64,000 nt of DNA from Methylopila sp. M107 (lineage in GTDB: Bacteria; Pseudomonadota; Alphaproteobacteria; Rhizobiales; Methylopilaceae): assembly GCF_000384475.1 (NCBI RefSeq), contig NZ_ARWB01000001.1, forward strand, positions 3,872,501 through 3,936,500, read 5' to 3'. Every line of letters starts with the position of its first letter. Position 1 is the first letter of the stretch. Below are positions 1 to 64,000 of this stretch, piece after piece. A program made the position numbers and the translations under genes. The notes beneath the pieces are model-generated. The model searched no databases and was not told the origin of the DNA. It saw only the letters and a program-made list of their open reading frames with translations.

Positions 1-25
1 CGGCGGCCGCTTCCGCAGTCTTCGA

Positions 26-60
26 CGTGCAAGCGCTCCCCTGTAGCGAGCGCTTGCGCG
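26..60 (-). terminator. Hairpin just downstream of the GT2 gene
   Basis: Positions 29-38 and 48-57 form a perfect 10-bp inverted repeat with a 9-nt loop. Three further pairs (26-60, 27-59 and a wobble 28-58) extend it. It lies directly after the stop codon of the minus-strand glycosyltransferase at 63. There is no T tract on either side, so it may be a transcript-end or stabilising hairpin and not a classical intrinsic terminator. Confidence 0.4.
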
Positions 61-62
61 AT

Positions 63-2234
63 TTACGACGGATTGCGATCTGTCGGATGGGCGACGTCGC
101 CGTCGGGCTCGTCCCTCACGGAGGCGATCTCCGGCGGCGCCCAGAAGGGTCGTTCCTGCATCTCGAACGGCAGGCGGAGCGTCGAGCCGTCGCTCGAGAG
201 CGTGTCGATGTGCCAGCGGACCCACGATTCCCAATAGGCAAGACGGACGGCCGAGAACCGGTGCTTGTTGAAGGCCGTGGCGCCCGACTGGGTCAGCGAC
301 GCGTCATGGGAGAGGCCGATCGCGAGCGGCTGGGCGATCTCGATGATCTGTTCCTGGGGATACCAGCTGCGGATGCGCCAGAAGAACTCGGTGTCCGCGC
401 CGGTGCGGACATTGTCGAAATAGCCGACGGTCTCGAGCACGTCCCGGCGGATGAACATTGAGGCCGGATTGGCGTGCTGATAGCCGCCGGAGTGCCGCGT
501 CACCGCCCGGCCGTCGAGCTCCATCCGGAACCAGAGAGACGTGGTGCACGCGGCTTCGCGGTCCTCCATGACGTCGAGATGCCGGGCGACGTGCTGGGGA
601 TGCATCCAGTCGTCCGAGTCGTGGAAGGTGTAGTACTCCGCCTGTGTGGCGTTCAACGCGATGTTCTTGCAGGCGTAAGTGCCGGCGTTCGTCGGGTTGC
701 GGATCAGACTGACGCGGGCGTCCGACGCGACGAGCGTCTCAGCGATCGCCGTGGTGTCGTCGGAACTGGCGTCGTCCACGATGACGAGAGCGATGCGCGT
801 ATAGGACTGCGCGAGCACCGATCGCGCAGCCTGCTCCAGAGTGGCGGCCGAGTTGTAGGTCGTCATGATGACGGCGACGAGGCCACGATCGGCGCTCTGG
901 GCGGGCGGAGGTGGGCTCGTCGGAGGGAACCTGGCGCCGTCTTCCCCACTGTCGAATGTCGGGGCGGAGAGCGCGAACTGCTCGAAATAGTTGGCTGCAT
1001 AACGTCGCCAGCTCGCCGCGTCGCCCGCCTGGAGATAGACATTGCCGAGCGCCAGCCAGATGTCGTTCGGCGTCTGTAGCTTCGCGAGCGCCTCCAGCGC
1101 TTTCGACAGCGCCGAACCCCAGCGGTCGTTCTTCAGCTCGTTCTCGACCACGGCCGCTGCGAGCTTGGCGTTCGGCGCGTCGCGCAACGCCTGCGCGGCC
1201 TGATAGTAGGCGTCCTTCAGCGGGCCGTCCTGTTCATCGAGATTGTTCGCGAGCAGGAAGTAGGCCTCCCAGTTCATCGGGTCGTTGAGACGCGCGGCGT
1301 TGAAGGCGGCGAGGCCCTCCTCGACCCTCCCGTTCCGGATCAGCGCCTTGCCTTGGTGCAGGAAAACGGCCTGGGTTTCCGCCGCGTTCAGATGGTCGCG
1401 CCAGCCCTCCAGAGCGAGCAGTTCATCGAACGCCGCGATCGCCGATTTCGTGGCGTTCAGATTGCTGAGGCTGCGTGCGCTCCAGTAGAGCAACTGCGCC
1501 GTTATCGGGGCGATTTCGTCCGTCTCGCGCCATTGCGCGGCGAGCCGCATGAGTTCGACAACCCTGCTATGGGCGCCTTCGGCATGCCATCGCGACACCG
1601 AGGAGATCACCGGACGAGGATGCGCGGACAGCGACCGTCGAAGCTGCGCGAGAGCGGACTCGTCTTGGCGCGCGGCCCGCAGCAAGCTTTGCAGTTCGTC
1701 GGCCCTGGAGCCGTCCTCGGCGATCGCGAGCCCGCTTTTCAGGCCGAACCCCTTGAGGGACATCCTCACCGACAGGTCCGCGAGCACGCCCGACCCCGAA
1801 AGCTGGACGGAGAAGCACCCGTGCGCCGCGTCCTTTGGAAGCTTCGCCTCGAACCGATGGGAGGCGTCCGACAGCGGAAGCCTGAACTGGGTCAGAAACC
1901 CATGCTGGGGGCCATAGAGTTGCAGGCAAAGCTCGCAACCCCGGCCGTACTCGCCCGCTCCGCGCGCGATGTCGACGCGCAGCGCCTTGGAGCCTGGAAG
2001 GCGGAACGCATAGGTGTTCTGAGGCTGCCTGGACGTCGGCCGGTTGCCGAACTGCGTGATCCGGGGCGTCTCGCCCTGGCTCACCTGGAAGCCGACGCCG
2101 GAGCCCTTCTGCTCCAACCTCACCTGCGCGCGCGTCGCGAGCGACGCATAGAGCGGGATCGACTTCGTTTCGCCGTCGATCTCCAGCCTGATCTTCTGGA
2201 CCGGGTCCAGAGAGCTCAAAACACTGGACGTCAT
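63..2234 (-). CDS. Glycosyltransferase family 2 protein with TPR-like N-terminal region
   Basis: A 723-residue protein. The C-terminal part from about residue 452 is a GT-A fold family 2 glycosyltransferase: it starts VAVIMTTYNS, continues with VIVDDASSDDT, and has the acidic metal-binding motif FHDSDDW. Residues about 240-430 are alanine-rich helices resembling TPR repeats. The first 200 residues match nothing I recognise. I chose ATG 2234 because the open frame upstream of it (to 2498) overlaps the preceding gene and reads as arginine/serine-rich shadow. It is last in a minus-strand polysaccharide cluster, so a role in adding sugars to a surface polysaccharide is inferred. Donor and acceptor are unknown. 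Confidence 0.85.
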   Translation of the reverse strand: MTSSVLSSLDPVQKIRLEIDGETKSIPLYASLATRAQVRLEQKGSGVGFQVSQGETPRITQFGNRPTSRQPQNTYAFRLPGSKALRVDIARGAGEYGRGCELCLQLYGPQHGFLTQFRLPLSDASHRFEAKLPKDAAHGCFSVQLSGSGVLADLSVRMSLKGFGLKSGLAIAEDGSRADELQSLLRAARQDESALAQLRRSLSAHPRPVISSVSRWHAEGAHSRVVELMRLAAQWRETDEIAPITAQLLYWSARSLSNLNATKSAIAAFDELLALEGWRDHLNAAETQAVFLHQGKALIRNGRVEEGLAAFNAARLNDPMNWEAYFLLANNLDEQDGPLKDAYYQAAQALRDAPNAKLAAAVVENELKNDRWGSALSKALEALAKLQTPNDIWLALGNVYLQAGDAASWRRYAANYFEQFALSAPTFDSGEDGARFPPTSPPPPAQSADRGLVAVIMTTYNSAATLEQAARSVLAQSYTRIALVIVDDASSDDTTAIAETLVASDARVSLIRNPTNAGTYACKNIALNATQAEYYTFHDSDDWMHPQHVARHLDVMEDREAACTTSLWFRMELDGRAVTRHSGGYQHANPASMFIRRDVLETVGYFDNVRTGADTEFFWRIRSWYPQEQIIEIAQPLAIGLSHDASLTQSGATAFNKHRFSAVRLAYWESWVRWHIDTLSSDGSTLRLPFEMQERPFWAPPEIASVRDEPDGDVAHPTDRNPS

Positions 2235-2328
2235 CTGACGGTCCCGGGGTGCGGCCGCCGACAGGCGGACAAAACTGGGCGAGGTTCGGCGGGATCTCGC
2301 GGCCGGAGTGCATGAAGTCGAACAGGCG

Positions 2329-4371
2329 TCATTCGCCGGGCGCTTGCTCGAAGGTTCCGAGAGCGATTTCCTCAGGCGACACGGCGAGCGTCGCCTCCGG
2401 TCCGATGATGAGGTCGATTCCGAGCTGGCGCAGGTTCTCGGCGACCAGCGAAACGGAAGCCACCAGGCTGCATGTCGTTCCGTCGGAGGAGTCCGCAACG
2501 TCGCCGTCGCGAGGGATCAGGATACGTCGATACCCGCTGAGATGCGCGACGGGGGCGCCGAAAGTCAGCGTGTCGTCGCCGCATCCGTCGAGAAATCCGT
2601 CCGCCTTGCAGTCCACCGTTCCGATGTCGCCGACCTGCCGGACGAACGGGGCTTCGTGCAGAAGGTAGCGGACCTCTATGCCATGCTTGCGCGAAAACAC
2701 CTCGAAGATCGGCTTGAAATAGAACGGCGCCCAGACGGTCGGCTTGCGTGCAAGCCCGGCGATCCGCTCCGCGCAGTCGGTCGGGATCGCCGGATCGAGG
2801 CTGTTCCATCCGCCCAGAAAATCGTGGTCGGCGAAGACGACGTGATGCGGCCGTAGGCTTTCGAAGAAATCCGGAAGCCCCCTGTGCACGACGTGCACGA
2901 TCGCCGCCGTTCCGAGCGACGCGCGATCTGCTGTCTGCGCGGAGGTCAGATCATCGGTCAGAATGCAGGTCGTTGAACCGGCGGCCGTGGGACTGGCTTC
3001 GCGCTGAGCCCGTGCGGCCTTGTCCCGCTGAAAACTGAGCGACCGGCGCTTGAACAGCATTGCGCGGTAGCGGTCGATCCAGAGGTTCGGGAAAACGCAC
3101 GACATCGACCTCGATCTGGAGACCAGATTCTCAGGCAGATAGTCCGCGCTGTTCCACGGCTTCGGTCCCGCAAAATGCAGGATGGATATCGCCTCGAGCT
3201 TGCCGCCCAGAAAGCGGCCGACATATTTGACGTTGCAGTTGAAATTGACCTCGAGATAGGTCGTTTCACGCTCCGCCAGAAACACGTTCCACGACTTCTG
3301 GTCGGCGAATTGGTCGATGAGGTCGCCGAGCGGCTGCAGCGTCCGACGGATCGTGCTCTTCGCGTTCTCGAACTGCGCGGCGGCGCACCATGATCCGGGA
3401 AGCGAAATGACCCCGCTGTTGATGATCCATTCGCCCGTGTAGTCGGACTTGATCGCATATTCCCTGTTGCCGAGGTCGAACGCCACTCTGGCGTCCGTGC
3501 TCGCGCCGTCCCACAGCGCGCTGATGTCGTCGAGGATCATCAGGTCGGCGTCCAGCACGACCACCCGGTCATAGCCGCTGAGCGTCAACGCCAGGAACTT
3601 CATGTAGCCGAGCTTGCCGATGCGCTTGGCGTCGGCGAGATCGACTCCGTCGAGGTCGAGCCAGCCCATGTCCGGCTCGATGAACTCGATGTTCGGATAG
3701 ATGTCGATCAGCCGTTCCTGGGCGAAGCGGCCGATCGAGCCGTCATGGAACACGAAGACGGTCGACGTAAAATCCGAATAGGTCTCGACCAGAGATAGCA
3801 CCAGCCCCATCAGGCCGGGATAGAAGCTGATGTCCGCCACCGTCGCGAAGGCCACGCCGGCGCCGGGGGTGCGGAGCTCCGACGCGAAGCGCCGCATATG
3901 GGGGACCTGCCGCTGCGCGCCGATCTCCCGTTCGGCCATCGAGAGCGACTGGCCGGCCGCCAGAAGCGGCTGCAGCCTCTTCTCGATGAGCTGCCGCGCC
4001 TGCTCCCGCTCCTCGTAGCGCACGAACGAATATGGCGAACTCGGCACGTCGCTCCGCGGAAGCGCGGCGAAGCCGGTCGGCGGCCGCTTGCGGCGGTTCA
4101 GCCGTCGGCCTGGATCGCGCGCCGGGGCGGGGTCTTCGGCCAAAGGCGGGACGTGATCCGCTGGGGACGACTCAAGCATCAACTGGAGATTGTGGCGCTG
4201 CTGGCGTGCGTCGTCGCGCTGGGCGCGGGCGACGTCCCGCTGCGCGCGCGCCTCGTCCCGCTGCCGGCGGAGCCGTTCGACGCTCGCGAGCGCGGCTTCG
4301 AGCGCGCCGCCCGCATGCGCGGGCTGGTCCGCCAAAGCTTTCGCAGGATCGACCGGCGACTTAGATGGCAT
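2329..4371 (-). CDS. Glycosyltransferase family 8-like protein with coiled-coil N-terminus and unknown C-terminal domain
   Basis: A 680-residue protein. Residues about 24-65 are Arg/Gln/Ala-rich with repeated RAQRD units and should form a coiled coil. Residues about 170-430 look like a GT-A family 8 transferase: VVVLDADLM holds the metal-binding DxD at residues 274-276, followed by WIINSGVISL and a late LHFAGPKPW histidine motif, as in glycogenin/LgtC-type enzymes. Residues about 450-680 form a further globular region that I cannot assign. It lies 94 nt upstream of the GT2 gene on the same strand, so the two are probably co-transcribed for a glycan pathway. The sugar used cannot be read from the sequence. 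Confidence 0.82.
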   Translation of the reverse strand: MPSKSPVDPAKALADQPAHAGGALEAALASVERLRRQRDEARAQRDVARAQRDDARQQRHNLQLMLESSPADHVPPLAEDPAPARDPGRRLNRRKRPPTGFAALPRSDVPSSPYSFVRYEEREQARQLIEKRLQPLLAAGQSLSMAEREIGAQRQVPHMRRFASELRTPGAGVAFATVADISFYPGLMGLVLSLVETYSDFTSTVFVFHDGSIGRFAQERLIDIYPNIEFIEPDMGWLDLDGVDLADAKRIGKLGYMKFLALTLSGYDRVVVLDADLMILDDISALWDGASTDARVAFDLGNREYAIKSDYTGEWIINSGVISLPGSWCAAAQFENAKSTIRRTLQPLGDLIDQFADQKSWNVFLAERETTYLEVNFNCNVKYVGRFLGGKLEAISILHFAGPKPWNSADYLPENLVSRSRSMSCVFPNLWIDRYRAMLFKRRSLSFQRDKAARAQREASPTAAGSTTCILTDDLTSAQTADRASLGTAAIVHVVHRGLPDFFESLRPHHVVFADHDFLGGWNSLDPAIPTDCAERIAGLARKPTVWAPFYFKPIFEVFSRKHGIEVRYLLHEAPFVRQVGDIGTVDCKADGFLDGCGDDTLTFGAPVAHLSGYRRILIPRDGDVADSSDGTTCSLVASVSLVAENLRQLGIDLIIGPEATLAVSPEEIALGTFEQAPGE

Positions 4372-4713
4372 ATCCGCTAAGTACTCTCGCCAGAAAACAA
4401 AATCCGCCTATGCGACGCGATGCGATTTGCACGCGTGCGCGGCCGAAACCGGCCTTCTCGCCAAGCAGACGATCATTCCCGAGCGCCCCTTCGGCTGCAC
4501 CATAATGGATGTTCGCATACGACAACAGCGGAGCGTGCGATCGGCTACTCCCGTATCCGTGAAAATATCTCCCGGACATTCCGGCGATCGCGCGAGCCTG
4601 GTTCGCGCGATCGCCACGTGTATGCGCCACATGCGTCGGCCGCGCCATAGGACGACATGTCCCGGCCGTCACACGACCCGCGACCGACCGGCGATCCAGC
4701 CGGCGCGCGGCTC
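4372..4713. other. Intergenic stretch with a perfect 13-bp inverted repeat
   Basis: No convincing gene lies here; the open frames crossing it are low-complexity shadows. It separates ugd from the GT8 gene, both on the minus strand, so it should hold the ugd transcript end and the GT8 promoter. It is less GC-rich than the flanking genes. The one clear structure is the inverted repeat at 4583-4615. Confidence 0.6.
4583..4615. repeat. Perfect 13-bp inverted repeat with 7-nt spacer
   Basis: GGCGATCGCGCGA at 4583-4595 pairs exactly with TCGCGCGATCGCC at 4603-4615 around GCCTGGT. It sits about 100 nt past the ugd stop codon. No run of T follows on either strand, so it could be a factor-dependent terminator, an mRNA 3'-end stabiliser or a protein-binding site. 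Confidence 0.6.
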
Positions 4714-5886
4714 TCAGTTCTCGCGGAAAATGTCCCGCGAAAACAGCTTGGCGCGAACGTCGTCGAGTTCCGGCGTGATCCGGTTGGCGATGATGACGTC
4801 CGACCGCTGCTTGAAGTCCTCGATGTCGTCGACGACCTCCGAGTTGAAGAACTCGCGCTCATCGAGGTTCGGTTCGAACACGATGACCGGAATGCCGCGC
4901 GCCTTGATCCGCTTCATGATGCCCTGGACGGACGAGTGCCTGAAGTTGTCGGACTCGCTCTTCATCGTGAGCCGGTACACGCCCACGACGCGCGGCTTGG
5001 AGGCGATGATGGACGACGCGATGAAGTCCTTGCGCGTCGAGTTCGCGGCGACGATCGCGTCGATCAGGTTCTGCGGCACGTCCTTGTAGTTCGCCAGAAG
5101 CTGGCGCGTGTCCTTGGGCAGGCAATAGCCGCCATAGCCGAAGGAGGGGTTGTTGTAGTGATCCCCGATGCGGGGATCGAGGCAGACGCCGTTGATGATC
5201 TGCGTGGTGTCGAGATTGTGGACCTGCGCATAGGTGTCGAGTTCGTTGAAGTAGGCGACGCGCATCGCGAGATAGGTGTTCGAAAACAGTTTGATCGCTT
5301 CGGCTTCGGTCGAGCTCGTGTAGAGGATGTCCACGTCCGGCTTGAGCGCGCCCTGCACGAGCAGTTCGGCGAACGCCTTGGCCCGCTCGCACTGGGAGCC
5401 GATCACGATCCTCGACGGGTAGAGGTTGTCGTAGAGCGCCTGCCCCTCGCGGAGGAACTCCGGCGAGAAGATGATCCGGTCGTCCTGATAGGTCTCGACG
5501 ACGCTTTTGGTGTAGCCCACCGGAACGGTCGACTTGATGACGATGGTGGCGTGCTTGTTGTGCTCGCGGACGTCCGACAGCGCGCTCTCGACGGTGCTGA
5601 CGTCGAACTTGTTGTTGCGCTCGTCGTAATCGGTCGGCGTGGCGATGATGATGTGCTCGGCGTCCTTGTAAGCGGACGCCTTATCCGTCGTTGCGACCAG
5701 TTTCGTCGAGTCTTTCTGCAAGTACTCGGAAATCAGATGGTCGACGATCGGGGCCTTCTTGTCGTTGATCAGGGATATTTTTTCTTCGACAATATCAACA
5801 ATCGTGACGTCGTTATGTTGTGCCAGCAAAGTCGCGTTGGAGAGACCGACGTAACCTGCGCCTACCACGGTGATCTTTTTACGCAT
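4714..5886 (-). CDS. ugd: UDP-glucose 6-dehydrogenase
   Basis: A 390-residue protein of the usual length for the E. coli Ugd type (about 388). It oxidises UDP-glucose to UDP-glucuronate with two NAD+, giving the precursor of acidic capsule and exopolysaccharide sugars. Seen: the N-terminal Rossmann motif GAGYVG, the STVPVGYT segment, EFLREG, and the active-site motif [11 protein letters not shown] with catalytic cysteine at residue 255. The 5' part of the gene is clearly lower in GC than the neighbours, and the protein is rich in Lys, Asn and Ile, which suggests acquisition from a lower-GC donor. It lies in a minus-strand run with manC and rmlA, which make the other nucleotide sugars. Confidence 0.95.
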
Positions 5887-6024
5887 ACGTGTCGTGCCTC
5901 GTGAGATCCGGTGAAATTCGCACAGTCCTGGAAAGTTCGAGACGGGCCGGACCGGGACGTGGTCGTCCGGGCGCAGCGCCGCCAGAATGCGGGTCCAGGA
6001 GCATCCGATGCGCCTGGATCATGC

Positions 6025-7440
6025 TTAGAGCCCGACGCGGTTGTAGACGTCCTCGGTTCGGATGATGTCGTCCTCGCCGAGATAGCTTCCGGTCTGGACC
6101 TCGATGATTTCGAGGTCGATCTTGCCGGGGTTCTCCATCCGGTGGATCGCGCCGATCGGGATGTAGATCGACTCGTTCTCGTGCAGCGTCTTGACCTGAC
6201 CCGCCACCGTGACGTCGGCCGTGCCGCGCACCACGATCCAGTGCTCGGACCGGTGATGGTGCTTCTGCAGCGAGAGACGGCCGCCGGGCTTCACCACGAT
6301 GCGCTTGACCTGATGGCGGGGGCCCATGTCGAGCGAGCGATAGTTGCCCCAGGGCCTGAACGACTGCAGGTGCTCCTCGGTGAGCGCCAGGTGCGACGTC
6401 TTCAGTCCCTCGACAAGCGCCTTCACGCCCGCGGCGTCGTCGCGGCGCGCGACCAGCACGGCGTCGCCGGTGACCACCACCGTGACGTCGTCGAGCCCGA
6501 CCACCGCAACCAGCGGACCGTCGCTCGACACCATGTTGTTGGCGGCCTCGACGAACACGGCGGCGCCGTTCGCGGCGTTGCCGGCGGCGTCGGCGGGAAG
6601 CAATGTGCGGACCGCGCTCCATGAGCCGACGTCGGACCAGTCGAACGTCGCGAGGATTACGGCCGCCTTCGCGGTGGTCTCCATCACGGCGTAGTCGATC
6701 GACCGCTTGGCGGCGGCCCGGAAGCTCTCGGCCTTCAGGCGCGTGAAGTCTAGGTCCTCATATCGCCCGTCGACCGCCTCGCGGACGGCCGCGACGGTCG
6801 CCGGCTCGCGGCTGGCGTATTCGTGGATCAGCGAAGCGGCGCTGAACAGGAGATTGCCGGAGTTCCAGACATATCCGGACTTGAGATAGTCGTCCGCCGT
6901 CGCGGCGTCCGGCTTCTCGACGAAGCGTTTTACCGCGCGCGCGGGACCCGACTGCTCGGCGCCCGGCTCGATGTAGCCGTAGGCCGTCGAGGGATGGTCG
7001 GGCGTCACGCCGAACGTCACGATTGATCCGGCGGTCGCGGCGTCGCGCGCCTGCGCGCAACAGGCCCGGAAGGCCGCGGCGTCGCGCACGAAATGGTCGG
7101 CCGCGAGCGACAGCACCAGCGCGTTCTCGCCATGGCGATCGGCCGCGACCATCGCGCCGGCGAGGATCGCCGGCCCGCTGTCGCGCCCCTCGGGCTCCAG
7201 CACGATTTCCGCCTTGACCCCAATCTCCTCGAGCTGGTCGGCGACAAGGAAGCGATGGCGATCATTGGTGACGACGATCGGGAGCTCGAAAAGCTCGGGA
7301 TCCGTGACCCGCTTCACGGTTTCCTGGAAGGTCGACAAGGTTCCGAGCAACGGCAGAAACTGCTTCGGACGGCTCGAGCGGGACGCGGGCCACAGCCGCG
7401 TGCCGGAACCGCCGCATGCAATGAGCGGGACGATCGCCAC
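6025..7440 (-). CDS. manC: Mannose-1-phosphate guanylyltransferase / mannose-6-phosphate isomerase
   Basis: A 471-residue bifunctional enzyme of the ManC/CpsB/AlgA (type II PMI) family. The N-terminal nucleotidyltransferase carries the pyrophosphorylase signature GGSGTRLWP near residue 10, the lysine motif FVEKP and NSGNLLF. The C-terminal cupin has FRPWGNYRSLD and HHHRSEHWIVV, the metal-binding isomerase centre. It makes GDP-mannose from mannose-1-phosphate and can interconvert fructose-6-P and mannose-6-P. The length is typical. It lies 138 nt upstream of ugd on the same strand, which fits supply of sugar donors to the glycosyltransferases at the left end of the window. Confidence 0.95.
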   Translation of the reverse strand: MAIVPLIACGGSGTRLWPASRSSRPKQFLPLLGTLSTFQETVKRVTDPELFELPIVVTNDRHRFLVADQLEEIGVKAEIVLEPEGRDSGPAILAGAMVAADRHGENALVLSLAADHFVRDAAAFRACCAQARDAATAGSIVTFGVTPDHPSTAYGYIEPGAEQSGPARAVKRFVEKPDAATADDYLKSGYVWNSGNLLFSAASLIHEYASREPATVAAVREAVDGRYEDLDFTRLKAESFRAAAKRSIDYAVMETTAKAAVILATFDWSDVGSWSAVRTLLPADAAGNAANGAAVFVEAANNMVSSDGPLVAVVGLDDVTVVVTGDAVLVARRDDAAGVKALVEGLKTSHLALTEEHLQSFRPWGNYRSLDMGPRHQVKRIVVKPGGRLSLQKHHHRSEHWIVVRGTADVTVAGQVKTLHENESIYIPIGAIHRMENPGKIDLEIIEVQTGSYLGEDDIIRTEDVYNRVGL

Positions 7441-7638
7441 CTTGGTCTCCCGATGCGCGTCGGCGCCCCGCGAAGGGACAAGAACGCGTTGAATGCTTAA
7501 GTCGCCCCCGTCCGGTCGCGAGCGGCCGTCTCGACGGCGATGCTGCGGCGCGGCAAACTGAAGTGTACTTCCCGCGCCGTCAAGTTTCCGGCGGCGCGAC
7601 CGATTTCGGTCCCGCCGCCATTCGTCACGTGGACGCCG

Positions 7639-8517
7639 TTACGAGCCGTAGTGACCATCCGCCAGACGCAGCAGATGGCGCCCGTAGGCGGTCTTCCGGA
7701 ACAACTCGCCGCGTTTTCTCAGCGCTTCGATGTCGATGAAGCCGTTGAGATAGGCGATCTCCTCCAGGCACGCGATGGTGAGGCCCTGGCGGTGCTGCAG
7801 CGTGCGGACGAACTCGCTGGCCTCGAGCAGGCTGTCATGGGTGCCGGTGTCGAGCCACGCCGCCCCTCGGCCGAGCTGCGCGACGGTGAGTTTTCCGGCC
7901 TCGAGATAGGCCTTGTTGACGTCGGTGATCTCGAGTTCGCCGCGCGGCGAGGGGGAGAGCCCGGCTGCGATGTCGAGGACGGCGTTGTCGTAGAAATACA
8001 GACCCGTGACCGCCCAGTTGGAACGCGGCTCGACCGGCTTCTCGACCAGGTCGATCGCGCGTCCCTCCTTGTCGAGCTCGACCACGCCGTACCGTTCCGG
8101 GTCTTCGACGTGATAGGCGAAGATCGTGGCGCCGTCGGTGCGCGCGACGACATCGCGCAGCTGCGCGCCCAGCTGGGACGCGAAGAAGATGTTGTCCCCC
8201 AGCACGAGCGCGACGCGATCGTCGCCGACGAAGTCGCGGCCGATCACAAAGGCCTGCGCCAGCCCCTCGGGCTTCGGCTGGACCGCATATTGCAGCTTGA
8301 CGCCGTAATCGGACCCGTCGCCCAAAAGCCGCTCGAAGCTCGAGAGATACTCTGGAGACGAAATCAGCAGAATTTCCTGGATGCCCGCCAGCATGAGGAC
8401 CGACAGGGGATAGTAAATCATCGGTTTGTCGTAAACCGGAAGCAGCTGCTTGTTTACGGCGAGCGTCGCCGGATGCAGTCGGGTGCCGGATCCGCCGGCA
8501 AGTATGATGCCCTTCAC
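7639..8517 (-). CDS. rmlA: Glucose-1-phosphate thymidylyltransferase
   Basis: RmlA/RfbA makes dTDP-glucose from dTTP and glucose-1-phosphate, the first step towards dTDP-L-rhamnose. The protein opens [16 protein letters not shown] and continues with [28 protein letters not shown] and WLDTGTH, all family signatures. I chose GTG 8517 (292 residues, normal length): a strong GGGGGAG ribosome site lies at 8525-8531, 7 nt upstream. The longer frame to 8571 adds 18 residues ahead of the conserved start. rmlB, rmlC and rmlD are not in this window. It heads the minus-strand sugar-nucleotide run with manC and ugd. Confidence 0.95.
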
Positions 8518-8943
8518 AATATTTCTCCCCCGAGAATAAGCACGAAACATCAGTCCATCGACCGAGGACACGCCGTCCGGTCAGCTTTTGCTTGGCGAGG
8601 CCAAGACGCACGCCGAGGACGCCGGCGCAGGCAAGCCCAGCGCCGTCCGCCGTAGGGCCAAGCCGTCGCATTGCAGTTAGGCGTACCATATGGCGGGCGC
8701 GGCGTAGAGCGGCCGCTCGGTCGCAGCCGCCGCCGGCAGTCCCGCGTGTTAACAAAAGACCACGATCGTCGCATCGAAGACGGATTGCGACCGGCGGACG
8801 TCAGGCCCATGCGGGCCCTGATGGCGGCGGGCGATCGGATGTGGGCGCACATCGTGCAGGCGCCGCACGCCGCCGCGGCGTTTTGCCTCTGCGCGGCGAA
8901 GCCGAGACCGGGGCGCGGCCGCGCCTTTGCGTGAGTTGGCGGG
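8518..8943. other. Intergenic stretch upstream of rmlA
   Basis: About 425 nt without a gene I can support. Several overlapping frames are open on both strands, but all are Arg/Pro/Ala-rich with no family likeness, as expected from GC-rich DNA. It must contain the promoter of the rmlA run and the end of the DUF2093 transcript. I see no convincing -35/-10 pair. Confidence 0.5.
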
Positions 8944-9156
8944 TCAGTCCTTGCCGAGCGCGCGGGCCAGCGCCGCCTGCGGGCCCGCATAGGGCTCCTG
9001 GCGCTCGACGCTCCAGTATCGCAGCTCCTCGATCGGGATCGCGACGCCGGTGACGGCGCACCGGACGAACGCGCCGGGCCGCACGACGCGGAAATCGGCG
9101 TCGAGGTAACGGATTTCCGCCTCGCCGGACGAGGGCGGCTTCTCGTAGCGGTTCAT
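8944..9156 (-). CDS. DUF2093 domain-containing protein
   Basis: A 70-residue protein starting MNRYEKPP, with the family core IRYLDADFRVVRPGAFVRCAV and the ELRYWSVERQEPY segment. DUF2093 proteins are small, conserved in alphaproteobacteria and of unknown function. I chose ATG 9156, preceded by a GGAGGAAG ribosome site; a longer frame to 9210 adds 18 residues of no family likeness. It follows cheZ on the same strand, separated by about 80 nt. Confidence 0.85.
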   Translation of the reverse strand: MNRYEKPPSSGEAEIRYLDADFRVVRPGAFVRCAVTGVAIPIEELRYWSVERQEPYAGPQAALARALGKD

Positions 9157-9233
9157 GTGCGTCGCTTCCTCCGGAACCGCCATATAGGCGCGGCCGGCGC
9201 GCCGCGCCAAGAGCAGGTCGCCGCGCGGCGGGC

Positions 9234-9809
9234 TCAGCCGCCAAAGTCGGCCAGCAGCGCGTCGACTTCGGCCTGCGCGATGGCGTCGGCCTTGCCCTGC
9301 GGGCCGTTCAGCAGAAGCTCGCGCGCCCGTCTGTCGCGCGCGCTCTGCGGCTCCGCCGCCATGGCGGGCAGCGTCACGCTCTCGATGGCCTCGGCCACGC
9401 GGGTGATGCGCTGCTCGATCTGCGAGACCGTGTCGCTGACGCGGCTGATCAGCTGGCCCGTCACGTCCTGGAACGCGCAGGCCTCGAAGATCGCCATCGA
9501 CTTGTCGGCGACCAGGGCCTTGTAGGCGGCGGCGTCCGCGGCGTCGGCCTGCAGCATCGCCTCGACCGCCTCCATGATCGCATTGGCGGCCGTCTCGGTC
9601 GCGGCGGTGATCTCGCCGAGCTGGCGGCCGGCGGCGGGCAGCCGGGTGGTGGTCAGCTCGCAGCGCCGGAGCTGGGAGATCTCGGCGCGCATCGCCGAAA
9701 TCTCGCCCGCGAAGCGGCGCAGCTCCTCGACGACCTTCAGCGCCTCGGACATCGGGACGCCCTCGGGGCCCTTCGGAATTCCAGTCCGCGGGTGAGCGGC
9801 GCTCGCCAT
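9234..9809 (-). CDS. cheZ: CheZ-type chemotaxis phosphatase
   Basis: A 191-residue, mostly helical protein. The segment ACAFQDVTGQLISRV has the CheZ active-site arrangement: Asp115 and Gln119 correspond to the acidic residue and the catalytic Gln of E. coli CheZ, which speeds loss of phosphate from CheY-P. The C-terminal tail [14 protein letters not shown] resembles the CheZ helix that docks on CheY. Its start overlaps the stop of the adjacent cheY by one base (TGATG), so the two are translationally coupled. It may instead begin at the internal Met at residue 20. No cheA, cheW or receptor gene is nearby. Confidence 0.82.
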   Translation of the reverse strand: MASAAHPRTGIPKGPEGVPMSEALKVVEELRRFAGEISAMRAEISQLRRCELTTTRLPAAGRQLGEITAATETAANAIMEAVEAMLQADAADAAAYKALVADKSMAIFEACAFQDVTGQLISRVSDTVSQIEQRITRVAEAIESVTLPAMAAEPQSARDRRARELLLNGPQGKADAIAQAEVDALLADFGG

Positions 9810-10189
9810 CAGCCGGTCACAGCCGCGATCTTGGCCTTCAGCGTGTCGGCGGTGAACGGCTTGACGATGTAGTTCGATACGCCCGCCTTCTTGGCCATGA
9901 TGACGTTCTCGGCCTTGGACTCGGCCGTCACCATGATGAACGGGGTGCGGCCGAGCGATTCGTCGCCGCGGACCTCGCGCAGCAGCTCGATGCCGGTCAT
10001 CGGCTCCATGTTCCAGTCGGAGATCACGAGGCCATACTTCTTCTCGCGCATCTTGCCGAGCGCCTCGGACCCGTCGCTCGCCTCGTCGATGTCGGCGAAT
10101 CCGATCTGCGACAGCAGGTTTCGGATGATCCTCAGCATCGTCTTGTAGTCGTCGACGATCAGCACGGGGGTCGTGCAGTCGAGGGCCAT
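9809..10189 (-). CDS. cheY: CheY-like single-domain response regulator
   Basis: A 126-residue receiver domain with no output domain. Seen: acidic pair Asp13-Asp14 in LIVDDYKTM, phospho-acceptor Asp58 in VISDWNMEPMTG, the conserved Thr in MVTAES and the Lys in YIVKPF. The YKTM/DWNM pattern is typical of chemotaxis CheY proteins that bind the flagellar motor switch. I chose ATG 10189 because the longer frame to 10360 adds 57 residues unlike any receiver and runs into the divergent promoter region. The cheZ partner follows directly. Confidence 0.9.
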   Translation of the reverse strand: MALDCTTPVLIVDDYKTMLRIIRNLLSQIGFADIDEASDGSEALGKMREKKYGLVISDWNMEPMTGIELLREVRGDESLGRTPFIMVTAESKAENVIMAKKAGVSNYIVKPFTADTLKAKIAAVTG

Positions 10190-10382
10190 GGCGTTCGCGC
10201 TCCGTCCGGAAAACCGACCGCGTCGGCCGATGGACGCGGGTAAAATCGTTTCCGAACCTGCACGACTTCCATTGACGAACCGTTGCCGAGGCCGTTCAAG
10301 CGTCCGACAAAAGACGCGTTGCGCCGCAATCGGCCCCGCCGCAGAGTGCGGCGCGAACATCCAGAAAGATCAAGATTTTACG

Positions 10383-10868
10383 ATGACCGCCGCACTTCCG
10401 ACGTCGGACGACGAGCCGCATCCCCACGGCCCCCAGAAGGCGTTCGAGGATCTCGAAGTCGGCCAGCAGGCCGAAATCGTCCAGGAAGTGACCGCGGACG
10501 TGGTGAAGCGATTCGCGGCGCTGACCGGCGACACCAACCCGATTCATCTCGACGAAGCCTATGCGGCAAATACGAGATTCGGCGGCCGCATCGCGCACGG
10601 GCTCTACACCGCGAGCCTGATTTCGGCGGTGCTCGGCACCAAGCTGCCGGGGCCGGGGGCGATCTATCTGTCGCAGACGGTCAAGTTCCGCGCGCCAGTG
10701 ATGATCGGCGACACGGTGACGGCGCAAGTCGAGATCACCGCGCTCGATCCCGCCCGCCAGCGCGCGACCTTCTTCTGCACCTGCACGGTCGGCGAAAAGG
10801 TCGTGCTCGACGGCGAGGCGCAGATCATGGTGCCGACGCGCGACGAGATCGAAGCCGAGCTGGCCTGA
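10383..10868 (+). CDS. phaJ: MaoC-family (R)-specific enoyl-CoA hydratase
   Basis: A 161-residue hot-dog fold protein. The hydratase signature ALTGDTNPIHLDEAYA carries the catalytic Asp50 and His55 and is followed by FGGRIAHGLYTASLIS. Members hydrate crotonyl-CoA-type enoyl-CoAs to (R)-3-hydroxyacyl-CoAs, often feeding polyhydroxyalkanoate synthesis; that role is inferred here. ATG 10383 starts a normal-length protein, while the open frame upstream (to 10173) lies in the divergent region with cheY. The next gene, ribF, starts about 20 nt downstream. Confidence 0.85.
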   Translation: MTAALPTSDDEPHPHGPQKAFEDLEVGQQAEIVQEVTADVVKRFAALTGDTNPIHLDEAYAANTRFGGRIAHGLYTASLISAVLGTKLPGPGAIYLSQTVKFRAPVMIGDTVTAQVEITALDPARQRATFFCTCTVGEKVVLDGEAQIMVPTRDEIEAELA

Positions 10869-10890
10869 ACCAGGGCCGCCCGCCGACGTC

Positions 10891-11913
10891 TTGACGGCGG
10901 CTTCCGAGGCGGGCCATTTCCAGGCGACCGCCGCGATCGATCGGCCCAGCCGCTTGTCAGATCTTCAGCTTCTCGATCCCGAAATCCTGCCGCCCGGCCT
11001 GCGCGACGGCCATGTCGTGGTCGGCAATTTCGACGGCGTGCACCGCGGCCACCAGTCGGTGATCCGGCAGGCGGCGGAGCCGGCGCGGGCGGCGGGGCGG
11101 CCCGTGGTCGCGTTGACCTTCGAGCCGCATCCGCGGTCGTTCTTCCAGCCCGACCGTCCGCTGTTCCGCCTCACCGGGCGCGACGAGAAGGCGCGTCAGC
11201 TGGCGCGCGCGGGCGTGGACGCGACCGTGGTGCTGACCTTCGACTGCGCGCGGTCGACGCAGGAGGCGGAGGATTTCGTCGCGGACGTCCTGGTCGGCCG
11301 GCTCGCGGCCCACACGGTGGTGGTCGGCTGGGATTTCCATTTCGGCCGCGCCCGGAAGGGCTCGCCGGCCTTTCTGGCCGAGGCGGGCCCCCGCCACGGT
11401 CTCTATGTCGAGGTCGCGCCGCCCTACGGCGGATCGACGCCAATTTCATCGAGCATGATCCGCGACCATCTCGCCGCCGGCGAGGTGCTGGCCGCGGGGC
11501 GGCTGCTCGGCCGCCGCTGGATTCTCGAGGGCGAGGTCGCCCATGGCGACGCGCGCGGCCGCGACCTCGGCTTCCCGACCGCGAACATCCGCCTCCCGCC
11601 CGAAACGCGCTTGGCTTTCGGAATCTACGCCGTGCGCGCGCTGGTCGACGGCCGGATCGTCAGTGGGGCCGCGAGCTATGGCCGGCGACCCCAGTTCGAC
11701 GACGGCGCGCCGCTGTTCGAGACTTACCTCATGGATTTCTCGGGCGACCTTTACGGCAAGCCGCTCAGGATCGAGCTCGTCTCGCGGCTTCGCGGCGAGG
11801 AGAAGTTCGTGTCCGTCGAGGCGCTCGTCGCCCAGATGGCGCGCGACGTCGAGAACGCCCGCGCCGCGCTAGCGGCTCCCGAGGATCCGCTCGCGCCGAG
11901 CGCGCTGGCCTGA
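10891..11913 (+). CDS. ribF: Bifunctional riboflavin kinase / FAD synthetase
   Basis: A 340-residue protein making FMN from riboflavin and ATP, then FAD from FMN. The N-terminal adenylyltransferase half has [13 protein letters not shown], the FEPHPRSFF motif and SSSMIRDHL. The C-terminal kinase half has [15 protein letters not shown] and YGRRPQFD. The length is usual for the prokaryotic fusion. No ATG lies upstream of the conserved start: the frame begins at TTG 10891, and another TTG at 10954 is possible, so the first 20 or so residues are uncertain. No FMN riboswitch is evident upstream. Confidence 0.93.
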
Positions 11914-12023
11914 GTTCCGGGCGCGCTCAGCGCCCCGACTGTCTTCCGTCGCCCGCCGGGCGTCGCATTCTCGCGCGACGCTTGCTAGAAGGCGGCCGAC
12001 AAATTCGTTCCGGAAAGCCCGAA

Positions 12024-15000
12024 ATGCCCTCCGACGCCCCCGCGACCGCTCGCGACTATTCAGAAACCCTGTTCCTGCCGCGCACGGATTTTCCGATGCG
12101 CGCCGGCCTGCCGCAGCGCGAGCCGGAATTCCTCGCCCGCTGGAACGAAATCAAGCTCTACGAGAAGCTCCGCGAAGCCGCGAAGGGCCGCAAGAAATAC
12201 GTCTTGCATGACGGCCCGCCTTACGCCAACGGCCACCTTCACATCGGCCACGCGCTCAACAAGGTCCTGAAGGACGTCGTGGTGCGCACCCGCCAGATGG
12301 CGGGCTTCGACTCGAACTACGTGCCCGGCTGGGACTGCCACGGCCTGCCGATCGAGTGGAAAGTGGAAGAGGGCTACCGCGCCAAGGGCCTCAACAAGGA
12401 CGAGGTCCCGGTCATCGAGTTCCGGAAGGAATGCCGGGACTACGCGGCGCACTGGATCGGCGTGCAGTCGGAAGAATTCCAGCGGCTCGGCGTGACCGGC
12501 GACTGGGCCGACCCGTACACGACCATGAAGTTTTCGGCCGAAGCGCAGATCGCCCGCGAGATCATGGATTTCGCACGCAGCGGCCAGCTCTATCGCGGGT
12601 CGAAGCCGGTGATGTGGAGCGTGGTCGAGCGCACGGCGCTGGCGGAAGCCGAGATCGAATACGCCGAGTTCTTGAGCGACACGGTGTTCGTGGCTTTTCC
12701 GCTTCTTCCCCCTCTCCCCTTGAGGGAGAGGGTCGGGGTGAGGGGTGACGGCGGCGCGGAGTCCGGAGAGGGCGCAGCCGCCACCCCCGCCCCCGACCCC
12801 TCCCCTCAAGGGGGAGGGGAGTTGCGCGGCGCCTCCGTCGTCATCTGGACCACCACGCCGTGGACCCTGCCGGGCAACCGCGCGATCGCCTATTCGCCGA
12901 AGATCGCCTACGGACTCTATGAAGTCACCGAAGCGCCCGACGATAATTGGGCCAAGGTCGGCCAGCGTTTCCTGCTCGCCGACGCGCTTGCGGCGGGCGT
13001 GTTCAAGGCCGCGAAGGTCACGGGCTTCGAGAAGGTCCGCGCCGTCGGCGCCGAGGAACTTGCGGGCCTGAGCGCGAACCACCCCCTCGCCCATCTCGGC
13101 TACGATTTCCAGATTCCGCTCCTCGCCGGCGACCACGTCACAGACGACGCCGGCACGGGCTTCGTGCACACGGCGCCGGGCCATGGCCGCGAGGACTTCG
13201 AGCTCTGGTCGGACTCGAAGAACGAACTGATCGCGCGCGGGATCAGCCCAAAAATCCCCTACACGGTCGACGCCGAGGGCTTCCTCACCAAGGACGCGCC
13301 GGGCTTCACCGGCCGCTCCGTCATCACCGAGAAGGGCGACAAGGGCGACGCCAACCAAGCGGTGATCGAGGCGCTGGTCGAGGTCGGTCGACTGGTCGCG
13401 CGCGGAAAGCTGCGACACCAATATCCGCATTCATGGCGTTCCAAGAAGCCGGTGATCTTCCGCAACACGCCGCAGTGGTTCATCCACATGGACCACGACA
13501 TCGCCGGACCCGCCGACACGCTGCGGAGCCGCGCGCTCGCGGCGATCGAGGCCACCGCGTTCTATCCGCCGCAGGGAAAAAACCGGCTTCGCGGCATGAT
13601 CGAGAGCCGGCCCGACTGGGTGGTGTCGCGCCAGCGCGCCTGGGGCGTGCCGATCTGCGTGTTCGTGAACAAGAAGACCGGCGAGCTGCTCGCCGACGAC
13701 GCCGTCGACAACCGCATCGCGGGCGCCTTCGAGACGGAAGGCGCCGACGCCTGGTTCGCCGACAGCGGCGCGCGCTTCCTCGGCAACGATTATTCGCTCG
13801 ACGAGTACGAGAAGGTCGCCGACATCCTCGACGTCTGGTTTGATTCAGGTTCGACCCACGCCTATGTGCTCGATCGCCGGCCGGACCTCGCGCCGAAGCG
13901 CAAGGTCGACGGCGGCGAGGACGAGGTTCTCTACCTCGAAGGCTCCGACCAGCATCGCGGCTGGTTCCACTCCTCGCTGCTCGAAAGCTGCGGCACGCGC
14001 GGCCGCGCGCCCTACGACGCGCTGCTGACCCACGGTTTCGTGCTCGACGAGCAGGGGCGCAAGATGTCGAAGTCGCTCGGCAACGTCGTCGCGCCGCAGG
14101 ACGTCATCAAGCAGTCGGGCGCCGACATTCTGCGGCTTTGGGTTGTGACCTCGGACTATGAGGACGACCTCAGGATCGGTCAGGAGATCCTGAAGACCGC
14201 GACCGACGCCTACCGAAAGCTCCGCAACACGCTGCGCTGGATGCTGGGGGCGCTCGCGCATTACGACGGCGAGCCAGTCGCCTTCGACGAGACGCCGGAG
14301 CTCGAGCGCTACATCCTGCACCGGCTGGCGGAGGTCGACGCGGAGATCGGCGCGGCCTACGAGGCGTTCGACTTCAAGCGCGGCTTCGCGGCGCTGTTCA
14401 CCTTCCTGACCAACGACCTCTCGGCGTTCTATTTCGACGTCCGCAAGGACGCGCTCTATTGCGATCCGGCGTCTTCGGTCACGCGGCGGGCGTGCCTCAC
14501 CGTCGTCGACCGCGTGTTCCGTGCGCTGGTGACGCGGCTCGCGCCTTTGCTCCCATTCACGGCGGAAGAGACCTGGCTGTCGCGCTTCCCCTCGGACGAC
14601 GGCTCGGTCCATCTCGAACTGTTCGCAGGCTCCGCCGACGACTGGCGCGACGAAGCGCTGGCCGCGAAGTGGGAGAAGATCCGCCGCGTCCGGCGCGTGG
14701 TGACGGGCGCGATCGAGATCGAGCGGGCGGCCAAGCGCATCGGCTCGTCGCTCGAGGCCGCGCCGGTCGTGCATATCGCCGACGAAGCCTTGCGCTCGGC
14801 GCTCGAAGGCGTCGACCTCGCAGAAGTCGCGATCACCAGCGCGATCTCGGTCGAGGCCGGGGAGGGGCCCGCGGAAGCGTTCCGGTTGCCCGAGGTTGCG
14901 GGCGTGTCCGTCGAGGTGAAGCGCGCCGAGGGCAAGAAATGCGCGCGCTCGTGGAAGGTTTCGCCCGAGGTGGGGTCGGACCCGGAGTTCCCGGAAATCA

Positions 15001-15059
15001 CTCCGCGGGACGCGAAGGCGATGCGCGAATGGCTGGCCCTGCGCGGGGAGGCGGCGTGA
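12024..15059 (+). CDS. ileS: Isoleucine--tRNA ligase carrying an in-frame palindromic repeat insertion
   Basis: A 1011-residue class Ia aminoacyl-tRNA synthetase that charges tRNA-Ile. HIGH is at residues 73-76, the KMSKS loop at about 680-684, and the editing-domain signature [13 protein letters not shown] follows residue 270. I chose ATG 12024 ([17 protein letters not shown]); the frame open to 11982 adds 14 unconserved residues. Between SDTVFVAFP and [12 protein letters not shown] about 40 residues of Pro/Gly/Arg-rich sequence (about 228-266) are encoded by a GC-rich palindromic element whose relatives lie in intergenic DNA elsewhere in the window. The frame stays open and both catalytic motifs are intact, so the gene is presumably functional. 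Confidence 0.95.
12706..12822. repeat. Palindromic element inside ileS
   Basis: The two arms (about 12708-12744 and 12783-12820) are imperfect inverted copies built on CTCCCCTTGAGGGAGAGGG and CCCTCCCCTCAAGGGGGAGG, around a core of about 40 nt. The arm design matches the intergenic elements at 15078, 43570 and 44399, though the core differs. It sits in frame at the start of the ileS editing domain. Confidence 0.8.
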
Positions 15060-15077
15060 AAGAGTCAGGCGCCCTAT

Positions 15078-15214
15078 TCCCCTCCCCCTTGCGGGGAGGC
15101 GCTAGGGGTGGGGGTGGTTCAGAATTGAGCTCCAAGCGCCGCTCCGCTCGACGCTCGGCCACGAGCACTGTTCTGAACCACCCCCACCCTTACCCTCCCC
15201 GCAAGGGGGAGGGA
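15078..15214. repeat. GC-rich palindromic element between ileS and lspA
   Basis: The left arm CCCTCCCCCTTGCGGGGAGG and its extension pair with the right arm CCCTCCCCGCAAGGGGGAGG. The core of about 55 nt ends in the sequence TTCTGAACCACCCCCACCC that also closes the elements at 43570 and 44399. It fills most of the 244-nt ileS-lspA gap. No open frame here is credible. Confidence 0.85.
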
Positions 15215-15303
15215 GGCGGCTTCGTGGCGTCTGCTTTCCGAACGATCCCGGCTCTGCGCGGCTGCGCCGTTTCGGCCGGGATGACGTCGTCAGGGCTCGC
15301 CGC

Positions 15304-15801
15304 ATGACCCTCGCGCCTCCCGCCCGCACGGCGCTGTGGCTCGCGGCCGCGATCTTCGGCGTCGACCAGGCCATCAAGATCTGGGCGCTGTTCGTGTTCG
15401 ACCTCGCCGACAAGGGCCGCGTCGCGGTCGGGCCGGTGTTCGACCTCGTGCTGATCTGGAACCGCGGCATCTCCTATGGCCTGTTCCAGCAGGACACCGA
15501 ACTCGGCCGTTGGGCGCTGGTCGCGATCCATGTCGTGGCGTCGATCGCGATCACGTTCTGGATCGTCCGCGAGCGCGAGCGGTTTACCGCCCTCGGCCTC
15601 GCGCTGATCCTCGGCGGCGCGGTCGGCAACGGGCTCGACCGCATCCTCTACGGCGCGGTCGTGGACTATGCTCTCCTGCACTGGGGCGCGGTCACCTGGT
15701 ACGTGTTCAACCTGGCCGACGCCGCAATCGTTGCGGGCGTCGTGCTCCTTCTGTATGGTGCGCTCCGCGGCGCGACCGGAGCGAGCGAGGCTCAGCCTTA
15801 A
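15304..15801 (+). CDS. lspA: Lipoprotein signal peptidase (signal peptidase II)
   Basis: A 165-residue inner-membrane aspartic protease that removes signal peptides from prolipoproteins after diacylglyceryl transfer. Four hydrophobic segments are visible. The family signatures are VDQAIKIW near the N-terminus, the IWNRGISYGLF loop, GNGLDR, and the catalytic Asp motifs VVDYALLHW and FNLADAAI. Length is typical. ileS-lspA adjacency is a common bacterial arrangement. Confidence 0.95.
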   Translation: MTLAPPARTALWLAAAIFGVDQAIKIWALFVFDLADKGRVAVGPVFDLVLIWNRGISYGLFQQDTELGRWALVAIHVVASIAITFWIVRERERFTALGLALILGGAVGNGLDRILYGAVVDYALLHWGAVTWYVFNLADAAIVAGVVLLLYGALRGATGASEAQP

Positions 15802-15835
15802 GGGTCGCCACGCCGCTCTTTGGAGCAGAACGACC

Positions 15836-16450
15836 ATGCGCCACATCAAGGCCTGCATCGCGTCCGCGGCGATCGCCGCCGCCTTCGCGCTTCCGGCGCC
15901 GGCTTTCGCCCAGGACATGGGCTCGAACCCCATCACGGATTTCTTCGACGGGCTCGGACTCGGCGCGAAGGAGAAGCCGGACATCGACTATCAGGAGCGC
16001 GCGCCGCTGGTGCCGCCCTCGCAGAGCGGCCAGCTGCCGCCGCCGCAGCCGAAGAGCGCGGCCCGCGAAGGCGTGGCCTGGCCGAACGATCCGGACGTCG
16101 CCGCCCGCGCCGAGCGCAAGGCGCGCAACAACAAGGTCCCGACCGAGACCTACAGCTACCAGATGGACCGCAGCCCGCGCGTCGATCCGGACGAGCTGAG
16201 CTCCCGCCGCACGGCCGGCGCGAGCGTTTCCAGGGGGCCGGCCGACGCGACGCGCGGCGACAACGAGATCACCCGCTCCCAGCGCGGCGAGCTCGACGGC
16301 AAGATCATCCGCGGCGGCGAGGCGCCCGCGCCGGGCTCCCGCGCGCGGCTGACCGATCCTCCGGGCGGCTACATGGTCGGCAACGGCGTGACGGCCCAGG
16401 CCGAGCCCGAGAAGAAGCCGTGGTACAAGCGGATGCTCGGCCAGAACTGA
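15836..16450 (+). CDS. Secreted proline-rich protein of unknown function
   Basis: A 204-residue protein with a clear Sec signal peptide (MRHIKACIASAAIAAAFALP, likely cut after AFA). The mature part is hydrophilic and Pro/Arg-rich, with PPSQSGQLPPPQP, PPGGYMVG and a terminal KKPWYKRMLGQN. I recognise no enzyme motif. ATG 15836 has TGGAG upstream; an open frame reaching back to 15668 overlaps lspA and is shadow. Its place between lspA and an M16 peptidase pair suggests an envelope role, which is inference. An intrinsic terminator follows at 16536. Confidence 0.75.
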   Translation: MRHIKACIASAAIAAAFALPAPAFAQDMGSNPITDFFDGLGLGAKEKPDIDYQERAPLVPPSQSGQLPPPQPKSAAREGVAWPNDPDVAARAERKARNNKVPTETYSYQMDRSPRVDPDELSSRRTAGASVSRGPADATRGDNEITRSQRGELDGKIIRGGEAPAPGSRARLTDPPGGYMVGNGVTAQAEPEKKPWYKRMLGQN

Positions 16451-16535
16451 CGGACCCGGTCCGTTCGGCGGTCTTTCATGCGCCGCCGTCGGTGCCTATG
16501 TTGAGCCTGCGCTCAATGCGCGGCGCACGATCTCG

Positions 16536-16563
16536 AAGCCGCCGCACTTGCGGCGGCTTTTTT
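16536..16563 (+). terminator. Rho-independent terminator
   Basis: A perfect 10-bp stem, AAGCCGCCGC at 16536-16545 with GCGGCGGCTT at 16550-16559, has a 4-nt loop ACTT and runs into TTTTTT. It ends the ileS-lspA-15836 transcript and precedes the M16 pair. This is the clearest intrinsic terminator in the window. Confidence 0.92.
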
Positions 16564-16601
16564 GTTTCCGGAAGGACCGCAGACCATATGGCGAAGTCGA
16601 C

Positions 16602-17972
16602 ATGGCGATGACGGAGCCCGCGGGCGACACGGGCCTGAAGGCCGGCGCACCGGATGGAGCCGGCCGGGCGTTCGGGCCGGACGTCTCGACCTTCACGCTC
16701 GATAACGGCCTGGAAGTCGTCGTCATTCCGGACCGGAGGGCGCCGGTCGTGACCCATATGATCTGGTACAAGGTCGGTTCGGCCGACGAGCATCGCGGCG
16801 TCTCGGGCGTCGCGCATTTCCTCGAGCACCTGATGTTCAAGGGCACCGAGAAGCACCCCGCCGGCGCGTTCAGTCATGCGGTCGCGGAGCTTGGCGGCCA
16901 GGAGAACGCGTTCACCTCCTACGACTACACCTCCTACTTCCAGCGCGTCGCGCGCGAGCACCTCAAGACCGTGATGGCCTATGAGGCCGACCGCATGACG
17001 GGCCTGCGGCTCACCGACGAGGTCGTGAATCCCGAGCGCGACGTCATTCTCGAAGAGCGCCGCTCCCGGGTCGACGGCGACCCGAGCGCCCAGCTCGGCG
17101 AGGCGCTGGCCGCGACGCTTTACGTGAACCACCCCTACGGCCAGCCGATCATCGGCTGGGAGCACGAGATCGAGAAGCTCGACCGGCACGACGCGATCGC
17201 GTTCTACGAGCGCTTCTACACGCCGAACAACGCGATCCTCGTGGTCGCCGGCGACGTGTCGCCCGAAGAGGTGCGCGCGGCGGCCGAGGACACCTACGGG
17301 CTGATCGCCCGCCGGGCCGATCCCGGCCCCCGCGCCCGGGCGACCGAGCCGGAGCCGCGCGCCGCCCGCCGCGTCGCGCTCGCCGATCCGCGCGTGACGC
17401 AGCCGTCCGTCCAGCGCAGCTATCTGTCGCCGTCCTACGAGACCGCGAAGGGCGACCGCGCCTATGCGCTCGACCTGCTGGCGCAGCTGCTCGGAGGCGG
17501 CACGACCAGCCGGCTCTACAAGGCGCTCGTGGTCGAGAAGGGCCTCGCGGCCAATGCGGGCGCCTGGTACCAGGGCGACGCGCTCGACGACGGGCGGTTC
17601 GCGGTCTACGCGGTGCCGCGCGGCGACGCGACGCTCGCCGAGCTCGAGGTCGCCATCGACCAGGAGATCGCGCGCGTCGCAGCCGAGGGGCCGAGCACGG
17701 CCGAGCTCGAACGCGCCAAGACGCGGCTCGTCGCCGACACGATCTACGCGCAGGACAGCCAGGCGACGCTCGCGCGCATCTATGGCGCCTCGCTCGCGAC
17801 CGGCGGCACCGTGGAGGAGGTCCGCGACTGGCCGGACCGGATCCGCGCGGTGACGCCGCAAGCCGTCCGCGACGCCGCCCGCGAGACGCTGGACCGGCGC
17901 CGCTCGGTCACGGGCGAACTGGTCTACGCGCCCGCGACGGACGCGCCGCCGCTGGCCGGGGCCGCGATCTGA
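16602..17972 (+). CDS. M16 family zinc metallopeptidase, catalytic subunit
   Basis: A 456-residue pitrilysin-family protein with the inverted zinc motif HFLEH at residues 72-76, followed by LMFKGT and the downstream EERRSRVD segment that gives the third ligand. YDYTSYFQ and GGGTTSRLYKALV are further family marks. I chose ATG 16602 (MAMTEP); the frame open to 16548 starts inside the terminator hairpin. It is paired with a second M16 protein at 18017, the usual arrangement of catalytic and non-catalytic half-peptidases. Substrate is unknown, probably peptides in the periplasm. Confidence 0.9.
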   Translation: MAMTEPAGDTGLKAGAPDGAGRAFGPDVSTFTLDNGLEVVVIPDRRAPVVTHMIWYKVGSADEHRGVSGVAHFLEHLMFKGTEKHPAGAFSHAVAELGGQENAFTSYDYTSYFQRVAREHLKTVMAYEADRMTGLRLTDEVVNPERDVILEERRSRVDGDPSAQLGEALAATLYVNHPYGQPIIGWEHEIEKLDRHDAIAFYERFYTPNNAILVVAGDVSPEEVRAAAEDTYGLIARRADPGPRARATEPEPRAARRVALADPRVTQPSVQRSYLSPSYETAKGDRAYALDLLAQLLGGGTTSRLYKALVVEKGLAANAGAWYQGDALDDGRFAVYAVPRGDATLAELEVAIDQEIARVAAEGPSTAELERAKTRLVADTIYAQDSQATLARIYGASLATGGTVEEVRDWPDRIRAVTPQAVRDAARETLDRRRSVTGELVYAPATDAPPLAGAAI

Positions 17973-18016
17973 GCCTCCGGCGTTTCGCCGGACCGAAACC
18001 AACCGAGGACAGCTTC

Positions 18017-19387
18017 GTGACACCGCCATTGGCTGCAGGCGTGGACGCCGCGACGGGCGCTTCGGCGCATACGACCGACATCCAGCGCGTGCTGACGCCC
18101 GCCGGCGCCGAGGCGTGGCTCGTCGAGGAGCGCACCGTCCCGGTCATCGCGGTCGAGATCGCGTTCCGTGGCGGTTCGGCGCAAGATCCGGCCGACAAGC
18201 CCGGCCTGGTCAACCTGATGACGACGCTGCTCGACGAGGGCGCCGGCGACATGGACGCCGACGCCTTCCAGGAGACGCTCGAGGAGAAGGCGATCGAGCT
18301 GTCGTTCGGCTCGAACCGGGACGGCGTCACGGCGAGCCTGCGCACGCTTCCCGAAAATCTCGACGAGGCGTTCCGGCTGCTTGGCGCGGCGCTCTCCACG
18401 CCCCGGTTCGACCAAGCCGCGGTCGACCGCATGCGCGGCCAGCTTTCCGCGCAGATCCGCCGCAACGCGCTGGACCCCGACGATCTCGCGGGCCGCACCC
18501 TGTTCGCCGAGGCGTTCCCGGACCACCCCTATGGCCGTCCGCCGCGCGGCACGGTCGAAAGCCTGGGCGCGATCGGCCGCGACGACGTCGTGGCGACGCA
18601 CAGGAAGCTCGTCGCCCGCGACAATGTCGTGATCGGCGCGGTGGGCGCGATCTCGAAAGACCAGTTGGCCGGGCTCGTCGACCGCCTGCTCGCGGGGCTG
18701 CCGGAGAAGGCCGAGCTCGTTCCGGTCGCGACCGTCGCGCCCGCGGGCGTCGGGCGGACCGAGATCGTCTCGCTCGACGTTCCGCAAAGCTCGGTGGTGT
18801 TCGGCCGGGCGGGGCCATTGCGCGACGCCGACGACTTCATCCCCGCTTATGTGGCGAACCACATTCTCGGCGGCGGCACCTTCTCGTCGCGCCTGTTCAA
18901 CGAGGTTCGCGAAAAGCGCGGGCTCGCCTATTCGGTCTACAGCTACCTGTCGCCCTACGATCATTCCGGCCTGATCCTCGGCGGCGTCGCGACCCGCAAC
19001 GACCGCGCCGGCCAGTCGATCGACCTGATCCAGGCGGAGATCCGCCGCATGGCGACGGACGGCCCGACCGAGACCGAGCTCGAAAGCGCGCGAAAATTCT
19101 TGATTGGCTCCTATGCGCTCCGGTTCGACACCTCGACCAAGATCGCGAACCAGCTCGTGCAGCTGCAGCTCGACCATCTCGGCATCGACTACATCGCGAG
19201 GCGCAACGCGCTCGTCGCCGCCGTGACGATCGACGAGGTGAGGGCGGCTGCGAAGACGCTGTTCGGCGACGGCGATCTGCTGGTGGTCGCGGTCGGCAAG
19301 CCGACCGGGCTGACGGGCGCGACCGTGCGTCCCGCGCCGGGCTCCGCCGAGATGCACAGCTCCGCCGAGATCGTCGGCGCGGCCTGA
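18017..19387 (+). CDS. M16 family peptidase-like protein, non-catalytic partner
   Basis: A 456-residue M16 protein. Where the catalytic partner has HFLEH, this one has LVNLMTTLLDEGAG, so the zinc ligands are missing. GGGTFSSRLFNEVREKRGLAYS is the conserved C-terminal-half signature that helps complete the active site of the partner. GTG 18017 is preceded by a GAGGA ribosome site about 6 nt upstream. It lies 44 nt after the catalytic subunit, and a heterodimer is expected by family precedent. Confidence 0.9.
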   Translation: MTPPLAAGVDAATGASAHTTDIQRVLTPAGAEAWLVEERTVPVIAVEIAFRGGSAQDPADKPGLVNLMTTLLDEGAGDMDADAFQETLEEKAIELSFGSNRDGVTASLRTLPENLDEAFRLLGAALSTPRFDQAAVDRMRGQLSAQIRRNALDPDDLAGRTLFAEAFPDHPYGRPPRGTVESLGAIGRDDVVATHRKLVARDNVVIGAVGAISKDQLAGLVDRLLAGLPEKAELVPVATVAPAGVGRTEIVSLDVPQSSVVFGRAGPLRDADDFIPAYVANHILGGGTFSSRLFNEVREKRGLAYSVYSYLSPYDHSGLILGGVATRNDRAGQSIDLIQAEIRRMATDGPTETELESARKFLIGSYALRFDTSTKIANQLVQLQLDHLGIDYIARRNALVAAVTIDEVRAAAKTLFGDGDLLVVAVGKPTGLTGATVRPAPGSAEMHSSAEIVGAA

Positions 19388-19397
19388 GCCAGCCGCC

Positions 19398-20027
19398 TCA
19401 CCGGCAGACGTCGATCAGGCCCATGTCGAGGTGGAAATGGTCGCGATGGGCCTCGTTCCAGTCGGGCGAGAGCACGCCGGCGAACAGCCCGCAGGCGCCG
19501 TCGCGGATCTCGCGCAGGAAGCGCCCCTCGGCCGGCTTGTCCCAGTCGGCCGCGACCGAAACCGACTTGCCGTTCCTGAGGTCGAACCCGGCCACGTCGA
19601 TCGCGTTGGCCGAGGCGTGCTGCGAGCGGACGCCCGGCCGGCCCGAAATGTCGCGGCAGCTGAAGGCGCCGAGCGTCCTCACCGTCGCGACCGGCGTGCC
19701 GAGCCTTCGAATCGCGGCCGGCTGCACGACCTGGCGCACCCATGTGGCGTAGGCGGCGGCGAGCGCGCAGCGCATGCGCGGCGTCGCGGCGAATTCGCCG
19801 CCGAGGATGACGGCGTCCTCATAGCCGCACCCGTCCCGCACCAGCCGCGGCGGCGCGAAGCTCGCCGGCATGTCGGAACGGACGAAAGCGCTCATGCAGG
19901 CCTCGGGCTGAGCCGAAAGCGCGCGCAGGCGCCATTGCGTGAGGACGCCCGGCTTTTCGCGCAGGTCGAGCGGCATGTAGCGGTCGAGGTCGGAGAACAC
20001 GATCGCGCCGGCGACGCCGCCGACCAA
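19398..20027 (-). CDS. Extensin-like C-terminal domain protein, start uncertain
   Basis: At least 209 residues. The segments ACMSAFVRSDMPASF, GCGYEDAVIL, TLGAFSCRDI, SQHASANAIDVAGF and HRDHFHLDMGL match the bacterial extensin-like_C family, whose His/Asp pattern resembles peptidoglycan DD-peptidases. The frame has no ATG at its 5' end. TTG 20027 gives a truncated hydrophobic segment, whereas reading upstream adds a basic stretch and a full membrane helix (WRLVGVALLGIGLVGG). The likely start is therefore a rarer codon, such as ATT 20150 or CTG 20081. It is convergent with the M16 pair and downstream of the DUF1674 gene. Confidence 0.75.
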   Translation of the reverse strand: MVGGVAGAIVFSDLDRYMPLDLREKPGVLTQWRLRALSAQPEACMSAFVRSDMPASFAPPRLVRDGCGYEDAVILGGEFAATPRMRCALAAAYATWVRQVVQPAAIRRLGTPVATVRTLGAFSCRDISGRPGVRSQHASANAIDVAGFDLRNGKSVSVAADWDKPAEGRFLREIRDGACGLFAGVLSPDWNEAHRDHFHLDMGLIDVCR

Positions 20028-20142
20028 GCCTATGCCGAGCAGCGCGACGCCGACGAGGCGCCAGACGATCGGCCGGCGCAGGCGCGCGGCCCGCGGCGGG
20101 CCGTCTCCGCCGGGCGGCCTGTCTGCCCGCGAGGTCTCGCTC

Positions 20143-20331
20143 TCAGAAATCGCTCGCGATCCCCTTGGCCTCCCAGTCGCCGTAGCGCACCGGATCCGGC
20201 CCCTTGCGGCCGTCGATCTCGCGGGTTCTGGCGAGCTCCGCCTCGATGCGCGCCTGATCGGCGCGACGGGCTTCGGCTTCCGCGAGCGCCCTGGCGGCGG
20301 CTTCGGTCAGGACTTTGGCGGTTTCGGGCAT
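20143..20331 (-). CDS. DUF1674 / succinate dehydrogenase assembly factor 4 family protein
   Basis: A 62-residue protein. The C-terminal block GRKGPDPVRYGDWEAKGIAS followed by DF is the DUF1674 (SdhAF4) signature. Eukaryotic members help load and protect flavinylated succinate dehydrogenase subunit A; the bacterial role is inferred by homology. The N-terminal half is an Ala/Glu/Arg helix. ATG 20331 is the only reasonable start. It is divergent from htpX and upstream of the extensin-like gene. Confidence 0.85.
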   Translation of the reverse strand: MPETAKVLTEAAARALAEAEARRADQARIEAELARTREIDGRKGPDPVRYGDWEAKGIASDF

Positions 20332-20454
20332 GATCGGCCCCCGATTGATGCGATGGTGAACGCCGCACGGTGGCGGCGCGGCGGAGCGGACTACATATAT
20401 GGAGCGCGCCGACTTCGGCGCGAAGGCGACCTGTCCAGGGAGTGAACGGCCGCG

Positions 20455-21441
20455 ATGAACTATTTCCGCACCGCAGTGCTGCTCGCGGGCCTGACCGCGC
20501 TCTTCATGGGCGTCGGATTCCTGATCGGCGGACGCGGCGGCATGATGATCGCCTTCGTGGTCGCCGCAGGCATGAACCTGTTCAGCTACTGGAACTCGGG
20601 CCGCATGGTGCTCTCCATGCACGGCGCCGAGGAGGTCGACGAACGCTCGGCCCCGGAGTTCTACGGGATGATCCGGGACCTCGCGGCGCGCGCCCAGCTG
20701 CCGATGCCCAAGGTCTACATCATGCACGAGGACCAGCCGAACGCCTTCGCGACTGGCCGGAACCCCGCAAACGCCGCCGTCGCCGCGACCACGGGCCTCC
20801 TGAACTCGCTGTCCAAGGAAGAGGTCGCGGGCGTGATGGCCCATGAGCTTGCGCATGTGAAGAACCACGACACGCTGATCATGACGGTGACCGCGACGAT
20901 CGCGGGCGCCATCTCGATGCTGGCGAATTTTGGCGGACTGTTCTCCTCCGGCAACCGCGAGAACGGCGGTTCGCCCTTCGGCATGGTCGGCTCGATCGCC
21001 ATGATGATCCTGGCGCCGATCGCGGCCATGATCGTGCAGATGGCGATCAGCCGGACGCGCGAATACGCCGCCGACCGGCTGGGCGCGGAGATCGTCGGCC
21101 GGCCCGAATGGCTCGCGACCGCACTCCAGAACATCGAGCGGCGGGCGCACCAGACGGAGAACTATTCGGCCGAAGCGAACCCCGCGACGGCGCACATGTT
21201 CATCATCAACCCGCTGTCCGGCATGGGCATGGACAACCTGTTCTCAACTCATCCGGCGACCGAGAACCGGGTCGCGGCGCTGATGGCGCTGTCGCGCGAG
21301 ATGGGCGGCGGCGGGCAGGCCTGGCGTCCAGCCACGGGCGCTGCGCCCCAGCGCGGCCCGGCCGGCGGCGATGCGCGCAATCCAGACCCCTGGGGCGGCG
21401 AGCGCGACGGCGGATCCAGACAAAGCGGGCCGTGGGGTTGA
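20455..21441 (+). CDS. htpX: Membrane zinc protease HtpX
   Basis: A 328-residue M48B protease of the inner membrane that degrades misfolded membrane proteins. Two N-terminal membrane segments are visible, then NAFATGRNP, the zinc motif HELAH at residues 130-134, two more hydrophobic stretches, and the downstream [10 protein letters not shown] that supplies the third ligand. The C-terminal 35 residues are Gly/Pro-rich and unconserved. ATG 20455 starts [10 protein letters not shown], typical for the family. The stop codon overlaps the likely start region of rsmB. Confidence 0.95.
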
Positions 21442-22808
21442 GCCGACCCCCCGCCCGCAGCCCTTCCGGGCGCCCGAGGCACAATCCGAACGCGGCGCGG
21501 CAGCAGCCGGAGGCGCCGGGGCTGGCTGCGCGTCGCGTCGCGATCCGCCTCGTCGACGGCGTGCTGTCGCGCACGCGCGCGCTGGACGCGGCGCTCGAGG
21601 CCGAGCACGACCCGTCAGGCTTCCGCGCGCTCGATCCGCGCGACCGGGCGCTCGCGCGCGCCATCGCCGGCGCGACGCTGCGGCGGTTCGGGGCGCTCAA
21701 AGGGCTGATCGGGGCGCGGCTCGACAAGGGGCTGCCGAAGAAGGCCGGCGCGCTCGAGGCGATCCTTGCGACCGGCGCGGCGCAGCTGCTCTATCTCGAC
21801 GTGCCGGCCCACGCGGCCGTCGACCTCGCGGTTCAGTCGACGCGCGCCGACCCGGACGCCCGCCGTTACGCCGCGCTCGTCAACGCGGTGCTGCGCGGCG
21901 TTGCGAAGGAGGGCGCTCCGGAGCCCCGGTCCGGCGTCGACCTTCCCGGCTGGCTGTATGCGCGCTGGGAGAAGGCCTACGGGGCGGACACCGCCGCCCG
22001 CATCGCCGACAGCCTGCATCACGAGGCGGCGCTCGACCTCACCGTGAAGTCCGACGCCGCCGGCTGGGCGGAGCGGCTCGGCGGCGCGACGTTGCCGACG
22101 GGCGGCGTGCGGATCGCCTCCGGCGGCCTCGTGCCGGAGCTGCCTGGCTTTTCCGACGGCGCATGGTGGGTGCAGGACGCCGCCGCCGCGATCCCCGCGC
22201 GGCTGTTCGGCGACCTCAAGGACAAGCGCGCGATCGACCTTTGCGCCGCGCCCGGGGGCAAGACCGCGCAGCTCGCGGCCGCAGGCGCGGACGTGACGGC
22301 CGTCGACAAGTCGGCCGAGCGGCTGACCCGGCTCAACCAGAACCTGTCGCGCCTGAAGCTCTCCGCCGCGGCCCGTGTCGGCGACGCCGCCACCGCCCTG
22401 TTCGAGCCCGCCGACGCCGTCCTGCTCGACGCGCCCTGCAGCGCGACCGGCACGCTGCGCCGCCATCCGGACGTCGCGTGGATGCGCCGCGAGAGCGATA
22501 TTGCGAGCCTTGCGCGCCTCCAGGCCCAGCTGCTCGACGCCGCAGTCCGGGCGGTGAAGCCCGGCGGCCTGCTGGTCTACGGCGTCTGCTCGCTCGAACC
22601 GGAGGAGGGCGAGCGCCAGATCGCGGGTTTGCTCGCGCGCAATCCGCAGGTGCGTGTTGAGAAGGTCGCGCCGTCCGAGCTGCCGGGCCTCGAAGACGCA
22701 ATCGACGAGGAGGGCTGCGTCCGGACGATGCCGTTCCACCTCGCCAATGACGATCCGAAGCTCGGCGGGCTCGACGGGTTCTTCGCCGCGAGGCTGCGCG
22801 TCGGCTGA
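21432..22808 (+). CDS. rsmB: RsmB-type 16S rRNA (cytosine-C5) methyltransferase
   Basis: A protein of about 458 residues. The N-terminal NusB-like helical domain is followed by a SAM-binding fold with [15 protein letters not shown], motif [17 protein letters not shown] and motif [13 protein letters not shown], whose Cys residues act in m5C formation. RsmB methylates C967 of 16S rRNA in E. coli. No ATG starts the frame near the conserved region: GTG 21432 or TTG 21438 are likely, both overlapping the end of htpX. The frame open to 21108 lies within htpX and is shadow. Confidence 0.9.
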
Positions 22809-22906
22809 ACGGACAGCGCGCGAATCGCGACACGGCGACGCAACTGTGCGATGATTCACGTCTCGCGTCGGGGGACGCGGCCCGCATCTCGAGGAGATTG
22901 GATCGG

Positions 22907-24649
22907 TTGGGGGCGTTCGGCGAAAATCTTCGCCTCGCCGCGCGCGTCGTCGCGCATGGCGCACGGACGAGCGGGCGGCGGCTCCTCGCCTCCGCCGCGG
23001 TGCGCCCGCCGGGCCGCGGCCCGGAAAAACTGCTGATCGCCCCGCAGGACCTGAGAACCAGCGACCCGACGATCGCGGCCGACATCTATGCGGGCCGCTA
23101 CGCCTTCGCGGGCCGCACGGTCTCGACCGGCGGCGCGTCGCCGTTTCTCGCCGCAGCGCCATCCCAGGACTGGGCCGCCGAGCTTCACGGCTTTGGCTGG
23201 CTGCGCCATCTCGAGGCCGCCGGCACGACGCTCGCGCAGGCCAATGCCCGTGCGCTGGTCGAGGAGTGGATTTCGCTGCGCGGCGGGCCGGACCCTGTCG
23301 CCCGCCAGCCGGAGGTCGCGGCGCGGCGGCTGATGTCCTGGCTCAGCCACTCGCCGCTCGTGCTGACGGCGGCCGACCGCCAGTTCCACCGGCGGTTCCT
23401 GAAGACGATCGCGCGCGAGACGCGCCTGCTCGCGCGCGCCGCGAACACGGCTCCGGACGGCGCTCCGAAGCTGACGGCCGCGGCGGCGCTCGCCTTCGCG
23501 GGGCTGACCCTGGCGGGCGAGGCCCGGCTGCAGCGCGCTTCTTCCAAGGCGCTGGCCGAGGAGATCGACCGCCAGATCCTGCCGGACGGCGGCCACGCCA
23601 GCCGCAATCCGGGCGATCTGGTCGAGCTTCTGGTCGATCTCATCCCGCTGCGGCTCGCCTATGCGGCGCGCAATCTGCCGCCGCCCCAGCCGCTCATCAC
23701 CGCGATCGACCGGATGACGCCGATGCTGCGCTTCTTCCGGCACGGCGACGGCGATTTCGCGCATTTCAACGGGGCGGGCGCGACCTCGGCCGATCTTCTC
23801 GCAGCGGTGCTGGCCCATGACGACGCCCGCGGGCTGCCGCTCGACGACGCGGCCCATTCCGGCTACCAGCGCATCGCCGCGGGCGACGCCGTCGTGCTCG
23901 TCGACGCAGGGCCCCCGCCGCCGTTTCCCCTGTCGGCGAACGCCCATGCGGGCTGCCTGTCGTTCGAATATTCGAGCGGCCCCGACCGCATCGTCGTGAA
24001 TTGCGGCGCGCCGCGCTTCGGCCGCGAGGACTGGGAGCGCGCGGCCCGCGCCACCGCGGCGCATTCGACCGCAACGATCAACGACGAAAGCTCCTGCCGC
24101 TTCACCTCCGGCGGCGTCCGGCGGCTCGTCGGGGCGCGCATCATGGCCGGCCCGACGGACGTGCCGGTCGCCCGCAAGCGCGAGGCGCGCGGCGTGACGC
24201 TGACCGCGAGCCATGACGGCTATGCGGCGCGCTTCGGCGTCGTGCACGAGCGGATGCTGACGCTGGCGCCGAACGGCGAGACTCTGTCGGGCGAAGACCT
24301 CTTCCGCGGCCCGGAAGGCGGCGCGCCGCATGTCGGCGAACAGCAGATCGCGGTGCGCTTCCACCTGCACCCCGCCATCAAGGCGAGCGTCACGCAGGAC
24401 GGGCGGGGCGCAGTGCTGGCGCTCGCCGACGGAACGGGATGGACGTTCGGCTCCGCGGACGCGGCGGTGACGCTTGAGGAGAGCGTGTTCCTGTCGGGCG
24501 CGCTCGGCCCGCGCCGCAGCGAGCAGATCGTGATCCGCGCGACCCTGCGCGCGGCGCTCCGCCTCGCCTGGTCGTTCGAGCGGATGCCTGCCGACGCCTC
24601 CAGGCGCCGGACGCCTTCCGTCGCGCAGTTCGCGCCGCTCCCCTTGTGA
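22907..24649 (+). CDS. Heparinase II/III family protein
   Basis: A protein of about 580 residues. The N-terminal helical part (DLRTSDPTIAADIYAGRYAF, WLRHLEAAGT) is followed by a C-terminal beta-sandwich with NAHAGCLSFEYSSGPDRIVV and NCGAPRFG, the hallmark of alphaproteobacterial heparinase II/III proteins. Such proteins are thought to cleave acidic polysaccharides, but the natural substrate of this branch is unknown. The start is not ATG. TTG 22907 lies 10 nt after GAGGAG, while TTG 22898 would be only 1 nt from it, so I prefer 22907. It follows rsmB by about 100 nt. Confidence 0.85.
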   Translation: MGAFGENLRLAARVVAHGARTSGRRLLASAAVRPPGRGPEKLLIAPQDLRTSDPTIAADIYAGRYAFAGRTVSTGGASPFLAAAPSQDWAAELHGFGWLRHLEAAGTTLAQANARALVEEWISLRGGPDPVARQPEVAARRLMSWLSHSPLVLTAADRQFHRRFLKTIARETRLLARAANTAPDGAPKLTAAAALAFAGLTLAGEARLQRASSKALAEEIDRQILPDGGHASRNPGDLVELLVDLIPLRLAYAARNLPPPQPLITAIDRMTPMLRFFRHGDGDFAHFNGAGATSADLLAAVLAHDDARGLPLDDAAHSGYQRIAAGDAVVLVDAGPPPPFPLSANAHAGCLSFEYSSGPDRIVVNCGAPRFGREDWERAARATAAHSTATINDESSCRFTSGGVRRLVGARIMAGPTDVPVARKREARGVTLTASHDGYAARFGVVHERMLTLAPNGETLSGEDLFRGPEGGAPHVGEQQIAVRFHLHPAIKASVTQDGRGAVLALADGTGWTFGSADAAVTLEESVFLSGALGPRRSEQIVIRATLRAALRLAWSFERMPADASRRRTPSVAQFAPLPL

Positions 24650-24734
24650 CGCGCCCTCGCGGCGACGCGCGCTTTCCGCGCAATGCCGGCGCGCAGATCT
24701 ACTCCTTCTCGAAGGCGCCTTGCCTCGCCACCTC

Positions 24735-24800
24735 GAAAAGTCTTATCTCATAAGCAACATATTACATCTTTTCGCTGTCAATTAGCGAAATCAACTCCCC
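24735..24800 (+). promoter_or_regulatory. AT-rich leader of the cysD operon with two inverted repeats
   Basis: This stretch is far richer in A and T than its surroundings. It holds CTTAT-CTC-ATAAG (24742-24754) and TTCGCT-N7-AGCGAA (24771-24789), the second only about 20 nt before the cysD start. Such dyads fit an operator or a LysR-type (CysB-like) site for a sulfur regulon. The identity of the regulator is inference, and no clean -35/-10 pair stands out. Confidence 0.5.
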
Positions 24801-24810
24801 GAGCAAGTGC

Positions 24811-25719
24811 ATGCCCTCAGGTTTGTCCACGCATCTCAAGCGGCTCGAAGCCGAATCCATTCACATCATCCGCGAAGTCGCGTCCGAGTTCCGCAACCCG
24901 GTGATGCTGTATTCGATCGGCAAGGATTCGTCGGTCATGCTTCATCTTGCGATGAAGGCGTTCTACCCGTCGAAGCCGCCGTTCCCGCTGCTCCATGTCG
25001 ATACCACATGGAAGTTCCGCGAGATGATCCAATTTCGCGACGAGACGGCGAAGCGGCTCGGGATCGACCTCATCGTCCACATCAACCAGGATGGGGTGAA
25101 GCGCGGCATCTCGCCGATCGCCTCGGGCTCCAACGTCCACACCCAGGTGATGAAGACGGAAGGCCTGCGCCAGGCGCTCGACGCCCATGGCTTCGACGCG
25201 GCCTTCGGCGGCGCGCGGCGCGACGAGGAGAAGAGCCGCGCCAAGGAGCGCGTGTTCTCGTTCCGCACCGCGAACCACGCCTGGGACCCGCGCAACCAGC
25301 GCCCGGAACTCTGGCGGCTCTACAACACGCGCGTGAAGCAGGGCGAGTCGATCCGCGTGTTCCCGATCTCGAACTGGACCGAGCTCGACGTCTGGCAGTA
25401 TGTGCAGGCGGAGGACATCCCGGTCGTGCCACTCTATTTCGCGGCGCAGCGCCCGGTGGTGGAGCGCGGCGGCACGCTGATCATGCGCGACGACGAGCGC
25501 TTCCCGCTGCTGCCGGGCGAGACGCCCGAGAAGAAGCTGGTGCGTTTCCGCACGCTCGGCTGCTATCCGCTGACCGGCGCGATCGAGAGCACGGCGACGA
25601 GCCTCGACGACATCATTGCGGAAATGCTGGCCTCCACCACCTCCGAGCGCCAGGGCCGACTGATCGACAGCGACGAGGCCGGCTCGATGGAGAAGAAGAA
25701 GCGCGAGGGGTATTTCTGA
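24811..25719 (+). CDS. cysD: Sulfate adenylyltransferase subunit 2
   Basis: A 302-residue PP-loop ATP pyrophosphatase-fold subunit that forms APS from ATP and sulfate, together with the CysN GTPase. Seen: the PP-loop [38 protein letters not shown] and the C-terminal [20 protein letters not shown]. Length matches the family. ATG 24811 follows an AT-rich leader with dyads. The stop codon overlaps the cysNC start (TGATG), so the two are translationally coupled. Confidence 0.97.
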
Positions 25720-27620
25720 TGATACAGGCCGCTCCCCTCGCCTCGACGGCCGCGATCGCCGAGAGCGCCTCCGAAAAATCGCTGCTGCGCTTCATCACCT
25801 GCGGCTCGGTCGACGACGGCAAGTCGACCCTGATCGGGCGCCTGCTCTACGACACCAAGCTGATCTTCGACGACCAGCTCGCCGCGCTCGAGAAGGACTC
25901 GAAGAAGTACGGCACCACCGGCCCCGCGATCGACCTCGCTTTGCTGGTCGACGGCCTCGAGGCCGAGCGCGAGCAGGGCATCACGATCGATGTCGCCTAC
26001 CGCTATTTCGCGACCGCGCGGCGCACCTTCATCGTCGCCGACACGCCCGGCCACGAGCAGTTCACCCGCAACATGGCGACTGGCGCCTCGACGGCCAGCC
26101 TCGCCATCCTGCTGGTCGACGCGCGCAAGGGCGTGCTGACCCAGACGCGGCGGCACTCCTTCATCTGCTCGCTGCTCGGCATCAAGAACATCGTCGTCGC
26201 GATCAACAAGATCGACCTCGTCGACTACAACGAGGCCGTCTTCGACGAGATCGAGCGCGCCTATCGCGCCTTCGCCGAACCGCTCGGTTTCGAGCACGTC
26301 ACGGCGATCCCGATCTCGGCGCTCAATGGCGACAACGTCTCGACGCCCTCGACCAGCATGCCCTGGTACGACGGCCCGACGCTGATCGAGCATCTGGAGG
26401 AGGTCGACGTCGACACCGACCTCGCGGCCGGCCCGTTCCGGTTCCCGGTGCAGTGGGTGAACCGGCCGGACCTCAACTTCCGCGGCTTCTCCGGCACCGT
26501 CGCGTCAGGCCGGGTGCGGCCGGGCGACACGCTCGTGGTGAGCGGCTCGGGCAAGACCAGCAAGGTGACCCGCATCGTCACCATGGACGGTGATCTCGAC
26601 ATCGCGGAAGCCGGCGACAGCGTCACGATCACGCTCGCCGACGAGGTCGACATCGCGCGCGGCGACGTGCTGGCGCCTGCGAACGACCGGCCGGAGGTCG
26701 CCAACGGCTTTTCGGCCCAGCTGATCTGGATGGAGGAGGAGCGCCTGTTCCCCGGACGCTCCTACCTGCTCAAGCTCGCGACCCGGACCGTGCCCGCGAC
26801 CGTCACGACGCTGAAGCACAAGATCGACGTCAACACGCTCGACGAGCTCGCGGCGCGGACGCTGGCGCTGAACGAGATCGCCGAGGTCAACATCGAGACT
26901 GGGACCGCGATCGCGTTCGATCCCTACGCGCAGAACCGCGACACCGGCGCGTTCATCCTGATCGATCGCGAGACCAACGCGACCGCGGGCGCCGGCATGA
27001 TCCTGCACGGGCTTCGCCGCGCGACCAACATCCATCGCCATCACCTCAGCGTCGACAAGGCCGCGCGCGCGGCGGCGAAGCGCCAGAAGCCCGCGATCCT
27101 CTGGTTCACGGGGCTCTCGGGCTCGGGCAAGTCGACCATCGCGGACATCGTCGAGAAGAAGCTGTCGGTGCGCGGCCAGCACACCATGCTGCTCGATGGC
27201 GACAACATCCGCCACGGGCTCTCGAACGACCTCGGCTTCACGGACGGCGACCGGGTGGAGAACATCCGCCGCGTCGGCGAGGTGGCGAAGCTCTTCGTCG
27301 AGGCCGGCACGCTCGTCATCTGCTGCTTCATCTCGCCCTTCGAGGCGGAGCGCAGCCTGGTGCGGAGCTTCGTGGAGGAGGGCGAGTTCATCGAGGTGTT
27401 CGTCGACACCCCAGCCGAACTCTGCATCGAGCGCGATCCGAAGGGGCTCTACAAGCGCGCGCTTGCGGGCGAGATCCCGAACTTCACCGGCGTCTCCTCG
27501 CCTTACGAGCGGCCGGAAAACGCCGAGCTGCTGCTCCCGACCGAGTCCGACACGGCCGAGGCGCTCGCCGACCGGGTGATCGACCTGCTGCTCCAGCGCG
27601 GCCTGATCCAGCCGGAGTGA
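25719..27620 (+). CDS. cysNC: Bifunctional sulfate adenylyltransferase subunit 1 / adenylylsulfate kinase
   Basis: A 633-residue fusion. Residues 1 to about 440 are the CysN GTPase, elongation-factor-like, with P-loop GSVDDGKST, DTPGHEQF and NKIDLVD; it couples GTP hydrolysis to APS synthesis. The C-terminal part from about residue 455 is APS kinase (CysC), with GLSGSGKST near 464-472, DGDNIRHGL and FISPF; it phosphorylates APS to PAPS. The N/C fusion is common in rhizobial NodQ/CysNC proteins. The longer frame starting at 24807 only antisenses or shifts cysD and is not used. It is coupled to cysD. Confidence 0.97.
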   Translation: MIQAAPLASTAAIAESASEKSLLRFITCGSVDDGKSTLIGRLLYDTKLIFDDQLAALEKDSKKYGTTGPAIDLALLVDGLEAEREQGITIDVAYRYFATARRTFIVADTPGHEQFTRNMATGASTASLAILLVDARKGVLTQTRRHSFICSLLGIKNIVVAINKIDLVDYNEAVFDEIERAYRAFAEPLGFEHVTAIPISALNGDNVSTPSTSMPWYDGPTLIEHLEEVDVDTDLAAGPFRFPVQWVNRPDLNFRGFSGTVASGRVRPGDTLVVSGSGKTSKVTRIVTMDGDLDIAEAGDSVTITLADEVDIARGDVLAPANDRPEVANGFSAQLIWMEEERLFPGRSYLLKLATRTVPATVTTLKHKIDVNTLDELAARTLALNEIAEVNIETGTAIAFDPYAQNRDTGAFILIDRETNATAGAGMILHGLRRATNIHRHHLSVDKAARAAAKRQKPAILWFTGLSGSGKSTIADIVEKKLSVRGQHTMLLDGDNIRHGLSNDLGFTDGDRVENIRRVGEVAKLFVEAGTLVICCFISPFEAERSLVRSFVEEGEFIEVFVDTPAELCIERDPKGLYKRALAGEIPNFTGVSSPYERPENAELLLPTESDTAEALADRVIDLLLQRGLIQPE

Positions 27621-27728
27621 CGTGTCGTTCACCATCCCGCCCGGACGCCGGACAGCGTTAACGGGCGGGAGACGCGCGAGGCCCATCCTCCCCGCTTCGA
27701 TTTGCGGCGGCGGACGGGTGGGCGGCGC

Positions 27729-28244
27729 ATGCTGAAGACGGTGATCGTGGCTTCGTCCGTGATGGTCGGGGCCGCCTATATGGCGGGCGACGCGCTGCGC
27801 GACGCGATCGCGGTCGGCGTGCGGCCGCAGCAGCCGACGGTCGTGGCCCGCGCCGAACCCGAGCAGTCGAACGCAGGCAGCGTCTCGCTGAGGGCCGACG
27901 CCGACGGCCATTTCCGCGTCGACGCCTCGATCGGCTCGCGCAAGGTGCCGATGCTGGTCGACACCGGCGCGACGGTCGTGGCGCTCTCGTTCGAGAACGG
28001 CCAGCGCCTCGGCCTCGTCTCCGCCAACGACCGGTTCGACGCGCGCGTCTCGACCGCGAACGGCTCCGTCGGCGCGAAGCGCGTGGTGCTGCGCGACGTC
28101 ACGATCGGCTCGGTGCGCATCACCGACGTGCCGGCCGTGGTGCTGTCGCAGGGCGCGATGGACGGCGCGCTGCTCGGCATGAGCTTTCTAGGCCGGCTGA
28201 GGCGGCTGGAAACCTCGCGCGACAAGCTCGTGATGGAGCGCTGA
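27729..28244 (+). CDS. Retropepsin-like aspartic protease (TIGR02281 family)
   Basis: A 171-residue protein with an N-terminal hydrophobic anchor (MLKTVIVASSVMVGAAYMAG) and a single aspartic protease domain. The active-site loop VPMLVDTGATVVALS has the DTGA motif, and GALLGMSFLGRL near the C-terminus is the second family mark. One domain per chain means a homodimer is needed for activity, as in retropepsins. ATG 27729 is preceded by nine extra in-frame residues from 27702 that I leave out. The substrate is unknown. Periplasmic orientation is inferred from the anchor. Confidence 0.85.
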   Translation: MLKTVIVASSVMVGAAYMAGDALRDAIAVGVRPQQPTVVARAEPEQSNAGSVSLRADADGHFRVDASIGSRKVPMLVDTGATVVALSFENGQRLGLVSANDRFDARVSTANGSVGAKRVVLRDVTIGSVRITDVPAVVLSQGAMDGALLGMSFLGRLRRLETSRDKLVMER

Positions 28245-28281
28245 GGCGGGCATTCTCCGAACGCCGGGCGGCACGCCACAA

Positions 28282-28311
28282 TTGCCGATAGTATGCGAAA
28301 CGCATACTATC
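28282..28311 (+). promoter_or_regulatory. parDE promoter with overlapping palindromic operator
   Basis: The palindrome GATAGTATGCG-AAA-CGCATACTATC (28287-28311) has perfect 11-bp arms. A sigma70-like promoter overlaps it: -35 TTGCCG at 28282-28287, a 17-nt spacer, and -10 TACTAT at 28305-28310. Autorepression by the ParD or ParD-ParE complex at such a site is the known behaviour of the family. Binding by this particular ParD is inferred. Confidence 0.8.
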
Positions 28312-28334
28312 TCGTTCTTGCGCTTGAGAAGCCA

Positions 28335-28631
28335 ATGTCGACCGTCGAAAAGATTACGATCGCCTTGACGCCGGAAATGGCCGCCTTCGTTCGCGACACC
28401 GTCGCGTCGGGTCAGTACGCCTCGACCAGCGAGGCGATCCGGGACGCGGTGCGGGAATGGCAGGAGCGGCGCGATCTGCTCGGCTATACGGTCGAGGAAC
28501 TGCGTGACCTCGTGCAGGAGGGCGTCGACAGCGGCCCGAGCGCGCGCCTTTCGATGGACGAGGTCAAGGCCGAAGCCCGTCGCCGCTTCGATCTGTCCGC
28601 ATGTGGAAAGCCGGCGATCCGCGGCGCCTGA
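28335..28631 (+). CDS. parD: ParD-like antitoxin
   Basis: A 98-residue ribbon-helix-helix protein: the N-terminal EKITIALTPEMAAFV strand-helix is followed by GQYASTSEAIRDAVREW, the ParD/CC2985 family core. The C-terminal tail, which neutralises the toxin, is Asp/Glu/Arg-rich. I chose ATG 28335; the frame open to 28293 starts inside the operator palindrome. It forms a type II toxin-antitoxin pair with the ParE-like gene that follows, and probably represses its own promoter at 28282-28311. Confidence 0.88.
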   Translation: MSTVEKITIALTPEMAAFVRDTVASGQYASTSEAIRDAVREWQERRDLLGYTVEELRDLVQEGVDSGPSARLSMDEVKAEARRRFDLSACGKPAIRGA

Positions 28632-28633
28632 CC

Positions 28634-28927
28634 GTGGCGCTCATCCGGACCGATCGAGCCGACGAAGACCTGATCGAAATCTGGTCCTACATCGCGGCGG
28701 ACGACGCTGCGGCGGCGGATCGGGTGATCGACGCGATCGGCTCCCGGTGGCTGCAACTGCTGCGGCATCCCTATTCCGGGGTCGCGCGGGAGGATGTCGG
28801 CCGCGGCGTTCGGCATCTTGTCGCCGGGCGCTATCTGACGCTCTACCGGCTCTCCGGCGCAGACATCGAGATCCTTCGCGTGCTGCACGGACGCCGAAGG
28901 CTCGATCGTCGCACCCCGCTCGCTTGA
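28634..28927 (+). CDS. parE: ParE-like toxin
   Basis: A 97-residue RelE/ParE-fold protein with [49 protein letters not shown] and the C-terminal VLHGRR of the family. ParE toxins inhibit DNA gyrase; the target here is inferred. GTG 28634, two bases after the parD stop, gives the usual length. ATG 28601 would add 11 residues and overlap parD by about 30 nt. Neither start has a good ribosome site, which suggests translation coupled to parD. Confidence 0.85.
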
Positions 28928-29000
28928 AATTCATTCGCCCCCGGTCGAGTTTGCTGCGGCCTGCGACGCCCGTCAGGCGATCAGTCCCGGAGAACCCACA

Positions 29001-30644
29001 GTGTCGGCCGACGTCAGTCCCCTCGCCGGAAAGCCCATCGAACCGGAAAGGCTCGTCGACACGCCGCGGCTGATGACCGCCTATTTCACCGAGCGGCCGG
29101 ACGTTTCCGTCCCGGCCCAGCGCGTCGCCTTCGGCACGTCGGGGCATCGCGGCACGTCGCTCGACGCCGGCTTCACCGACGTCCACATCGCCGCCATCGC
29201 CCAGGCCGTCTGCCTCTACCGCGCCAAGGCCGGGATCGCCGGCCCGATGTTTTTGGGCAAGGACACCCATGCGCTCTCGGAGGCCGCGCACGCCACCGCG
29301 CTCGAGGTGCTGGCCGCGAACGGGGTCGAGGTGCGGATATCCGACGGCGCGCGCTTCACGCCGACGCCGGCGGTGAGCCACGCGATCCTCACCTACAATC
29401 GCGGCCGAGACGGCGGCTTCGCCGACGGCCTCGTCATCACGCCGTCGCACAATCCGCCCGAGGACGGCGGTTTCAAATACAATCCGCCGAACGGCGGCCC
29501 CGCCGGCGGCGAGGCGACCGGCTGGATCGAAAAGACCGCGAACGCCCTGATCGAGGACGGCCTCAAGAGCGTCAATCGCATTCCGCTCGCGAAGGCGCTG
29601 AAGGCTACGAATGTGAAACCGCACGATTTCCGCGCGGCCTATGTCGCGGACCTGAAAAACGTCGTCGACCTGGAGGCGATCCGCGCCGCGGGGGTGAAGA
29701 TCGGCGTCGACCCGCTCGGCGGTTCCGGGCTCGAATACTGGGACCTGATCGCGGACCTCTATGGCCTCGACCTCACCGTCACGAACCGCGCGGTCGACCC
29801 GACCTTCCGCTTCATGACGGCGGACTGGGACGGCAAGATCCGCATGGACTGCTCTTCGCCATACGCCATGGCGAAGCTGATCGAGCTCAAGGACCGCTTC
29901 GACGTCGCCTTCGCGAACGATCCTGACGCCGACCGCCACGGCGTCGTCGCCCCGTCGGTCGGGCTGCTCAACCCGAACCACTATCTCGCGGCCGCGATCT
30001 CCTATCTTGCGGAGCATCGCCCGGGCTGGTCGGGCGCGATCGGCAAGACGCTGGTGTCCTCCGCCGTGATCGATCGGCTGGCGGGGTCGCTCGGCCGAAA
30101 ACTCGTCGAGGTGCCGGTCGGCTTCAAATGGTTCGTGGACGGGCTGGTCGACGGCTCGCTGTTCTTCGGCGGCGAGGAGAGCGCCGGAGCCTCGTTCCTG
30201 CGCCGCGACGGCTCGGTCTGGACCACCGACAAGGACGGCCTGATCCTCGGCCTTCTCGCGGCCGAGATGACGGCCGTCACCGGCAAGGACCCCGGCGAGG
30301 TCTATGCCGGGCTGACCGAAAAGCTCGGCGCGCCGATCTACGCCCGCATCGACGCCCCGGCGACGCCGGAGGAAAAGGCGAAGCTGAAAAAACTCTCGCC
30401 CGAGAACGTGCCGGGCGACACGCTGGCGGGCGAGCCGATCAAGGATCGTCTCACCAAGGCGCCCGGCAATGGCGAGGACTTTGGGGGCGTGAAGGTCACG
30501 ACCGAGAACGGCTGGTTCGCCGCGCGTCCCTCCGGCACCGAGAACGTCTACAAGATCTATGCCGAGAGTTTTCTTGGAGAGGTTCACCTGAAGCGCATTC
30601 AGGACGAGGCGAAGGCGATCGTCTCGAAGGCCATCGGCGCCTGA
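29001..30644 (+). CDS. pgm: Phosphoglucomutase (alpha-D-glucose phosphate-specific)
   Basis: A 547-residue phosphohexomutase, the same length as E. coli Pgm. It interconverts glucose-1-phosphate and glucose-6-phosphate. Seen: [11 protein letters not shown], the catalytic serine loop [17 protein letters not shown], the metal site [15 protein letters not shown], and the phosphate-binding [15 protein letters not shown] 29001 has GGAG 9 nt upstream. It provides glucose-1-phosphate for the rmlA and UDP-glucose routes used in the left part of the window. Confidence 0.96.
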
Positions 30645-30645
30645 C

Positions 30646-30990
30646 TTGAGGGGCGCGGACCTCGTCTTCACGATCATCTTTGCGATCTGGTTCGTCGCCA
30701 TCGTCCTGTTCATCGCGGCGGTCTGGCTCGCGATCCGAGAGCGCAAACGCGGGCGCGGCGCGCGCGGCCGGCGAAGGGGCGACGCCGCCGACAGCACTGT
30801 GGGATCGTCGAGCGGCTCCTCGTCGTCTTCAGAATCCGGAAGCCGCGCCTCCGACGGCGACGCCCCGTCGGGCGGCGGCGGATCGTCCGGCGGAGCCGGC
30901 GCGTCGGGCTCCTGGGGCGACTCCGACGGCGGCGGCGGCGGAGACAGCGGCGGCGGGGGAGGGGACGGCGGCGGAGGCGGCGGGGATTGA
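30646..30990 (+). CDS. Small membrane protein with Gly/Ser-rich tail, uncharacterised
   Basis: A 114-residue frame starting at TTG 30646, one base after the pgm stop. Residues 5-31 form one strong membrane helix (LVFTIIFAIWFVAIVLFIAA), then a basic stretch, then a tail made almost only of Gly, Ser and Asp. The order (helix, positive cluster, disordered tail) is what a real single-pass protein would show. The tail is also what GC-rich simple sequence encodes, and there is no family match, so it is only probable. Confidence 0.45.
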   Translation: MRGADLVFTIIFAIWFVAIVLFIAAVWLAIRERKRGRGARGRRRGDAADSTVGSSSGSSSSSESGSRASDGDAPSGGGGSSGGAGASGSWGDSDGGGGGDSGGGGGDGGGGGGD

Positions 30991-30999
30991 ACCCCTCGC

Positions 31000-31110
31000 C
31001 TTGTCCCGGCCTTGAGCCAGGACGCAGAGCCTCGACGTTTCGGAATGATCGATACGGCGAGAGGGGTCTGATCCGTGGCGCGTCTTGTCCTGGCTCGATG
31101 CCGGGACAAG
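31000..31110. repeat. Inverted repeat with 24-nt arms flanking about 63 nt
   Basis: CTTGTCCCGGCCTTGAGCCA plus GGAC (31000-31023) is the inverted counterpart of 31087-31110, with two or three mismatches in the middle of the arm. It lies between the small membrane protein and gcdH, which are convergent. It looks like a dispersed palindromic element of a second type, unlike the CCCTCCCC family in this window. Confidence 0.65.
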
Positions 31111-31119
31111 ACGGGGGCC

Positions 31120-32346
31120 TCAGAACGCCGAAAGCCCCGTCTGCGCCCGTCCAAGGATCAGCGCGTGGACGTCGGCCGTTCCCTCATAGGTGTTCACCGC
31201 CTCGAGGTTTTGCATCACGCGCATGACGTCGAAATCGTCCGAAATCCCGTTTCCGCCCAGAATGTCGCGGGCCTCGCGCGCGATCGCGAGCGCCTTGCCG
31301 CAATTGTTGCGCTTGATCAGCGAGATCGCCTCCGCGGCGAGCCGTCCCTCGTCCATCAGCCGCCCGGCGCGCAGGCAGAGGTGCAGCCCGAGCGCGATCT
31401 CAGTCTGCATGTCGGCGAGCTTCTTTTGGACCAGTTGCGTCTGCGCGAGCGGCCGCCCGAACTGTTTCCGGTCGAGCGCGTAGTCGCGCGCCGCATGCCA
31501 GCAGAACTCCGCCGCTCCCATCACGCCCCAGGCGATGCCGAAGCGCGCGCGGTTCAGGCAGCCGAACGGCCCTTTCAGGCCCGAGACGTTGGGCAGCAGC
31601 GCGCCGTCGCCGACCTCGACGCCGTCGAGGACGATTTCGCCGGTCGGCGAGGCGCGGAGCGCGAGCTTGCCTTCGATCTTCGGGGTCGATAGTCCCGCGG
31701 CGCCCCGCTCGACGAGGAATCCGCGCACCCGGCCCTCGTCGGCCGCGGACCGCGCCCAGACGACGAACAGGTCCGCGACGGGGGCGTTGGAGATCCATGT
31801 CTTCGCGCCGGTCAGCCGGTAGCCCGTCGCGGTCTTCTCAGCGCGCGTCCGCATGGCGGACGGGTCGGAGCCCGCATCCGGCTCGGTCAGCCCGAACGCG
31901 CCGACGATCTCGCCGCGCGCGAGGCCGGGCAGGTAGCGCGCCTTCTGCGCCGCGTCGCCATAGGCGTGGATCGGGTGCATCACCAGCGACGACTGCACGC
32001 TCATCGCTGACCGGTAGCCGGAGTCGACCCGCTCGATCTCGCGCGCCGCGAGCCCGTAGGCGACGTAGCCCAGCCCCGACCCGCCGCTCTCCTCGGGCAG
32101 GGTCGCGCCGAGCAGGCCGAGCGCGCCCATGCCGGTCAGCACGGCCGGATCATACGCCTCCGTCCGATAGGCCTCGCGGATGCGCGGGCGGAGTTCGCTC
32201 TCGGCGAAGGCGCGCGCCGCATCCCTGACGAGCCGCTCCTCCTCGCCGAGCTCGCCTTCGAGATCGAACGGATCGGTCCAGTCGAACGACGGCGCCGGCG
32301 GTTCCGTCAGGCGGTCCTGCGTCTGGCTCAACGAAGCGGCTTCCAT
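31120..32346 (-). CDS. gcdH: Glutaryl-CoA dehydrogenase
   Basis: A 408-residue acyl-CoA dehydrogenase family flavoenzyme. [20 protein letters not shown] is characteristic of GcdH, which oxidises and decarboxylates glutaryl-CoA to crotonyl-CoA in lysine and aromatic breakdown. Also seen: [15 protein letters not shown] (FAD site), [25 protein letters not shown], and [16 protein letters not shown] with the catalytic Glu. I chose ATG 32346; the frame open to 33009 runs antisense to the neighbouring glycosyltransferase. It is divergent from that gene and convergent with pgm. Confidence 0.92.
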
Positions 32347-32472
32347 TTTGTACGGGGAGGGCGTCGGGCGATTATCGGGCGCGAGGGCGGCGCGAAAAGC
32401 CGTCAGCGCCTTTGCGGAAGCGCCCAGCGGTGTTAGGTCGCCCAAGACCTTCCGGCCGAGATCCAACCGCCC

Positions 32473-33729
32473 ATGCCGCGCACCGTTCTCGACGTCACTC
32501 GGCTCCTGACCCGCGCGGGCAACGCGGTCGCGACCGGCGTCGACCGCGTCGAACTCGCTTATGCGCGGCGCGCGCTCGCCATGCCGGCGGACCGGGTCGG
32601 TTTCGCGGCGGTGCTGGGCCCTCGCTCGGTGCCGCTCGACGCCGAACGGGTGCGCCGCTTCGTCGAGACGCTCGACGCCGGCTGGCGCGGCGTCTCCGGC
32701 GACGACGAGGCCGCCCGGCGGCTCGCCGCGACGCTCGGCGCGCCGCGGCCCGACCGGCCCGAAGCGGTTGCGCCGAAGGTCGATCCGAAGCGTCTCGCCT
32801 TGCGGCTCAAGGCCTCGTCCGCGCTCGCCCTCTCGCGGTCGCCCATCGAACCGGGCGACGCCTACGTCCACGTCTCGCATCTGCGCCTCGACCGGCGCGC
32901 GGTCTTCGCGAGGCTGAAGCGGCAGGGCGCGCGGCTCACGATCCTGGTGCACGACCTGATCCCGATCCGCTTTCCGGAGTACGGCCGGCCGGGCGAGGAC
33001 GACCGGCATCGGCTCCGCATGGCCACCGCGATCGAAACCGCCACGACGCTGATCGCAAATTCAGCCGACACGGCCCGCGATCTCGCCGCCTTCGCGCGCG
33101 AGGCGGGCCTCGTCTCGCCGCCGATCGTCACCGCGCCGCTCGGGCTCGAGCCGGGCTTTGCGCCCGACGCCGCGCCGCTCGTCGCCGCAAAACCCTATTT
33201 CGTCACGCTCGGCACCATCGAGCCCCGCAAGAACCACCTCCTCCTGCTCCACGTCTGGCGGCGGCTCGCCGAACGCATGGGGGAGGCGACGCCGAAACTC
33301 GTGCTCGTCGGGCGGCGCGGCTGGGAGAACGAGATGGTGCTCGACCTGCTCGACCGGTCGCCCGCAATCCGCGCGCATGTCGTCGAGGCGAACGATCTCT
33401 CGGACGTCGCGCTGACGGCGCTGATCAAGGGCGCGCGGGCGCTGCTGTTCCCGAGCTTTTCGGAGGGTTACGGCCTGCCGCTCGCGGAAGCGCTGGCGCT
33501 GGGCTCGCCCGCGCTCGCCTCCGACCTGCCGGCCTTTCGCGAGATCGCCGGCGAGCGCGTCGACTATCTCGATCCGCTCGCCGGCCCGGACTGGGAGCGC
33601 GCCGTGGTCGACTACGCAGATCCGGCGAACGGCCGCCGCGCCGAGGCCGTCGCGCGGATCGCGGGGTATTCCGCGCCGACATGGGACGAGCATTTCCGGA
33701 TCGCGCGCGGCGCGACCGGGCTGGACTGA
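32473..33729 (+). CDS. Glycosyltransferase family 4 protein
   Basis: A 418-residue GT-B fold transferase. The donor-binding half has [23 protein letters not shown] and [20 protein letters not shown], in which the E-x7-E motif of the GT4/GT1 retaining family is visible. The N-terminal acceptor half starts [16 protein letters not shown]. It converges with the capsule export genes at 33746 with only 16 nt between stops, so a role in making the exported polysaccharide is likely. The sugar is not predictable. Confidence 0.88.
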
Positions 33730-33748
33730 GGCCGCGTTTCCGGCCTCA
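33727..33748. terminator. Hairpin shared by two convergent stop codons
   Basis: TGAGGCCG (33727-33734) pairs perfectly with CGGCCTCA (33741-33748) around the loop CGTTTC. The TGA that ends the plus-strand glycosyltransferase and the TGA (as TCA) that ends the minus-strand export gene form the two ends of the stem. No T tract follows, so it may act as a bidirectional, factor-assisted terminator. Confidence 0.5.
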
Positions 33749-35248
33749 GGCGGTGTGGTCGCGGATGCCGTAGAAGATCAGCACGCCGATCGCCCAGGCG
33801 AGCGCCGAGCAGAGCAGCACCAGCAGGATCATCTGCATGCGCGCCGGATAGAGCGAGTCTTCCGGCAGATGCGGCTCGACGAAGGTGGTGAGGTATCGGG
33901 CCTGCTGCTCGGCGCGCATGCGCGTCGACTCCACCGAGGTGGTCGCGGCGTTGTAGGCCACCTGCGCGATGTCGCGCTCGGTCTGCAGCGCCTCGAACTC
34001 GGTCAGGTTTGCCGAAATCAGGCCCTTGGTCTTGGCGTCCTTCTGGGCCTGCCCGCCGATCTTGGACTTTTCGCGCTCGATCTGGGAGCGGATGGAGTCG
34101 ATCTGCTGACGGAGCACCCGGATCGACGGCGCGTCCTTGTTGAGGAACGCCGAGCGGCCGGCGATGTCCGCCTCCTGCTTGGCGAGTTCGGCCTCGAGAT
34201 TGGCGATGAGCGTGCTCTTCGCGGTCGCGGCGGTGACCGGATCGGTCTCGCCCATGCGGTCGCGATACTCCTGCACGGCCTTGCGGGCGAATTTCAGCCG
34301 CAGCTCGGCGCGTGACTGCTCCTGCTTGGCGAGCGCGATGGCGTCCTCGCGCGCGCGCTCGGTCAGCTTGTTCACGAGCTTCTCGCTCTCGCGAATGGTG
34401 TCGCGCGCGATGCGCAGCGCGTCGTCAGGCGTGAACGCCCGGACCGTGAAGGTGATGACGCCCGAGATCGGCTCGAAATACACCCAGGACACCGAGTTCC
34501 AGAAGATCGTGAGATGCTCGATCGTGTCCTCGAAATCGTAAGGACGGTACTTGGCGACGAAGTCGGCCCTCTCGCTGGTGTAGACCTTGCGGAGGTCGAT
34601 CGACTTCTGGAGGTTGGAGACGAGCTGGGAGCTCTCGATGAACTGCGAGACGATGTAGCTGTCCGCCGTGGTCGAGCTCGCGCCGGCGCTGAGCCCCGTC
34701 AGCGCGCCGAGCGCGTCGGCCGCGCCGGGCGAGTCGTCCGGCCCGCGGACCGCGAAGCGCGCTTCCGCGACATATTGCGGCGCCGCAATAAACGTGTAGT
34801 AGACCGCGGCCAGCATGGTGGGCAGCGCGATCGCGAGAAGCGCCGAGATTCGGATGTAGTTCGTCCGGCCCTTCGCCTTGACGGAGCGCGCGGGCGCGAT
34901 GGCGCCGCGCATCGCAGGCGCGAGTTCGCGGCGGGCGCCGTCGCGCCTCGGCAGCGCGACGACCGTGTTGGCGGGCCGCGGCGCGACCGCGCGGCCGGCG
35001 GCCGGCGCGACGGCGCTTCCGCCGTTCTCCGCCGCCGTCGTCGCGGCCTTGAGGGCCCTGCGCGCCGCGCGAAGTTGTTGTCGCGCCGCGAGTTCTTCAG
35101 GCGACATGGGCGCGGGGGCGGGCTCCGGCTTCACCTCCGGTTCGGCCGCTTTCGGCTGGCCGGGCTCAGACAGGCTCTTCAGCACCGTTCTCGCGCGCGC
35201 GCCGAGCGGCACGTCGTTCCCGCTTCCTCTCGCTGAGTTGTCCGTCAT
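33746..35248 (-). CDS. Capsule polysaccharide export inner-membrane protein, KpsE/Wzz-like
   Basis: A 500-residue protein of the KpsE/CtrB/BexC (PCP-3) family. Residues 1-130 are a cytoplasmic Pro/Ala/Arg-rich extension. A membrane helix lies near 134-156 (LLAIALPTMLAAVYY), then YVAEARFAVRG, a long coiled-coil periplasmic part (residues about 300-450), and a C-terminal helix near 472-494. These proteins span the periplasm between the ABC exporter and the outer-membrane channel. Its start overlaps the end of the upstream ATPase-like gene by 83 nt; Met48 (35107) is an alternative without overlap but lacks a ribosome site. Confidence 0.85.
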   Translation of the reverse strand: MTDNSARGSGNDVPLGARARTVLKSLSEPGQPKAAEPEVKPEPAPAPMSPEELAARQQLRAARRALKAATTAAENGGSAVAPAAGRAVAPRPANTVVALPRRDGARRELAPAMRGAIAPARSVKAKGRTNYIRISALLAIALPTMLAAVYYTFIAAPQYVAEARFAVRGPDDSPGAADALGALTGLSAGASSTTADSYIVSQFIESSQLVSNLQKSIDLRKVYTSERADFVAKYRPYDFEDTIEHLTIFWNSVSWVYFEPISGVITFTVRAFTPDDALRIARDTIRESEKLVNKLTERAREDAIALAKQEQSRAELRLKFARKAVQEYRDRMGETDPVTAATAKSTLIANLEAELAKQEADIAGRSAFLNKDAPSIRVLRQQIDSIRSQIEREKSKIGGQAQKDAKTKGLISANLTEFEALQTERDIAQVAYNAATTSVESTRMRAEQQARYLTTFVEPHLPEDSLYPARMQMILLVLLCSALAWAIGVLIFYGIRDHTA

Positions 35249-35918
35249 CCTGAGCCTTGTCCTGCGCCGTGATCAGATACGTGTAGACTTCGGCAGCCTC
35301 ATCGAAATTATCATAGAACGTCAGTAAACCCTGGTCGAGAACCAATCCCGCATCGCAAAAACCGGTCAGCAACTCTGGCTTCGTGCTGGCCCAGACCAGC
35401 GAGCCGCGTTCGACCCGGTCGATGATCGCGGCGTGGGCCGCGTCGGCGGTCGCGTCCGGCAGCCTCGGCAGCTTTTCGTCCACGAAGTACCAGTCGAACT
35501 GCAGCGCGAGCGTGAGGCCGAGTTCGAGCGCCCGGCGCTCCGGTCCCAGATACTGTTTCAGCAGTTTGCCGCGGATGGGACGGACGCCGCTCAGCGTGGC
35601 GGCGATCCGGGTGATCTCGTCGGGGTCGACCCCGTAGACACGCCCGAGAAAGCTCGCATTCTGGCTGACCGTTCCGTTGTTGTCCGAGAAGCCGCTGTAA
35701 TCCATCGGCCAGCAAGGCACGCCCACGCGGCGGACCACGCCCTTGTCCGGTTCGTCGACGCCGGACAGGACCCGCAGCACGATATTGTTGTTCGCTGGGA
35801 TCGCGCCGAGCAGTCCGACCCTGTGGCCGGCCGGAATGACGACCGACGCCCCGCTCAGGGCCGGCTTGCCCAGCGCGGCCTTCTTGTGGCCCTTCCAGAC
35901 GTCGTACAGCTCGATCAT
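35166..35918 (-). CDS. KpsT-like ABC transporter ATP-binding protein with degenerate catalytic motifs
   Basis: A 250-residue protein aligning over its length with capsule exporter ATPases (KpsT, CtrD). Where KpsT has GAGKST in the Walker A loop, this protein reads PANNNI (residues 41-46), so the ATP-binding lysine is lost. The LSGG-type signature is replaced by LGPERR and the switch histidine by threonine (VWASTK). Walker B acidic residues remain (FVDE, 145-148). It should therefore bind or hydrolyse ATP poorly or not at all. The C-terminal 30 residues are Arg-rich and overlap the kpsE-like gene. No permease gene (kpsM) lies beside it. Confidence 0.82.
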   Translation of the reverse strand: MIELYDVWKGHKKAALGKPALSGASVVIPAGHRVGLLGAIPANNNIVLRVLSGVDEPDKGVVRRVGVPCWPMDYSGFSDNNGTVSQNASFLGRVYGVDPDEITRIAATLSGVRPIRGKLLKQYLGPERRALELGLTLALQFDWYFVDEKLPRLPDATADAAHAAIIDRVERGSLVWASTKPELLTGFCDAGLVLDQGLLTFYDNFDEAAEVYTYLITAQDKAQDDGQLSERKRERRAARRARENGAEEPV

Positions 35919-36207
35919 TGGACGACGCCCCGGAGCCTAAGCCCCCCGTCCTGCTGCGCCGCGGCGACGTCGGGCCCATGGCGCAGACATGCGCGCGCTT
36001 CGCGCGGGAGCCGCGCGGAGGCGCATTCGGAGCGCGCGCAAGGCGCGGCTGAGGCGGAAATCGTCACGTCGCTCGGGCCGTCGGCGTTTCGTTCACACTG
36101 GGCGATCCAGCCGGACTCTCGCAAGAAGCTGGCAAGATGATGGCCTCGCGAGCGCGCCAGTCAACTCCGGGAGGTCATGAGCCGGCGCTTGCGCCGCGAC
36201 CATGTGG

Positions 36208-36597
36208 TCACGCGCTCAGCCGCTGGCGGCCCGATGCGCCGAGCGCGTCGCGGACGGCGGCGCGGATCTGGTCGAGCGAAAACGGCTTGGTGACGACGTC
36301 GTGGATCAGAGCGTCGAGGCCGGCGGCGCGTTCGCGCTGATCGGCGTAGCCGGTCATCAGCAGGATCGTCAGGCCGGGATATTCGCGGGCGCTCGCCAGC
36401 GCCAGCGCGATCCCGTCCATCATCGGCATGCGGATATCGGTCAGCAACAGGTCGAAGGCGCCGCCTTCGGCCGTCAGCTTGTCGAGCGCGTCGGCGCCGT
36501 CGACGGCGGCCATGACCTCGTGGCCGTCGAGTTCGAGCGCCCGCTTGACGAAGGAGCGCACCGCGTCCTCGTCGTCGCTCAGCAGAATCCGCGCCAT
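36208..36597 (-). CDS. cpdR: Single-domain response regulator, CpdR-like
   Basis: A 129-residue receiver domain starting MARILLSDDEDAVRSFVKRA. Phospho-acceptor Asp is in LLLTDIRMPMMDG, and the Thr and Lys switch residues are in LLMTGYADQ and VVTKPFSLDQI. The sequence resembles CpdR, which in Caulobacter directs ClpXP to degrade CtrA and other substrates when unphosphorylated. The identity is by overall likeness and by its place next to hpt, so it is moderately sure. A CtrA-type box lies nearby at 38079. Confidence 0.75.
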   Translation of the reverse strand: MARILLSDDEDAVRSFVKRALELDGHEVMAAVDGADALDKLTAEGGAFDLLLTDIRMPMMDGIALALASAREYPGLTILLMTGYADQRERAAGLDALIHDVVTKPFSLDQIRAAVRDALGASGRQRLSA

Positions 36598-36611
36598 GTG
36601 CGTCGCTCTCC

Positions 36612-37163
36612 TCAGCTCTCCGCGCTTTCGCCCTCGACCTCGACAACGCCGACGAAGGGCAGCTCTCGATAGGCGTGCGCGACGTCCATGCCGTAGCCGA
36701 CGACGAACACGTCCGGGCAGACGAAGCCGACGAGGTCCGGCTCGACCCGCACCGCCCGCTTGTTGGGCTTTTCCAGCAGCACGCAGGTCAGCACCCTGCG
36801 GGCGCCGCGCGCCGCCATCAGGTCCTTGGCGAAGGCGAGCGTGCGGCCCGATTCCAGAATGTCGTCGACCAGCAGCACGTCGCGCCCGGCGACGTCGCTG
36901 TCGATGTCATGGACGATCCGGACCGCGCCGCTCGACACCGTGCTCTCGCGGTAGCTCGACAGCGACAGGAACTCGACCTCGGGGGCCAGCCCCGCCTGGT
37001 GCAGCGCGCGGATCAGGTCGGCGGCGAAGACGAAGCTTCCCTTCAGGACGGCGATGACGAGCAGCCGCTCGCAGCCGAGCGTCGCAATCTCGTCGGCGAG
37101 CTCTCCGTTGCGGGAGGCGATCGTCTCGGACGAAAACAGGACATTCACGCGACGGCCCATCAA
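36612..37163 (-). CDS. hpt: Hypoxanthine phosphoribosyltransferase
   Basis: A 183-residue purine salvage enzyme that converts hypoxanthine (and guanine) with PRPP to IMP or GMP. Seen: VLKGSFVFAADLIRAL, the PRPP-binding loop LLVDDILESGRTLAF, EKPNKRAV and FVVGYGMD. Length is typical. Its start overlaps the stop of the zinc-ribbon gene upstream by a few bases, so the minus-strand group zinc-ribbon, hpt, cpdR-like probably forms one operon. Confidence 0.95.
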   Translation of the reverse strand: MMGRRVNVLFSSETIASRNGELADEIATLGCERLLVIAVLKGSFVFAADLIRALHQAGLAPEVEFLSLSSYRESTVSSGAVRIVHDIDSDVAGRDVLLVDDILESGRTLAFAKDLMAARGARRVLTCVLLEKPNKRAVRVEPDLVGFVCPDVFVVGYGMDVAHAYRELPFVGVVEVEGESAES

Positions 37164-37990
37164 AATTCCTCAGTTCGCGTCGACGACCGCGACGCGTGAT
37201 CGGTCCGTCCGACAAATCGCACGGCGAGCCCCTGGCCTTCCGCCGGCGGCGAGGCGAGCCGCGCCCTGAACGGGGTGCTTTCGCCCGGCGCCAACTTGGC
37301 CCGCGAGGCGACGGTGGTCCAGACGTAAAGCTCGCGCGCACGGTCCGCCGTGATCGCGAGCCTCAGCCGGGGAACCAGTATCACGTCGCCGGAGACGTTT
37401 GTGACGACGCCCGAAACAAGCAGCAGCGGCACGCCCTCTTCGATACGCTCGACCGACTTCACGTCCGCGATCGACAGGCCCCGCACGTTCACTGGCAGGC
37501 CGATGCGACTGTAGAGCGAAGCGAGCGACGGCGCCGCCTGGACCACGGCGACCCGCTCGCCCACCAGCGCAGCCAGAACCACGCATCCGACCGCCGCCAG
37601 GGCCGCGGCCGGCCTGATTCTGAACGCGGATTTCTTTTTCGGGCGACCGGGCGCGGGGCGCGCCTTGGGTTCGGAGCGGACGAAGCCGGGAAGCCACCTT
37701 CGGGTTGGCGCAGGGCGGCGCGACGCCGCGAAGCTCTTGGTGGACGGCTGCGGCTCGGCCTCGTCGATCGCGTCGATCGCGATCGCGTCGTCGTCGAGGC
37801 CCTCGATCGGTTCGAGCGCATCGAACATGCCGGGCTCGAGCGATGTGACGGGCCCGATCTCGGGCGCCTCCGAAGGGTCGCGCGCGAACCATTCCGTCTT
37901 GCAGCGGGCGCAGCGCACCGCCCGGCCGGCGCCGAGCGCAGAGGCGTCGATCCGGTAGGAGGCGTCGCAATTCGGGCAGCTGATCGTCAT
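37160..37990 (-). CDS. MJ0042-type zinc-ribbon membrane protein
   Basis: A 276-residue protein. The N-terminal zinc ribbon MTISCPNCDASYRI with VRCARCKTEW supplies four cysteines, as in the MJ0042 family. A linker follows, then one membrane helix near residues 125-150 (AAALAAVGCVVLAALVGE), then a C-terminal domain with GVVTNVSGDVI, similar to DUF3426-type domains. The function of such proteins is unknown. It heads the minus-strand group with hpt and is divergent from ftsE; the CtrA-type box at 38079 lies in the shared promoter region. Confidence 0.8.
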   Translation of the reverse strand: MTISCPNCDASYRIDASALGAGRAVRCARCKTEWFARDPSEAPEIGPVTSLEPGMFDALEPIEGLDDDAIAIDAIDEAEPQPSTKSFAASRRPAPTRRWLPGFVRSEPKARPAPGRPKKKSAFRIRPAAALAAVGCVVLAALVGERVAVVQAAPSLASLYSRIGLPVNVRGLSIADVKSVERIEEGVPLLLVSGVVTNVSGDVILVPRLRLAITADRARELYVWTTVASRAKLAPGESTPFRARLASPPAEGQGLAVRFVGRTDHASRSSTRTEEF

Positions 37991-38078
37991 GTCGTGCCGT
38001 GGACCAAAGGCGCGCGTCCGATTAGAGCCTTCCGGCGCGCCGGCGGCCTTTCGCTCGGCCCACCACGCCAGTTTATCG

Positions 38079-38093
38079 TTAATGCATCGTTAA
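38079..38093. promoter_or_regulatory. CtrA-type binding site TTAA-N7-TTAA
   Basis: TTAATGCATCGTTAA matches the full CtrA consensus of alphaproteobacteria exactly: two TTAA half-sites seven bases apart. It lies 47 nt before the ftsE start and 88 nt before the divergent zinc-ribbon gene. CtrA control of cell-division genes is established in Caulobacter and rhizobia. Control of ftsEX here is inferred from the match and position. Confidence 0.65.
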
Positions 38094-38140
38094 AACGATC
38101 CGGCTCACAACGAGCCGTCCGCTCCGGAGACGCCAGGACG

Positions 38141-38800
38141 ATGCTGCGATTCGAGAATGTCGGGCTGCGCTACGGAGTGGGACCGGAAGTCCTGCGCGAC
38201 CTGACTTTTGCGATCGACCCGAACTCCTTCCAGTTTCTCACCGGCCCCTCCGGCGCCGGCAAGACCTCGCTGCTCCGCCTGATGTTCCTGGCGCAGAAGC
38301 CGACGCGGGGACTGGTCAAGATCTTTGGCCGGGACATCCTTACGCTTCCGCCGCGCGAGCTTCCGGGGCTGAGGCGCAGGATCGGCGTCGTGTTCCAGGA
38401 TTTTCGCCTGCTCGACCACATGTCGACCTATGACAACGTCGCGCTTCCCTTGCGGGTCGCGGGCCGCGAGGAGACCAGCTACCGCGCCGAGGTGACCGAG
38501 CTGCTCGGCTGGGTCGGGCTCGGCGAGAAGCTCGACGCCCGCCCGGCGGTGCTGTCCGGCGGCGAGAAGCAGCGCGCCGCGATCGCCCGCGCGCTGGTCG
38601 CCCAGCCCGAGCTGCTGCTCGCCGACGAGCCGACCGGCAATGTCGACCCCCAGCTCGCGCGCCGCATTCTCCGCCTGTTCGTGGAGCTGCATAAATCCGG
38701 CACTGCCGTCGTCATCGCCACCCACGACATCGCCCTCATGGACCTCGTCGACGCCAAGCGCTTCGTGCTCCATGACGGCCGGCTCCACGTCTACGAATGA
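38141..38800 (+). CDS. ftsE: Cell division ATP-binding protein FtsE
   Basis: A 219-residue ABC ATPase. Seen: MLRFENVGLRYG, Walker A GPSGAGKTSLLRL, Q-loop GVVFQDFRLLDHM, signature LSGGEKQRAAIARAL, Walker B LLADEPTGNVD and the switch IATHD. FtsE with FtsX activates peptidoglycan hydrolysis at the division site. ATG 38141 has AGGAC just upstream; a frame open to 37196 is antisense to the zinc-ribbon gene. Its stop overlaps the ftsX start (ATGA). Confidence 0.95.
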   Translation: MLRFENVGLRYGVGPEVLRDLTFAIDPNSFQFLTGPSGAGKTSLLRLMFLAQKPTRGLVKIFGRDILTLPPRELPGLRRRIGVVFQDFRLLDHMSTYDNVALPLRVAGREETSYRAEVTELLGWVGLGEKLDARPAVLSGGEKQRAAIARALVAQPELLLADEPTGNVDPQLARRILRLFVELHKSGTAVVIATHDIALMDLVDAKRFVLHDGRLHVYE

Positions 38801-39762
38801 GCGGCTCCGACAAAACCAAAACCGCCGGTCCCGGCGCAGGCTCGGGCGGACGCGACGCCCAGCGGCGCAGGATCGGACAGATCGTTCCGGCTTCGACCGT
38901 GTCGGGCCGCACGCTGATGATCGTGATCGCGATCATGACCTATCTGGCCTCGCTGACCCTCGGCGGCGTCGACCTGACGCGCCGGACGGCCGCCGACTGG
39001 GAGCGCGACGTGGTGCGCGAGACGACGGTCCAGATCCGTCCCGCGGAGGGCCGAGACCTCGACGCCGCAGCCGCCAAGGTCGAGGCGCTGGCGCGCGCGA
39101 CCGCCGGGGTCGCCGAGGTGCGGACCTATTCGAAATCCGAGACCGCCCGGCTGCTGGAGCCCTGGCTGGGCTCAGGCCTTGCGCTCAGCGACCTCCCGAT
39201 CCCGCGCCTCGTCGTTCTGAAGCTCTCGGCCGAGACGCCGTTCGACGCGGCCTCGCTGAAGCAGGCGCTCGAGCGCGACGCGCCGGGCGCGACGCTTGAC
39301 GACCACAGGCGCTTCCTCGACCGGCTGGTCGCGATGGCGCGCGCCGTCGTCTGGTTCGGCCTCGTCGTGTTGCTGCTGATGCTTGCAGCCACCGTGCTGT
39401 CGGTGGTGTTCGCGACGCGCGGCGCGATGGCCTCGAACCGCGACATCGTCCAGGTGCTGCACTTCGTCGGCGCCCGCGACGGCTACATCGCGAACCAGTT
39501 CCAGCGGCGCTTCCTGCGGCTCGGGCTGAAGGGCGGCGTCGCCGGCGGGGCGGCTGCGATCGTGACCTTCTTCATCGCCGGCGCGACCCTGTCGCAGGCG
39601 GTCGGGAGCGCGACCGTCGACCAAATGGACGCCCTGTTCGGCGCGTTCGAGATCGGCCCTTCGGCTTACGCGGCCGTCGTCGTGCTGGTGCTGGTGATCG
39701 CGGGGCTGACGGCTGTGACGTCGCGCGCGACCGTCTATCGGACGCTCAGGTCGCTCGATTGA
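38797..39762 (+). CDS. ftsX: Cell division protein FtsX
   Basis: A 321-residue permease-like partner of FtsE. A basic N-terminal tail is followed by a first membrane helix (TLMIVIAIMTYLASLTLGG), a periplasmic loop of about 130 residues (TVQIRPAEGRDL, LSDLPIPRLVVLKL), then three helices with NRDIVQVLHFVGARDGYIA between them. FtsX relays ATP binding by FtsE to periplasmic hydrolase activators. The start overlaps the ftsE stop by four bases, so the two are coupled. Confidence 0.93.
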   Translation: MSGSDKTKTAGPGAGSGGRDAQRRRIGQIVPASTVSGRTLMIVIAIMTYLASLTLGGVDLTRRTAADWERDVVRETTVQIRPAEGRDLDAAAAKVEALARATAGVAEVRTYSKSETARLLEPWLGSGLALSDLPIPRLVVLKLSAETPFDAASLKQALERDAPGATLDDHRRFLDRLVAMARAVVWFGLVVLLLMLAATVLSVVFATRGAMASNRDIVQVLHFVGARDGYIANQFQRRFLRLGLKGGVAGGAAAIVTFFIAGATLSQAVGSATVDQMDALFGAFEIGPSAYAAVVVLVLVIAGLTAVTSRATVYRTLRSLD

Positions 39763-39870
39763 CGCGCCGCGGCCTCGATCTTTGGGATGCCCCGGCGCGT
39801 GTTGCGGGCGTCCGCGACAAGGCGCAGAGTTTTGACAAGGCGCAGACCAGGCGCTTGAACCGACGCGACC

Positions 39871-40572
39871 ATGTCCAGTCCGACTGATCTGCTCCCGCGC
39901 CGGGAGTCCGGCCGTCCGAACGTCTCGCCGCTGTCGCGCGGAGCGCTCGCGGCCGGGGTGGTGTTCGGCGCAATCGCGGCGCTGGTCTTCGCCGGGTTCC
40001 TGAATTTCGTGCGGCTGGTGCCGGAGGGCGTGCAGGCGACGCCGCCGCCCGGCGACGGCATCGTGGCGCTGACCGGCGGCGCCGAGCGTCTGTCCGACGC
40101 GCTCCGGCTGCTCGCCTCGGGACGCGGCCAGCGCCTGCTGATCTCGGGCGTGCATCCGGAAACCTCGGAGCGCGAACTCTCCCGCGCGCAGCCGGACTAC
40201 GCCGCCTTCGCGCGCTGCTGCGTCGATCTCGGCCGCCGCGCGCTCAACACCGCCGGCAACGCGGTCGAGACCCGGCGCTGGGCCGAGAGCCACGGCTTCC
40301 GCTCGCTTATCGTGGTGACCTCGGGCTATCACATGCCGCGAACCATGATGGAGCTCGCGCGCGAGATGCCGACAGTGCAACTGATCCCCTATGCGGTCGT
40401 GACCGACCGGCTGAAGGGCGAGCCGTGGTGGCGCGACTGGCCGACCGCCAAGCTGCTCGCGATCGAATACGTCAAGTATGTCGCGGCCGTCGTTCGGGTG
40501 CGCCTCGCGCCGCGTCTCGCCAAGACCGAAACGGCCGAAGGGCGGGGAACGCCTCCCGCATGCTGCGTCTGA
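39871..40572 (+). CDS. YdcF family (DUF218) membrane protein
   Basis: A 233-residue protein with one N-terminal membrane helix (VVFGAIAALVFAGFLNFVRL) and a YdcF/DUF218 domain: GDGIVALTGGAERLSDALRL, LLISGVHPETSERE, NTAGNAVETRRWAESHGF and VVTSGYHMPRTMMEL. Family members (ElyC, SanA types) act in envelope and peptidoglycan precursor metabolism; the precise reaction is unknown. Its end overlaps the start of the acyltransferase gene by 13 nt. Confidence 0.88.
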   Translation: MSSPTDLLPRRESGRPNVSPLSRGALAAGVVFGAIAALVFAGFLNFVRLVPEGVQATPPPGDGIVALTGGAERLSDALRLLASGRGQRLLISGVHPETSERELSRAQPDYAAFARCCVDLGRRALNTAGNAVETRRWAESHGFRSLIVVTSGYHMPRTMMELAREMPTVQLIPYAVVTDRLKGEPWWRDWPTAKLLAIEYVKYVAAVVRVRLAPRLAKTETAEGRGTPPACCV

Positions 40573-41366
40573 GCGCGTCCGCCGCTCCGCGGCGCGGGCG
40601 CCGCGTCTATTGGCGGGTCGCGGCGTTCAACGTGGCGATGGTCGCGCTGGTGTGCATCGTCACGCTTGTCGCGGGCCCGTTCACTCTCCTCCTGCCGCGC
40701 GACCGCGTGCGCGGCGTCGCGACCTGGTGGTGCCGCGCCAATCTCTGGCTGCTGAAGACCATTGTCGGCATCGATCTCGAGGTCCGTGGTCGCGAGCACA
40801 TTCCGCAAGGCGCGGCGCTCGTCGCGATGAAGCACCAGTCGCAGCTGGAGACGTTCGGCGTCATGCCGTTCCTTCCGGATCCGGTCTTCGTGCTGAAGCG
40901 CGAGCTGACATGGCTGCCGTTCTTCGGCTGGTTCCTGATCCGGCTGAAGATGATCGCGATCAACCGCTCGGCTGGCAGCGACGCGCTGACCCAGATGCTG
41001 ACCCAGGCCGCTGCGGCCGCGCAAGCCGGTCGTCAGATCGTGATTTTCCCTGAAGGCACAAGGCGCGAGGTTGACGCGCCGCCGCGCTACAAGCAGGGGG
41101 TGGTGCATCTCTACGAGCGCCTCGGCCTGCCCTGCACGCCCGTCGCGATCGACACCGGCGCGTTCTGGCCGAAGGGCCGCCTCGAGCGCCGGCAGGGGCG
41201 CGCCGTGATCCAGTTCCTCGAACCCATTCCGGCAGGTTTGAAGCGGGAAACGTTCCAGAAACTGATGATCGAGCGGATCGAGGGCGCCACCAACGCCCTG
41301 ATAGCAGAGGCCAGAGGCGTCGAGCCGACCGAGCCGGAGCGGAACGCGGCTAATTTACGTTCTTGA
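40560..41366 (+). CDS. plsC: 1-acyl-sn-glycerol-3-phosphate acyltransferase
   Basis: A 268-residue PlsC-family membrane enzyme that adds the second acyl chain to lysophosphatidate to give phosphatidate. Seen: an N-terminal helix, then MKHQSQLETF (the H-x4-acidic motif in the form usual in alphaproteobacteria), INRSAGSDAL, VIFPEGTRREV and PCTPVAIDTG. ATG 40560 lies 13 nt inside the YdcF gene; a frame open to 40425 is a shadow of that gene. Related acyltransferases cannot be told apart by sequence alone. Confidence 0.88.
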   Translation: MLRLSASAAPRRGRRVYWRVAAFNVAMVALVCIVTLVAGPFTLLLPRDRVRGVATWWCRANLWLLKTIVGIDLEVRGREHIPQGAALVAMKHQSQLETFGVMPFLPDPVFVLKRELTWLPFFGWFLIRLKMIAINRSAGSDALTQMLTQAAAAAQAGRQIVIFPEGTRREVDAPPRYKQGVVHLYERLGLPCTPVAIDTGAFWPKGRLERRQGRAVIQFLEPIPAGLKRETFQKLMIERIEGATNALIAEARGVEPTEPERNAANLRS

Positions 41367-41411
41367 CTTGGGAGTATTTGGAAACCTCAATGTGTATCTG
41401 CCGCGGAGAGG

Positions 41412-41891
41412 ATGATTCGCGACATGGGGCGTCTTGACCACCAATCTTTGTCGGAGCTTCCCGCGCCCGAGGACGACGGCCTTGCGCGCGTCGCCCGCGA
41501 GGGCGATTTCGGCGACCGGTACAGGGTCTGGCGCGGCCGGTCGGGCCGGCGCTATCTCGTCACGGTGATGCCGATGAGCGAGGCGCTCAAAGTCGACGGC
41601 GCCGTGGTCCTGCTCGTCTCGATCCGCCCGGACGGCTCCCGCAACGTGGTCTGGGCCGGCGAGAGCGGCGCGCCGACGCCGGGGCTGCAGGTCTCGCCCG
41701 ACATGCAGGTCGAAACCCATGTGCATCTGCTCGCATTGGATGCGGGCGGCCGCGCCGAGGCCATCGCGGACCTGCTCGACACGGTGCAGGGCTATTCGTC
41801 CGTGCTGACGGTCAGCGCGGAGGCCAGCGAAGACAGGGCCGTGTCCGGCACGCCGAGCCGGTCGAGCTCCCTCGCGGTGTTCAGCACGTAG
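41412..41891 (+). CDS. Uncharacterised protein overlapping a convergent gene
   Basis: A 159-residue frame. Residues about 10-125 look like a real globular protein (YRVWRGRSGRRYLVTVMPMS, VDGAVVLLVS, HVHLLALDAGGRAEAIADLL). The last 33 residues are Ser/Arg-rich and lie antisense to the end of the ChaC-like gene. It may start at ATG 41412 or 41424. I recognise no family. It follows plsC by 45 nt. Confidence 0.65.
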   Translation: MIRDMGRLDHQSLSELPAPEDDGLARVAREGDFGDRYRVWRGRSGRRYLVTVMPMSEALKVDGAVVLLVSIRPDGSRNVVWAGESGAPTPGLQVSPDMQVETHVHLLALDAGGRAEAIADLLDTVQGYSSVLTVSAEASEDRAVSGTPSRSSSLAVFST

Positions 41892-42352
41892 TCGACGTTC
41901 GGCCCGGCGAGGCCGACGCTGCCCGAGACCCGGCGCAGCGTCTCGTCGTGCGACAGCAGCCCGACATACTGGGCGTGCTCGCGGTCCACCACATAGGCGA
42001 GCGCCGAGACGCGACGCCCGTCCGCGAGCGTCACGGGCAGCATCACCTCGAGATAGACGCCGGTGACGAGCTCGCGCTCGCGGAGATGCGCGAGCGCGGA
42101 GGGCACCGCCGCGGCCGGCGCCCGGAACGCCACCCCGCAGCATGTGCCGCCCTGGTCCAGTCCCAGCACGAGGCCCGGCCGTTCGGGCGTGCCGCGGTGG
42201 CGGTGCGATTCGATGCAGAGCGCGCGGTGATAGCCGTCGACGGTGGCGCAGGCCTGCTCGACCGCCTCGAAGCCCGGACGCCACATCAGCGAGCCATAGG
42301 CGAACACCCAGAGGTCGGCGTCGGTCGGGATGTCGATCTCGGTCATGTCCAT
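41792..42352 (-). CDS. ChaC-like gamma-glutamylcyclotransferase
   Basis: A protein of about 186 residues. LWVFAYGSLMWRPGF is the ChaC signature; RALCIESHRHRGTPERPGLV, CGVAFRAPAA, REREL and YVLNTARELDRLGVPD follow as in the family, which cleaves glutathione to 5-oxoproline and Cys-Gly. The catalytic Glu lies in the LRERELVTGVYLE region. The start is uncertain: ATG 42352, 42346 or 42388 are all in frame. Its 3' 100 nt overlap the convergent unknown gene. Confidence 0.88.
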   Translation of the reverse strand: MDMTEIDIPTDADLWVFAYGSLMWRPGFEAVEQACATVDGYHRALCIESHRHRGTPERPGLVLGLDQGGTCCGVAFRAPAAAVPSALAHLRERELVTGVYLEVMLPVTLADGRRVSALAYVVDREHAQYVGLLSHDETLRRVSGSVGLAGPNVDYVLNTARELDRLGVPDTALSSLASALTVSTDE

Positions 42353-42464
42353 CCGGGTTGGAGCGGCTTGACGGCGCGTCAGGCCCATGTCTCGGGTAGC
42401 GCACTTCTGGGCGACGGATTCTCGGACGCCAAGCCCCGCAGCGCAACATGAAACGGCTCATTCC

Positions 42465-43511
42465 ATGACGTCCGCGGCCGATTCCGTCCCCGCCCCGCAA
42501 CCCCGCCGCCGGCGCCTCGTCGTCGCGGTCGCGCTGGTCGCGCTTCTCGTCGCGGCGTGGAGCGGGGCGTGGATGTGGGCGGCCGGCAAGGCCGGCGACA
42601 CGATCGACGTGGTGCTGAAGCGCGAGGCCGACCGGGGCCGCGTCTACGCCTGCGCCGAACGCCGGATCGGCGGCTTCCCGTTCCGCATCGAGGTCGACTG
42701 CGCCAACCCCACCGCCCGGATCGCCGCCAAGGGCGGCGAGACGAGCGCGAGCGCGCCGCGTCTCGTCGCGGTCGCGCAGGTGTGGGATCCGAAGCGCGTG
42801 ACCGGCGAACTGACCGGCCCGATCGAGTTCCGCGCGCCCGACGGCCAGCGCGGAAATCTCTCCTTCAATGCGGCCAAGGCGAGTTTCCGCGCCGACGGGC
42901 GGCGCTTCGAGCAGGGCGCCGTCTCGCTGAAGACGCCGCGGCTCGTGCTCGGCGACGACGAGATCGGCGCGGCGGCCTCGGCGGAGGGCGATCTGCGAAA
43001 AGCCCCGGACGGTCCGGCCGGCGCATACGACGTCTCGGCCTCGCTCGAAGGCGTCGTCTCGCCGTTCCTCGCGCTGCTGCCGGTGGGGGAGGGGCCGGTC
43101 GCGGTCGCGCTGCAGGCGCAGGCGACGGGGCTCGATTCCGTCGGGCCGGGCTCCCTGCCGGAGCGGCTGAAGGATTTCGCCGAAGGCGGCGGCAGGGTCG
43201 CCGTCGCGCTCGCCCGCATCGAGCGCGGCGACGTCGCGGCGCAGGCGAAGGGCGACCTCGCGCTCGACCCGGAAGGGCGCCTCAACGGCGCGCTCGACGT
43301 CACGGCGCGCGGCGTCGACGGGGCGATCAACGATGCGATCGGCGCGGACGGCGGCGACACGGTCTCGGCGCTGCTCGGCATGGGCGCCAAGATGCTCGGC
43401 AAGAAGACCGATCTCGACGGCAAGCCGGCCACCCGCTACCGGCTCAAATTCGACAAGGGCCGCGTCGCCCTCGGCCCGATCCGCCTGACGCGGGTGCCGC
43501 CCGCGTTCTGA
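42465..43511 (+). CDS. DUF2125 domain-containing protein
   Basis: A 348-residue protein with an N-terminal membrane helix (LVVAVALVALLVAAWSGAWM) and a periplasmic beta-rich DUF2125 domain (YACAERRIGGFPFRIEVDC, WDPKRVTGELTGPIEF). The family is found mainly in alphaproteobacteria and has no known function. I chose ATG 42465; the frame open to 42387 adds 26 unconserved residues. It is divergent from the ChaC-like gene. Confidence 0.85.
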   Translation: MTSAADSVPAPQPRRRRLVVAVALVALLVAAWSGAWMWAAGKAGDTIDVVLKREADRGRVYACAERRIGGFPFRIEVDCANPTARIAAKGGETSASAPRLVAVAQVWDPKRVTGELTGPIEFRAPDGQRGNLSFNAAKASFRADGRRFEQGAVSLKTPRLVLGDDEIGAAASAEGDLRKAPDGPAGAYDVSASLEGVVSPFLALLPVGEGPVAVALQAQATGLDSVGPGSLPERLKDFAEGGGRVAVALARIERGDVAAQAKGDLALDPEGRLNGALDVTARGVDGAINDAIGADGGDTVSALLGMGAKMLGKKTDLDGKPATRYRLKFDKGRVALGPIRLTRVPPAF

Positions 43512-43569
43512 GCGGCCTTTTCCTTCTCCCTTCGCGCCGGCCTTTGCAAAAGTCTCCGCCGCCTTCTGT

Positions 43570-43705
43570 CCCCCTCCCCCTTGCGGGGAGGGGGTGGGGG
43601 TGGCGCCGGATGGAGCGCCAGCGCTGAAGACGCGCTCGACGCTCGACGCCGAAGTCATGTTTTGAACCACCCCCACCCCTAAACCCTCCCCGCAAGGGGG
43701 AGGGG
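43570..43705. repeat. GC-rich palindromic element
   Basis: The left arm CCCCTCCCCCTTGCGGGGAG and right arm CCCTCCCCGCAAGGGGGAGG enclose a core of about 70 nt ending TTTTGAACCACCCCCACCCC. It is the same family as the elements at 15078 and 44399. It follows the DUF2125 gene and opens the 1.4-kb repeat block. Confidence 0.85.
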
Positions 43706-44269
43706 ACGGCCGGCGTTGCGCCCGATGCCTTCGCTCACCCGGACAGCCTGCATCGTCCTCGCCGCATCTCTGCGCGAGGGTTCAAAACTCAGGGAGGCGG
43801 GGACGCCAGGCGGCCGCATCTTAAAACTTAGAGAACCGGTCGCCCGGCGCCCCACGCACGGCGATTTTTCATCGACCGAAGGAACCGCGCTCCGACGTCG
43901 GGCGACCCGTTGGCCCTTCGGTTTCCCAAAGGGGTCCGGACCAGTCCCGCCGCGTTACGGCCCACTGAAGGGCGGCCCCGTCATAGTGCGGGGCGGGCGG
44001 CCGTCGTTCCTTGGCGTTTTCCGGGCGCCCTTGACCTCATCGGCCAAAAGCTTCCGGCTTCCGCCGCGGAAAGCCTTCGATCGACGTCCCGGGAAGGTCG
44101 AGACCGGTGCTGAACCCGCGCAGGCGCCGCCCTCACATCCCGCGCGAACGGCCGGTCCGGACGCGCCTCCCGGCGGGAGGAGGTGAAGGGAGCGTGCGGG
44201 AGAGAAGGAATAATGTCAAGGACAAAAAACCTATCACCGCATTATCCGAACTTGCCGCGACGCTGCTGT
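43706..44269. other. Non-coding stretch within the repeat block
   Basis: About 560 nt with no gene I can support. Frames are open at 43716-44186 and 43910-44113, but their products are Arg/Pro-rich, lack any family motif and have no good ribosome site. Several short GC-rich inverted repeats suggest structured RNA or decayed repeat material. No promoter or terminator is clear. Confidence 0.5.
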
Positions 44270-44381
44270 CCCCTTCTCCCGCTTAGCTGAGAGAAGGTAA
44301 GGATGAGGGGGCGTCAACACGCTGAGCCCCTTCCCAAAGTCCCCTCACCCTTACCCTCTCCCGCTCCGCGGGCGAGGGGGA
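44270..44381. repeat. Palindromic element, second arm type
   Basis: AGAAGGTAAGGATGAGGGGG in the left half is the imperfect inverted counterpart of CCCCTCACCCTTACCCTCTC in the right half, with a short core. It is related in design to the CCCTCCCC elements but has different arms. No gene overlaps it. Confidence 0.7.
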
Positions 44382-44398
44382 TCTGAGACGCAGCTGTC

Positions 44399-44660
<262 letters not shown>

Positions 44661-44690
44661 AACGAGGCAGTGCGGAGAACGCGCCGCGAG

Positions 44691-44810
44691 CCCGCCCCCT
44701 CCACCGCCTTCGGCGGTCCCCCTCCCCCGCGCTCCGCGCAGGGGAGGATCCAGAGGCGTCGCGGGTCGTGCGCGGATCCTCCTCCGCACAGCGGTGGAGG
44801 GGGGCGGGGC
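44691..44810. repeat. Palindromic element, third arm type
   Basis: CCCGCCCCCTCCACCGC at the left pairs with GCGGTGGAGGGGGGCGGGG at the right, and an inner pair GGGGAGGATCC / GGATCCTCCTCC continues the stem. The arm sequence differs from the other elements. It is the last element before the low-GC HNH gene. Confidence 0.75.
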
Positions 44811-45076
44811 GTAGGACTCAATCGCGCGGCCAATTCGGACTTTCCCGACTTGCGGCGCTTCGCCGGCGCTCAACTTCGAGTCGGCGCAGTCGATTTAAGG
44901 TGGGCATGAAGCTCAGCCGCTTCCCAAGCGCCTTCCATCGTTGGACCTGAACGTACATTGCCGAACGACGTCGCTCTGCTCAATTCGACAGCGACGCGGT
45001 CAGCTTGTGTCTCTCCCTCGTCTTGCTTTGTCGAATCCGCTAACCTCAAGCCGTCCCTCAGCTTGGGAATTGGCAA

Positions 45077-45949
45077 ATGCGTCGGATGAAACTTGATACG
45101 ATCTACCCGGGCATTGGAAAATGTATCTACTGCAACGACAACTCTAATCGAGAAAAACTCACTGAAGAACATATTATTCCAGAAGCAATAGGCGGACGCC
45201 TGAGGTTTAAGAGAGCATCTTGCAATAAATGTCAGTTAAGGATTGAAAAATTTGAAGGACGGTTGAATAATCGGTTGTTCGAGGGCGTAAGATCGTTGCT
45301 CCAGATATCTGGCAAAGGGTCGAATCCCCGTTTAAATGTAACGTTGGCTAAGCTTTCATCTTCAGATGACAGGGTGTCATCTTTAACGTATACGGGAACC
45401 GAAAATCACCCTGGGTTCATCAGGTTGGAAGGATTATTGCCCCCGAGTTTTGAAAGCGGAGTTCCGATGCCGATCGTGGACGGTAGGCGGCCCGTATCGA
45501 TCTGTATTAAGAATATTACAGCTTGCCCAGTTACAGCGAATTATAATGGCCATACGGACCCGGTTGATTTATGCAGTTCATACCTCGATTTCACTCGTCT
45601 TTTGGCAAAAATCGCACACTCATTTTGGATTGCTGAAAGGGGTATAAGCAATCTGTATCCATTTTTGAGCAAATTTATTCTTGGAGAATCTGAACCTGAA
45701 CATTCGTATTTCGTTGGTCGTAATGCCGGATATTCGACGCATCATGACGATCTGCACTACGTCAAAACTGGCATATGTGAACGGGATGGTTTCACACTAG
45801 GATACGTCGATATTTCATTGTTTTCATGCTTCCCAGTTTATAATGGATATAGAGTCTATGTTGGGAGTATAGGTAGAATGATAAATTTCCATTTCTTCAG
45901 AACTACAGAAGAAATGGAGAAGGCAAAGCGAGTCGCTATAGCTCAGTGA
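45077..45949 (+). CDS. HNH endonuclease-like protein (HNH_5 type), low GC
   Basis: A 290-residue protein. The N-terminal domain has KCIYC, LTEEHIIPEAIGGRL and SCNKCQ: two CxxC pairs around the EH-I-P core of HNH_5-type nucleases. Residues about 90-290 form a larger C-terminal domain (NYNGHTDPVDLCSSYLDFTR, HSFWIAERG, ILGESEPEHSYFVGRN) that I do not recognise. Its base composition is strikingly AT-rich against roughly 65-70 percent GC around it, and codon use is unlike the neighbours, so it was probably acquired recently. It sits alone after the palindromic repeat block. A DNA-targeting defence or restriction role is possible but not shown. Confidence 0.85.
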   Translation: MRRMKLDTIYPGIGKCIYCNDNSNREKLTEEHIIPEAIGGRLRFKRASCNKCQLRIEKFEGRLNNRLFEGVRSLLQISGKGSNPRLNVTLAKLSSSDDRVSSLTYTGTENHPGFIRLEGLLPPSFESGVPMPIVDGRRPVSICIKNITACPVTANYNGHTDPVDLCSSYLDFTRLLAKIAHSFWIAERGISNLYPFLSKFILGESEPEHSYFVGRNAGYSTHHDDLHYVKTGICERDGFTLGYVDISLFSCFPVYNGYRVYVGSIGRMINFHFFRTTEEMEKAKRVAIAQ

Positions 45950-46064
45950 GCCGCTTGCCCCCATTCTGATTCCGGCCCTCCGGCATAGTCACCCTCTCCA
46001 GCATCCCGACGTCGGCCCCAACCCCGCATTGCCCGCGCGGCCGGCGCCCGGTAGCGTCCGGGGT

Positions 46065-46757
46065 GTGGCCCAGCCCCGCATCCTGTCCCGCGACGCGCTC
46101 GACGAGGCGCTCGACGCGCTTTCGCGGCTCGATCCGCGCATGGCGGCGCTGAGGGCGCAGTCGCCGGAACCGCCGCTGCGCGCGCTGTCGGCCGATCTCG
46201 CGGGACTCGTCTGGCTGATCAACTCGCAGCTGATCTCCGTCGCGGCCGCGCGCGCCATCCACGGGCGGGTCGAGGCCGCGCTCGGGACCGTCGACCTTGC
46301 GAGCCTCGGCGCCGCGCCGGACGAGCTTTTTCTCGACGCCGGCATGTCGCGCGGAAAGCTGAAAACCGTGCGGGCGCTCACGGCCGCGGTCGAGGCCGGG
46401 CTCGACATCGCCGGGCTCGACGCGCTCGAGGAGGCCGAGGCGCGCGCGGCGCTGACGGCGGTTCCCGGGATCGGGCCGTGGACCGCGGACGTCTTCCTGC
46501 TGTTCGCGCATGGCCGGCCCGACGCCTTCCCGGCCGGCGACGTCGCGGTGCAGCAGGCGCTGAAGGAGGCGCTCGGCCTCGACGCGCGGCCCGACCGCGC
46601 CGCGGCCGAACGAATTGCCGAGCGGTGGCGGCCGCTGCGCGGAGTGGCGGCGCAACTGCTCTGGGCGTATTACCTCAGGAACCGGGGCGGCCGCGACGCC
46701 GCGCCCGCGCCCGCCAGAACGCTCCCGAACAGCCCTGCGACCTTGGAGACCCTATGA
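46065..46757 (+). CDS. DNA-3-methyladenine glycosylase II (AlkA-type)
   Basis: A 230-residue HhH-GPD base-excision repair protein. INSQLISVAAARAIH and the helix-hairpin-helix VPGIGPWTADVFLL are followed by FPAGDVAVQ with the catalytic Asp. It removes alkylated purines from DNA. No ATG suits the start: GTG 46065 gives MAQPRILSRDAL, a typical beginning, and the frame open to TTG 46029 adds 12 residues. The stop overlaps the start of the esterase gene (ATGA). Confidence 0.9.
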   Translation: MAQPRILSRDALDEALDALSRLDPRMAALRAQSPEPPLRALSADLAGLVWLINSQLISVAAARAIHGRVEAALGTVDLASLGAAPDELFLDAGMSRGKLKTVRALTAAVEAGLDIAGLDALEEAEARAALTAVPGIGPWTADVFLLFAHGRPDAFPAGDVAVQQALKEALGLDARPDRAAAERIAERWRPLRGVAAQLLWAYYLRNRGGRDAAPAPARTLPNSPATLETL

Positions 46758-47440
46758 GCCAGACGATCGACGGGCCGCGCCTGCCGGCCGCTTCCGGGGC
46801 GGCGAAGTCGCTCGTCGTGTTCCTTCACGGGTTCGGGGCGGACGGCAACGACCTGATCGCGATCGGCGCGGAATGGCGCCGCCTGCTGCCGGACGCGGCC
46901 TTCGTGTCGCCGCACGCGCCGGAGCGCTGCATGGCCTCGCCCTCCGGCCGGCAGTGGTTCCCGCTGACCTTCCGCGACCCGGACGAACGCCGCCGCGGCG
47001 TGATCGCGGCGCGCCCCGCGCTCGACGCCTTCCTCGACGCGGAACTTGCGCGCCACAGGCTGGGGCCGGACCGGCTGGCGCTGGTCGGCTTCAGCCAGGG
47101 CACCATGATGGCGCTGCATGTGGGCCTGCGCCGGCCGACGCCGCCGGCCGCGATTCTGGGTTTTTCGGGCATGCTGGTCTCGCCCGAGACGGTGAAGGCG
47201 GAGGCGACCGGCAAGCCGCCGATCCTGCTCGTCCACGGCGAGCGCGACGACGTTATTCCGGTCGATGCGCTGTTCGCCGCGACAGACGGCTTGTCTGCGG
47301 CTGAAATTCCGGTTGAATGGCACTTGGCGCCGGGGCTCGGCCACGGCATCGACGGCGAGGGTCTGCGTCAGGGCGCGGCCTTCCTCGCAAGCGCCCTCAA
47401 GCCGCGGAGAGCAAGTCTTCGATCAACTTCACAAGGCTGA
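46754..47440 (+). CDS. Alpha/beta-hydrolase, carboxylesterase/phospholipase family
   Basis: A 228-residue alpha/beta hydrolase. VVFLHGFGADGNDL is the oxyanion region, LVGFSQGTMMAL carries the nucleophilic Ser, VHGERDDVIPV the acid, and LGHGIDG the catalytic His, as in the YpfH/carboxylesterase group. The substrate is unknown, probably short acyl esters. ATG 46754 overlaps the glycosylase stop, so the two are coupled. A frame open to 46478 shadows the glycosylase. Confidence 0.9.
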   Translation: MSQTIDGPRLPAASGAAKSLVVFLHGFGADGNDLIAIGAEWRRLLPDAAFVSPHAPERCMASPSGRQWFPLTFRDPDERRRGVIAARPALDAFLDAELARHRLGPDRLALVGFSQGTMMALHVGLRRPTPPAAILGFSGMLVSPETVKAEATGKPPILLVHGERDDVIPVDALFAATDGLSAAEIPVEWHLAPGLGHGIDGEGLRQGAAFLASALKPRRASLRSTSQG

Positions 47441-47515
47441 CACACCGGCGATAGACTATCCCGCACGCGCAGGCCTTTGCGCCGGCGCTGGGGATGTTGT
47501 GCGCAGGAGTGCGTC

Positions 47516-48073
47516 GTGACGGCCGCCGTGTCCATCGAAGCGTGCCCGGCTCTTGTGCTCAACGCGGATTACCGTCCGCTCAGCTATTATCCGCTGTCGC
47601 TCTGGTCCTGGCAGGACGCCATAAAGGCGATCTTCCTCGACCGGGTGAACGTGCTCTCGCATTACGACCGGCAGGTGCATTCGCCGAGCTTCGAGATGAA
47701 GCTGCCCTCGGTCGTGTGCCTGAAGACCTATGTGCGCCCGGCGCGCCACCCGGCCTTCACCCGGTTCAACGTGTTTTTGCGCGACCGCTTCTCCTGCCAG
47801 TATTGCGGGACGCGCGAGGACCTGACCTTCGACCACGTGATCCCGCGTTCGCGCGGCGGGCTCACCACCTGGGACAATGTCTGCGCCGCCTGCTCGCCCT
47901 GTAATCTGAAGAAGGGCGGGCAGATGCCGGACGATTGCGGCATGAGCCCCGCGCAGTGGCCGTTCCAGCCGACCGTGCACGACCTGCACCGCAACGGCCG
48001 CGCCTTCCCGCCCAACTACCTGCACGACAGCTGGCTCGACTACCTCTACTGGGACAGCGAGCTGGAGCCGTAA
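47516..48073 (+). CDS. HNH endonuclease family protein
   Basis: A 185-residue protein. The C-terminal HNH domain shows FSCQYCGTREDLTFDHVIPR, SRGGLTTWDNVCAACSPCN and KKGGQ: two CxxC pairs and the DH motif. The N-terminal ALVLNADYRPLSYYPLSLWS is typical of a conserved chromosomal HNH family in alphaproteobacteria whose role is unknown. GTG 47516 has AGGAG 6 nt upstream; the frame open to 47477 adds 13 residues. Unlike the HNH gene at 45077, its GC content matches the chromosome. Confidence 0.87.
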   Translation: MTAAVSIEACPALVLNADYRPLSYYPLSLWSWQDAIKAIFLDRVNVLSHYDRQVHSPSFEMKLPSVVCLKTYVRPARHPAFTRFNVFLRDRFSCQYCGTREDLTFDHVIPRSRGGLTTWDNVCAACSPCNLKKGGQMPDDCGMSPAQWPFQPTVHDLHRNGRAFPPNYLHDSWLDYLYWDSELEP

Positions 48074-48556
48074 GCGCGGCGGGCCCTTCCGCGCGCCAGA
48101 GCGCGGCGGCGAAAGGGCATGTGCGCGCGCGATCACGTGCTCGCGCATGCCCGCTGCGCTCCAGACGCACAATTATCCTGCTTGATATCGGCGGTCGGTC
48201 GTCGGAACCTGAGAAGGGAGCGGCGCGACAAGACGCCGCCTCGGGAAGGAAACTCGCCATGGCTGGGCGACCAGCGCAGGACGCGTCGTCGCGCGCCGCC
48301 GTTTCAGGGCGGCGGAACATCCGAAACCGCCATACGACCCGCAGCCCCGATCCGGGCGCAGGGCGCCTGTCAACATGCGGGCCGCGGCCATGACGGCGCG
48401 CGGCGCGACCGATAGCCGGCTGCGCGTCGCCGCGCGGCCGGACGATCGCGCGGCTTCGAGACCCCCCGAACGACTTGCCGACGACTTCGGCGGCCGCCGC
48501 GCCGCGCGGCGGTCCGGCAATCATCAATCAGAACAGTCAGCGATGGGAGAACGGCC
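48074..48556. other. Long intergenic stretch upstream of aceE
   Basis: About 480 nt with no gene I can support; open frames on both strands are Arg-rich shadows. It should hold the promoter of the pyruvate dehydrogenase operon and possibly its regulator-binding site. A local AT-rich spot, ACAATTATCCTGCTTGATAT (about 48170-48189), is the best place for a promoter, but no clean -35/-10 pair can be called. Confidence 0.45.
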
Positions 48557-51241
<2,685 letters not shown>

Positions 51242-51266
51242 CAGCGCCATTCGAAGGACGAAAGCG

Positions 51267-52850
51267 ATGAGCACCGCAATCGACATCGAAGTCCCCGACA
51301 TCGGCGACTTCACCGACATCCCCGTCATCGAGATCTTCGTGAAGCCGGGCGACCGGGTGAAGGCGGAAGACCCGCTGATCTCGCTCGAATCCGACAAGGC
51401 CACGATGGAGGTCCCGTCGCCGCGCACCGGCGTCGTGAAGTCCGTCTCGGTCAACATCGGCGACAAGGTGAGCGCCGGCGCCGTCATCATGCAGTTCGAG
51501 GATGCGGACGGCGAACAGGCCCCCGCCCGCCCGAGCGTGACCGCCCCGCCGCCATCCGTCAGCGCGCCGTCCGGCGTCGCGGAGGTGCGGGTTCCCGACA
51601 TCGGCGACTTCAAGGACGTCCCCGTCATCGAGATCTTCGTGAAGCCCGGCGACGAGGTGAAGGCGGAGGACCCGCTGCTCGCGCTCGAGAGCGACAAGGC
51701 CACGATGGATGTGCCGTCGCCGCTGTCCGGCAAGGTGCAGGACATCAGGGTCAAGGTTGGCGACAAGATCAGCGAAGGCGCTGTGATCCTGACGCTGGCC
51801 TCCGGCGACGGGGCGGGCAAGACCGCCGCAGCGCCGGTCGCGGCGCCCGCCGCGGCCCCATCGGCGCCGGCGGCGCCCGCCGCGGCGTCCGCGCCGGGCG
51901 GCGCGATCGACGAGAAGACGTTCGCGACCGCCTATGCGGGCCCCGCCGTGCGCGGGCTCGCCCGCGAGAAGGGCGTCGACCTCGGCAAGGTTTCGGGCAC
52001 CGGCAAGCACGGCCGCATCACCCGCGAGGACGTAGAAGCCTTCGCCAAGGGCGGCGGCGCGGCGGCGCCGGCCAAGTCCGCGGCCTCGGCCGCGCCCGCC
52101 GGCGGGGGAGGCGGGCTCGACCTGCTGCCCTGGCCCAAGGTCGACTTCGCAAAATACGGCCCGGTGGAGCGCAAGGAGCTCGGCCGCATCAAGAAGATCT
52201 CGGCCGCGAACCTGCATCGGAACTGGGTCGTCATCCCGCATGTCACGAACCATGACGAGGCCGACATCACCGACCTCGAACAGTTCCGCGTGCGGATGAA
52301 CAAGGAGCTCGAAAAGAGCGGCGTCAAACTCTCGCTGCTGCCCTTCATGGTGAAGGCGGCGGTCGCGACGCTGAAGAAGTTCCCGGAGTTCAACGCCAGC
52401 CTCGACGGCGACGCGCTGGTCTACAAGAACTACTGGCACATCGGCTTCGCGGCCGACACGCCGAACGGCCTCATGGTCCCGGTGATCAAGGACGCGGACA
52501 AGAAGACCATCCCCGAGATCGCCAAGGAGATGGGCGACCTCGCCAAGCTCGCGCGCGAGGGCAAGATCAAGCCCGACCAGATGCAGGGCGGGACCTTCTC
52601 GATCTCCTCGCTCGGCGGCATCGGCGGCGTCTACTTCACGCCGATCATCAACGCCCCCGAGGTCGCCATCATGGGCGTCTGCAAGGGGTTCTGGAAGCAG
52701 CACTCGTCGGACGGAAAGACCTTCACGGCGCGCCTCACGCTTCCGCTGTCGCTGTCCTGGGACCACCGCGTGATCGACGGCGCCGCCGCCGCGCGCTTCA
52801 ACGCCCATTTCGCCGGCGTGCTGGCGGACATGCGGCGCGTGCTGTTCTGA
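51267..52850 (+). CDS. aceF: Dihydrolipoamide acetyltransferase (pyruvate dehydrogenase E2)
   Basis: A 527-residue protein. Two lipoyl domains near residues 3-80 and 108-185 each carry the lipoylation motif ESDKATM on a lysine. Ala/Pro-rich linkers follow, then a peripheral subunit-binding domain ([29 protein letters not shown]) and the catalytic domain ending [18 protein letters not shown] with the active-site His and Asp. It accepts acetyl from AceE and transfers it to CoA. ATG 51267 has GAAGGACG upstream. The lpd gene follows after 13 nt. Confidence 0.96.
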
Positions 52851-52863
52851 GGGGGATCGAGCG

Positions 52864-54621
52864 ATGGCAGCCCAAATCGAAGTGAAGGTCCCCGACATCG
52901 GCGACTTTAAGAACGTCGCCGTGATCGAGGTGCTGGTGAAGCCCGGCGAGACGGTGAGGGTCGACACCAGCCTCATCATGGTCGAGTCCGACAAGGCCTC
53001 GATGGAGATCCCGTCATCGGCCGCCGGCGTGGTGAAGGAGATCAGCGTCAAGGTCGACGACAAGGTGAGCGAAGGATCTGTGATCCTGACGCTTGAGGCC
53101 TCGGGTGAGGCCGCGGCGCCGGCCCCCAAGGCCGCCGCGCCGACCGCTGCGGCTCCTGTGTCCGCGCCCGCGACTCCCGCTCCTGCGGCCGGGAGCTTCA
53201 AGGGCAAGGCCGACGTCGAATGCGAGACGCTGGTGCTGGGCGCCGGTCCCGGCGGCTATTCGGCCGCCTTCCGCGCGGCCGATCTCGGCATGAAGACCGT
53301 GCTGGTCGAGCGCTACGCGACGCTCGGCGGCGTCTGCCTGAATGTCGGCTGCATCCCGTCCAAGGCGCTGCTGCACACCGCCTTCATCGTCGACGAGGTC
53401 GCGACGCTCGCGGCCCATGGCGTCAGCTTCGGCCCGCCGCAGGTCGACATCGACAAGCTCCGCGCCTTCAAGGACGGGGTGATCGGCAAGCTGACCGGCG
53501 GCCTCGCCGGCATGGCGAAGGCCCGCAAGGTCGAGGTCGTCACCGGCGTCGGCGCGTTCCTCGACCCCAACCACATCGAGGTCGAGACGGCGTCCGGCAA
53601 GAAGACGGTGCGCTTCGCGAAGGCCATCATCGCTGCGGGCTCGCAGGCGGTGAAGCTGCCCTTCCTGCCGGAAGACCCGCGCATCGTCGATTCGACCGGC
53701 GCGCTGCTGCTGAAGTCGGTCCCGAAGCGCATGCTGGTGATCGGCGGCGGCATCATCGGGCTCGAGATGGCGACGGTCTACTCGACCCTCGGCTCGCGGA
53801 TCGACGTCGTCGAGATGCTCGACGTGCTGATGCCGGGCGCCGACCGCGACCTCGTGAAGGTCTGGGAGAAGAAGAACGCGCACCGCTTCGACAATCTGAT
53901 GCTGGGGACCAAGACCGTCGGGGCCAAGGCGACCGACGCCGGGATCGAGGTGTCGTTCGAGGGCGCGAAGGCGCCGGCCGGACCGCAGCTCTACGACCTC
54001 GTGCTGGTCGCGGTCGGCCGTTCGCCGAACGGCAAGAAGATCGGGGCCGAAAAGGCCGGCGTCGCGGTCGGCGACCGCGGCTTCATCGCGACCGACAAGC
54101 AGATGCGCACCAACGTCCCCCACATCTTCGCGATCGGCGACATCGTCGGGCAGCCGATGCTGGCCCACAAGGCGGTGCATGAGGGCCATGTCGCGGCGGA
54201 GGCCGCGAAGGGCGAAAGCGCCTTCTTCGACGCCCGCCAGATCCCCTCGGTCGCCTATACCGACCCCGAGATCGCCTGGACGGGCAAGACCGAGGAGCAG
54301 TGCAAGGCGGAAGGGATCAAGTACGGCAAGTCGGTCTTCCCCTGGGCGGCCTCCGGCCGCGCCATCGCCAACGGCCGCGACGAGGGCTTCACCAAGCTGA
54401 TCTTCGACGAGGCGACGCATCGGGTGATCGGCGGCGGGATCGTCGGCACCAACGCCGGCGACCTGATCAGCGAGGTCTGCCTCGCGGTCGAGATGGGATG
54501 CGAGCCCGCCGACATCGGAAAAACGATCCACCCCCATCCAACGCTAGGCGAATCCATCGGCATGGCGGCGGAAGTGTTCGAGGGCGTCTGCACCGACCTG
54601 CCGCCGCAGAAGAAGCGATAG
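52864..54621 (+). CDS. lpdA: Dihydrolipoyl dehydrogenase with N-terminal lipoyl domain
   Basis: A 585-residue E3 flavoprotein. Residues 1 to about 80 are a lipoyl domain ([27 protein letters not shown]) very like those of AceF. After an Ala/Pro linker comes the FAD fold ([20 protein letters not shown]), the redox disulfide [13 protein letters not shown], an NAD-binding motif [10 protein letters not shown] and the C-terminal HPHPTLGES with the catalytic His. It reoxidises dihydrolipoyl groups. The added lipoyl domain is known in some proteobacterial E3 proteins linked to AceE-type complexes. Confidence 0.96.
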
Positions 54622-54930
54622 CCGGCAAGGCGAACGGCCTGGCGGGGCGTCGTCGGCGCTCCGCGACCGCGCCGTCATCGAAACCTCCGATCGGGCGACA
54701 CCCGTTGAGGCTTGCCGGAAACGTCGACCTCAGGGCAAAGTCTAGAGGAAAGTTCAAGGACGCGCTCCGCGTTCTTGGGCTAAATGAAACCTGCCGCAGG
54801 GGTCGGGGCTTCGGCCGGTCTGCGGAATCCGCACGCCGCGCGCCACTCCTCGGCGCAAGGCTCCATGACCGGCTCGCCATGACCGCCCGACGGCGGTCGG
54901 CGCATGACCCAAAACCCTTGGGGGACGTCA
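54622..54930. other. Intergenic stretch between lpdA and pntA
   Basis: About 310 nt with no supported gene; the open frames across it are low-complexity shadows. It includes the AT-richer spot AAAGTCTAGAGGAAAGTTCA (about 54738-54757), possibly part of the pnt promoter region. The pntA ribosome site lies at its right end. No clear terminator for the pyruvate dehydrogenase operon is seen. Confidence 0.45.
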
Positions 54931-56505
54931 GTGAAGATTGGTGCGCCTAAAGAAACTTTCGCGGGAGAGTCGCGCGTCGCGATGACGCCCGACAGCGCGG
55001 CCCAGCTCCAGAAGCTCGGCCACGAATGTCTCGTCGAGGCGGGGGCGGGCGTCGCCGCAGGGTTTCTGGACGACGCCTACCGCGCAGCCGGCGTCGAGGT
55101 CGTCGACACGGCCGCGGACCTCTGGAGCCGCGCCGACGTCATCGCCAAGGTGCGGCCGCCGGAGACTTCCGACGCGGACCGGCTGAAGCCTGGCAAGACG
55201 CTGATCTCGTTCTTCTATCCCGCGCAGAACGACGAGCTGCTGAAGGCCTTCGCCGGCACCGGCGGCACGGTCGTCGCGATGGACATGGTTCCGCGCATCA
55301 GCCGCGCGCAGAAGATGGACGCGCTGTCGTCGATGGCGAACATCGCGGGCTACCGCGCCGTCATCGAGGCGGGCGCGAATTTCGGCCGGTTCTTCACCGG
55401 ACAGGTGACGGCCGCCGGCAAGGTGGCGCCCGCCAAGGTGCTGGTCATCGGCGCCGGCGTCGCGGGCCTCGCGGCGATCGGCACGGCGACGTCGCTCGGC
55501 GCCATCACCTACGCGTTCGACGTCCGGCCGGAGGTCGCCGAACAGATCGAGTCGATGGGCGCGAACTTCGTGTTCCTCGACTTCGAGGAAAAGCAGCAGG
55601 ACGGCGCCGCGACCGGCGGCTACGCCGCCCCCTCCAGCCCCGAGTTCCGCGAGAAGCAGCTCGCCAAGTTCCGCGAGCTCGCGCCCCAGATGGACATCGT
55701 CATATCGACGGCACTGATCCCCGGTCGGCCGGCCCCGAAACTCTGGCTCGCCGACATGGTCGCGGCGATGAAGCCGGGCTCGGTGGTCATCGACCTCGCG
55801 GCCGAGCGCGGCGGCAATTGCGACCTCACCGTGCCGGACCAGAAGGTCGTCAGCGACAACGGCGTGACGATCGTCGGCTACACCGACTTCCCGAGCCGCA
55901 TGGCGGCGCAGTCGAGCGCGCTCTACTCCACCAACGTCCGCCACATGCTGACTGACCTGACGCCCGCCAAGGACGGCGTCATCGTCCACAACATGGGCGA
56001 CGACGTCATCCGCGGCGCGACGGTCGCGCATGACGGCGCGGTCACCTTCCCGCCGCCGCCGCCGAAGATCCAGGCGATCGCGGCCCAGAAGCCGAAGGAG
56101 AAGGCGAAGGAGCTGACGCCCGAGGAGAAGCGGGCGAAGGAAGTCGCGACCTTCCAGGCGGAAACGAAGAGCCAGGTGATCACGCTCGCGGCCGGGGCCG
56201 CGGCGCTGCTGTTCGTCGGCCTGTTCGCGCCGGCGAGCTTCATGGCGCACTTCGTGGTGTTCGTGCTGGCCTGCTTCGTCGGCTTCCAGGTGATCTGGAA
56301 CGTGAGCCACAGCCTGCACACGCCGCTGATGGCGGTCACCAACGCGATTTCCGGCATCGTGATCGTCGGCGCATTGCTGCAGATCGGCTCCAACTCCGCG
56401 ATCGTCGTCGTGCTCGCAGCGCTTTCGGTGCTGATCGCGACCATCAACATCGTCGGCGGCTTCCTGGTCACGCGCCGGATGCTCGCCATGTTCCAGAAGA
56501 GTTAA
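54931..56505 (+). CDS. pntA: NAD(P) transhydrogenase subunit alpha
   Basis: A 524-residue protein with domain I and the N-terminal membrane part fused, as in E. coli PntA (510). [20 protein letters not shown] begins the alanine-dehydrogenase-like NAD(H) domain; [17 protein letters not shown] is its nucleotide loop, and a Lys/Glu linker precedes four membrane helices (residues about 415-520). With PntB it uses the proton gradient to drive NADH to NADPH hydride transfer. I prefer GTG 54931, which has GGGGGA 5 nt upstream; ATG 54904 is the alternative. Confidence 0.94.
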
Positions 56506-56514
56506 GGGGCGGTC

Positions 56515-57948
56515 ATGAGCATCGGCTTCGTTTCGGCCGCCTACATCTCGGCCGCCGTCCTCTTCATCCTCTCGCTCGGCGGACTGTCCGGCCAGGAAAG
56601 CGCCAAGCGCGCCGTCTGGTACGGCATCGTGGGCATGGCGGTCGCCGTCGTCGCCACGATCTTCGGACCGGGCGTCGGGCACCTCTGGCTCGTCATCCTG
56701 ATGATCCTGATCGGCTCGGCCGCCGGCTGGTACGTCGCCGGCCGCGTCCAGATGACCGAGATGCCGCAGCTGGTCGCGGCGCTGCACAGCTTCGTCGGCC
56801 TCGCGGCGGTGTTCATCGGCTACAACGCCGACATCGAGCTCCGTCACGTCCAGGCGCTCGACGAGACCGCGAAGGCGGCGCTGACGGGCTTCGCGGCGAT
56901 CCTCGCGCACAAGTCCGGCGTCGAGATCTCGATCCTGCGGGTCGAGGCGTTTCTCGGCGTCTTCATCGGCGCGGTGACGTTCACCGGCTCGGTCGTGGCG
57001 TTCGGCAAGCTCGCCGGCAAGATCGACGGCAAGGCCACCAAGCTGCCGGGCGGCCACGTGCTGAACGCGTCGGCCGCGGCGGGCTCGCTGCTGCTGCTGG
57101 TGCTCTACTGCAACGGGGCGGGGATCTGGGCGCTGATCCTGATGACGCTGCTCGCGCTGTTCATCGGCTGGCACCTCATCATGGGCATCGGCGGCGCCGA
57201 CATGCCGGTCGTCGTGTCGATGCTGAACTCCTATTCCGGCTGGGCCGCGGCCGCGATCGGCTTCACGCTCGGCAACGATCTCCTGATCGTGGTCGGCGCG
57301 CTGGTCGGCTCCTCGGGCGCGATCCTGTCCTACATCATGTGCAAGGCGATGAACCGCTCCTTCGTGTCGGTCATCCTCGGCGGCTTCGGCTCGACCACCG
57401 GCCCCGCGCAGGTGATCGAGGGCGAGCAGATCGCGATCGACGCGGCGGGCGTGGCGGCTGCGCTGAACGACGCCGACAGCGTCATCATCATCCCGGGCTA
57501 CGGCATGGCGGTGGCGCAGGCGCAGCAGTCGATCTCGGAGCTGACGCGCAAGCTCCGCGCCAGCGGCAAGACGGTGCGCTTCGCGATCCACCCGGTCGCC
57601 GGGCGCCTGCCCGGCCACATGAACGTGCTGCTCGCCGAAGCCAAGGTGCCGTACGACATCGTGCTCGAGATGGACGAGATCAACGAGGACTTCCCCTCGA
57701 CCGACGTCGCCATCGTGGTGGGCTCGAACGACATCGTGAACCCGGCCGCGCAGGACGACCCGAACTCGCCGATCGCCGGCATGCCGGTGCTGGAGGTCTG
57801 GAAGGCGCGCCAGGTGTTCGTGTCGAAGCGCGGCCAGGGCGCAGGCTATTCGGGCATCGAGAACCCGCTGTTCTTCAAGGACAACACGCGGATGTTCTAC
57901 GGCGACGCCAAGGCCTCGATCGACAAGCTTCTGCCGCAGATCAACTGA
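56515..57948 (+). CDS. pntB: NAD(P) transhydrogenase subunit beta
   Basis: A 477-residue membrane protein: about nine helices in residues 1-265, then the NADP(H)-binding domain III ([71 protein letters not shown]). Length is usual. It lies 9 nt after pntA in one operon. The E. coli-like two-gene form is seen here, whereas several alphaproteobacteria split the alpha subunit in two genes. Confidence 0.96.
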
Positions 57949-57961
57949 GCACGCCGCCGTC

Positions 57962-57995
57962 GGCGGGCGCGCGGCCTCAGCGGCCGGCGCCCGCC
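57962..57995 (+). terminator. Strong GC hairpin after pntB
   Basis: GGCGGGCGCGCGGCC (57962-57976) pairs with GGCCGGCGCCCGCC (57982-57995) with one bulged base and a 5-nt loop. It follows the pntB stop by 14 nt. A short ATCTTT follows a few bases later but no real T tract, so termination there is likely but not certain. Confidence 0.5.
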
Positions 57996-58015
57996 GCGAT
58001 CTTTGGCGCCACCGT

Positions 58016-58486
58016 TTGAGCACGCCGTCGCCAGACTTCGACATCTCGGTCCCGGCCTGGCGGGCGCGGCGCCTGCGCGCCCATCTCGCGGGCCAGGTCG
58101 AGGCCGGCCGCGCGGCGCGCGGAGCGGGCGAGGACAGGCGCGCGCCGCGAGAGCTGGCGCACCGGGCCGAGGTCCGGCGCTGGCTCTTCGGCTGGGACGC
58201 CGCGCGCCCGAAACCCGCCGCCGCGCCGCCGGCCCCGACGCCGCGGCAAATCGCGAAGATCGAGCGCTGGCAGGCCGGGACCGGCCGGCTGCGCGGCGAG
58301 CAAGGCGCGCTTCGACGCTCGATTTTGGAGGCCGTCGCCGACGAGCTGCTGTCGGCCCGGCCGCTGGCGCGCGGCGCCATCGCGGCCGCCCATCGCGAGA
58401 CCGTGCGGCGCTGCCGCGAGGCCGGGCTCCCCAGCCCGAAGGCGTCGCGCTACCGGCGCTGGCTCGCGATCAGCCGGGGCGTCTGA
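58016..58486 (+). CDS. Uncharacterised helical protein
   Basis: A 156-residue frame from TTG 58016. The product is Arg/Ala-rich with two plausible helical segments and a WLFGWDAARP stretch near residue 57; QIAKIERWQAGTGRLRGEQG follows. I recognise no family. The antisense frame 57977-58543 is also open, but its product is of simpler composition, so I favour this strand. Codon choice is GC-rich as in the neighbours. Confidence 0.45.
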   Translation: MSTPSPDFDISVPAWRARRLRAHLAGQVEAGRAARGAGEDRRAPRELAHRAEVRRWLFGWDAARPKPAAAPPAPTPRQIAKIERWQAGTGRLRGEQGALRRSILEAVADELLSARPLARGAIAAAHRETVRRCREAGLPSPKASRYRRWLAISRGV

Positions 58487-58547
58487 ACGCCGGCGAAAAA
58501 ACGCCCGCGCGATCGCGCCTCGCCCGGTCATGTCCTTGAACAAAATT

Positions 58548-58624
<77 letters not shown>

Positions 58625-58815
58625 GCAGCGGCGCGCACGCCTGCGCGGCCGAGCGACTTCCCTAGCATCTGATCGCCGCGAGGCAAAGCTGGCGGAACGC
58701 CCCGCCGCATGGTCGGCTTGCGACTGCTTCGCAGGTGCGAAGATAGCGGTTGCCCGCATGTTCGACGCCCGTTAGTCGCACGCCTTCGGGGCATCAGGGC
58801 CGGGGCGAGAACGCA

Positions 58816-59703
58816 ATGGACGAGGCGCAGCGCATGGCGCTCGGCAGCATCGCTGTCGGCCTTCTGGTGCTCGGCCTCAAGGCCGCGGCCTATCTGCTGA
58901 CCGGCTCTGTCGCGCTCTATTCGGACGCGGCCGAAAGCGTGGTCAACGTCGCGGCCGCGGTCGCGGCGTTCCTGGCGGTCCGGCTCTCCGCCGCGCCGCC
59001 GGACCGCAACCACCCTTACGGCCACCACAAGGCCGAATATGTCTCCGCCGTCGTCGAGGGGGCGCTGATCATCATCGCGGCGGTCGCGATCCTGCGCGAG
59101 GCTTGGGGCGCGTTCCAGAACCCGCGCGAGGTCGACCTGACGCCGCTCGGCGTCGGCGCCAACGTCGCGGCGAGCGCCATCAACGGGATCTGGTGCTGGA
59201 TGCTGTTCCGCAGCGGGCGCCGGCTGCGCTCGCCCGCGCTGCTCGCGGACGGGCGGCACCTGTTGTCCGACGTCGTCTCGTCGGCCGGCGTGCTCGCCGG
59301 CCTCGGCGCGGTCGCGCTGACCGGGATCGGCTGGCTCGATCCTGCGATCGCCTGCCTCGTCGCGCTCAACGTGCTGTGGTCCGGCATGGGGCTGGTGCGG
59401 TCCTCGGTCGGCGGCCTGATGGACGAGGCGGCGCCGACGGCCACGATCGAGCGCATCAAGTCGACCATCGCGCGCAACGCCGACGGGGCGATCGAGGCGC
59501 ACGACGTCCGCACCCGGCTCGCCGGGCGGCTGACATTCGTCGATTTCCACCTCGTAGTCGCGGGCGACATGAAGGTCTCGGCCGCGCACGACATCTGCGA
59601 CCGCATCGAGGGCGCGCTTCGGGACGACGACGCGGACACGGTGGTCACGATCCATGTCGAGCCCGACCACAAGGCGAAACATGCCGGCATCGTCGTGATT
59701 TGA
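58816..59703 (+). CDS. Cation diffusion facilitator family transporter
   Basis: A 295-residue CDF-family efflux protein. About six hydrophobic segments span residues 8-205. The metal-site motifs are YSDAAESVVNV in the second helix and ADGRHLLSDVVSS in the fifth, with NHPYGHHKAEYVS in the loop between. The C-terminal cytoplasmic domain (HDVRTRLAGRLTFVDFHLVV) is the usual ferredoxin-like regulatory fold. It exports Zn2+, Fe2+ or a related divalent ion in exchange for protons; the exact metal is not predictable. ATG 58816 follows GGCGAG. Confidence 0.92.
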   Translation: MDEAQRMALGSIAVGLLVLGLKAAAYLLTGSVALYSDAAESVVNVAAAVAAFLAVRLSAAPPDRNHPYGHHKAEYVSAVVEGALIIIAAVAILREAWGAFQNPREVDLTPLGVGANVAASAINGIWCWMLFRSGRRLRSPALLADGRHLLSDVVSSAGVLAGLGAVALTGIGWLDPAIACLVALNVLWSGMGLVRSSVGGLMDEAAPTATIERIKSTIARNADGAIEAHDVRTRLAGRLTFVDFHLVVAGDMKVSAAHDICDRIEGALRDDDADTVVTIHVEPDHKAKHAGIVVI

Positions 59704-59811
59704 GGCGCGGCTTAACGCTGCGTCCACCATAAAGCCGCAACTTCGTGCGAACCGCTCCGTTCCGCCGTCGCAGACGGCGGCCGCTCGCACCAGGACTGGC
59801 GATCCGACCGA

Positions 59812-60621
59812 ATGAGTTTCGAGCCCAGCGCAGCCGCGCTCGCATTGGCCGCCATCGCCTCGCCAGCGCTTGCGGCCCCTTGCGTGCTCGGCTCCGGGGC
59901 GGAAGCGGTCGCGGTCGAGCGGGCGCTCGACGGCGACACGCTGGCGCTCGACGACGGGCGGCTCGTCCGGCTCGCGGGAATCGCCGCGCCGAAGGCGCCG
60001 CTCGGCGTCCGGCCGGAGGACTGGCCGATCGGCGCGCTCGCCCGCGAGGGGCTGGAGCGCAGGACCGCCGGCCGCGTGATGGAGCTGAGGCTGTCGAAGG
60101 ACCGCGCGGTCGACAGGCACGGCCGGATGAGCGGCTATCTGGCCGAGATCGAGGCGCAGGACCACGCCGGCGTCGCGGCCGAAATGCTGGCGAACGGCCT
60201 CGCGCAGGCCTCGGTCGACGCCGCGGGGCGTGACTGTAACGCCACGCTCGCCTTGGCTGAGGCCCGCGCGGTCGACGCGCGCCTTGGTTTGTGGTCGCAG
60301 CCGTACTACGCAGTCCAGGACGCAAGCGACGGCGCCGCGCTGGCCGGGATGGCCGGCCGGTTCGTCGTCGCAGAGGGCCGCGTGGCCAGCGTCAGGACGT
60401 CGGCCGGGCGGGCCTATATCAATTTCGGCGGACGATGGCGTGACGCGCTGTCGCTTTCGCTTTCGGAGGCGGCGCTGAAAAGGTTCGGGGGGTTCGAGGC
60501 CATCGGCGCGAAAGTCGGCGCCGAGCTGCGCGTCCGCGGCGTGATCGTCGCGCGCTCCGGCCCCATGATTCATGTGACCGAGACGGCGCAGATCCTGCGC
60601 CTCGGCGGTCGGGGACAATGA
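59812..60621 (+). CDS. Thermonuclease-like (SNase) family protein with signal peptide
   Basis: A 269-residue protein. The first 21 residues form a short signal peptide (ALAAIASPALAAPC). The SNase-like beta-barrel follows with VERALDGDTLALDDGRLVRL, AGIAAPKAP and LSKDRAVDRHGRMSGYLAEI; the Asp, Arg and acidic positions of staphylococcal nuclease are mostly kept. Residues about 170-269 form a second domain with an OB-like pattern (VVAEGRVASVRTSAGRAYIN). Its stop overlaps the start of the M48 protease gene. It may be a secreted nuclease or a binding protein. Confidence 0.8.
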   Translation: MSFEPSAAALALAAIASPALAAPCVLGSGAEAVAVERALDGDTLALDDGRLVRLAGIAAPKAPLGVRPEDWPIGALAREGLERRTAGRVMELRLSKDRAVDRHGRMSGYLAEIEAQDHAGVAAEMLANGLAQASVDAAGRDCNATLALAEARAVDARLGLWSQPYYAVQDASDGAALAGMAGRFVVAEGRVASVRTSAGRAYINFGGRWRDALSLSLSEAALKRFGGFEAIGAKVGAELRVRGVIVARSGPMIHVTETAQILRLGGRGQ

Positions 60622-62111
60622 TGCTGGGCAGCCTGCGGCGGACTTTCAGCGTGAACCACATCGCGACGATCGCGATGACGGCCTCGCTCGCCGCCTGCAG
60701 CAGCATCAACGCCCAGAACAAGCCCGCCGTCGCGCCCCAGACCACCGCGGCGGTTCCTCCCGCCGCCCCGAAGGTCGCGCCGCCGCCGCAGACCGCCGTG
60801 TCGCGCGAACAGGCGCGCATCGCGGAGGCCTATGGCGGGGTCTACGGCAAGCCGGGGCTCGAGCGGCATCTCAACGTGATCGCCGACCGTCTGGCGGCGG
60901 CCTCGGAGCGTCCGGACCTCCGCTACAAGGTCACGCTGCTCAATTCGCCGATGATCAACGCCTTCGCGCTGCCGAACGGCAATCTCTACGTGACGCGCGG
61001 CCTGCTGGCGGTCGCGAACGATTCGTCCGAGGTCGCGGCCGTGCTCGCGCACGAGATGGCGCATGTCACGGCGCGCCACGCGATCCAGCGCGCCAATGAG
61101 GAGCGCAAGGCGGTCCTGGTCAGCCGCGTCGCCTCCGACGTGCTGCAGGACAACCAGGCCGGGCAGGTCGCGCTCGCCAAGGGCAAGCTGTCGCTCGCGA
61201 GCTTCTCGCGCGCTCAGGAGCTGGAGGCCGACCGCATCGGCGTCCAGAACGTCGCGCGCGCCGGTTTCGACCCCTACGGCGCCTCGCGCTTCCTGCTGTC
61301 GATGGGGCGGCAGGCGGATCTGCGTTCGGTCGCGCTCGGGCAGAAGCCGCAGCAGCCGGGGCTCGACTTCCTGTCGACCCATCCGTCGACCCCGGAGCGG
61401 GTCCAGCTCGCCGTGGAGTCGGCGCGCCAGATCGGGGCGCCGGGCATCGGCGACCGCGACCGCGACGGCTACCTCTCGGCGATCGACGGCATGGTCTATG
61501 GCGACGATCCGGGCCAGGGGTTCGCGCGCGGGCGGCGGTTTCTGCATCCGCGGCTCGGCTTCGCCTTCGTGGCCCCGGAAGCCTTCACGTTCGACAACAG
61601 CACGGACGCGCTGCTCGGCGTGTCGCCGGACGGACGCGCGCTCAGGATGGACGCGGCCAAGCTGTCGGCCGGCCAGTCGCTCGAGCGCTACGTCACCGAG
61701 AACTGGATCGACGGCACCGAGCCCGGACCGATCGAAAAGCTCGAGGTCAACGGCCTGGAGGCCGTGACGCTGCTGGCCAAGGGACGCGAGTGGACCTTCC
61801 GCTTCGCGGTCGTGCGGATGGGGCAGGACGCCTACCGCATCATCTATGCGGCGCGCGAACTGACGCCCTCGATCGACGACGGGTTCCGCGCCTCGCTGAC
61901 GAGCTTCAAGCGCCTGACCCAGGACGAGATCAACCAGGCCCGGCCGCTCCGGCTCGACGTCGTCAGCGCCAAGGACGGCGACACCGAGGAGTCGATCGCG
62001 AGCCGCATGGCGGTCTCGGACCGCGCGGCGGAGCGCTTCGCGGTGCTGAACGGGCTTGCGCCAGGCGAGGCGCTGCAGCCCGGCGTCAAGGTCAAGGTCA
62101 TCGACGAATAG
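60618..62111 (+). CDS. M48 family metalloprotease lipoprotein
   Basis: A 497-residue protein. A lipobox (ASLAACSS, Cys at residue 27) marks it as an outer- or inner-membrane lipoprotein. The zinc motif HEMAH is at residues 145-149, followed by QELEADRIGVQNVARAGFDP with the third ligand, and FLSTHPSTPERV. This resembles BepA/LoiP-type quality-control proteases. After residue 290 there is a further domain (RRFLHPRLGFAFVAPEAFTF) and a C-terminal LysM-like segment (GDTEESIASRMAVSDRAAER). It starts four bases inside the SNase-like gene. Confidence 0.9.
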   Translation: MMLGSLRRTFSVNHIATIAMTASLAACSSINAQNKPAVAPQTTAAVPPAAPKVAPPPQTAVSREQARIAEAYGGVYGKPGLERHLNVIADRLAAASERPDLRYKVTLLNSPMINAFALPNGNLYVTRGLLAVANDSSEVAAVLAHEMAHVTARHAIQRANEERKAVLVSRVASDVLQDNQAGQVALAKGKLSLASFSRAQELEADRIGVQNVARAGFDPYGASRFLLSMGRQADLRSVALGQKPQQPGLDFLSTHPSTPERVQLAVESARQIGAPGIGDRDRDGYLSAIDGMVYGDDPGQGFARGRRFLHPRLGFAFVAPEAFTFDNSTDALLGVSPDGRALRMDAAKLSAGQSLERYVTENWIDGTEPGPIEKLEVNGLEAVTLLAKGREWTFRFAVVRMGQDAYRIIYAARELTPSIDDGFRASLTSFKRLTQDEINQARPLRLDVVSAKDGDTEESIASRMAVSDRAAERFAVLNGLAPGEALQPGVKVKVIDE

Positions 62112-62258
62112 CGGCGCGCCCCGGAAGCGCGGCGCCGAAAGCTTGAACGCCCGCGGCCGGTTTGCGCGCTGCGCGCGCTTGCGTGATCGGATTTACTGTC
62201 CCGGCCTCGCCTCGCGTCTCCGCCGCGGGGCCATCGCCATGCAAGGAGCTTTGTCCGC

Positions 62259-64000
62259 GTGCCTCACGCCACGCCGCTGATTTCGACGATCGTTTCGGGA
62301 CTGGTGCTCGCCTTCGTGCTCGGCTCCGTGGCGCATCGGCTGAAGATGCCGCCGCTGGTCGGCTACCTGATCGCGGGCGTGCTGGTCGGGCCGCACACGC
62401 CCGGCTATGTGGCGGACCAGCGCCTCGCGCCGGAGCTCGCCGAGATCGGCGTCATCCTGCTGATGTTCGGCGTCGGGCTGCATTTCTCGCTGAAGGACCT
62501 TTTGTCCGTCCGCGGCGTCGCGATTCCCGGCGCGCTCGTCCAGATGGCGAGCGCCACGATCCTCGGCTGGGGCCTCGGCCGGCTGCTCGGCTGGTCGGAC
62601 GGCGGCGGGCTCGTGTTCGGCCTCGCGCTGTCGGTCGCCTCGACGGTCGTCCTGCTGAAGGCGCTGCAGGACCGGCGCATCATGGACAGCGAACGCGGGC
62701 GGATCGCGGTCGGCTGGCTGATCGTCGAGGACCTCGCAATGGTGCTCGCGCTCGTGCTCATCCCCACGGTCGCGGGCGTGGCGGCGGGCGGCGAAGGGAC
62801 GGGCCATGGCGATCCGTTTGCGGTCGCGGTCGCCTCGGCGCTCGGCGTCGAGCTGGGCGTCGTGGGCCTGATCGCGCTGACGCTGTTCAAGATCGCCTTC
62901 TTCGCCGCGCTCATGCTGGTGTTCGGCCGGCGGCTGATCCCGGCGCTGCTGCACTGGATCGCCCACACCGGCTCGCGCGAGCTGTTCCGGCTCGGCGTGC
63001 TCGCGATCGCGCTCGGCGTCGCGTTCGGCTCGGCGCAGCTGTTCGGCGTCTCGCTCGCGCTCGGCGCGTTCTTCGCCGGCATGGTGCTGTCGGAGAGCGA
63101 GCTCAGCCATCGCGCAGCGCAGGAAAGCCTGCCGCTTCGCGACGCCTTCGCGGTGCTGTTCTTCGTGTCCGTCGGCATGCTGTTCAACCCGTTCATCCTG
63201 GTGAGCGACCCGTGGCCGGTGCTGGCCGTGGTGTTCATCATCGTGGTGGGCAAGTCGGTCGCGGCGTTCCTGATCACGCTGGTGTTCCGGCGCACCGTCG
63301 GAACGGCGCTGACGATCTCGGCGAGCCTCGCGCAGATCGGCGAGTTCTCCTTCATCCTGGCCGAGCTCGGCGTCGGGCTGAAGCTGTTGCCCGAGGAAGG
63401 GCGCGACCTGATCCTCGCCGGCGCGCTGATCTCGATCATCCTCAATCCGCTGGTGTTTTTCGGGCTCGAGCGGGCGCGGCCGTTCATCGAGGCGCGGCTG
63501 CCGAAGCGCGCGCCCCAGCCTGCCGCGGCCGAGCAGCAGGCCGCGGCGTCGTCGCCGGACGACATGGCGGCGTCCTCCGAACCCGCCACGGCCGCCGCCT
63601 CGTCGTCCGAGGCCGCGGCGGACGCCGAGACCGTCGAAGCGCAGGTCACCGCGCTCGAGAACCATGTGGTGGTGGTCGGCTACGGTCGCGTCGGCGGCGT
63701 GGTCGGGCAGGAGCTCAGATCGGCGAACGAGCGCTTCCTGGTGATCGAGGACGCCGAGAAGCGGATCGCCGAACTGAGGGCGGCGGGCGTCGAGACGGTC
63801 GTGGGCAACGCCGCCGATCCGGCCGTGCTGAAGCTCGCTGGCCTTGCCAAGGCGCGCGCGCTGCTGGTCGCGATCCCGGAGGCGTTCGAGGCGGGCCAGG
63901 TGGTCGAGCAGGGCAGGGGCGAGAACCCCCGCCTCACCATCGTGGCGCGCGCCCATTCCGACGCGGAGGTCGAGCACCTGTCGAAGCTCGGCGCGGACGC
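62259..64000 (+). CDS. Monovalent cation:proton antiporter-2 (CPA2) family protein, truncated by the window end
   Basis: At least 580 residues; the frame is still open at base 64000. Translation from GTG 62259 gives MPHATPLISTIVSGLVLAFV, then RLKMPPLVGYLIAGVLVGPH, a long run of about twelve helices (LAEIGVILLMFGVGLHFSL, SVASTVVLLKALQDRRIMDS, SLAQIGEFSFILAELG), a Pro/Ala/Ser-rich linker, and the start of a TrkA-N NAD-binding domain (NHVVVVGYGRVGG) near residue 468. The layout matches YbaL/KefB-type transporters. AGGAG at 62244-62248 lies 10 nt before the start. Confidence 0.93.
   Translation, partial: MPHATPLISTIVSGLVLAFVLGSVAHRLKMPPLVGYLIAGVLVGPHTPGYVADQRLAPELAEIGVILLMFGVGLHFSLKDLLSVRGVAIPGALVQMASATILGWGLGRLLGWSDGGGLVFGLALSVASTVVLLKALQDRRIMDSERGRIAVGWLIVEDLAMVLALVLIPTVAGVAAGGEGTGHGDPFAVAVASALGVELGVVGLIALTLFKIAFFAALMLVFGRRLIPALLHWIAHTGSRELFRLGVLAIALGVAFGSAQLFGVSLALGAFFAGMVLSESELSHRAAQESLPLRDAFAVLFFVSVGMLFNPFILVSDPWPVLAVVFIIVVGKSVAAFLITLVFRRTVGTALTISASLAQIGEFSFILAELGVGLKLLPEEGRDLILAGALISIILNPLVFFGLERARPFIEARLPKRAPQPAAAEQQAAASSPDDMAASSEPATAAASSSEAAADAETVEAQVTALENHVVVVGYGRVGGVVGQELRSANERFLVIEDAEKRIAELRAAGVETVVGNAADPAVLKLAGLAKARALLVAIPEAFEAGQVVEQGRGENPRLTIVARAHSDAEVEHLSKLGAD

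Follow-up and report, generated by a model that had tools for sequence, protein, structure and literature searches.

Selfish palindromic repeats very probably invade a few tolerant protein loops within the genus Methylopila time and again, displace one another there and are lost once more, and are translated as part of the host protein. The element at the centre of this reading lies inside ileS, the gene for isoleucyl-tRNA synthetase (IleRS), in a 64,000-nucleotide stretch of the genome of Methylopila sp. M107 (the whole stretch analysed, hereafter the window; the genome is G000 below). We propose that this element belongs to family A, a non-autonomous repeat resembling MITEs or REPs, and that it inserted where the CP1 editing domain begins, in a loop that tolerates it. 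With its frame kept and no stop codon, the insert would be translated and form a disordered loop, so that IleRS keeps working. A few sites (ileS, glyS and the N-terminal linker of uvrB) would have been entered, exchanged and emptied repeatedly within the genus, the colonisers being family A and also unrelated palindromes, CGTC-like in ileS and of the CGTC type in uvrB; insertions that break the frame are presumably purged by selection.

The product of ileS has Pfam matches to tRNA-synt_1 (2e-128) and Anticodon_1, and both class-I signature motifs, HIGH (within NGHLHIGHA) and KMSKS, are unbroken. The gene, its insert and the other family A elements of the window are as follows.

12024..15059, + strand: ileS, isoleucyl-tRNA synthetase, 1011 aa including the insert (from translation)
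12706..12822, + strand: in-frame palindromic element inside ileS, arm P ... arm R, 117 nt
12710..12745, + strand: left arm, type P, a terminal mini-hairpin CCCTCTCCCCTTGAGGGAGAGGG and then TCGGGGTGAGGGG, 0 mismatches to the P consensus
12783..12821, - strand: right arm, type R, with a terminal hairpin at 12797-12819, where it has 1 mismatch to the R consensus
15079..15214: R...R element of family A, directly 3' of ileS
43571..43705: R...R element of family A
44399..44660: R...R element of family A, containing a C/G homopolymer run

The inverted repeat in ileS has arms at 12716-12757 and 12772-12813 that are 81% complementary, and the predicted RNA fold of the element reaches -92.2 kcal/mol against -63.1 +/- 3.9 in 200 shuffles (z -7.5). 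The frame is open and stop-free throughout. Arms, fold and the dispersed copies described below bear out the initial annotation, which had described a palindromic element in frame in ileS, and the translation agrees with its statement that the frame and both class-I motifs are kept. Its further statement that the arms recur elsewhere in the window holds for the right-arm type, present in three elements, but not for the left-arm pattern, whose two matches in the window (at up to 3 mismatches) are both in ileS. We note that the last R element has 29 C and then 27 G at 44502-44557, a run that resembles an artefact of assembly or polishing at a hairpin; N letters are present in further R elements (L127 and L203).

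Family A is dispersed through the 4.45-Mb genome of G000. The left-arm (P) pattern CTCCCCTTGAGGGAGAGGG has 64 matches at up to 2 mismatches, related Q arms included, and the right-arm (R) pattern 151 at the same tolerance, while the P pattern read backwards and a reversed R pattern gave none in the same genome. The copies, more than 100 across the genome and mostly about 120-150 bp long, are mosaics of the three arm types P, Q and R; the 87 complete ones in the loci read comprise 52 R...R, 14 P...Q, 14 Q...P, 4 P...R, 2 Q...Q and 1 R...P. Over aligned bases the P...R copy in ileS is 87-91% identical to copies elsewhere in G000 (L122, L124 and L126). By eye, the 52 R...R elements start with CCCCTCCCC-type stems; the sequence most often found next to them is TGTY on the left side (29/52) and RACA on the right side (22/52), with both in 10/52, and no target-site duplication was recognised by eye in their flanks. 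A terminal hairpin module, GAAGTCGGA...TCCGACTTC, substitutes for the normal arm end at L132, L139, L141 and glyS site 1 (L121). Across 87 elements, dispersed copies have 1.78 open frames of six; shuffled sequences have 2.59, and control stretches nearby have 3.47. Nothing therefore suggests adaptation to coding, and the idea of a coding-adapted element was rejected.

As to what kind of repeat this is, family A is a short element with inverted-repeat ends, as MITEs are, and lacks the arrangement of CGTC-tagged REPs, in which the tag stands beside an 8-9 bp stem with a 4-5 nt loop. A search for PF01797, the REP-associated tyrosine transposase (RAYT), gave no match in the G000 genome, although the same search found matches in 5 of 14 known genomes used as a control. 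RAYT was accordingly rejected as the mobiliser of family A, which also lacks the resident transposase that marks RAYT-mobilised GTAG REPs. Family A is presumably mobilised in trans by some enzyme. We also considered a repeat of ∼650 bp as an autonomous parent. One copy, apparently non-coding, lies at 43732-44381 in the window; there are 14 sources in G000 (query locus and window included) at 89-97% identity, adjoining family A elements in the copies inspected, and no Rfam family (14 loci) or convincing protein in six frames was found in the repeat. Rfam at gathering scores returned one tRNA in the window, one in the 14 loci, and nothing else.

The ileS site was compared among 13 genomes of the genus (G000-G012) as the number of residues between AEAEIEY and VIWTTTPWT. 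Four carry family A (G000, G002, G009 and G010), three an unrelated palindrome, family B (G001, G007 and G011), and one, G012, an ordinary, non-palindromic insert. The remaining five (G003, G004, G005, G006 and G008) are empty, with 23-25 residues compared with 60 in G000. Relative to four of these empty alleles the net gain in G000 is 111 nt (132 vs 21 nt), and relative to the 27-nt allele of G005 it is 105 nt, corresponding to 35-37 extra residues. In G009 and G010 the contigs break inside the hairpin, and the ends alone were read; the terminal sequence of the G010 contig (C4, L103) is presumably sequencing adapter. Draft genomes can thus break at the insert.

Family B inserts start CGTCATCCCGGC and have the stem CGTC-ATCCCGGC...GCCGGGAT (GCCGGGAC in G011) with GACG at the far end. 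The CGTC tag and the 8-9 bp stem starting AT agree with CGTC REPs, while the loop exceeds the 4-5 nt stated for these in PMC3733652. Families A and B have no arm sequence recognisably in common. Both occupy the same few ileS codons, and the three B inserts share their frame and right boundary. Each of the six complete ileS inserts, those of families A and B as well as the ordinary one of G012, is a multiple of three in length and free of stop codons.

This frame-keeping bears on a reading in which the segment is bypassed by hopping ribosomes or excised from the RNA before it reaches the protein. The long message hairpin does resemble bypassed elements known elsewhere; bypass, however, would not need six of six inserts to be in frame and stop-free, and we regard it as extremely improbable. 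Under the proposed explanation the segment would stay in mature IleRS as a neutral loop.

Beyond the genus, the taxonomic family is represented by 18 genomes in 3 genera, and the five outside the genus have 27-52 ordinary-looking residues at the site. The IleS loop measures 23-70 residues between the flanking motifs in 93 rows drawn from 100 loci, with certain genomes entered twice. Repeat peptides, from a list covering only the repeats met in the present analysis, have no match in the 77 readable loops of 80 orthologues from other genera. The hypervariable loop and the non-palindromic insert of G012 would fit ordinary growth of a length-variable loop, with DNA that is palindromic by appearance only. 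In G000, however, this is refuted by the dozens of dispersed copies that the ileS stretch matches at the DNA level, and the element folds far better than shuffles; as a general account it is scarcely credible. Neither of the situations that would have spoken against insertion in the initial annotation, a segment present in all relatives or the same peptide across orthologues that lack the repeat DNA, is what we see: five of the 13 genomes of the genus are empty, and none of the 77 loops matches the list. The same annotation held that the element moves and is tolerated in protein, and with copies that are dispersed, in frame and variable between species this view gains support; the site changes hands.

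Other coding sequences of G000 carry the arms too. The initial annotation had none of the inserts of glyS and uvrB described below, nor the unrelated palindromes that occupy the ileS site of sister species. We located 114 family A clusters in G000 loci, 109 of them with enough flank for a codon test, using a codon model with 26 ORFs of the genus as its training set. Seven copies are in frame: one in ileS, two in glyS (sites 1 and 2), one in uvrB, one in a hydantoinase gene (L203) and two in an ATP-grasp gene (L145), the last resting on a partial domain match and its second copy known only as an open frame. The remaining clusters were judged by the codon model alone; a flag at L225 was dropped, the ORF there having no Pfam domain support.

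Site 2 of glyS is occupied in seven of the 13 genomes and short in six. Four have type A (G000, G001, G002 and G005) and three another type, class S, beginning ACCTCTCCCCGGCGGGGAGAGGT (G003, G007 and G012); the class was read from the peptide in G000 (also from DNA), G001, G002, G005 and G012, and from DNA in G003 and G007. Both types contain an inner GGGTGAGGGG module and, judging from this common sequence, may be related. We note in addition that an R arm at L121:507-568 ends directly before the start codon of glyS (569) and could supply the gene with its ribosome-binding region.

The N-terminal linker of uvrB is occupied in six of the ten genomes in which it could be compared, those with unreadable motifs (G001, G006 and G011) being excluded. 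G002 and G007 have family A there; G000, G005 and G009 have a CGTC-type repeat together with an A arm, and G012 has the CGTC type alone. G003, G004, G008 and G010 have neither repeat. The DNA of all four CGTC-type repeats was checked and has the features of CGTC REPs, namely the tag, a 9-bp stem starting AT, a 5-nt loop and a CC(A) tail, as in CGTC-ATGCCCGGG-CTTGA-CCCGGGCAT-CC of G009 and G012.

We placed these states on a tree of IleS and GlyS with the insert columns removed (15 tips). The outgroups G013 and G014 were coded empty, even though the ordinary sequence between the motifs of G013 is 52 residues long; three nodes are weak, with supports of 55, 64 and 65. The close trio G002, G007 and G008 is well defined (supports of 98 and 100), and its ileS flanks are 91-98% identical DNA, yet the site holds A in G002 and B in G007 and is empty in G008. 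The minimum numbers of state changes are 6 for ileS, 7 for glyS site 2 and 5 for uvrB, close to the means of 7.2, 6.1 and 5.4 obtained with shuffled labels, so the site states hardly follow the tree. Changes between occupied and empty number at least 5 in ileS alone.

These patterns can be set against a single ancient insertion per site that later diverged, was gene-converted or was lost, the apparent swaps being conversion. Similar R-type ileS inserts in G002 and G009, which belong to different clades, would suit such a history, as would the common frame and right boundary of the three B inserts, and the authors of PMC3767692 incline towards a common origin for the rickettsial palindromic elements RPE-4/6/7. 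Arm-to-arm homologous conversion, however, fails to explain the interchange of A and B, which have no arm in common, and the empty G008 beside its occupied sisters, with the repeated occupied/empty changes, also stands against it. We therefore consider one old insertion unlikely. Some shared ancestry could nonetheless underlie part of the family A distribution in place of separate entry, judging by the inserts of G000 and G002, which are still 85% identical over aligned bases (70% by BLAST over 148 columns). Where repeated entry and replacement by selfish palindromes is the explanation, empty alleles would arise by deletion across the hairpin.

Structure models place the inserts in loops. In the AlphaFold2 model of IleRS (45 sequences, mean pLDDT 88), codons 234-264 (12723..12815, + strand) are the only internal stretch with pLDDT below 50 and sit between strands 211-227 and 271-276. 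The best PDB IleRS chain aligns to residues 11-227 and 270-1000, on either side of the insert, and IleRS structures rank first in a Foldseek search with the model. The GlyS model (AlphaFold2, 32 sequences, mean pLDDT 80) has two long low-confidence stretches, 297-380 and 630-667, which are the two insert sites, and further ones of 3-7 residues at 144-150, 293-295 and 559-562. Low AlphaFold confidence is a sign of disorder, not proof of it, and on these models the inserts are probably disordered loops.

A function for the insert, with the peptide or the mRNA hairpin slowing translation or tuning editing, might be read from its position at the entry to the editing domain and from a predicted hairpin of -92 kcal/mol inside the message. 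Five sister species do without the insert, though, others have unrelated sequence in its place, and the loop is of low confidence and apparently disordered; a functional role seems quite improbable.

The sites may also be chosen by more than tolerance. GlyS has a third loop, 586-600, with a length of 12-118 residues (at least 35 in 14 of 32 proteins), yet its sequence is ordinary and none of the 32 proteins has a listed repeat peptide there; site choice may thus depend on more than tolerance of length. Elsewhere in the order, a GlyS search of 81 genomes gave 72 matches at 1e-80, three of them in this genus. GlyS loci were obtained from 27 other genomes of the order, and 24 were aligned. Among these 24 proteins only those of G032 (long at site 1) and G037 (long at site 2), from other families of the order, exceed 27 residues at the two sites; their inserts are palindromic and have 6 and 3 genome matches, respectively (up to 3 mismatches, query included), with none for controls. 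A target hot spot, in which the palindromes or a mobilising enzyme recognise a feature of the DNA or the transcript, would account for this reuse of the glyS sites, for the arrival of unrelated A and B at the same few ileS codons, and for the 586-600 loop that is free of listed repeats. Survivor bias alone, however, can concentrate insertions in tolerant loops, and comparison of the flanks shows no common target motif, so that targeting remains a tentative suggestion. With similar reservation, one may speculate that the IleRS CP1 entry, the two GlyRS-beta loops and the UvrB linker are true landing pads across Hyphomicrobiales, to which unrelated families are drawn by a shared target feature and where they replace each other among close sisters; palindromes would then continually supply essential enzymes with new disordered loops.

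The kind of element involved is already known from published RPEs and intragenic REPs. In PMC3767692, RPE-7 is described in isoleucyl-tRNA synthetase and PheT of Rickettsia, and RPEs also in excinuclease subunit C; they lie in solvent-exposed areas, and different RPE groups occur in orthologues of one gene. All rickettsial orthologues were occupied in the 18 genes aligned, which left the choice between hot spot and common origin open there (PMC3767692). Rickettsia and Wolbachia palindromic elements are also treated in a review of MITEs (PMC10969869). Like family A, which is dispersed, in frame in conserved genes and has insert-free orthologues, these are palindromes, of 100-150 bp, that lie in frame within genes, ileS among them (PMC3767692, PMC10969869). 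In contrast to the RPEs, the present genus has empty alleles and unrelated families alternating among close sisters. Family A is further set apart from RPEs, by description and not by sequence comparison, in having G+C-rich mosaic arms and in belonging to another order.

The initial annotation went too far in treating in-frame palindromes as essentially a Rickettsia feature, since intragenic REPs, including the alphaproteobacterial CGTC type, have been published (PMC3733652). According to that paper, intragenic CGTC and GTAG REPs occur in known proteins of many species, many of them in replication and repair, with examples in uvrB of R. conorii and in tRNA synthetases of E. litoralis, S. alaskensis and X. 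oryzae, and in recB at about one site in two Xanthomonas (PMC3733652). The uvrB repeats of G000, G005, G009 and G012 fit the CGTC type and ileS family B bears the CGTC tag, whereas in family A neither tag is seen and the arms are paired and of three types. Bacterial MITEs (Coxiella QMITE1/2, ERIC and Correia) are short non-autonomous inverted repeats, sometimes in frame in ORFs (PMC5896051, PMC10969869). Family A differs from them in having no recognised target-site duplication and no parent element in a search for PF01797. BIMEs and the rhizobial RIME-type elements are mosaics of palindromic arms and are mostly intergenic; family A resembles them in its mosaic arms, a likeness by description only.

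Titles and abstracts of the open literature, most subscription journals lying outside it, yielded no report that ileS or glyS of Hyphomicrobiales contains palindromes in frame. What is new is an untagged family, in this order, and unrelated families that alternate with empty alleles at one site. In-frame palindromes are thereby extended to another alphaproteobacterial order, which supplies what the Rickettsia work lacked, namely close species in which a site is empty or filled by unrelated repeats, and the choice between a hot spot and one old diverged insertion becomes testable. The essential enzymes concerned also form natural pairs, with and without insert, in which the consequences of an arbitrary loop of 40 residues can be compared.

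Lastly, we note a pair of loci, L209 and L202, in which a CobN-type protein (by Pfam) and an rRNA-methyltransferase-like protein (by eye) each have an apparent C-terminal tail through read-through into an R element.
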